Made by a program: the position numbers and the translations under genes
Part shown: piece by piece, positions 1 to 33,898 of the stretch
How positions within the stretch are numbered: position 1 is the stretch's first letter
Layout of the letters: each line of letters starts with the position of its first letter
Notes under the pieces: generated by a model
The model's input: the letters and a program-made list of their open reading frames with translations, nothing else
The model's database searches: none
What the model was told of the DNA's origin: nothing
From: Ignavibacteriales bacterium CG_4_9_14_3_um_filter_30_11
GTDB taxonomy: Bacteria > Bacteroidota > Ignavibacteria > Ignavibacteriales > Ignavibacteriaceae
Assembly (NCBI GenBank): GCA_002790365.1
Contig: PFVA01000086.1
Span: forward strand, 1-33,898
Direction: 5' to 3'
DNA: 33,898 nt

Positions 1-954
1 ATTTTATCTACAATTGTACTTGAAAATTTAAAGACTGCTTTCCCACATTCTGAGATCCATTATTTAACTGAAGAATTTGCCAAATGTGCAGTTGAGAATA
101 ACCAATTTATTTCTAAGATATTAACATTTAAAAAGAATGATTTCATTTTGTCAATCATACGAAAAGTAAGAAATGAAAAGTACGATATAGTATTTGATTT
201 ATGGTCTAATCCCAAAACTGCACAGATAACATTTCTTTCAGGTGCAAAATACCGAGTTGGGTATGATAAACGAGGCAGAAGATATGCCTACAATTTTTTA
301 GCTAAACCTGGCTCGATGGGAAAACATGCAGCTGAAGATAACCTGACTCTTCTCAATGCTCTTGAAACTCCGATTAAATCTAAAAATATAATCTTCAACA
401 CTACAGATGAGGAAAAATCATTTGCTGAAAATTTTATCAATAACAATCTTGCTAAAGATAAAAATTTTCTTGTCGGAATAATTCCCTCCGGTGGATGGGA
501 ATCCAAAAGATGCGATGCCGAGAAGTGGGTGGAAATATGCGAGGAAATTCAGAACCATCTTTCTGTTCAGTTTATTATTCTTTGGGGACCGGGTGATGAA
601 TCAGATGTAAATATTATAAAAGAAAAATTGCTACCATCTCCACTAATTGCGCCCAAAACTTCATTCGGACAACTCTCGGGTTTAATTGAGAAATGTGATT
701 TGGTAATTACTAACGATTCCGGACCAATGCACGCAGCAGCAGCACTTGGTGTTCCTGCACTGGGTATTTTTGGTCCGACTGATCCGTCTGCCCATCGACC
801 ATTTTCACAAAAATCTGATTATGTAATTAAAGAAGATTTATTTTGTATAATTTGTAATAAGTTAACTTGTCCTTACAACCATGAATGTATGCTCGATTTG
901 GATGTTTTGATAGTGTTGAAAAAATCGCGGAAGCTTTTAAATGAAATCAATTGA
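1..954 (+). CDS. Glycosyltransferase family 9 (heptosyltransferase-like), 5'-truncated by window edge
   Basis: The listed ORF starts at 148, but the frame is open back to base 1 (ILSTIVLENLKTAFPHSEIHYLTEEFAK...). GT9 motifs present: GIIPSGGWESKRC, ITNDSGPMHAAAALGVPALGIFGPTDPSAHRPF, and Cys-rich C-terminus FCIICNKLTCPYNHEC. Confidence 0.9.
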   Translation: MLSTIVLENLKTAFPHSEIHYLTEEFAKCAVENNQFISKILTFKKNDFILSIIRKVRNEKYDIVFDLWSNPKTAQITFLSGAKYRVGYDKRGRRYAYNFLAKPGSMGKHAAEDNLTLLNALETPIKSKNIIFNTTDEEKSFAENFINNNLAKDKNFLVGIIPSGGWESKRCDAEKWVEICEEIQNHLSVQFIILWGPGDESDVNIIKEKLLPSPLIAPKTSFGQLSGLIEKCDLVITNDSGPMHAAAALGVPALGIFGPTDPSAHRPFSQKSDYVIKEDLFCIICNKLTCPYNHECMLDLDVLIVLKKSRKLLNEIN

Positions 955-2020
955 AATTATTCTAAAAATATTCTTATTAAAGTTACTTTTATTTTTCAGA
1001 CCAGTCAGGAAAAAATCCGCACTTCCGGATTTTAATTCGCAGAGTAATATTCTATTTATCAGACTTAACAGAATTGGTGATGCAATTATTACTACACCAC
1101 TGATTAGAGCAATTAAAGAAAAATGTCAATGTAAAATTCATGTTCTAGCTGATGTAAAGAATCATTTTATTTATGAACGGAATCCAAATATTGAAAAAGT
1201 ACATATTTATAAAAAAGGATTAGCAGGATTTATTGAACTAAACAGGATCATTAGAAAAAATAAAATTGACGCCATAATTGATTTACACGATGACATTTCA
1301 ACCACAGTATCCTTTCTGGTTGCATTTGCTGACATCAAATATAAACTTGCATTAGAAAAGTCTAATAGTGCAATTTATTCCCATACAGTTGAAAGATTGG
1401 ATTCATCACAATATCATATCGTAGATAGAATATTAAACCTGAAAAATCTTTTTGCCTCAAAGGAAGATAACTCCGAATACCGGTTAGAGTTTTACCCTTT
1501 GGATAAGGAAAATCAGACTGCGCAAGAATACTTTAAAAAAATAAATCCGGACAAAAAATTATTACTTGGAATTAACATATCAGCCGGAAGCAAGGCAAGA
1601 TTTTGGGGAGTTGATAATTTCAGAATGCTCTGCAAATTACTATCCGGATATAACTTAACTACAGTGCTTTTTTCAACTGATAATGATTTAAATCTGGCTA
1701 AACAGATAATCGATGAAAACAATATCTATCCAATCACGAAGTGTTTTGGTATTTTTGCGGCAGGAATTATGCAACTGGATTTTTTAATAACACCTGATAC
1801 ATCGGCAGTTCACATAGCTTCTGTAAAGCAAATTCCTGTATTTGGTTTGTATGTAAATTATAATACTTCCGATGTTATCTGGAGTCCTTATAAAACTGAT
1901 TTTGAGTACGCAGTAACAACTGAACCAACATTAAAAAACATTACTTTTGAAGAAGTAAAACAAAAGCTTATTCCTTTTCTGGAGAAATATCTAAATGGAA
2001 AACAAAATTCCGAGTTGTAA
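941..2020 (+). CDS. Glycosyltransferase family 9 protein
   Basis: GT9 N-terminal motif ILFIRLNRIGDAIITTPLIRAIKEKCQCKIHVLAD and C-terminal LDFLITPDTSAVHIASVKQIPVFGLYV; overlaps upstream ORF by 14 nt. Confidence 0.88.
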   Translation: MKSIEIILKIFLLKLLLFFRPVRKKSALPDFNSQSNILFIRLNRIGDAIITTPLIRAIKEKCQCKIHVLADVKNHFIYERNPNIEKVHIYKKGLAGFIELNRIIRKNKIDAIIDLHDDISTTVSFLVAFADIKYKLALEKSNSAIYSHTVERLDSSQYHIVDRILNLKNLFASKEDNSEYRLEFYPLDKENQTAQEYFKKINPDKKLLLGINISAGSKARFWGVDNFRMLCKLLSGYNLTTVLFSTDNDLNLAKQIIDENNIYPITKCFGIFAAGIMQLDFLITPDTSAVHIASVKQIPVFGLYVNYNTSDVIWSPYKTDFEYAVTTEPTLKNITFEEVKQKLIPFLEKYLNGKQNSEL

Positions 2021-3128
2021 AAATTTTACAGGTTATAAACCTTGTTATGAAGATCATAATTGCTGGCAGGACGGTTGCAAAGATAACATACCTATCGGCA
2101 CCAAAATTTTAATAATTAATTTAGATGCTATGGGTGATGTATTAATGACCACAGCTCAACTACCGTTGCTGAAAATGAAATTTCCAGAATCAACTATTTA
2201 TTGGATAACATTAAAAATTGCTTCTCCTCTTCTTTTCAATAATCCGATGATAGACAAAGTATATGATTATAATGACGAATCATTATCAATCTTACAAAAT
2301 ATAAAATTTGATTATGCGCTTAATGTTGATAAATCTCAGAGATCGTGTTCAATTCTAAATTTAGTCCAAGCAAAACATAAATTTGGTTTTGGATTGAATG
2401 AAGATGGAAAAATTATCCCCATGAATAAAGGAAGTTATTACAATTACAACTTGGGTATGGATAATAATCTGAAATTCAGAGTAAATAAAAAAACAGGTCA
2501 GGAATATTTAGCTGAAACATTTGAACTGATATACAAAAAGAAAGAATATATTTTCGAATTTACAAAAGATGAAAAAAAGTTTATAGCTGATTATAAAAAA
2601 GAAATAGGTTTCACAAACAAAGATTTTGTAGTTGGCTTTAACACAGGCTGCTCAAATCTTTACCCAAATAAAAAAATGACTGTAAAGCAGCATCAGCTTC
2701 TAATTAAAAATATTTTGAAGAAAACAAGAAGTAAGATTATACTTTTAGGAGGCCCTGAAGATGTTGAAAGGAATAAAAAAATTTATTCAAAATTTAAAGG
2801 TAAAATAATTAACACTCCTGCCAATCTTGGCGTAAGGAAAGGAGCTTGTTTTGAATCTTTGGCAGATATAATAATAACAGGTGATTCATTTGGAATGCAT
2901 CTGGGTATAGCATTAAAAAAATATATTATTGTTTGGTTTGGAGTTAGTTGTTGGAATGAAATTGAACTTTACGATAGAGGTGAAAAATTATACAACGAGA
3001 ATTTAGCTTGCTCACCTTGTTGGAAGAAAGAATGCCCATACAATTTAGAGTGTATAGAAAATATTGATTTGGATAAAATTGTTAATTTAGTGACTACTTA
3101 TTTTGAAATGAATAAGAAATCGAAATAA
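1995..3128 (+). CDS. Glycosyltransferase family 9 protein with N- and C-terminal cysteine clusters
   Basis: ILIINLDAMGDVLMTTAQLPLLKMKFPESTIYWIT, GFNTGCSNLYPNKKM, IITGDSFGMHLGIALKKYIIVWFGVSCWNEIELYDRG; cysteines CKNFTGYKPCYEDHNCWQDGC and CSPCWKKECPYNLEC; 26-nt overlap with previous ORF. Confidence 0.88.
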   Translation: MENKIPSCKNFTGYKPCYEDHNCWQDGCKDNIPIGTKILIINLDAMGDVLMTTAQLPLLKMKFPESTIYWITLKIASPLLFNNPMIDKVYDYNDESLSILQNIKFDYALNVDKSQRSCSILNLVQAKHKFGFGLNEDGKIIPMNKGSYYNYNLGMDNNLKFRVNKKTGQEYLAETFELIYKKKEYIFEFTKDEKKFIADYKKEIGFTNKDFVVGFNTGCSNLYPNKKMTVKQHQLLIKNILKKTRSKIILLGGPEDVERNKKIYSKFKGKIINTPANLGVRKGACFESLADIIITGDSFGMHLGIALKKYIIVWFGVSCWNEIELYDRGEKLYNENLACSPCWKKECPYNLECIENIDLDKIVNLVTTYFEMNKKSK

Positions 3129-4010
3129 ATGGTTCAGCTAATTAAGAATAATTTACTTACAGAACGATCTAAAAAATTAGGAAGACCTTTAATTTTAGAT
3201 GGGGCAATGGGTAGTCTGCTTCAAGAAAAAAGGATACCTGTTGATAATAATTTATGGATGTCTAAAGCTATCCTTAATAAACCTGATATAATTAGAAATA
3301 TTTATAAAGATTATATAAATTCAGGTGCAGACATAATTACTACTAACAGTTTCAGGACTAACCCATCAGCTGTTAAACATACCCAATATAAATCAGAATT
3401 CCTTGTTGAAGAAGCGTTGAAAATTGCAAAAGATTCTATCTCGGATTCAGAAATATTAATCGCAGGTTCAAATCCTCCGGCTGAAGACTGCTATCAAGTT
3501 AAAAGAACATTAAGCAATTCTGAATTAGAGAAAAACCATAAAATCCATATTGATTTACTAATGCAAAATGGGTGTGATTTTATACTGAATGAAACTCAAA
3601 GTCACTTAGATGAAATTAAGATTATTTGTGAATTTTGTGACCAAAAGGATATACCTTACATTCTCAGTTTATTTATTGATGAAGAATTAAATATTCTTTC
3701 AGGAGAAAATATTGAAGAAATTCTAAATTTTATTTGTAAATTCAATCCTTTGGCTGTTGGATTTAATTGCATAAAAATATCAACATTTGATAAAATATAT
3801 AAAATAATAGACCTAAATTTTAACTGGGGATTATATTTAAATTGCGGTGATGGTACTTTTAAAAATGAAGATATTAAATGTGCAGTTTCTCCTAAAGAAT
3901 ATTCAAAGTTAATTAAAAATTATCTGAGTAAAAAACCATTGTTTATTGGGGCTTGTTGTGGATCATCACCCAAACACATTAAAAAAATTAAAGACTTATT
4001 AAATGGATAA
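3129..4010 (+). CDS. Homocysteine S-methyltransferase family protein (BHMT/MetH N-terminal-type domain)
   Basis: GRPLILDGAMGSLLQEKRIP, ADIITTNSFRTNP, VGFNC and C-terminal zinc-ligand motif GACCGSSPKHIKKIK; stand-alone domain with no B12-binding region. Confidence 0.85.
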   Translation: MVQLIKNNLLTERSKKLGRPLILDGAMGSLLQEKRIPVDNNLWMSKAILNKPDIIRNIYKDYINSGADIITTNSFRTNPSAVKHTQYKSEFLVEEALKIAKDSISDSEILIAGSNPPAEDCYQVKRTLSNSELEKNHKIHIDLLMQNGCDFILNETQSHLDEIKIICEFCDQKDIPYILSLFIDEELNILSGENIEEILNFICKFNPLAVGFNCIKISTFDKIYKIIDLNFNWGLYLNCGDGTFKNEDIKCAVSPKEYSKLIKNYLSKKPLFIGACCGSSPKHIKKIKDLLNG

Positions 4011-4833
4011 ATTAGTTGTAAATTCTCCGGCCAAGTTTAACCTTGGATTGAATGTAATTGATAAAAGATCTGACGGTTATCATAATTTAAATACTATTTT
4101 TTATCCTCTCACATTGTCAGATAAAATTACATTTACAAAAGCTAAAGATTTTAGTTTTTATACAAATAATCCCAGCCTCTTAAATGAAAAAAATAATCTT
4201 ATAGTTAAAGCGAAAAATTTATTAGAAAAAAAATCCAAAATAAGGATTGATTGCAAAATATATTTAGATAAAATCATTCCGATTGGTGCAGGCTTAGGCG
4301 GTGGAAGTTCAAATGCAGCTTTAACCTTAAGAGCATTGAACATCTTATATAAATTAGGCTATTCGGACCTGGAATTAAAGAAATTAGCTCTAAAATTAGG
4401 CTCTGATGTACCTTTTTTTATTAATCCTGTCCCCTCTTTTGCTAATTCAAGAGGTGAAAAATTATGTAAAATTGATTTAAAATTAAAAGGATATATATTA
4501 CTTGTAAATCCCGGAATACACATTAGTACAAAATGGGCTTTTGAATCGATAAAAATAAAAAATACAATTATGAATTTGGATGAAATTTTGAATAAGTTAA
4601 AGTCAAAAGTAAATCTTCTTAAAATTATAACTAATGATTTTGAAGAAGTTGTTTTTGAAAAATACCCTAAAATTAAAACAATTAAAGAAAGTCTCTTAAA
4701 CTCCGGAGCATATTTTTCTTTGATGACAGGTACCGGTTCAACAGTTTATGGTTTATTTGATGATTTGAAGAAAGCAGAATCTGCTATAGTTAAATTCTCT
4801 GAGATATATTTTAAACATATAGAAAATCTATAG
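4003..4833 (+). CDS. ispE: 4-diphosphocytidyl-2-C-methyl-D-erythritol kinase
   Basis: GHMP kinase motif PIGAGLGGGSSNAALTLRALN, N-terminal SPAKFNLGLNVIDKRSDGYHNLNTIFYPL, C-terminal MTGTGSTVYGLF; 8-nt overlap with upstream ORF. Confidence 0.93.
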   Translation: MDKLVVNSPAKFNLGLNVIDKRSDGYHNLNTIFYPLTLSDKITFTKAKDFSFYTNNPSLLNEKNNLIVKAKNLLEKKSKIRIDCKIYLDKIIPIGAGLGGGSSNAALTLRALNILYKLGYSDLELKKLALKLGSDVPFFINPVPSFANSRGEKLCKIDLKLKGYILLVNPGIHISTKWAFESIKIKNTIMNLDEILNKLKSKVNLLKIITNDFEEVVFEKYPKIKTIKESLLNSGAYFSLMTGTGSTVYGLFDDLKKAESAIVKFSEIYFKHIENL

Positions 4834-4883
4834 CACAAGAATCAGCTTCTATCCCCTCCTTTAATCTTATTTATATAAAAGAT

Positions 4884-5825
4884 TTATATAACTGCATTTT
4901 CTGCAAATTCTATATAATTTTTTGAGGAATTTATCTTAACATTCAATCCAATCGGTAAGATTAAATTTTCTTTTATATGTCCATGACATAAATTATAAAG
5001 TACAGGTTTTTTCAAATCACCTAAATAATCTTGAATAACTTCACCTAATGTTAAAGTGTTTTTCTCAGTGTTATTTTCAAGGCAATCATTAAATGCTCCC
5101 AACAAAATACCATTTGAATTTTCAAATATTCCTGAAAGTCTAAGTTGGTTAAACATTCTGTCTATTTTGTAGGGAGGTTCACAAGTTTCTTCTAAAAGAA
5201 GTATACATTTGTCTAACTTTGGGAGATAATCACTTCCAATTAGAGAAACAAAAGTAGAGAGGTTTCCTCCTATCAATATACCTTTTATTTTCCCCTTTTT
5301 TAGAAATTGAATTTTTTTATCACCAATAGATTTAATTTTACCAATTTTTTTATTTGAAGTAAGTGTTTTCCAAAACAATTCTTCTGCGGAAGGATGAATT
5401 TCATTCAGAAAATCTGGTAGTAACATTGGTCCAGCAAATGTAATGAGTCCAACCTTTTTTAATATTGCCATTTGGAGTGCAGTTATATCACTATATCCTA
5501 CAAGTATTTTGGGATTTTTCTTTATCAAATTATAATCAATTTTATCCAGCAATCTGCCTGAACCAAAACCACCTCTTATGCAAAATATAGCTTTTATTTC
5601 CTTTTTCATAAACATATCGTGCAGATCATCAACTCTTTCTTGGTCTGTTCCTGCTAAATATCCACTTATTTTACCAACATTTTTGCCTAATGCAACAGAA
5701 TAACCTAATTTTTCGAGATAACTTACACTATCTTCAATTTTTGAAAGATCAACAGGTGATGAGGCTGGCGAAATCAATCCAATTACATCTTTTTTATTTA
5801 GTTTTCTGGGTTTTAATATTTTCAT
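4884..5825 (-). CDS. ldcA: LD-carboxypeptidase (peptidase S66 family)
   Basis: IGLISPASSP, FCIRGGFGSGRLLDKIDYNLIKKNPKILVGYSDITAL, GILIGGNLSTFVSLIGSDYLP, LPIGLNVKI. Confidence 0.88.
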   Translation of the reverse strand: MKILKPRKLNKKDVIGLISPASSPVDLSKIEDSVSYLEKLGYSVALGKNVGKISGYLAGTDQERVDDLHDMFMKKEIKAIFCIRGGFGSGRLLDKIDYNLIKKNPKILVGYSDITALQMAILKKVGLITFAGPMLLPDFLNEIHPSAEELFWKTLTSNKKIGKIKSIGDKKIQFLKKGKIKGILIGGNLSTFVSLIGSDYLPKLDKCILLLEETCEPPYKIDRMFNQLRLSGIFENSNGILLGAFNDCLENNTEKNTLTLGEVIQDYLGDLKKPVLYNLCHGHIKENLILPIGLNVKINSSKNYIEFAENAVI

Positions 5826-5891
5826 AAGTGTTTTTATATATTAAAATGAAGATGAAATTAAGGAAAGAGAACAAATATTACAAATATATAA

Positions 5892-6248
5892 TTATTTGTT
5901 TTGAACCCTAGATACATATTTAATAATTTCGGCTTTTTCGATAGTAACTAAACCACCACATTCAGCTTTTTCAAAGAAATCATCAATAATTGGTAGAAAT
6001 TGTTCAATTTTTAACTTTTCATCAACAATTTCAATCACTAAAGGAAGGTCTTCTGATAATCTTAAAATTTTGGATGTATGGATTCTACTGTTACCTCCAA
6101 ATCCCATAATTCCCTTTAATACGGTTGCACCGGCTAAGCCAAATTTTCTGGCTTCTAAAACAATCTTTTCATATAAAGGAAGTGTACCGATTTTATCTTT
6201 TTCGCCTACAAAAATCCTCAATAATTTTGCATCGCCTTGTATTTGCAT
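5892..6248 (-). CDS. DUF190 domain-containing protein (PII-like fold family)
   Basis: KLLRIFVGEKDKIGTLPLYEKIVLEARKFGLAGATVLKGIMGFGGNSRIHTSKILRLSEDLPLVIEIVDEKLKIEQFLP matches the DUF190 family pattern. Confidence 0.88.
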   Translation of the reverse strand: MQIQGDAKLLRIFVGEKDKIGTLPLYEKIVLEARKFGLAGATVLKGIMGFGGNSRIHTSKILRLSEDLPLVIEIVDEKLKIEQFLPIIDDFFEKAECGGLVTIEKAEIIKYVSRVQNK

Positions 6249-6260
6249 AATATCACCTAA

Positions 6261-6632
6261 TTATAATTTTGATAAAATATATGCTAAATAAATTCCGAGA
6301 AAACTTAAAATAATACTTAACAGAATATTAAGCATACCGAGATAAATTTCAGAATCTTGAAACAACTTAATTGTTTCAAATGAGAAAGTTGAAAATGTAG
6401 TAAACCCACCACAGAAACCTATGGTAAGAAATAATTTTAAATTTTGACTTAATAATTCTCGTTGGTCAAAGTAAAAAATAAGAAAACCCAGTATGAAACT
6501 TCCTAAAGCATTTACAATTAATGTTCCATATGGAAAGAAAGTTGGTAAAAATTTATAGACTACATTTGATACCCAGTATCTTAGTCCACCTCCAAGTGCC
6601 GCACCTAGACCAACATAAAAGTAATTTAACAT
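6261..6632 (-). CDS. crcB: Fluoride channel CrcB/Fluc
   Basis: GAALGGGLRYWVSN, GTLIVNALGSFILGFL, TIGFCGGFTTFSTFSFE; small four-TM protein. Confidence 0.93.
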   Translation of the reverse strand: MLNYFYVGLGAALGGGLRYWVSNVVYKFLPTFFPYGTLIVNALGSFILGFLIFYFDQRELLSQNLKLFLTIGFCGGFTTFSTFSFETIKLFQDSEIYLGMLNILLSIILSFLGIYLAYILSKL

Positions 6633-6664
6633 ATAAAATCTGAATAATTATGAAAGATATTTTA

Positions 6665-7957
6665 TCAGTTATTTATCCAATCCGTAAGTAATTTTACACC
6701 ATTAAGTACATTTGAACAATATTTTTTTAAAAAAGAATCATCAATTTGTTCTTTCATATTTAACTTGGAAGCTGCTTTCATTGCAGCAACACCATCAAAA
6801 TCTACATATGCAAGTCTTGCAGTTAGGTCTCCAGGCTTCATACCGAAGGCTTCACCAGGCAATATTGCAACACCGGTTTCATCATGGATACTGGAACATA
6901 AATCAGTGCTATTAAAAATATTCTTCTCTTGTAATTTATTTTTGAAATTATTAAAATCCAAGAACAAATAAAAAGCACCATCAGGATTAGGTGTTACTAT
7001 ATTTGCTACTTGGAGATTTTTTGCAATCGTATTTCCTAGTTTAGAGAGTATCCATCTTGCTCTCCATAAATAATTTTCAATATCACTTCCCCCTTTAAAA
7101 GCACGAACTGCAGCATATTGAATGGGTGCACTTGTTGATGTAAAAGTTTCACTTGCCATAACAGAAATAGCTTCTAATAGCCACCTCAAAGATTCCGGGA
7201 AAGTAAATGTTCCTAATCGCCATCCTCCGGCACCGCACCATTTACTTAATCCACTACTGATTATAGTTCCTTCGCCATAATATTTTGCAATAGAAATATG
7301 TTCCCCTTTATGATGTAGCTCACCATATATTTCATCTGAAAGTAAAATTAATTTATGCCGTCTTGCAACAGCAGCAATTTTTTTCAATTGATCTTTAGTA
7401 TAAGTAACACCAATAGGATTAGAGGGATAGTTCAAAATAACAATTCTTGGTTTAAGATAATCATTATTACAAAGTGCTTCTAATTCTTCAGCGGTAAAAA
7501 GCCAATTATTGTTTCTGGTAGTGCATATCCACCTAACTTGTCTGCCAATAATATGTGCTTGAGGCGAATAAGATACCCAGCTTGGTTTCTGTATTAATAT
7601 ATCTCCATAATAAACATATTGTAACAAAAACATTAACTCTTTTGAACCGGGCCCAATAATTACATCATCGGAAGTATAACATATTCCATTATGGATACAA
7701 TGATATTCTGCAACAGCTTCTCTAAGTATTTTTAATCCTTTTGAGGGGAGATAATTTTTTTGATAAGCATTAGCTTTTAATTCCTCAACAACAGATTGGG
7801 GGACAGGAAATGGAGATTGTCCAAGTCCAAATTTATATACTAGCTTTCCATTACTCTCTAATTCATTACATTTTTCATTAATATAAAGAGTAGCAGATTG
7901 GTATAAGCCGCGTACATTAAGGTTAAGATTAATATCAGGCGAATTTTTTCTTGCCAT
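6665..7957 (-). CDS. Pyridoxal-phosphate-dependent aminotransferase, class I/II
   Basis: LNYPSNPIGVTYTKDQLKKIAAVARRHKLILLSDEIYGEL; SSGLSKWCGAGGWRLG (PLP-lysine region). Confidence 0.9.
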   Translation of the reverse strand: MARKNSPDINLNLNVRGLYQSATLYINEKCNELESNGKLVYKFGLGQSPFPVPQSVVEELKANAYQKNYLPSKGLKILREAVAEYHCIHNGICYTSDDVIIGPGSKELMFLLQYVYYGDILIQKPSWVSYSPQAHIIGRQVRWICTTRNNNWLFTAEELEALCNNDYLKPRIVILNYPSNPIGVTYTKDQLKKIAAVARRHKLILLSDEIYGELHHKGEHISIAKYYGEGTIISSGLSKWCGAGGWRLGTFTFPESLRWLLEAISVMASETFTSTSAPIQYAAVRAFKGGSDIENYLWRARWILSKLGNTIAKNLQVANIVTPNPDGAFYLFLDFNNFKNKLQEKNIFNSTDLCSSIHDETGVAILPGEAFGMKPGDLTARLAYVDFDGVAAMKAASKLNMKEQIDDSFLKKYCSNVLNGVKLLTDWINN

Positions 7958-8037
7958 AGATTAAATATAATAATTAATTATTAATCTAAAGATAACTTCA
8001 ATTCAAATTTAATATCAAATTAAAATAAAAATGTTTT

Positions 8038-8073
8038 AATAAAAAAAAGAGCTGCCAATATTGACAACTCTTT
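8038..8073 (-). terminator. Rho-independent terminator of the tRNA cluster
   Basis: On the minus strand: AAAGAGTTGTC-AATATT-GGCAGCTCTTT, an 11-bp stem (with G-U pairs), 6-nt loop, followed by eight Ts. Confidence 0.85.
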
Positions 8074-8081
8074 TTATTTGG

Positions 8082-8153
8082 TGACCCCAAGGGGATTCGA
8101 ACCCCTATTACCGCCGTGAAAGGGCGAGGTCCTAACCATTAGACGATGGGGCC
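8082..8153 (-). tRNA. tRNA-Glu (anticodon TTC)
   Basis: Reverse complement GGCCCCATCGTCTAATGGTTAGGACCTCGCCCTTTCACGGCGGTAATAGGGGTTCGAATCCCCTTGGGGTCA; CCA appears genomically encoded (TGG at 8079-8081). Confidence 0.95.
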
Positions 8154-8171
8154 AGAAAAAAATAATTGGAG

Positions 8172-8245
8172 GGTGAGCGATGGGGCTTGAACCCACGACC
8201 CTCAGGGCCACAACCTGATGCTCTACCAACTGAGCTACGCCCACC
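8172..8245 (-). tRNA. tRNA-His (anticodon GTG)
   Basis: Reverse complement GGTGGGCGTAGCTCAGTTGGTAGAGCATCAGGTTGTGGCCCTGAGGGTCGTGGGTTCAAGCCCCATCGCTCACC; extra 5' G paired with C73, as expected for tRNA-His. Confidence 0.95.
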
Positions 8246-8315
8246 ATAAAAAATAAATTGTAAATTACAAAATTCAAATAACAGATTTGTTATTTTTTAT
8301 TAAATTACCTAATTG

Positions 8316-8389
8316 TACGCCCGAGTGGACTCGAACCACTAACCTACAGCTTAGAAGGCTGTTGCTCTATCCAATTGAGCTACGGGCGC
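8316..8389 (-). tRNA. tRNA-Arg (anticodon TCT)
   Basis: Reverse complement GCGCCCGTAGCTCAATTGGATAGAGCAACAGCCTTCTAAGCTGTAGGTTAGTGGTTCGAGTCCACTCGGGCGTA. Confidence 0.95.
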
Positions 8390-8461
8390 AGGTTAGTAAA
8401 ATTACATTTATTCAATAAAATACAAAAAGAACTATGAGCATTTAAGTATTAAAACTTTTTG

Positions 8462-8536
8462 TCGGGGCGGCAAGATTCGAACTTGCGACCTCCTGCTCCC
8501 AAAGCAGGCGCGATAACCGGACTACGCTACGCCCCG
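8462..8536 (-). tRNA. tRNA-Pro (anticodon TGG)
   Basis: Reverse complement CGGGGCGTAGCGTAGTCCGGTTATCGCGCCTGCTTTGGGAGCAGGAGGTCGCAAGTTCGAATCTTGCCGCCCCGA. Confidence 0.95.
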
Positions 8537-8754
8537 ATAGTCGTCTTTTCAATAATAAATAATGAACTATATCTTTAAAAATAAGAATGTTAAATATAAA
8601 GTTTAATTACTTTTAAAACAATTTATTTACACTTGATTTAGATATTTTATATAATTTTAGTAGTTCAATTATAACAGATTGTTTAGAATCAGCAAGAGTT
8701 TATAGAATTCTTTTATTAAATTATTCTGAAGTATAAATAAATTAATTATATAAA

Positions 8755-9972
8755 ATGTCATTTACCTTTTTCATTGCATCAAAATATATCTTTTCTCGAA
8801 AAGGACCTAAATTCATTTCATTTATTTCTGCAGTAACGGTTTTAGGGATAGCATTGGGAGTAGCAACATTAATTTTAGCTTTAAGCATTTTAAGAGGATT
8901 TGAAAACACAATTACAAATAAAGTAATGGATTTTGATGCTCATCTTCAAATTACTTCGTACACCAACATTATCCCAGAATTTGACAGACTATTACCTTCC
9001 ATTAAAAATGAATTAAATGGAAATATTAATTCCATAAATCCATTTTTATCACAATTGGCGATAATAAGTAATAAAAGCATAAAAGAAGGTGTTAATATAA
9101 AAGGAATAAATATTTTAGATAATTGGAAAGGAATTAAAAAAGATATTATTAAAGGAAATTTTCTAAGCAACGATAATGAAAATGAACTAATTCTTGGTAA
9201 AAAATTAGCAGATAAATTATTCCTAAAAATAAATGAAAAAGTCACTTTATTTGCTCTTAATAATAACAAACTCCCCTCACCAGATAACCCTCCCAAAATT
9301 GAAAAATTTGTTATTAAAGGAATTTATGAAAGTGGAATGTCAGCTTATGACGACATCAATGTTTATGTTTCCCTTAATAATGCTCAAAAATTATTCGGTA
9401 TGAAAGGACAAATTTCAGGAATTGATATAAAAATCAATAATATTGCAAAGATAGACTCAACTAAAAATAAAATTCAAAAAAATCTTAGATATCCAAATAA
9501 AGTCAGTACAATTTATCAAACACACAGAAATATTTTTACATGGATAGAGTTACAGAAAAAGCCAATTCCTATTGTGCTGACATTAATAATAATTGTAGCT
9601 GTTTTTAATATCATTGGAACATTACTCATTTTAGCTCTAGAAAAAACTTCATCTCTCGGTTTGCTTAGATCAATTGGAGCTAAACGAAATCAAATAATAA
9701 AAATATTTTTAATTAATGGTTCAATATTATCAGTAATTGGAATTTTCATTGGTAATTTATTGGCATACATTCTTTCATTTTTACAATTAAATTACAATTT
9801 TATTTCTATACCTTCTTCGGTTTACTTGATGTCATCAATTCCTATTCAATTATCGCCTATTATTTTTATTGGTGTTTCGATTATTACTTTTCTGCTTTGT
9901 ATAGCATCATCAATTATTCCAAGTTTTATTGCTTCCAAAATTGATCCGATAAGAACATTGAGATTTAATTAA
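8755..9972 (+). CDS. LolC/LolE-type ABC transporter permease (FtsX/MacB superfamily)
   Basis: N-terminal IASKYIFSRKGPKFISFISAVTVLGIALGVATLILALSILRGFE; C-terminal LEKTSSLGLLRSIGAKRNQIIKIF...ASKIDPIRTLRFN. Confidence 0.88.
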   Translation: MSFTFFIASKYIFSRKGPKFISFISAVTVLGIALGVATLILALSILRGFENTITNKVMDFDAHLQITSYTNIIPEFDRLLPSIKNELNGNINSINPFLSQLAIISNKSIKEGVNIKGINILDNWKGIKKDIIKGNFLSNDNENELILGKKLADKLFLKINEKVTLFALNNNKLPSPDNPPKIEKFVIKGIYESGMSAYDDINVYVSLNNAQKLFGMKGQISGIDIKINNIAKIDSTKNKIQKNLRYPNKVSTIYQTHRNIFTWIELQKKPIPIVLTLIIIVAVFNIIGTLLILALEKTSSLGLLRSIGAKRNQIIKIFLINGSILSVIGIFIGNLLAYILSFLQLNYNFISIPSSVYLMSSIPIQLSPIIFIGVSIITFLLCIASSIIPSFIASKIDPIRTLRFN

Positions 9973-11195
9973 TGAAATTTGAAAATTTTATAGCTAAGAG
10001 ATATGTTATTTCAAAAAATAAATTGAATTTTATTTCAATAATTTCAATTCTATCTACTTTAGGTATAATGATTGGCGTAGGAGCTCTGATAGTAGTTATC
10101 TCTGTTTTTAATGGATTTAGTTCTCTTGTTACATCTTATCTGGTTAGTTTTGATCCTCATTTACAAATAAGAATGATTGAGAATACTTCAAATAATAATA
10201 TCCTTAAATTAGAAGATGAGCTAAAAAAAATTAAGGATGTAAATGGTTTTTCACCTTTTGTCTCCGGCAAAGTATTGGCATATCGTAATGAATTAGCTCA
10301 AGTTATCAACTTAAAAGGTATTAAAAAAAGCGATATTTATGATATAAAATCTAAGCTTATATTCGGTGAATACAACTTAGAACGAAATAACACTTACCCA
10401 AAAGCAATTTTAGGTTTACCTCTTGCTGATAGACTTCAGACTATTGTTGGTGATACTATTTCTTTAATCTCACCTTTTGGGATTGAAAAATCAATTACAC
10501 AATTTACACTTCCGAATACACAAAAATTTTTAGTTGCAGGTATTTATAATTCAAGAAATAATAAATACGATTCAGAATTTATTTTTACTGACCTTAATAC
10601 TGCTCAATATCTTATAGGGTATAAAGATAAATATGAAGGTTTTGATATAAAATTGAAAGATATATCTAATGCTTTTTCAATTAAAGAGATCCTTCAAACC
10701 AAACTTGATGAAAATATTTACAGTATTAATACCTGGTATGATTTTCACAAAGAGTTATATACAGTAATGAAGATTGAAAAATTAGTAGCATATTTAATTT
10801 TATCTTTAATTATTGCAGTTGCTACATTTAACATTTTAGGTTCACTAACCATGTCTGTTATACAGAAAAAAAGAGATATTGGTATTTTGAGGTCAATGGG
10901 TGTTACAGAAAACTCAATAAAAAGAATTTTTATGTATGAAGGATTATTGATAGGAATTTTAGGAACTACTGCCGGTCTGCTTTTGGGTTATTTGGTTTGT
11001 TATCTACAAATACATTTTAAGATTTATCCACTTGATCCAACTCAGTACAAAATTGATGCATTACCAATTCAATTAAAATTTTTAGATTTTATAATTATTA
11101 CATTTATTTCCTTGTCGCTTTCCTATTTTGCATCTTATTTCCCGGCAAAAAGAGCAGCAAAGGTAAATCCACTTAAAGCAATTAAATGGGAGTAA
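9972..11195 (+). CDS. LolC/LolE-type ABC transporter permease (second copy)
   Basis: FIAKRYVISKNKLNFISIISILSTLGIMIGVGALIVVISVFNGFSSLV; IQKKRDIGILRSMGVTENSIKRIFMYEGLLIGILG; 1-nt overlap with upstream ORF (TAATG). Confidence 0.9.
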   Translation: MKFENFIAKRYVISKNKLNFISIISILSTLGIMIGVGALIVVISVFNGFSSLVTSYLVSFDPHLQIRMIENTSNNNILKLEDELKKIKDVNGFSPFVSGKVLAYRNELAQVINLKGIKKSDIYDIKSKLIFGEYNLERNNTYPKAILGLPLADRLQTIVGDTISLISPFGIEKSITQFTLPNTQKFLVAGIYNSRNNKYDSEFIFTDLNTAQYLIGYKDKYEGFDIKLKDISNAFSIKEILQTKLDENIYSINTWYDFHKELYTVMKIEKLVAYLILSLIIAVATFNILGSLTMSVIQKKRDIGILRSMGVTENSIKRIFMYEGLLIGILGTTAGLLLGYLVCYLQIHFKIYPLDPTQYKIDALPIQLKFLDFIIITFISLSLSYFASYFPAKRAAKVNPLKAIKWE

Positions 11196-11207
11196 TATTT
11201 TTATAAC

Positions 11208-11888
11208 ATGAATATTGAGAAAAAACTAGAAGCAGAGAATATATCTAAATCATATTTAACCAATAAAAAAGTAAAACTTGAGGTTCTAAAATCTATCTCA
11301 TTGGAAATTGAGAAAAATAAAATAACTGTTATTGTTGGTGCTTCAGGTGCAGGTAAAAGTACTCTCCTTCATATTTTAGCCGGATTAGATACACCTGACA
11401 CCGGCAAAGTATTTTATGATGATAAAAATATTTTTGAATTTGATGAAAAGAAATTATCCAGCTTTAGAAATGAAAACATTGGACTTGTGTTTCAATTCCA
11501 TCATTTGTTGCCTGAATTTACTGCTGAAGAAAATATATTCATACCGAATCTAATAAAAGGAATTCATATCTCTAAAGCTAGAAATAAAGCCAAAGAGCTG
11601 CTTAATTTAGTTGGCCTTTTTGATAGATATTCACACAAACCTGCTGAACTTTCCGGTGGAGAGCAGCAAAGAATAGCAATTGCCCGAGCACTCGCAAATA
11701 ATCCGGATATAATTTTTGCAGACGAACCAACAGGTAATTTAGATACTGCAAACAGTGATGCTATTGATAAAATATTTATTGAATTGAGAGACATATATAA
11801 GAAGACATTAGTAATGGTTACACACAATAGAGAGCTTGTCGCCCTTGCAGACAAGGTCTTTGAAATGAAAGATGGAAAGTTGTTATAA
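11208..11888 (+). CDS. lolD: LolD-like ABC transporter ATP-binding protein
   Basis: Walker A GASGAGKSTLL, signature LSGGEQQR, Walker B IIFADEPTGNLD, H-loop THNREL; follows the two LolC/E-like permeases. Confidence 0.88.
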   Translation: MNIEKKLEAENISKSYLTNKKVKLEVLKSISLEIEKNKITVIVGASGAGKSTLLHILAGLDTPDTGKVFYDDKNIFEFDEKKLSSFRNENIGLVFQFHHLLPEFTAEENIFIPNLIKGIHISKARNKAKELLNLVGLFDRYSHKPAELSGGEQQRIAIARALANNPDIIFADEPTGNLDTANSDAIDKIFIELRDIYKKTLVMVTHNRELVALADKVFEMKDGKLL

Positions 11889-11889
11889 T

Positions 11890-12417
11890 TTATTCGCTAG
11901 TATAATCTACTAATGATTTCACATCATATTTATTTAATTTATCCCTACCCTTTAAAAAAGAAAGTTCTACTATAAAAGAAACTTGTGCAACTTCCCCACC
12001 CAATTTTTCTATTAATTTACATGCTGCTACAGCTGTTCCTCCTGTTGCCAGAAGATCATCGTGTAAAAGAATTTTATCACCGGGTTGGAGAGCATCTTTG
12101 TGAATCTCAATTTTATCTTTTCCATATTCTAATTCATATTCAATTGATTCGGTTTCGGCAGGTAGTTTCCCGGGTTTTCTAATTGGAATAAAACCAACTC
12201 CAAGTTTATCTGCAAGCATCATCCCGAATAAAAATCCGCGAGATTCAATTCCCACAACCTTTGTAATGTTTTTATCTTTGGCAAAATTATATAATTCATT
12301 AATAGTTTTTTTAGATGCTTCGTTATTTAATAAAAGTGTGGTGATATCACGAAACATAATTCCTTTGATAGGAAAATCTTTTACACTTCGTATATATTTT
12401 TTTAATTCTTCACTCAT
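11890..12417 (-). CDS. apt: Adenine phosphoribosyltransferase
   Basis: IRSVKDFPIKGIMFRDITTLL; VVGIESRGFLFG; PRTase motif ILLHDDLLATGGTAVAACKLIEKLGG. Confidence 0.95.
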   Translation of the reverse strand: MSEELKKYIRSVKDFPIKGIMFRDITTLLLNNEASKKTINELYNFAKDKNITKVVGIESRGFLFGMMLADKLGVGFIPIRKPGKLPAETESIEYELEYGKDKIEIHKDALQPGDKILLHDDLLATGGTAVAACKLIEKLGGEVAQVSFIVELSFLKGRDKLNKYDVKSLVDYTSE

Positions 12418-12425
12418 AATAACAT

Positions 12426-13175
12426 CTATTTTTTATTTAAAAATTTTTCTATTCCATTTCTAAAATCTTCAGTTGAACGGCTAAGAGTATTTAACTGTAC
12501 ACAATATTCAACTGCATCTTCAACATTCATATTTGAAATATCATTAATCATCTGCTTGGTATCATTCATACTTAGTGATGAATTCTCACAAAGTTTTTCA
12601 GCTAATTCAACAGAAAATTTTAGAGAATCATCTGAAAGATAATTTGCAAAACCAATATCTTTAGCTTCTTTAGCATCAATAATATCTCCGGATATTAAAA
12701 GCTGTCTTGCTCTTCCCTCACCAATCCTATTTATTAAAAAGATAGAAACAATAGCTGGAATAAATCCAATTTTAACTTCAGAATAACCAAATTTTGCATA
12801 AGTATTATCAGCTACAATAAAATCACAGACACTTGCTAATCCTGAGCCACCGGCAATGGCAGCTCCGTTTACTGCTGCAATTGTAGGCTTAGGAAAATTA
12901 TATAACATTAGAAATAGTGCCGCTAGATTTTTAGTATCAAGTTGATTTTCCATAGCTGAATTATTTCTTAAATCATTTAGATACTTTAGATCAACTCCGG
13001 CACAGAAACTTTTACCCACACCCGTGATTATTAATGTTTTTATGGAATCATCATTTTTAATTTCAACAAGTTTTTCTTTTAGTTGCCTAATTAATTCGAG
13101 ACTAAGAGCGTTCCTTTTTCCTGGATTATTAAGTTTTATGATAGAATATTTAGTGTGCTTTTCGTAAAGAATCAT
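12426..13175 (-). CDS. Enoyl-CoA hydratase/isomerase family protein
   Basis: LNNPGKRNALSLELI; GKSFCAGVDLKYL; PTIAAVNGAAIAGGSGLASVCDFIVAD; EVKIGFIPAIVS. Confidence 0.93.
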   Translation of the reverse strand: MILYEKHTKYSIIKLNNPGKRNALSLELIRQLKEKLVEIKNDDSIKTLIITGVGKSFCAGVDLKYLNDLRNNSAMENQLDTKNLAALFLMLYNFPKPTIAAVNGAAIAGGSGLASVCDFIVADNTYAKFGYSEVKIGFIPAIVSIFLINRIGEGRARQLLISGDIIDAKEAKDIGFANYLSDDSLKFSVELAEKLCENSSLSMNDTKQMINDISNMNVEDAVEYCVQLNTLSRSTEDFRNGIEKFLNKK

Positions 13176-13255
13176 AATTGATTTAATAGTTTTATTAAAT
13201 ATAGATTTATAATTTCAAATCATCAAAAATTTAGGATAAAAAATATTAGATTATT

Positions 13256-13846
13256 TTATAATAAAATATTTAATTGCAAGTATGTTAAAATAAATCCAAG
13301 AGCTAGTCCAGCAATAATCTGATATTTGTCGTGTACATTTAATTCAATTCGTGCCCATCCGATTAAAATAGCTAATAGAATAAAAAGCCAATAAAGTGGA
13401 AAAGATAAATAGAAAAATAAAGCAAAATGCTGGGCAACTCCAATTGAATGTGAACTTATCTTCCATTTATAATTTATAATAATAAGTGCTAAACTATTTA
13501 AAATATAAGTGAACCAAAAAATAACAATTAAATAAATCGAATCTGAAAGTAACAATAAAATAAAACCAATTATATAAAATACTATTTGAAATAAATATGG
13601 GATTATTCTTTCTTTATTATTTGATTCATTAAATGATTTTATTTTATTCTTTCTTAAAAAATAAAAATAGGTAACTATTTGAATTCCAAAGCCAAATGTT
13701 AATCCTATTAAAATTGCTGCCCATCTTTGAAATAGTAGATATTCATACTTAAATACAAGATATGGTAAAACAAGAATTGTAAAAGTAGGAGGTACAAAAA
13801 TTGTTGAAATTATTTTAGCTGCTTTCAGCTTTGTAAGTTTTATCAA
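13256..13846 (-). CDS. Polytopic membrane protein, PAP2-phosphatase-like
   Basis: Multiple TM segments; KWKISSHSIG resembles PAP2 motif 2 and ARIELNVHDKYQIIAGLALG resembles PAP2 motif 3. Motif 1 is not obvious. Confidence 0.55.
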   Translation of the reverse strand: MIKLTKLKAAKIISTIFVPPTFTILVLPYLVFKYEYLLFQRWAAILIGLTFGFGIQIVTYFYFLRKNKIKSFNESNNKERIIPYLFQIVFYIIGFILLLLSDSIYLIVIFWFTYILNSLALIIINYKWKISSHSIGVAQHFALFFYLSFPLYWLFILLAILIGWARIELNVHDKYQIIAGLALGFILTYLQLNILL

Positions 13847-13885
13847 TAGAGGAAATTTTTATTATTTAAATAAAATAATCAGAAT

Positions 13886-14872
13886 TTATGCTTCAACATT
13901 TGACATTTGCAATTTGACTAAATATCCCAAAAGTATCTCTTCTATCTCATTATAATTAAGGGGAATCATTAATGCTTTTTTAATTTGAGATACATTAGCT
14001 AAACCTCTTAAATATCCTGAATAAAATTTTCTGTGTTCTAAGATAGCTCTTCGTTCTCCTTTAACTTTTATTGCAAGTTCAAGATGCCTCAAACAAGTTC
14101 TAATTTTAAGTTGTTCATCTATCATTGTTGAGATATATCCGTCATTCAATAACTCTTTTGCTTCTTTAAATATCCATGGATTCCCAATTGCACCTCTGGC
14201 AATCATAACTCCATCGGTATTTGTTTCTGAAAAAGCTTTAACAACATCTTGAGGCGTAAGAACATTTCCATTCAAAACAACAGGAATACTTACTACTTCT
14301 TTTATTCTATTTATCCATTCCCAATCTGCCTCACCTTTATGCCCCATTACTCTTGTTCTGCAATGAATAGTTAAAGCAGCAGCTCCAACATCTTCCAGCC
14401 TTTTTGCAACTTCTAAAATTTGAATACTATTATGATCAATGCCCAATCTTGTTTTAACGGTTACCGGTAAAGAAACTGAGTCAATAACTTCTTTAACAAG
14501 ATTTTGCATATAAACTGGATCTTTTAATAATCCTGCACCGCCACCTAATTTTACAACACCTTTTACCCAACAACCTGCATTAATATCTATTAAGTCAGGC
14601 GATTCTTCTTCTGCAATTCTTGCTGCAGAAACCATTGATTTTGTATTGCTTCCGTAGATCTGAATTCCTACAGGTCTTTCTTCTTCAATTATTTTTAATT
14701 TCTTGTGCGTTTTTTCTGAAGACCTTACTAATCCTTCTGCATTTACAAATTCTGTATAAACGACATCTGCACCTAATTCTTTACAAATTAATCGGAAAGA
14801 AATATCTGTTACATCTTCCATTGGAGCAAGAAGTATTGCTTTTTCTTTTTCTATTTTACCAACTTTGAACAA
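13886..14872 (-). CDS. dusB: tRNA-dihydrouridine synthase
   Basis: LAPMEDVTDISFRLICKELGADVVYTEFVNAEGL; DINAGCWVKGVVKLGGGAGLLKDP; VTVKTRLGID; TIHCRTRVMGHKGEADW; GVMIARGAIGNPW. Confidence 0.92.
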   Translation of the reverse strand: MFKVGKIEKEKAILLAPMEDVTDISFRLICKELGADVVYTEFVNAEGLVRSSEKTHKKLKIIEEERPVGIQIYGSNTKSMVSAARIAEEESPDLIDINAGCWVKGVVKLGGGAGLLKDPVYMQNLVKEVIDSVSLPVTVKTRLGIDHNSIQILEVAKRLEDVGAAALTIHCRTRVMGHKGEADWEWINRIKEVVSIPVVLNGNVLTPQDVVKAFSETNTDGVMIARGAIGNPWIFKEAKELLNDGYISTMIDEQLKIRTCLRHLELAIKVKGERRAILEHRKFYSGYLRGLANVSQIKKALMIPLNYNEIEEILLGYLVKLQMSNVEA

Positions 14873-14874
14873 TC

Positions 14875-15327
14875 TTAATTATCCTTTTTATTTTTTTTCT
14901 TTTCTTCCCACTCAAACAATTTTCCATTTTTAAAAAACAATGTAATATCTCCGTAAATCCATTGAGTATAAATTCCCCATTTATAAGAGTTTGCATTAAC
15001 TGTATCAGCTTTACCCCAACCATCTTGCAGCATTTGTTCTGTCATTCCATTCCAGACTTGTTTATTTGCAACTCTAATTCCGTCTTCTTTACCATATTTT
15101 AATATATATAAATTTTTTAAATTATTGTTTAGAATAACATCAAGGTTTTTTAACACTAACTTTAGGCTGTCTATTTCGTTTTTAATCTTAGTGTTATCTT
15201 TAATTATATATTCTTTTTGTGAATTTGTAGTAGATAAACTATCATTTATTGATTGGGAGAACAAATTTTGAGAAAACAACGAAGAAAGTAACAGTATAAA
15301 ACCTAAAGTTTTTAAATTAGTGCACAT
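14875..15327 (-). CDS. Secreted hypothetical protein with BamE/SmpA-like C-terminal segment
   Basis: Hydrophobic N-terminal leader LKTLGFILLLSSLFSQNLFSQ; C-terminal WNGMTEQMLQDGWGKADTVNANSYKWGIYTQWIYGDITLFFKNGKLFEWEE resembles the pattern G-x-V/L...GxP...W.Y....l.F.nGkv. Confidence 0.6.
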   Translation of the reverse strand: MCTNLKTLGFILLLSSLFSQNLFSQSINDSLSTTNSQKEYIIKDNTKIKNEIDSLKLVLKNLDVILNNNLKNLYILKYGKEDGIRVANKQVWNGMTEQMLQDGWGKADTVNANSYKWGIYTQWIYGDITLFFKNGKLFEWEEKKKNKKDN

Positions 15328-15406
15328 GAAATACCTTATAATTATATATTATTTGCCTTACATATGAGTAAAATTAAATATTATTGAAATGAATAAAAAG
15401 TATATA

Positions 15407-18160
15407 CTATTCAACAATAAGCTCTTGTCCGATAATTAGTTTATTAGAATCTAAAGAGTTCTTCTCTTTTAATTTTTGGATAGTAGTACTATACTTTTTA
15501 GCAATTGTCCAGAGTGATTCACCATTAATTACAATATGGGTTTTAATAGTATCGTTCTTAGCTAATAGGTTTATTCCTTTTTTAGTTTTTGTTGTATCAG
15601 GTGCTAACCCTGGAATAATATTTAATTTTTTTCCGGTAACAATTTTATTGCTTGTAAGGTTATTCCATTTCTTTATATCAGAAATTGATACATTATATTT
15701 TTCAGCTATTTCACTTATTGTATCACCGGATTTTACTAAAACATATATTCCTTCTGCAGGCTTTTCTTCTTTATCAGGCATATTAGTAATTTTATTTTCG
15801 GGTTCCAGAATAATCTTTAACTTATCACCAATATTAATTTTATTAGAACTTAATCTATTCCATTTTCTAATATCAGAAATTGATACAGCAAATTTTTCTG
15901 CAATAATACTAATCGCATCACCTCTATGAACACTATAATAAATTATATTTTTATCATCTTTAATTTCTGTTTTTACTTTTTCTATTTTTTCAACTTCAGG
16001 TTGTTTTGTCTCAAATAATTTTAACTTTTTGCCAGCAACAATTCTACTTGTCTTTAAGTTATTCCAATTTTTAATATCATTAACTGATATATTAAATTTT
16101 TCTGAAATTTCACTTAGTGTGTCCCCTTTCTTAACCAAGTAAGTTGTAAAATCGCCAATAGGTTGTGGGATATTTTTTATTACTGGTTTATTTCTCATAT
16201 AATCTCTTTCAAAACCATAAATTCTTAAGCGTTTTCCGACATAAATTCTACTTGTTCTTAAATTATTCCATTTTTTTATTTCATTAATACTTACTCTATA
16301 ATTTTCTGCTATCGTTGATAAATTTTCACCATATCTAATTTTGTGATATTGCCATGTTCCTTTACTCTTTTGAATTACATTTTCAGCAGTAATAAGTGTA
16401 TCTTTATTCAGATTATTTAGTTCAGAAAAATAATCTTTCCTTTTCTCAGGAACATAAATTTTAAGTTTTTGTCCGACTATTACTGATGAAGTATAAGGGA
16501 TATTATTCCAGTTTCTAAGATCACTAACTCTTGCTTCAAATAAATCTGCTATTCCAATTAAACTGTCTTTTCTTTTTACATTATAATCGATAGATATAAA
16601 ACCTTCAGGTACTTCGTAGTCTAAATTGATTTGAGGAGCAATATCAACTGCAACATCTTGGGTATCTAATATTGATTCATTAGAAGTAATTAAAGTTAAA
16701 TCAACTGCGGTTTCAGTATCAGGATTATATGTATAATTTTCGTTTGCAACATTTATTACAGGAATTTTTAATTTCTTTCCTACATATATTCTTGAACGGA
16801 TAGAAATATTATTAGCATCAGCTAGTTTGTTTGTAGAGATTCCATAACGATATGCAATTCCGGATAATGTTTCTCCTCTTCTTATAACATGAAAAAGAAA
16901 ATGTACTCTTGCACTTGCAGGAATATTTTGCATACTATTAGTAAATCTGCTCAATGAACCTTTTGGTATTTTAAGATCAAATCCACCCTGGTTTGCAGTT
17001 GGTGTACTTAACTGTGTTAAAACAGGATTCATTTCTTGAAGAGTTTCTACACTAGTACCTGCAATTGAAGCAAGAAAATTCATATCTATTGCTTCTTTAA
17101 TTGTAAAAGTATCATACTCAAATGGGGATTTATATTCTAAATCTTTAACACCATATTTATTCAAATTAGATGCAATTAAACAAACAGCAATATATTGAGG
17201 AACATAATTTCTTGTTTCTCTTGGCAAATACCACCTTATAGTCCAGAAATCATCTCCACCTGAATTTCTTTTTGCTCTGTTTACCCAACCAATACCAGAA
17301 TTATAAGATGCAATTGCTAAATACCAGTCACCTAATTCGTTATATAGATCTTTCAAATGTCTAGCAGCTGCTCTAGTAGAAAGTTCTGGGTCTCTTCTGT
17401 CATCTGCATAAAAATCTGAATTTAGACCGTACATTTTACCGGTTGCACTTACAAACTGCCACATACCAACTGCTCTTGCCCAAGATCTTGCTCTAGGATT
17501 CAAACCGCTTTCAACCATGCTTAAATATAGTAATTGTCTTGGTACATTTTCTTCTTGAAATATTCTTTCCATCATAGGGAAATATCTTCCTGACCTTTCA
17601 AACCATCTTTTTATTACATCGCTTCCTTTATTTTGAAAATAATCTAACCATTGCTGAACTAACGGATTTATTTCAAGCGGCAATCCATAATTATAACCTA
17701 TTGGCTGAAATCTTTTGATTTTAGATTTTTGAGGATCTATTTTTAGATCAATTTCAGGAATGGATTTATTCATCCATTCATCTAATACTGAAATAGATAC
17801 ATCTTCTGGAATTTTATCTAGCTTATCAATAAAATTTTTATAGTCTTCCACAATTGAGTTTTCAAGTTCTATATAGGCTACATTATCTTCAATACCAGGA
17901 TAATAACTTAAATTATTAATTGTACTTAACGCTGATTCAAAATATTGAATTGTTAGACTTACACTATCTGATTTTTGTTTTTCAAGTGCAGATAAATAAT
18001 CTTGTCTTGCTTGTTCTAATAATTGGTTTATTATTTTGTCTGTGTTTGGAGCTTCGTTTACTTGTTTCTTATTCTCAATAATTTCATTTTGTGTGCCACA
18101 AGAGGAAAGCAAAATTGAAAATAGTAGAACTAAGAATAATGAAATTATTTTTTTATACAT
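15407..18160 (-). CDS. MltD-like lytic transglycosylase lipoprotein with multiple LysM domains
   Basis: Lipobox LLSSC near the N-terminus; SLT core [39 protein letters not shown]; seven LysM-like repeats can be counted by eye (e.g. [76 protein letters not shown]). Confidence 0.93.
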
Positions 18161-18263
18161 TTAGATTCCATAATTATAACTTACTGTTAAATATAGATGT
18201 TAAATAATTTTATATCAAGTATAAATTTAGGTATTAGGCGATTAAATAAAAAAAGATTGAAAT

Positions 18264-19808
18264 TTATAAAGGAATATTTCCGTGTTTTTTCTTGGGATTT
18301 TTATCTACTTTATTTTTTAGTATTGAAAAAGACTTTATAAGTTTTATTTTTGTTTCAGATGGTTCAATTACATCATCTAAAAATCCTCGTTCTGCTGCAA
18401 TGTATGGATTTGTAAATTTTTCTTTGTACTCAGTCAATTTTTTCTCAAGTTCAGCTATTGGATCTTTTGCTTTTTCAATTTCTTTTTTAAATATTATTTC
18501 AACAGCTCCTTGCGGACCCATTACTGCAATTTCAGCCGAAGGCCAAGCAAAATTAAAATCACCCCTAATATGTTTTGAATTCATTACATCATAAGCTCCA
18601 CCATAAGCTTTTCTTGTAATTACTGTAACTTTCGGAACAGTAGCTTCGCAGAAAGCATAAAGTAATTTTGCGCCGTGTTTAATTATTCCTCCCCATTCTT
18701 GAGCTGTGCCAGGTAAAAATCCCGGAACATCTTCTAGAACTAATAAAGGGATATTAAAAGCATCACAAAATCTTACAAATCTTGCTCCTTTAACTGAAGC
18801 ATCAATATCAAGTACACCAGCTAAAACCATTGGTTGATTAGCAACCACCCCTATAGATATTCCGCCAATTCTACAAAAGCCAACAATAATATTTTGTGCA
18901 AATTCACTTTGTACTTCAAAGAAATCATTGTCATCAACCAAACAAGAGATTACTTCTTTCATATCATAAGGTTTTGTGGACTGGTCAGGTATTATTGCAT
19001 TTAATTTAGTATCAACTTTTAATTTAGAGTAATCAAACTCTACTTCATTGGCTTTGTCCATAAAATTCAATGGAAGATAACTTAGTAATTTTCTAATATT
19101 TAATAATGTTTCGATTTCATTATCATAGATAAAATGAGCTACACCACTTTTTGTTGCATGAGTTACAGCTCCTCCTAAGTCTTCAAAACTGACTTTTTCA
19201 TGTGTAACAGTCTTTACTACATTTGGGCCGGTAACAAACATGTGACTTGTATTTTTTACCATAAAAATAAAATCAGTAATTGCAGGTGAATAAACAGCAC
19301 CACCTGCACAAGGTCCCATTATAGCAGATATTTGTGGAACAACACCGGATGCAAGTGTATTTTGTAAAAAGATATCTGCATATCCTCCCAAACTGACTAC
19401 TCCTTCTTGAATTCTTGCACCACCTGAATCATTCAGACCAACAATAGGGATTCCATTTTTTAAAGCAAGGCTCATTATCTTTAATATTTTTTCTGAATGT
19501 GTTTCAGATAAAGACCCACCAAATACAGTAAAATCTTGGCTATATAAAGCAATTGGTCTGCCATCAATTTTAGCCAGACCGGTTACAACACCATCTCCAG
19601 GATAATGCTGTTTATTAACTCCAAACGCTCTGGCACGATGCTTTACAAACATATCAATTTCATCAAAAGAATTCTCATCAACCAATAGCTCTATTCTTTC
19701 TCTGGCAGTTAGTTTTCCTTTATCGTGTTGCTTTTTAATTCTTTCTTTACCGCCGCCTAACATAGCTTTGGCTTTTTTATTTTTTAACTCTTCAATTTTT
19801 TCAGACAT
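18264..19808 (-). CDS. pccB: Acyl-CoA carboxylase beta subunit (propionyl-/methylmalonyl-CoA carboxyltransferase)
   Basis: [129 protein letters not shown]. Confidence 0.93.
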
Positions 19809-19818
19809 ATAGAACCCC

Positions 19819-20562
19819 TTATAATTTTAACTGGATATTATCCAAATTATTTTTTGTAAAAATATTAATAATTTTTTCTACTATTTTTTGTTGTCTGCTT
19901 CTTCTATCTTCTGAGCCTAGCTCCTTCCATTCTTCCAAAAGATTTATGGAATCTAAAAATGTTTCCTTTCCCTCTTTCATTAAATATATATTTTCAGATA
20001 AATAAATAGCATCACTAATATTTTTAGTATTTATAAGAAAAGAGACATCATATTTTTTTGAAATTGATTTAATCATATCAAATAATTCAAATTTAGTTTC
20101 GTCATCCATTACACAAAATGAATTATCAATTAAAATTAGGATTGAATTAAAAACTAAAGCCCTTGCAATTGATATTCTAAATCTAAAGCCTAAACTATTA
20201 TTATCAGAAAAATGTTTTTCATATCCATTCAGTCCAACATCATTTATGATTTGTAGAATATTATTTTCTATTTTGTTAGATAAATGTGTAGAATTTTCCA
20301 AAACATATTTAATATTATCTTCTACATTTAACCATGGAAACGAAGCTGGATCGGTTGGGATATATACAGCAGTTTCCATCTCATCTGAAAACTTAATTTC
20401 ACCATCAATATTATCTATAACTCTACCAATTATTTTTAACAATTTTGAAGCTGAATCATCAAAACAAACAATGCTATTTATTGAATTTATTTTGCAATTA
20501 ATATCAGAATTAAATTCTTTAATTACATTTTCATAATTCAAGTTATTTAATTTCATTCCCAT
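19819..20562 (-). CDS. TauB/SsuB-like ABC ATPase homologue with degenerate catalytic motifs (pseudo-ATPase)
   Basis: The listed ORF runs to 20634, but the ATG at 20562 lies just after the permease stop (GAATAATTATGGGAATG) and is the more likely start. Nucleotide-binding-domain framework recognisable: [16 protein letters not shown]...[14 protein letters not shown]...[73 protein letters not shown]. No GxxGxGKS/T, no LSGGQ, no Walker B Glu, no switch His. Confidence 0.82.
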
Positions 20563-20564
20563 AA

Positions 20565-21317
20565 TTATTCCCAATGGACAAATCGATTGAACACAATTTG
20601 AATTATATACTGAAAAATTATGATTAGTACACAAATGACTATAGTTGTAAGAAATAAAGAATAAAGGTCCTTTAGAATTAATGAACTATGTAAAACACTC
20701 CCTAAACCGTTAGTGTTCTGAATAAATTCAAATACTAATAATATCCCCCAAGTTTTGATATTCAAAACTAAAATAATTTTTTCCATTGAGGGAAGAATTT
20801 GTTTAAAATTTATTTCAGTAACTATTTTATTTTTATTAATGCCTAAAGATTTAGCTGAATTGAAATATGCATTTGATAATGTTTTGTTTATATCAATTAA
20901 TTGCAGAGAGATATAACCAAGACTTATAAACGCTAAAAATAAATATTCAATATAAATTGATTGAGGAAGCCAAAAGATTAAAAAGATAGAAAAGATAAAA
21001 ATTGGTACAAAAGAACCAGGTTTGGAAATTGCTTGTAATAAATCACTAAAGAGATTCTGAGTTAGCAAGTAATATCTCAAAAAATAAACTGAAAAAATGG
21101 ATGCAATTATTCCAAAGGTTATTGCTCCTATTGAGTATAATAAATTAGGGATTAATTGGTAATCAGAGATAATATCATTAAATGATTCTAAGAGAATAAT
21201 TGGTCGGGGGAGAATATTATTGCCAGAAAAAATAAACTGAAATAAAATTATCCAAATAATCAAAAAAGAGACTATAATCTTAAATGGTTTTTTGTAAATA
21301 ATTTTATTTAGAGACAT
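20565..21317 (-). CDS. ABC transporter permease, TauC/SsuC-type (nitrate/sulfonate/taurine family)
   Basis: Polytopic; EAA-loop-like NAYFNSAKSLGINKNKIVTEINFKQILPSMEKIILVLNIKTWGILLVFEFIQNTNGLGSVLHSS; ends HWE. Confidence 0.82.
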   Translation of the reverse strand: MSLNKIIYKKPFKIIVSFLIIWIILFQFIFSGNNILPRPIILLESFNDIISDYQLIPNLLYSIGAITFGIIASIFSVYFLRYYLLTQNLFSDLLQAISKPGSFVPIFIFSIFLIFWLPQSIYIEYLFLAFISLGYISLQLIDINKTLSNAYFNSAKSLGINKNKIVTEINFKQILPSMEKIILVLNIKTWGILLVFEFIQNTNGLGSVLHSSLILKDLYSLFLTTIVICVLIIIFQYIIQIVFNRFVHWE

Positions 21318-21407
21318 ATATTATTAATGAAGAATAATCAAACAAAATTGATAAATGAAATATATTGATATGAAGCGGGTAATTCAATAAAAGAATTTAT
21401 AGGATTT

Positions 21408-22064
21408 CTAACCAGCTGCTAATTCTAACAAAAAAGGATTACTCCTTTTCTCTTCTCCTATTGTAGAAGTTTCACCGTGACCGGGATAGATTGTAACACT
21501 ATTTTTAAGGGGTAATAATTTATTTTTTATTGAAGTAAATAATGTTTCAGTATCAGCACCCCAAAGGTCTGTCCGTCCAATACTTCCTTTGAACAACACA
21601 TCCCCTGTTATACATAAGTTTTCTGTCTCAAAATAAAAACACATTTCTCCTGGAGTATGCCCAGGCGTAAATAAAGGTTTAATTACTGAACCATTAAGCA
21701 CAAAATTATTATTATCATTTATCAATTTATCAGGCTCAGGCGGTTTGTTAATTTCAATACCCACTATTGACATTTGTTTGTCATAATTTTGTAATAATAG
21801 AAGGTCTTTTTCCGGAATTAGATATTCAACATCGAAGTTAGTTTTAATAAAATTGCAACCTAAAATATGATCTATGTGACAATGAGTGTTGATCATCTTC
21901 TTTAGAATAATTTTTTCTTTGTCAATGAAATCTTTGAATTCTTTTTCTTCATTATCATTAGACATTCCCGGATCAAAAACAAATCCTTCTTTATTGGTAT
22001 CTGACCAAAGCACTAGAGTATTTTCTGAAAAAGGATTATATGTAAAAGATTTTATTTTTATCAT
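21408..22064 (-). CDS. MBL-fold metallo-hydrolase (glyoxalase II-like)
   Basis: NTHCHIDHILG (THxHxDH), FTPGHTPGEMCFYFETENLCITGDVLFKGSIGRTD, YPGHGETSTIGEEKRSNPFL. Confidence 0.93.
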   Translation of the reverse strand: MIKIKSFTYNPFSENTLVLWSDTNKEGFVFDPGMSNDNEEKEFKDFIDKEKIILKKMINTHCHIDHILGCNFIKTNFDVEYLIPEKDLLLLQNYDKQMSIVGIEINKPPEPDKLINDNNNFVLNGSVIKPLFTPGHTPGEMCFYFETENLCITGDVLFKGSIGRTDLWGADTETLFTSIKNKLLPLKNSVTIYPGHGETSTIGEEKRSNPFLLELAAG

Positions 22065-22069
22065 TATAA

Positions 22070-23281
22070 TTATTTCTTAAAATTTCTAGTAATTCTGGAG
22101 TTAAGATTTTTAGTGTAATTTATATAATTACTTTTAGTCTCTTCAATCGAATCTCCACCAAATTTTAGCAAAAAGAATTTAGCCAAAGACCAAGCTAATA
22201 CTGATTCTGCAATTACAGAACAAGCCGGTACAGCAACAAAATCACTTCTTTCCCGTCTTGCATCAACTGATTTCAGGGTTTTTAAATCAACACTTTTAAT
22301 TGGGGTCATTAAAGTTGATATTGGTTTCATCGCACCACGAATAATAATAGGAAGTCCTGTAGAAATTCCACCTTCAATTCCACCTGCTTTATTAGTTTTT
22401 CTGGTTAACTTTTTATTTTTAATTATTATTTCATCATGAACATTGGAACCAAAAGTATCAGCTGAATTAAAACCATAACCTATTTCTACTCCTTTAACAG
22501 CTTGAATTGACATAACGGATTGTGCTATTTCTGCATCAAGTTTTTTGTCATGCTGCATAAAACTTCCCAATCCAACAGGCAACCCAGAAGCAACAACAAT
22601 GAAAGTTCCCCCAAGTGTATCGCCTTTCTTTTTTGCAGATTTAATCTTTTTAATAATTTTTTCTTCATCATTTTTAGTCAAAACTCTAACCTGACTTTTA
22701 TCTGCTTTTTCTGAAAGAACCCAAGCATTAAAATTTTTTTTCAATTTATTTTTAAAAAGATCATTTGTTATTTCTGATGAAGAATATACACCACCAATAC
22801 TTTCAACATAACTTCCAACTAAGATTCCAAATTCTTCTAAAAATTTTCTTGCAATAGAGCAAGCTGCAACTCTAATAGCTGTTTCTCTTGCACTAGATCG
22901 TTCAATAGAATTTCTAATGTCATCAAAATTATATTTTGAAGTGCCGACTAAATCTGCATGACCGGGACGAGGGATTGTTATTTTATCAATTTTAACTTTT
23001 GATTTTTCAACGGACATTTTATCTGTCCAATTTTCCCAATCTAAATTTTTTATTAATAAAGAAATTGGTGACCCTAAAGTTTTGCCAAAATGAATGCCTG
23101 ATAAAATATCAACTTCGTCAGATTCAATCTTCATCCTTCCACCTCTGCCATAGCCTGCCTGTCTTCTTTTAAGATGAAAATCGATATACTTTTTATCAAT
23201 TTTAAAATTAGATGGAAATCCATCAACAATTGCCGTTAATGATTTTCCGTGTGATTCGCCTGCTGTTAAATATCTGATCAT
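22070..23281 (-). CDS. aroC: Chorismate synthase
   Basis: MIRYLTAGESHGKSLTAIVDGFPS; RRQAGYGRGGRMKIESD; PRPGHADLVGTSKYNFDDIRNSIERSSARETA; GGIEGGISTG; DARRERSDFVAVPA. Confidence 0.96.
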   Translation of the reverse strand: MIRYLTAGESHGKSLTAIVDGFPSNFKIDKKYIDFHLKRRQAGYGRGGRMKIESDEVDILSGIHFGKTLGSPISLLIKNLDWENWTDKMSVEKSKVKIDKITIPRPGHADLVGTSKYNFDDIRNSIERSSARETAIRVAACSIARKFLEEFGILVGSYVESIGGVYSSSEITNDLFKNKLKKNFNAWVLSEKADKSQVRVLTKNDEEKIIKKIKSAKKKGDTLGGTFIVVASGLPVGLGSFMQHDKKLDAEIAQSVMSIQAVKGVEIGYGFNSADTFGSNVHDEIIIKNKKLTRKTNKAGGIEGGISTGLPIIIRGAMKPISTLMTPIKSVDLKTLKSVDARRERSDFVAVPACSVIAESVLAWSLAKFFLLKFGGDSIEETKSNYINYTKNLNSRITRNFKK

Positions 23282-23314
23282 TTTTTTTATTTTTTAATAT
23301 TATAATATAAAAAA

Positions 23315-23334
23315 ACGCCCGTAAAAACGGGCGT
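23315..23334 (-). terminator. Rho-independent terminator downstream of htrA
   Basis: ACGCCCGT-TTTT-ACGGGCGT hairpin on the minus strand followed by a run of Ts (TTTTTTTATAT). Confidence 0.85.
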
Positions 23335-23363
23335 AAAAATAAATCTATTTTATAATAAAAATA

Positions 23364-24863
23364 TTATTTACCCGGGACTGCTAAACCTAAAAATCTACTG
23401 TTGCCTTTATCATCAATAACTTTTAATAAAATAGCAGATCCTTTTTTACTATCAATAATTTTTTGGAATTCTTTTACATCTTGTACTTTCTTTTTATCTG
23501 CTTCAACAATAATAAGCCCCTTAATTAGATTTTGATCACCGGCTATACTGTAAGGTTTTACATCAGAAATTATTATGCCTGAATCAATATTAAATATACT
23601 TTTATCATTATTAGATAAATTCTGAACTGTCAATCCAATATCATCGAGGGATACTTCTGCAGGATTTCCATCAGTCGATTCATCACTGCTGCCACCATTT
23701 TTTACAGTTTTAATTTCTGGTTCATCATTTAAAGCTTTTAGCTTAACACTTTTAGTAATTGTTTTACCTTCCCTAAAAATTGTCAGTTTAACTGTTGTTC
23801 CTGCTGTCTTAGTTGCAATATAAGTTTGAAGTGTATTTGGTTCATCAACAACTTTATCATCAACTTTTAATATTACATCACCTTCTTTTATATCTGCAGC
23901 TTCTGCTGATCCACCCTTAACAAGTTTTTGAACAAGTATTCCGTGTGGAGCAGCCAAACCAATAGATTTTGCAATAGCATCATCTACTTCACTTATTTCC
24001 ACTCCAATATAACCTCTTGTGACTTTTCCATTTGCAATTAATTCTTTAGTTACAGCTTTTACTAAATTTATAGGAATAGCAAACCCGTACCCAATGTAAG
24101 TTCCGCCACCTGAAGCGGCAATTGCTGTATTTATTCCAATCACAGATCCGGAAAGATCAACTAATGCGCCACCACTGTTACCTGGGTTTATAGCTGCATC
24201 TGTCTGAATATAATTTTCAATACCATATCTGTCTTTTATCAAACCTAATTGACCTCTGCCAATTGCACTAACAATGCCTGCAGTAACTGTTGAAGTTAAA
24301 GATAAAGGATTACCAATTGCCATTACCCATTGACCAACTTTTACTTCGTCAGAATTACCTAAAAATGCAACTGATAAATCTTTTGCATTAATTTTTATAA
24401 CTGCAAGATCTGTAAGAGGGTCTGTACCAATTACTTTTGCCGAAAATGTTCTTTTATCACCAAGTCCTACAGTAACTTTTGAAGCGTTTTTAACCACATG
24501 ATTATTTGTAACTATATATCCATCCGGTGAAATTATAATACCACTACCTGAACCTTTTTGTTCTTTTGGCATATTATTAAAAAGATCAAATGGAATAATC
24601 AAATTTTCGTGAGGATTATTTGTCCTTTTAGATACTACTTCGATTTGAACTATTTGAGGTGTAACTTTTTCAGCAACTTCAATAAAGGCTTTACTAAATG
24701 AACTTGCATTAGCATCTAAAGAAACAGGAGCTTTATTTGTCCCTAATGCAACATCAGCATAACTTGGTTTTATATCTCCATAACCCGTTACAAGTAAAGC
24801 ACCCATAAAAATACCTAATACAATTAGAGTGGTTGCACCTACAATACTTTTAAGTTTTATCAT
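23364..24863 (-). CDS. htrA: Do/DegP-type periplasmic serine protease with two PDZ domains
   Basis: Catalytic triad contexts IVTNNHVV, LTDLAVIKI, NPGNSGGALVDLSG; PDZ segments GYIGVEISEVDDAIAKSIGL...GDVILKVDDKVVDEP. Confidence 0.95.
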   Translation of the reverse strand: MIKLKSIVGATTLIVLGIFMGALLVTGYGDIKPSYADVALGTNKAPVSLDANASSFSKAFIEVAEKVTPQIVQIEVVSKRTNNPHENLIIPFDLFNNMPKEQKGSGSGIIISPDGYIVTNNHVVKNASKVTVGLGDKRTFSAKVIGTDPLTDLAVIKINAKDLSVAFLGNSDEVKVGQWVMAIGNPLSLTSTVTAGIVSAIGRGQLGLIKDRYGIENYIQTDAAINPGNSGGALVDLSGSVIGINTAIAASGGGTYIGYGFAIPINLVKAVTKELIANGKVTRGYIGVEISEVDDAIAKSIGLAAPHGILVQKLVKGGSAEAADIKEGDVILKVDDKVVDEPNTLQTYIATKTAGTTVKLTIFREGKTITKSVKLKALNDEPEIKTVKNGGSSDESTDGNPAEVSLDDIGLTVQNLSNNDKSIFNIDSGIIISDVKPYSIAGDQNLIKGLIIVEADKKKVQDVKEFQKIIDSKKGSAILLKVIDDKGNSRFLGLAVPGK

Positions 24864-24899
24864 AATCTCCTCATAAAAATTTTTGTTTTTTAAGTATAA

Positions 24900-25640
24900 T
24901 TAATCTATCAGTTTTAATGATTTAAGTCCACTAAAAGAATTTATATGATACTTAAGATATGTTTCCATAAAATATAATGCTTTAGAACTTAAAAATTCAG
25001 CATTATTACTGATTTTTTTGTTGTTTCTTAGACAAACGAAAAAGTTAAAAAGTTCCTGACTGATTTCTGATGTAGTTAAATGACCTGCTTTACAGTTACT
25101 GCAAATCAATCCCAATTCAAAATTAAAAGCCAGTTCTTCATTACCAATATCTTCTCTATTACATATTGAACATTTTTTGAATGAAAATTGATAACCCAAT
25201 TCTTTAATAATAAATAAAAAGAACCTACAAAATATTACACTTGCTAAATCATCTGAATTATTAAATAAATCAAGAATTCTTACTAACCCTTTAAACAACT
25301 TTGAATCTTTTTCATCTTCTCCAGTCAAATTCTGTATCAATTCAATTGAAGAATAAGCATATTTTAATTTACATAAATCACCTTTAACAGCAGTATAATT
25401 TGAAATTAGATCAGCAGAAGAAATAAGCTGCACTTCTCTATTTTTCTTATAATACAAGATAATATCGACTAAATTCAATGGGTCCAAAACAGTACCCACA
25501 TTTGATTTTGATTTTCTGGCACCCTTGGCAATAGCAGAAAGCCTGCCCTCTTCTTCTGTGTACAATGAAACTATTAAACTTGTGTCACTATAGTTTTGTT
25601 TTTTTAGTATTATAGCTTTTGTCTTTATTATTTTATTCAT
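24900..25640 (-). CDS. recO: DNA repair protein RecO
   Basis: KTKAIILKKQNYSDTSLIVSLYTEEEGRLSAIAKGARKSKSN; zinc motif CSICNRE...LICSNCK. Confidence 0.92.
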   Translation of the reverse strand: MNKIIKTKAIILKKQNYSDTSLIVSLYTEEEGRLSAIAKGARKSKSNVGTVLDPLNLVDIILYYKKNREVQLISSADLISNYTAVKGDLCKLKYAYSSIELIQNLTGEDEKDSKLFKGLVRILDLFNNSDDLASVIFCRFFLFIIKELGYQFSFKKCSICNREDIGNEELAFNFELGLICSNCKAGHLTTSEISQELFNFFVCLRNNKKISNNAEFLSSKALYFMETYLKYHINSFSGLKSLKLID

Positions 25641-26646
25641 TAATGAAATTATAGGGATATTCGTATATTTTTTTTTCTGTTATTATCCCTTTAATTAATT
25701 TTGAAGGTGTAACATCAAATGCTGGGGTGTAAGTTTTTAAATTTTTATTAATAAATTTTCTACCATTTATCTCGAATAACTCCTTACCGTTTCTATACTC
25801 AATTTCAATTTTATCACCTGAACTTAGTTTTGAATCTATCGTAGTTGAAGGTGCTACAATATAAAATGGCTTTTTATGATAATGACATAAGACAGCTAAA
25901 TTATATGTCCCGATTTTATTAGCAGTATCACCATTTGCTGCAATTCTGTCAGCACCGACAATAACCAGATCAATATTATCAGAACTAAATAATGAAGCCG
26001 CAGAAGAATCTGTTAAAATTGCAAATGGAATTTTTTCCTTTTCAAGTTCATAAGAAGTTAACCTAGACCCTTGAAGCAATGGTCTGGTTTCATCCGCATA
26101 AACAAAATCTACTAAATTGTTTTTATATGCTTGTTTAATAACATTAAATGCAGTGCCATCACCACCGGTTGCAAATTTACCAGTATTACAATGAGTTAGA
26201 ACAGTAGATTTTTTATGAAAAATACTAAGACCGTTTTTCCCTATCAAATCACATTTATTTTTATCATTATTATGTAATTCAATAGCTTTATTTAAAATAA
26301 CTTTATACAAATCATTTTTAGCGTTAGCATTTTCAAATGATAATTTTATTGTATTTAATGCATAAAATAAATTAACGGCTGTTGGACGAGTATTTTTTAG
26401 TCTTTCATAAGCTTTTAAAAAAATATTTTGGTCTGATGACTTTTTAATAGATAAAGCAAGACCATAGGCTGCCGCAATACCAATTAAAGGTGCACCTCTG
26501 ATTTCCAATTTTTCAATAGCTTTAGCAACTCTTTTGTAGCTTTTAGTTTTAAAATAAATTTCTTCATTTGGTAATTTTGTTTGATCTAAAAATATTAGCT
26601 CATCGTTTTCAAATTTAATTGAAAAATATTCTTTAGAGTTCATCAC
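25633..26646 (-). CDS. mtnA: S-methyl-5-thioribose-1-phosphate isomerase (MtnA / aIF-2B-like)
   Basis: LEIRGAPLIGIAAAYGLAL; LTHCNTGKFATGGDGTAFNVIKQAY; YADETRPLLQGSRLTSYEL; VIVGADRIAANGDTANKIGTYNLAVL. Confidence 0.93.
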   Translation of the reverse strand: MMNSKEYFSIKFENDELIFLDQTKLPNEEIYFKTKSYKRVAKAIEKLEIRGAPLIGIAAAYGLALSIKKSSDQNIFLKAYERLKNTRPTAVNLFYALNTIKLSFENANAKNDLYKVILNKAIELHNNDKNKCDLIGKNGLSIFHKKSTVLTHCNTGKFATGGDGTAFNVIKQAYKNNLVDFVYADETRPLLQGSRLTSYELEKEKIPFAILTDSSAASLFSSDNIDLVIVGADRIAANGDTANKIGTYNLAVLCHYHKKPFYIVAPSTTIDSKLSSGDKIEIEYRNGKELFEINGRKFINKNLKTYTPAFDVTPSKLIKGIITEKKIYEYPYNFINE

Positions 26647-27547
26647 ATTTAGATAAATTTAGGAATTCTCTGTATCTATCATTTACACGAAGATAATCTA
26701 TATCTTCTAATCCTTTTGTACTGAATTGTTCAACACAAAATGAAGCCATTGTGCTGCCATATATTACTGCTCTTTTCATATTGTCAAAACTTAGATCGTG
26801 AGTTTTATGTAAGTAACCGATAAATCCTCCGGCAAAAGTATCACCTGCACCGGTTGGATCATAAATTGATTCAAGTGGATAAGCAGGAGCTGAAAAAATT
26901 GAATCTTTTGAAATTAGTAAAGCTCCGTGTTCCCCTTTTTTAATTATTAATATTTCTGGTCCCATTTCCAATATACTTTTTGCACCTTTAATCAAATTTG
27001 GTTCATTAGCAAGCAATCGTGTTTCTGAATCATTGATTATAAGAATATTTACTTTTTTGAGTAGTTTAATTAGTTCGTTTCTTTGTCCTTCAATCCAATA
27101 ATTCATTGTGTCACAGACAACACACTTAGGAGCTACCATCTGGTCCAAAACACGCATTTGCAATACTGGATCAATATTACCTAAGCATACAAAACTGGCT
27201 TTTTGATATTTCTCGGGTACAATAGGATTAAAATCTTTGAATACATTTAATTCAGTTAAAAGAGTGTCTCTTATATTTAGATCATAGTGGTATTTACCAG
27301 CCCAACGAAATGTACTACCTCCTTTTATTATTTGTAGACCTTCAATATCAATATATTTAGATTCTAATAAATGGATGTATTCTTTTGGAAAATCTTCACC
27401 AACAACTCCGACTAAATAGATGGGAGCCGAAAAATAACTTGCAGCTATTGAAATATAAGTTGCTGCTCCTCCTAATGCATTTTCAATTTTATGGAATGGT
27501 GTACTAACATCATCTAGTCCAAGAGAGCCAACAACAAGTAATCCCAA
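26633..27547 (-). CDS. PfkB-family carbohydrate/nucleoside kinase
   Basis: N-terminal VVGSLGLDDVSTPFHKIENALGGAATYISIAASYF; C-terminal DPTGAGDTFAGGFIGYL; 14-nt overlap with mtnA. Confidence 0.88.
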   Translation of the reverse strand: MGLLVVGSLGLDDVSTPFHKIENALGGAATYISIAASYFSAPIYLVGVVGEDFPKEYIHLLESKYIDIEGLQIIKGGSTFRWAGKYHYDLNIRDTLLTELNVFKDFNPIVPEKYQKASFVCLGNIDPVLQMRVLDQMVAPKCVVCDTMNYWIEGQRNELIKLLKKVNILIINDSETRLLANEPNLIKGAKSILEMGPEILIIKKGEHGALLISKDSIFSAPAYPLESIYDPTGAGDTFAGGFIGYLHKTHDLSFDNMKRAVIYGSTMASFCVEQFSTKGLEDIDYLRVNDRYREFLNLSKCDEL

Positions 27548-27599
27548 AATATTTCTCCAATTTTTAAATTTGTAGACACTAAAAATAAATAATAAGCTG

Positions 27600-28061
27600 T
27601 TAAAAAGTAATTTCTAACAGATCTAAATATTCTTTTTTATTTATATAATAATCTACCAACATTTTTAATGCATCTTTCTGATCTTTCCAAGCAAAAGCAT
27701 TACAAGCTTCTTTATAATCTACCCATTTATAATTACTATGTTCACTACTTAATTGAACATTTGAATTACTTTTAGCCTTTACTGCGAATACAGGTATTTG
27801 ATGAATAGAATCATCCTTTTCAGAGTAAAAAGAATTAACCTTCGGAACCACCCAAAGCTTTTCTATTACAAGATTAGTTTCTTCCTTTACCTCCCTAATT
27901 GCTGATTCAAAAGCCATCTCTCCCTTTTCAATTCTTCCTGTAACCATTTGCCATATTCCAGGATATATTCCATTAATAGAGCGCTTTAGAATTAATGTTT
28001 CCATTCTTGTATCTATAATTCTAAATACATGTACTTCAACTAAATCAGATATTTTATTCAT
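27600..28061 (-). CDS. Nudix hydrolase
   Basis: Nudix box GRIEKGEMAFESAIREVKEETNLVIE. Confidence 0.92.
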   Translation of the reverse strand: MNKISDLVEVHVFRIIDTRMETLILKRSINGIYPGIWQMVTGRIEKGEMAFESAIREVKEETNLVIEKLWVVPKVNSFYSEKDDSIHQIPVFAVKAKSNSNVQLSSEHSNYKWVDYKEACNAFAWKDQKDALKMLVDYYINKKEYLDLLEITF

Positions 28062-28078
28062 AATATTTTTTTATAATT

Positions 28079-31000
28079 TTAAAAATATGCTCTAAATTCA
28101 GCTCTTGCTGTATGTACTACTCTATCACCCGCTTGTAATCTCCCATCATAACTTAAACTTGTTTGAAGATTTGAAGCAATCTTATATTCAAAATTGGCAT
28201 TCCAAAAATAATTTTTACCAATCAATTTTCCTTCCGTAATTTCAAATGGTAAAAAATTACCGACAGAATTACCAAGTAATTCATCTCTTTTTAATTCTAC
28301 TCTAAGCCTTCCAGTACCGGCAAAAGACAACACCATTCTAATAGATTGAGAATTAAAATCAATTAAAGTAGGTACAACAGGATAATCATCTGTACTTCTT
28401 CCTGCTTTAATTGTAAACCCTACTTCAATATTGTTTTCAGGCCTGTAAACAAAATCAGAAGATATGCTATTACTTGCAATCTGCCTTCTTCTTGCTGAAG
28501 GCAAATTTGAATCCAGAAAAGCGTTATCATTTTTACTTATAAATTCTGTTTGGTTGCTAATTTCATTTACTAATTTTGTTCTAAGTCTAATACTTCTTTC
28601 CCTTATATATGATCTAATTGGTCCATCACTAAATTGATTGAGATTTTTTGATTGTGTAAATCTTAATCTTAATGAAAAATCATAAGAATTTTCATTGATA
28701 AAAATATCTTGCTGTATAAAATTAGAACCGTGCAAGGTATTATTTATATCTTGAAATGCTGAAAAATTTAACAGATAGATTTTTTTTAGATCTTCTTCTC
28801 TACTATTCTCTTCTACTCTCCAAAAAGTTTCAGTTGATAATGCCTTGACAATATTACTAAAAAAAGAATTACTATTTAGCAGTTCAGAAAATCTAATTTT
28901 CCAGTTTGTACTTGTTCTAAGATTAATTACAGGAAATAATTCATCTGTTTGAGCAGTAATTTTAATATAGTCACCATCAAATATTGCTGGTTCAAATTCA
29001 TTTTCATCTTGAATTCCATTTTTATTCAAATCACCTAAATAAATAAAATTACCATTCCCTCTTTCTACTTTAACAAATATCTGTTGTAATTTGGCTGATT
29101 TCTGAGTCAATACTTCATAGAATGTATTCCCCGTTAGAGCATTTCCAAACAACCTAATATTTGAGATAGACCTTATTAAAACTGTTTTACTGTCTTTAAG
29201 TCCTAATGTCTTGAATTCTTTTTCAAAAGTTTTATCTCTTAAAACAAGTGTAAAATGTGTATTAATTATTCTACTTCCACGATAATCTATTTCATAAAAC
29301 TGCCCGATTGAATTAGCTTGTTCAATTAAATTGCCTGATAAAGATGTATAATCTTTTCTTATGGAATATTTAAATGACAGATTAAGACCTTCAATTTTGT
29401 CGTAGATTATATAGGGATTATATTCAAAATATTTTATACTTCCATCTAATAGTGAATCATTATTTAATTTGTAATCTTCTCTATTTTCAGCTAAATAGAA
29501 AAGACCAGTTGTAAAATCTAATAATTTAATTTTACTGTTAGCTTCTTGTCTGGTCCATTTTGAAGTGAAATTGATATTGTCAGTCTTAACATAATCTATA
29601 TTATAATAAGCATTTATATCATTGCCTTTTGTGTAGTTAATTGAATTTTTAAATCTTTTAGAATTTAAAATTGATTCTTGTTTTAAATAACCAAAGAATG
29701 AATTAATTGAAATAGATTTAATAGGTAAATAATTTAGATTTAATTCTCTTAAAGTTTGACTAGTATTAAATTTTGAATTACCAAGATTATAATCTCTATT
29801 AAATTCAATTGTATTTATTCTATCTATTGGGTTAAATTTTTCATCAATAAATCTATCTTTGTAAGTCAATCCTATTTTGCCAAGGCTAACATTACTAATC
29901 TTTATTTTTTGTGGATTGATCTTGATATTAATATTTCTTGCAGAGCCAAAATTATCATCATCGTCTATTGTTGAAAATCTGTTCCTATCAAAAATACTTC
30001 CGGCATATTCAAAACTTAATTCAATCCCTTCTATGGGTTTATATTTTACAACAAAATTTCCAATTTGATTTAGTTGAGGTATTGGTAAAGTTATTATTGG
30101 TAAATAGGTACCCAAGCCGATCCCTGCAAATCTAAATACACCTAGACTTTCTCTAATGTAATCCCCATTACCCAATCCAATAAAACTAAACGCAACATTA
30201 TAAATAGAATTTACGCTTCCAGGATTATATCTGTAAAATGAAAAAGTATTATTGTTGATTAAGGTATCTATTTTTTCATATCTACCTTGCCTAGAACCAT
30301 TTGAATCAAAAGGAGCAAGTGAAACACCGGTTTTGGTAGCTTTATTAATATCATCGCCGGCATTGATTAAAATATCTTTATCAGTATCTGATAATAATAC
30401 ATCAATCGGTGCATTTTGATTATCCCCTTCTCTTATATATTGAAGATTAATTTCAATCTTATCATTAATCAATTTGGCTATACCTCCAGCACCGAAAAAA
30501 TTTCTTGAATACCTTCTGTCAGAATATTCATAGTCTATATTTATTCTGCTGTCGACAGTTATAAGCTTATTGGGAGTAAAAGTAACTTGTGCACTTCCAT
30601 ACTCTATTACATAATCATTATGTTCACCGCGCTTTTGGAGAATACCATCAATATAAACTTTCTCTGTACCGGCAATTACAATAATATCGGGTTCATTATT
30701 GACTCCGGATAATCTATAGGGTCCCTGCACGCCATCCTGTCCATTGAACGACACTGAATTAAATTTCCCTCTTGAGCTTGCTAAGGAAACGAATCCTGAT
30801 GATGTGTTGTAATTAATTTCACCTAACAGCCCCTGCAATTTTCTGTCAATACCACCAAACTCACCAGTTTGTCTTTTGACAAAATAATCACCGAAAGTTC
30901 CTCTAGCATTTTTATGCTGAAGTTGAATAAAAACTTTATCAAGTTCATCCAGTGTTTCTGTGTTACCTTCTGGTTGAATTGGAGTATTCTCATCAGTTAA

Positions 31001-31558
31001 AGCAGCAACAATTTCAATATCATCAGAGAGTCTACCTGAAAGCTGTAACTGAAGACCACTATTCAATGAAAAATCTTTTGTTGTTCCGAAAGTAAATCCT
31101 CTTACAATCGTTCCGCTTCTCTCAATATTTTTCCCGAATATAGATTCTTCAGTAATTGGAGTGGATTCTTTTACAACATAAATCATACTATCAGTTTTAG
31201 TTGGCTCTAGTTTGCGGACTAATGTTCTATTTTTATACACTCTATTTAAGGAAAGTTTATATGATTTATAATGAACAATTAAAGTATCAAAATTAGAATA
31301 CTTCAAATTTTTAGATAAGCTGAAAGTTCCTTTTGAATATGAAAAGCTATATTCATTTTTAAGTAATAATTTATTATTTATATAGATTGATTCAGATGAA
31401 GGGATTATAGTAAGTGCAGATATATTATACGAATTTTCATAATTTATCAAAAGTGTATCAGTTACAGTTATATATCTGAAATTATCTTGTGCATAGTTAT
31501 TTGATAGGGACAACAAGGAAAAGAAGTTGATAATTAGTAATCGTTTAAAGATTTTCAA
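28079..31558 (-). CDS. Large predicted outer-membrane beta-barrel protein of unknown function
   Basis: Signal peptide MKIFKRLLIINFFSLLSLSNNYAQD; long stretches of alternating beta-like sequence; C-terminal phenylalanine (TARAEFRAYF), typical of an OMP beta-signal. Confidence 0.75.
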   Translation of the reverse strand: MKIFKRLLIINFFSLLSLSNNYAQDNFRYITVTDTLLINYENSYNISALTIIPSSESIYINNKLLLKNEYSFSYSKGTFSLSKNLKYSNFDTLIVHYKSYKLSLNRVYKNRTLVRKLEPTKTDSMIYVVKESTPITEESIFGKNIERSGTIVRGFTFGTTKDFSLNSGLQLQLSGRLSDDIEIVAALTDENTPIQPEGNTETLDELDKVFIQLQHKNARGTFGDYFVKRQTGEFGGIDRKLQGLLGEINYNTSSGFVSLASSRGKFNSVSFNGQDGVQGPYRLSGVNNEPDIIVIAGTEKVYIDGILQKRGEHNDYVIEYGSAQVTFTPNKLITVDSRINIDYEYSDRRYSRNFFGAGGIAKLINDKIEINLQYIREGDNQNAPIDVLLSDTDKDILINAGDDINKATKTGVSLAPFDSNGSRQGRYEKIDTLINNNTFSFYRYNPGSVNSIYNVAFSFIGLGNGDYIRESLGVFRFAGIGLGTYLPIITLPIPQLNQIGNFVVKYKPIEGIELSFEYAGSIFDRNRFSTIDDDDNFGSARNINIKINPQKIKISNVSLGKIGLTYKDRFIDEKFNPIDRINTIEFNRDYNLGNSKFNTSQTLRELNLNYLPIKSISINSFFGYLKQESILNSKRFKNSINYTKGNDINAYYNIDYVKTDNINFTSKWTRQEANSKIKLLDFTTGLFYLAENREDYKLNNDSLLDGSIKYFEYNPYIIYDKIEGLNLSFKYSIRKDYTSLSGNLIEQANSIGQFYEIDYRGSRIINTHFTLVLRDKTFEKEFKTLGLKDSKTVLIRSISNIRLFGNALTGNTFYEVLTQKSAKLQQIFVKVERGNGNFIYLGDLNKNGIQDENEFEPAIFDGDYIKITAQTDELFPVINLRTSTNWKIRFSELLNSNSFFSNIVKALSTETFWRVEENSREEDLKKIYLLNFSAFQDINNTLHGSNFIQQDIFINENSYDFSLRLRFTQSKNLNQFSDGPIRSYIRERSIRLRTKLVNEISNQTEFISKNDNAFLDSNLPSARRRQIASNSISSDFVYRPENNIEVGFTIKAGRSTDDYPVVPTLIDFNSQSIRMVLSFAGTGRLRVELKRDELLGNSVGNFLPFEITEGKLIGKNYFWNANFEYKIASNLQTSLSYDGRLQAGDRVVHTARAEFRAYF

Positions 31559-31660
31559 AATAAGATAATTTCTTTGTTTTCTTTATAATAATATTTATTT
31601 CAATTAAATTTAATCTGCAATAAATAGTAATGTTAATCTTTTGGTCAACTATAAAAATAA

Positions 31661-31990
31661 ATGAATGATATCAAATTAAAAATACAACAATCAGCTGAGA
31701 AAAATATATTTTATACAGTACATTCTGCATTTCAATGTATAGCTATTAATAGAATGATATCCCCAAAAGAAATCAGAAATGTATTGAGTAACTTTCAGAT
31801 ATTGGAAGACTACCCTTACGATAAAAGAGGACACACTTGCTTAATCGGTGGTAAAGGAAATAATAAGCGGATAATTCATTTGGTTTGTTTCCCAACTGAC
31901 CAATTTCTACAGATAATAACTGCATACCTACCAGATGAAAAAAGATGGGATGAAAATTTAAAACAAAGAGATGATTTATGGAATGTTTGA
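31661..31990 (+). CDS. DUF4258-like protein (possible toxin component)
   Basis: YTVHSAFQCIAINRMISPKEIRNVLSNFQILEDYPYDKRGHTCLIGG...IIHLVCFPTDQFLQIITAYLPDEKRWD resembles DUF4258; overlaps a YgiT-type zinc-finger gene. Confidence 0.78.
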   Translation: MNDIKLKIQQSAEKNIFYTVHSAFQCIAINRMISPKEIRNVLSNFQILEDYPYDKRGHTCLIGGKGNNKRIIHLVCFPTDQFLQIITAYLPDEKRWDENLKQRDDLWNV

Positions 31991-32193
31991 AATGTTTTAA
32001 TGATATGTTTATTGACTATGTTGAGTTTAATGTTCAAAGAGAAGATTATAATTTAGAATTAAAGAGAATCCCAGTATATGTATGCCTAGAATGTAAGGAG
32101 ACTTACATTGAAGAAGATGAAATGACGAAAATTTTTGATACTGTAAATGAATTAGATAAGAATATTAATAATATAAAGCAGAAAAAATTATAA
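31978..32193 (+). CDS. YgiT-type zinc-finger protein (MqsA N-domain-like, no HTH)
   Basis: CLKCFNDMFIDYVEFNVQREDYNLELKRIPVYVCLECKETYIEEDEM; CxxC...CxxC spacing; 13-nt overlap with the upstream ORF. Confidence 0.82.
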   Translation: MECLKCFNDMFIDYVEFNVQREDYNLELKRIPVYVCLECKETYIEEDEMTKIFDTVNELDKNINNIKQKKL

Positions 32194-32221
32194 AATTAGT
32201 CCCCCCTAATAATAGAATCAA

Positions 32222-33019
32222 TCAAGCATACAATACACTTGGAGCAAACTTACTTACATTTATTTTGTTCATTATTTCATTTGCCAGAGATAGATAAGCT
32301 TTTGCTCCGGAAGAATTAGCATTTATTAGTACACATGGTTTACCTAAAAATTCACTTTCGCAAAGGGTTGTATTCTTGGGTATTGTTGATTCAAATAATA
32401 AATCGCAATAAGATTCATTGATCTTTTCAAAAGTCATTTTCCAAGCAATGGTATTTGGTTCATACATAGTAAGAAGAATTCCCTCAATAAATAATTTGCT
32501 GTTATATCGTGATTTTATCCAATCCATATATTCAATCATCTTTGTAATTGATGATAAAGAAAATTTACCAGCCTTTACAGGTAATATTAAAGAATCAGAA
32601 GATATTAATGAAATTGTAGTTAAACCTTGTAAATAAGGTGGACAATCTATAATTATATAATCATAACTATTAAATTGTTCTTGATGTAATATATGACTGA
32701 ATAGATGATGGTTGTTTGTAATTTTATGAAGTCTTTCTTCATCGGTTGGTAAAATTTTAGAAGGAATTAGGTTTAGGTTCGGTAACTCAGTTTTATAAAT
32801 AACTTCATTTATTGATTTTTTAAAACTTAAGACATCAAAAATATTTCCTAAAATATTTTTTTCATCAAATCCCAGGCATATTGTACTTGAACCTGTTGTA
32901 TCAAAATCTATAAGTAAAGTTTTTTTTTCAGCTACTGCAAAGCTTGCTGCTAAATTTACTGCAGTAGTTGATTTTCCCACACCCCCCTTTGGAACAGCTA
33001 CAGATATAACTTTAGCCAT
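32222..33019 (-). CDS. ParA/Soj-family ATPase
   Basis: Deviant Walker A VPKGGVGKSTTAVNLAASFA; LLIDFDTTGSST; YDYIIIDCPPYLQGLT. ORF track begins at 33025; the MAK start at 33019 is likely. Confidence 0.9.
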   Translation of the reverse strand: MAKVISVAVPKGGVGKSTTAVNLAASFAVAEKKTLLIDFDTTGSSTICLGFDEKNILGNIFDVLSFKKSINEVIYKTELPNLNLIPSKILPTDEERLHKITNNHHLFSHILHQEQFNSYDYIIIDCPPYLQGLTTISLISSDSLILPVKAGKFSLSSITKMIEYMDWIKSRYNSKLFIEGILLTMYEPNTIAWKMTFEKINESYCDLLFESTIPKNTTLCESEFLGKPCVLINANSSGAKAYLSLANEIMNKINVSKFAPSVLYA

Positions 33020-33158
33020 AAGCAAATTCCTCGGGTTTAATATTTATATTTCAGAGTAAGGATTTTCAAGAACTTAACACCTACTTACTCAGTTTTGCCT
33101 TCATCTAATTTTGTAAGGGATAGGAATATAATTAATTGTTTCTAATAAGTAAAGGATT

Positions 33159-33180
33159 TTTTTTTGTTTTCACAAAAAAA
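33159..33180. terminator. Possible AT-rich hairpin terminator (9-bp stem, 4-nt loop)
   Basis: TTTTTTTGT-TTTC-ACAAAAAAA inverted repeat just downstream of the minus-strand permease stop; reads with a GAAA loop on the minus strand. Confidence 0.35.
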
Positions 33181-33199
33181 TATTAAAAAAACAAATATC

Positions 33200-33898
33200 T
33201 CACTCGTAACGGAGGGCTTCTATAGGATCTAGATTTGCTGCTTTATAAGCTGGGTAAGTCCCAAAGATAACCCCTACTAAAACGCATAAAGAAAGACCAA
33301 TTGCTACCCAGTCATAAGGAATTGCAGCTTTAGCATTGATAAAACTTCCTGCAAGATTTCCTAACCCTACACCAAAGAAAATGCCAATAAATCCCCCAAT
33401 TAGGCACAAAATTATAGCTTCAATTAAAAATTGAATTAAAATATTAGATCTTCTTGCTCCAACAGCTTTTCTAATACCTATTTCTTTAGTTCTTTCGGTC
33501 ACAGAAACCAACATAATATTCATAATACCAACCCCGGCTGCCAATAGTGCAATTAGTGATATTGCCATAGCACCTATTCTCACACCCCCTGTAATATCAG
33601 CTATTTGTCCTATTAAAGACTCATTACTAAAAATTTCAAAATCATTTTCTTCACCGGGTTTTACTTTTCTCATTGTTCTTAAATGTCCTATAGTAGCTTG
33701 AATAGTAGCATCATATTCTTCTTCACTATTAGCCATCACAGTAATTTCAACACTTCCTCTTGTTTTTCCATAAAATGATTCATAAGAAGTTATTGGAATT
33801 ACAATATAATTGTCCATACTTTGCCCAAAAAATTCAGGTTGTTTTTCAATTATTCCAATTACTTCTAAGTTATGGTTATCAACTTTAATTGATTGCCC
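33200..33898 (-). CDS. MacB/FtsX-type ABC transporter permease, C-terminal portion (N-terminus beyond window edge)
   Basis: Frame is open to the window end (GQSIKVDNHNLEVIGIIEKQPEFFGQSMDNYIVIP...). VTERTKEIGIRKAVGARRSNILIQFLIEAIILCLIGGFIGI...YPAYKAANLDPIEALRYE. Confidence 0.93.
   Translation of the reverse strand, partial: GQSIKVDNHNLEVIGIIEKQPEFFGQSMDNYIVIPITSYESFYGKTRGSVEITVMANSEEEYDATIQATIGHLRTMRKVKPGEENDFEIFSNESLIGQIADITGGVRIGAMAISLIALLAAGVGIMNIMLVSVTERTKEIGIRKAVGARRSNILIQFLIEAIILCLIGGFIGIFFGVGLGNLAGSFINAKAAIPYDWVAIGLSLCVLVGVIFGTYPAYKAANLDPIEALRYE

Follow-up and report, generated by a model that had tools for sequence, protein, structure and literature searches.

The gene P0001, which lies in the 33,898 nt stretch of Ignavibacteriales DNA analysed here (the window), probably encodes a conserved pseudo-ATPase that serves as a structural or gating partner of the adjacent ABC permease and not as its motor. 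The reading frame of the gene, the fold of its product and its pairing with the permease have stayed under purifying selection despite the loss of catalytic motifs. The features discussed below, all on the minus strand, are as follows:

18264–19808, minus strand: mmdA-like carboxyltransferase gene, the conserved downstream neighbour, 10 nt after P0001
19819–20562, minus strand: P0001, homologue of ABC nucleotide-binding subunits (putative pseudo-ATPase), 247 aa
20023–20034, minus strand: former H-loop, residues 177–180, INTK, with His replaced by Lys (K180)
20116–20139, minus strand: Walker B, residues 142–149, LILIDNSF, with Asp (D146) kept and the catalytic Glu replaced by Asn
20176–20202, minus strand: altered signature, residues 121–129, nearly invariant across the family
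20212–20235, minus strand: GLNGYEKH, residues 110–117, helical-subdomain patch adjoining the signature, with raised conservation in the family
20341–20367, minus strand: former Q-loop, residues 66–74, VYIPTDPAS, with Gln replaced by Thr (T70)
20425–20469, minus strand: former Walker A, residues 32–46, with Lys replaced by Ala (A38)
20565–21317, minus strand: permease gene, 250 aa, BPD_transp_1, NrtB/CmpB-like fold, the constant upstream partner

An earlier reading made from the sequence only had described an intact frame 2 nt downstream of its permease, and this was borne out: the frame of P0001 is open throughout, with no internal stops, and starts 2 nt past the permease stop codon, although a longer ORF, from a TTG at 20634, is also possible. 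Many ABC ATPase models match the product. PF00005 (ABC_tran) gives 27.8 bits, passing its curated cut-off of 25, and it matches 39 of the 40 members of the family alignment; the NCBIfam models WtpC and TauB give E values of 1e-18 to 1e-19, with scores below their curated cut-offs. The AF2 model of P0001 (pLDDT 91) has the nucleotide-binding domain (NBD) fold expected of such a subunit, and its best match among solved structures is the CmpBCD NBD (E 3.4e-15), while the best matches of the permease model are CmpBCD and NrtBCD. An NrtB/TauC-like permease with an adjoining ATPase is thus present, and both fold and alignment agree with the TauB/SsuB-like framework proposed for P0001 in the sequence-only reading. 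Predicted structure and alignment together indicate that P0001 and the permease are of the NitT/TauT importer type by descent, functional membership being a separate claim.

All the motif readings made earlier were confirmed in P0001. The Walker A position, GxxGxGKS/T in competent ATPases, holds CFDDSASK, with one residue deleted from the loop in addition to the loss of the P-loop Lys; the LSGGQ-type signature is replaced by NSLGFRFR (LSGGQ to NSLGF), in which Leu and the first Gly are gone and Ser (S123) and the second Gly (G125) stay; the Asp–Glu pair of Walker B is reduced to its Asp; and neither the Q-loop Gln nor the H-loop His is present. The claim that every motif had been lost therefore holds for Lys, Gln, Glu, His and the signature Leu and Gly, but it goes too far for D146, S123 and G125, which remain. 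By the usual sequence criteria, P0001 would not be a catalytically competent ABC ATPase.

About 107 orthologues of P0001 were collected across Ignavibacteriales and set against a reference panel of 54 canonical NitT ATPases drawn from many phyla. An orthologue is present in each of the four remaining genomes of the genus, flanked by the same genes as far as the contigs extend; the copy from G003 is partial (second half only). In P0001 and the three congeners whose copies cover the P-loop, the sequence there is CFDxSASxLLKIIG, and Walker B is DNSF in four copies and ANTF in the fifth. No copy of the genus retains the P-loop Lys or the catalytic Glu where these motifs are covered. A sequencing or assembly error, or a pseudogene confined to a single metagenome bin, might be suspected in a bin this fragmented (269 contigs, 76% complete), but it is refuted by the congeners, which share the motif states where covered. 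Across the order, the LSGG signature is absent from all of the approximately 107 orthologues, which mostly have SxGFRFR or a close variant. None of them has the H-loop His and only two apparent cases, maybe alignment shifts, have the Q-loop Gln, two residues found in 100% of the canonical NitT ATPases. Walker A is normal in most orthologues, the Walker B Asp occurs in 94% and the catalytic Glu in about half. Outside the genus, the P-loop Lys is also lost in G066 with G076, and in G156, G129, G014, G075, G122 and G137; the very diverged G019 copy lacks it too. Loss of Lys and Glu is, then, common to the genus where covered, and loss of the signature, Q-loop and H-loop residues to the order, and we did not meet canonical motifs among the close relatives.

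In a class-wide search with a strict cut-off the family was found in Ignavibacteriales only, with open frames in about 100 genomes from three families of the order; the genomes compared are mostly bins, and gene absence from incomplete bins is weak evidence. Three loci are unusual. G045 has two different ATPase copies at contig ends (L081:19072–19644 and L082:12918–13616), perhaps from a strain mixture in the bin. In G019 an extremely diverged permease and ATPase with open frames lie upstream of mmdA (L346:2639–3983), and the P-loop, signature and Walker B of this ATPase are all unrecognisable. L280 (G083:C8:10500–12400) contains a 571 aa open frame that matches both the permease and the ATPase profiles and is a possible fusion, with a canonical LSGGM.

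The retention of Walker A in most orthologues, together with the frequencies of the Walker B Asp and Glu given above and the kept signature Ser and second Gly, could be taken to mean that the family still works as an ABC motor, hydrolysing ATP through the altered signature, with other side chains standing in for Gln and His and with an unlinked binding protein. We regard this as highly improbable: the window's genus also lacks the P-loop Lys and the catalytic Glu, several genomes lack a NitT binding protein (PF09084/PF13379), and in HisP the Gln and the catalytic Glu are described as essential for hydrolysis, and the switch His as stabilising the transition state (PMC7468199).

No NitT binding protein was recognised within seven genes of the pair in neighbourhoods across the order, so that the NMT1/NrtA-type component of a NitT/TauT importer is missing near the pair; likewise, a genome-wide search covering two binding-protein families, PF09084 and PF13379, gave no match to either in six pair-bearing genomes (G053, G041, G055, G054, G039 and G044). 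Weak NMT1 matches in G000 and G004 were rejected as partners, being PhnD-like with a PhnC-like ATPase alongside. A few genera of the window's family have a gene of approximately 360 aa for a secreted, outer-membrane-like protein between the MBL gene and the pair, or mmdA (L345:1295–2440, L347:1514–2584, L348:1491–2564 and L344:2407–3480). As a candidate for the missing binding protein it was discarded, since its sequence suggests an outer-membrane-type protein and it is present without the pair in G012. A defence-system role was also set aside: the one weak PADLOC match (mad3, E 3e-5, C-terminal half) was taken as ABC background.

It is very unlikely, if slightly less so than a working motor, that P0001 is the dead half of a mixed pair with a canonical ATPase from elsewhere, or that a multitask ATPase energises the permease. 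Asymmetric sites do occur in many ABC exporters (PMC7756269), among them Pdr5, whose NBD1 has the same change of Glu to Asn; multitask ATPases exist (PMC7658222), and congeners hold long ATPases (about 370 aa) of possible MalK type (G002:C212 and G004:C13). Nevertheless, the window's genus showed no close canonical paralogue of NitT-like type, and the canonical ATPases examined there are encoded within operons of other systems (PhnC-like, osmoprotectant-like and Mla/Mce-like). Hence, of the roles suggested in the sequence-only reading for a conserved dead ABC subunit, a scaffold or regulator would fit best, while the asymmetric partner is the least supported. Elsewhere in the window, two LolC/E-like permease genes are followed by a canonical LolD-like ATPase gene (8755–11888), a contrast to P0001, and a cluster of four tRNA genes occupies 8082–8536 on the minus strand.

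The gene order across Ignavibacteriales is PfkB-MtnA-RecO-HtrA-AroC-MBL-permease-ATPase-mmdA-MltD, and the permease gene is immediately upstream of the ATPase gene in 38 of the 38 loci where a permease was found. Median gaps are −2.5 nt between permease and ATPase and 12 nt between ATPase and mmdA; because these inner gaps are small and those on both outer sides larger, permease, ATPase and mmdA are likely to form a single transcript. Many relatives also have, downstream of the pair, a TPP riboswitch before an operon with a TonB receptor, a thiamin-kinase-like protein and an SSS transporter (L076:14885–14983, L069:374–477 and L072:15639–15739); this thiamine-type operon is absent downstream of mltD in the window, and in G002 it shares a contig with the pair but is located upstream of it. 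The riboswitch is placed after mmdA and mltD, directly before the receptor gene, as a separate unit, and a thiamine link was therefore rejected as direct functional evidence for the pair.

In a tree of the family and canonical ATPases, built by a quick search with the motif columns removed and with many unsupported branches, the altered family forms one clade (SH-aLRT 99), with all canonical ATPases on the other side. The P-loop Lys state requires eight changes by parsimony, of which only two are forced by well-supported branches. The simplest order of events compatible with these sequences would be that Gln, signature and His were lost before the family spread, and Glu and the P-loop later and repeatedly.

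Ratios of dN/dS, obtained by Nei-Gojobori counting, were 0.15–0.31 in pairs of ATPases without a P-loop (intervals below 0.6) and mostly 0.07–0.22 in those bearing one (intervals well below 1), synonymous divergence being near saturation in the more distant pairs, so that the ratios from closer pairs are the reliable ones. Among the closer ATPase pairs of the genus the values were 0.23–0.31, with 95% intervals below 0.6, as anticipated for a gene that is not a recent pseudogene. When all pairs within the genus are considered, ATPase and permease give 0.22–0.37, against 0.02–0.15 for most neighbours; these two, along with the small gene that follows mltD (up to 0.29), are the least constrained genes of the neighbourhood. 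Purifying selection on the ATPase, as estimated from these counts, is real but modest.

The main rival of the pseudo-ATPase partner is a relic: a transporter that lost its binding protein and its drive long ago and decays slowly, selection only keeping the proteins foldable until they are deleted. This would account for the ratios of ATPase and permease relative to their neighbours and for the repeated loss of the P-loop. Many genera of the window's family also lack the pair, and in eight genomes without it the MBL gene is directly followed by mmdA, a clean deletion of the pair as a unit; furthermore, very diverged copies occur in G010, G019, G011 and G030. The rapid evolution of the pair and its frequent deletion also count against our preferred interpretation, and for this reason we give the relic some weight, though we consider it unlikely. 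Against it, the frames are intact in about 100 genomes of three families, the pair is kept at the same place order-wide, dN/dS is far under 1 even past P-loop loss, and certain positions were gained and fixed. Relative to canonical ATPases, information has been lost at the His, the Gln, the Walker A loop, the signature Leu, first Gly and Met, the D-loop Asp and the Walker B Pro, and conservation has been gained beside the signature (Y114, 100%; G113, 98%; E115, 90%; R127, 84%; H117, 79%), in a short helical-subdomain stretch (GLxGYExH) running into GFRFR. In ABC importers, the coupling helix of the permease lies opposite the helical subdomain and the region of the Q-loop. The Q-loop contact with the permease has been remarked previously (PMC7468199). 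Gains in the helical-subdomain patch combined with decay of the nucleotide site would thus suit a subunit kept for docking on the permease over catalysis.

We therefore favour the non-motor partner, a reading that both the sharing of the losses and the dN/dS values support. The family would comprise Ignavibacteriales pseudo-ATPases descended from a NitT/TauT-type ABC ATPase; P0001 would dock on the permease and hold or gate the permease dimer without powering it. In most of the order nucleotide may remain a ligand of the pseudo-ATPase, static or regulatory in role, and in the window's genus the protein is probably insensitive to it. A good Walker A persists in most members, so that nucleotide binding seems still to matter in most lineages, and this weakens the case for a role that is purely structural across the family. 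The complex of permease and pseudo-ATPase could let solute through unpumped, as a facilitator or channel, or serve in the membrane as a sensor or scaffold; bicarbonate or carboxylate as its substrate, hinted at by the constant mmdA neighbour and the CmpBCD-like fold, is speculation. More tentatively, and with much less confidence than in the role of P0001 itself, we raise the idea that the order has converted a type I ABC importer into a complex not driven by ATP. It would consist of a permease with a dedicated pseudo-NBD and no classical binding protein, would either let anions pass passively or work as a sensor linked to the biotin-dependent carboxyltransferase (mmdA), and would have lost nucleotide binding several times.

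We found no prior report of such a pseudo-ATPase family in the literature searched, most subscription journals being outside its scope. The family offers a graded natural series, with Gln, signature and His gone everywhere and Glu and the P-loop gone in some lineages. It lets one ask what purpose an NBD serves once it no longer acts as a motor, and whether a permease of the ABC type could persist as an unpowered facilitator or sensor. It also cautions that the annotation 'ABC transporter ATP-binding protein' does not guarantee a motor.

The pair shares with NitT/TauT importers (NrtBCD, CmpBCD, TauBC and SsuBC) the ATPase and permease folds, the side-by-side genes, the PWLNVxxNI segment and the W..E..GxG of the permease. 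It differs from them in that the P0001 family lacks LSGGQ, the H-loop His and the Q-loop Gln, with no NrtA/TauA-type protein nearby, and in that the P-loop Lys and catalytic Glu are missing as well in the window's genus. Non-classical ABC complexes such as FtsEX and MlaFEDB likewise have an ABC core without a classical soluble binding protein; FtsE and MlaF, unlike P0001, retain canonical catalytic motifs. MsmX and MsmK, multitask ATPases (PMC7658222), offer a possible likeness, in that the permease might use an ATPase from elsewhere, but they serve transporters without an ATPase gene of their own, whereas the P0001 permease always has one. Finally, exporters with a degenerate site (TAP, MRP1, CFTR and Pdr5; PMC7756269) show the same losses of Walker A Lys, Glu, signature and H-loop; in NBD1 of Pdr5, Glu is changed to Asn and Lys and His are lost, but Pdr5 is described as having a single degenerate site (PMC7756269). 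These exporters keep a second, competent site, whereas there is one ATPase gene per permease in the P0001 family, so that in a homodimer neither site would be intact. A single degenerate ATP site is already well known from ABC complexes; in the case of P0001, it is the sole dedicated ATPase subunit that lacks the catalytic motifs, a state fixed across an order.
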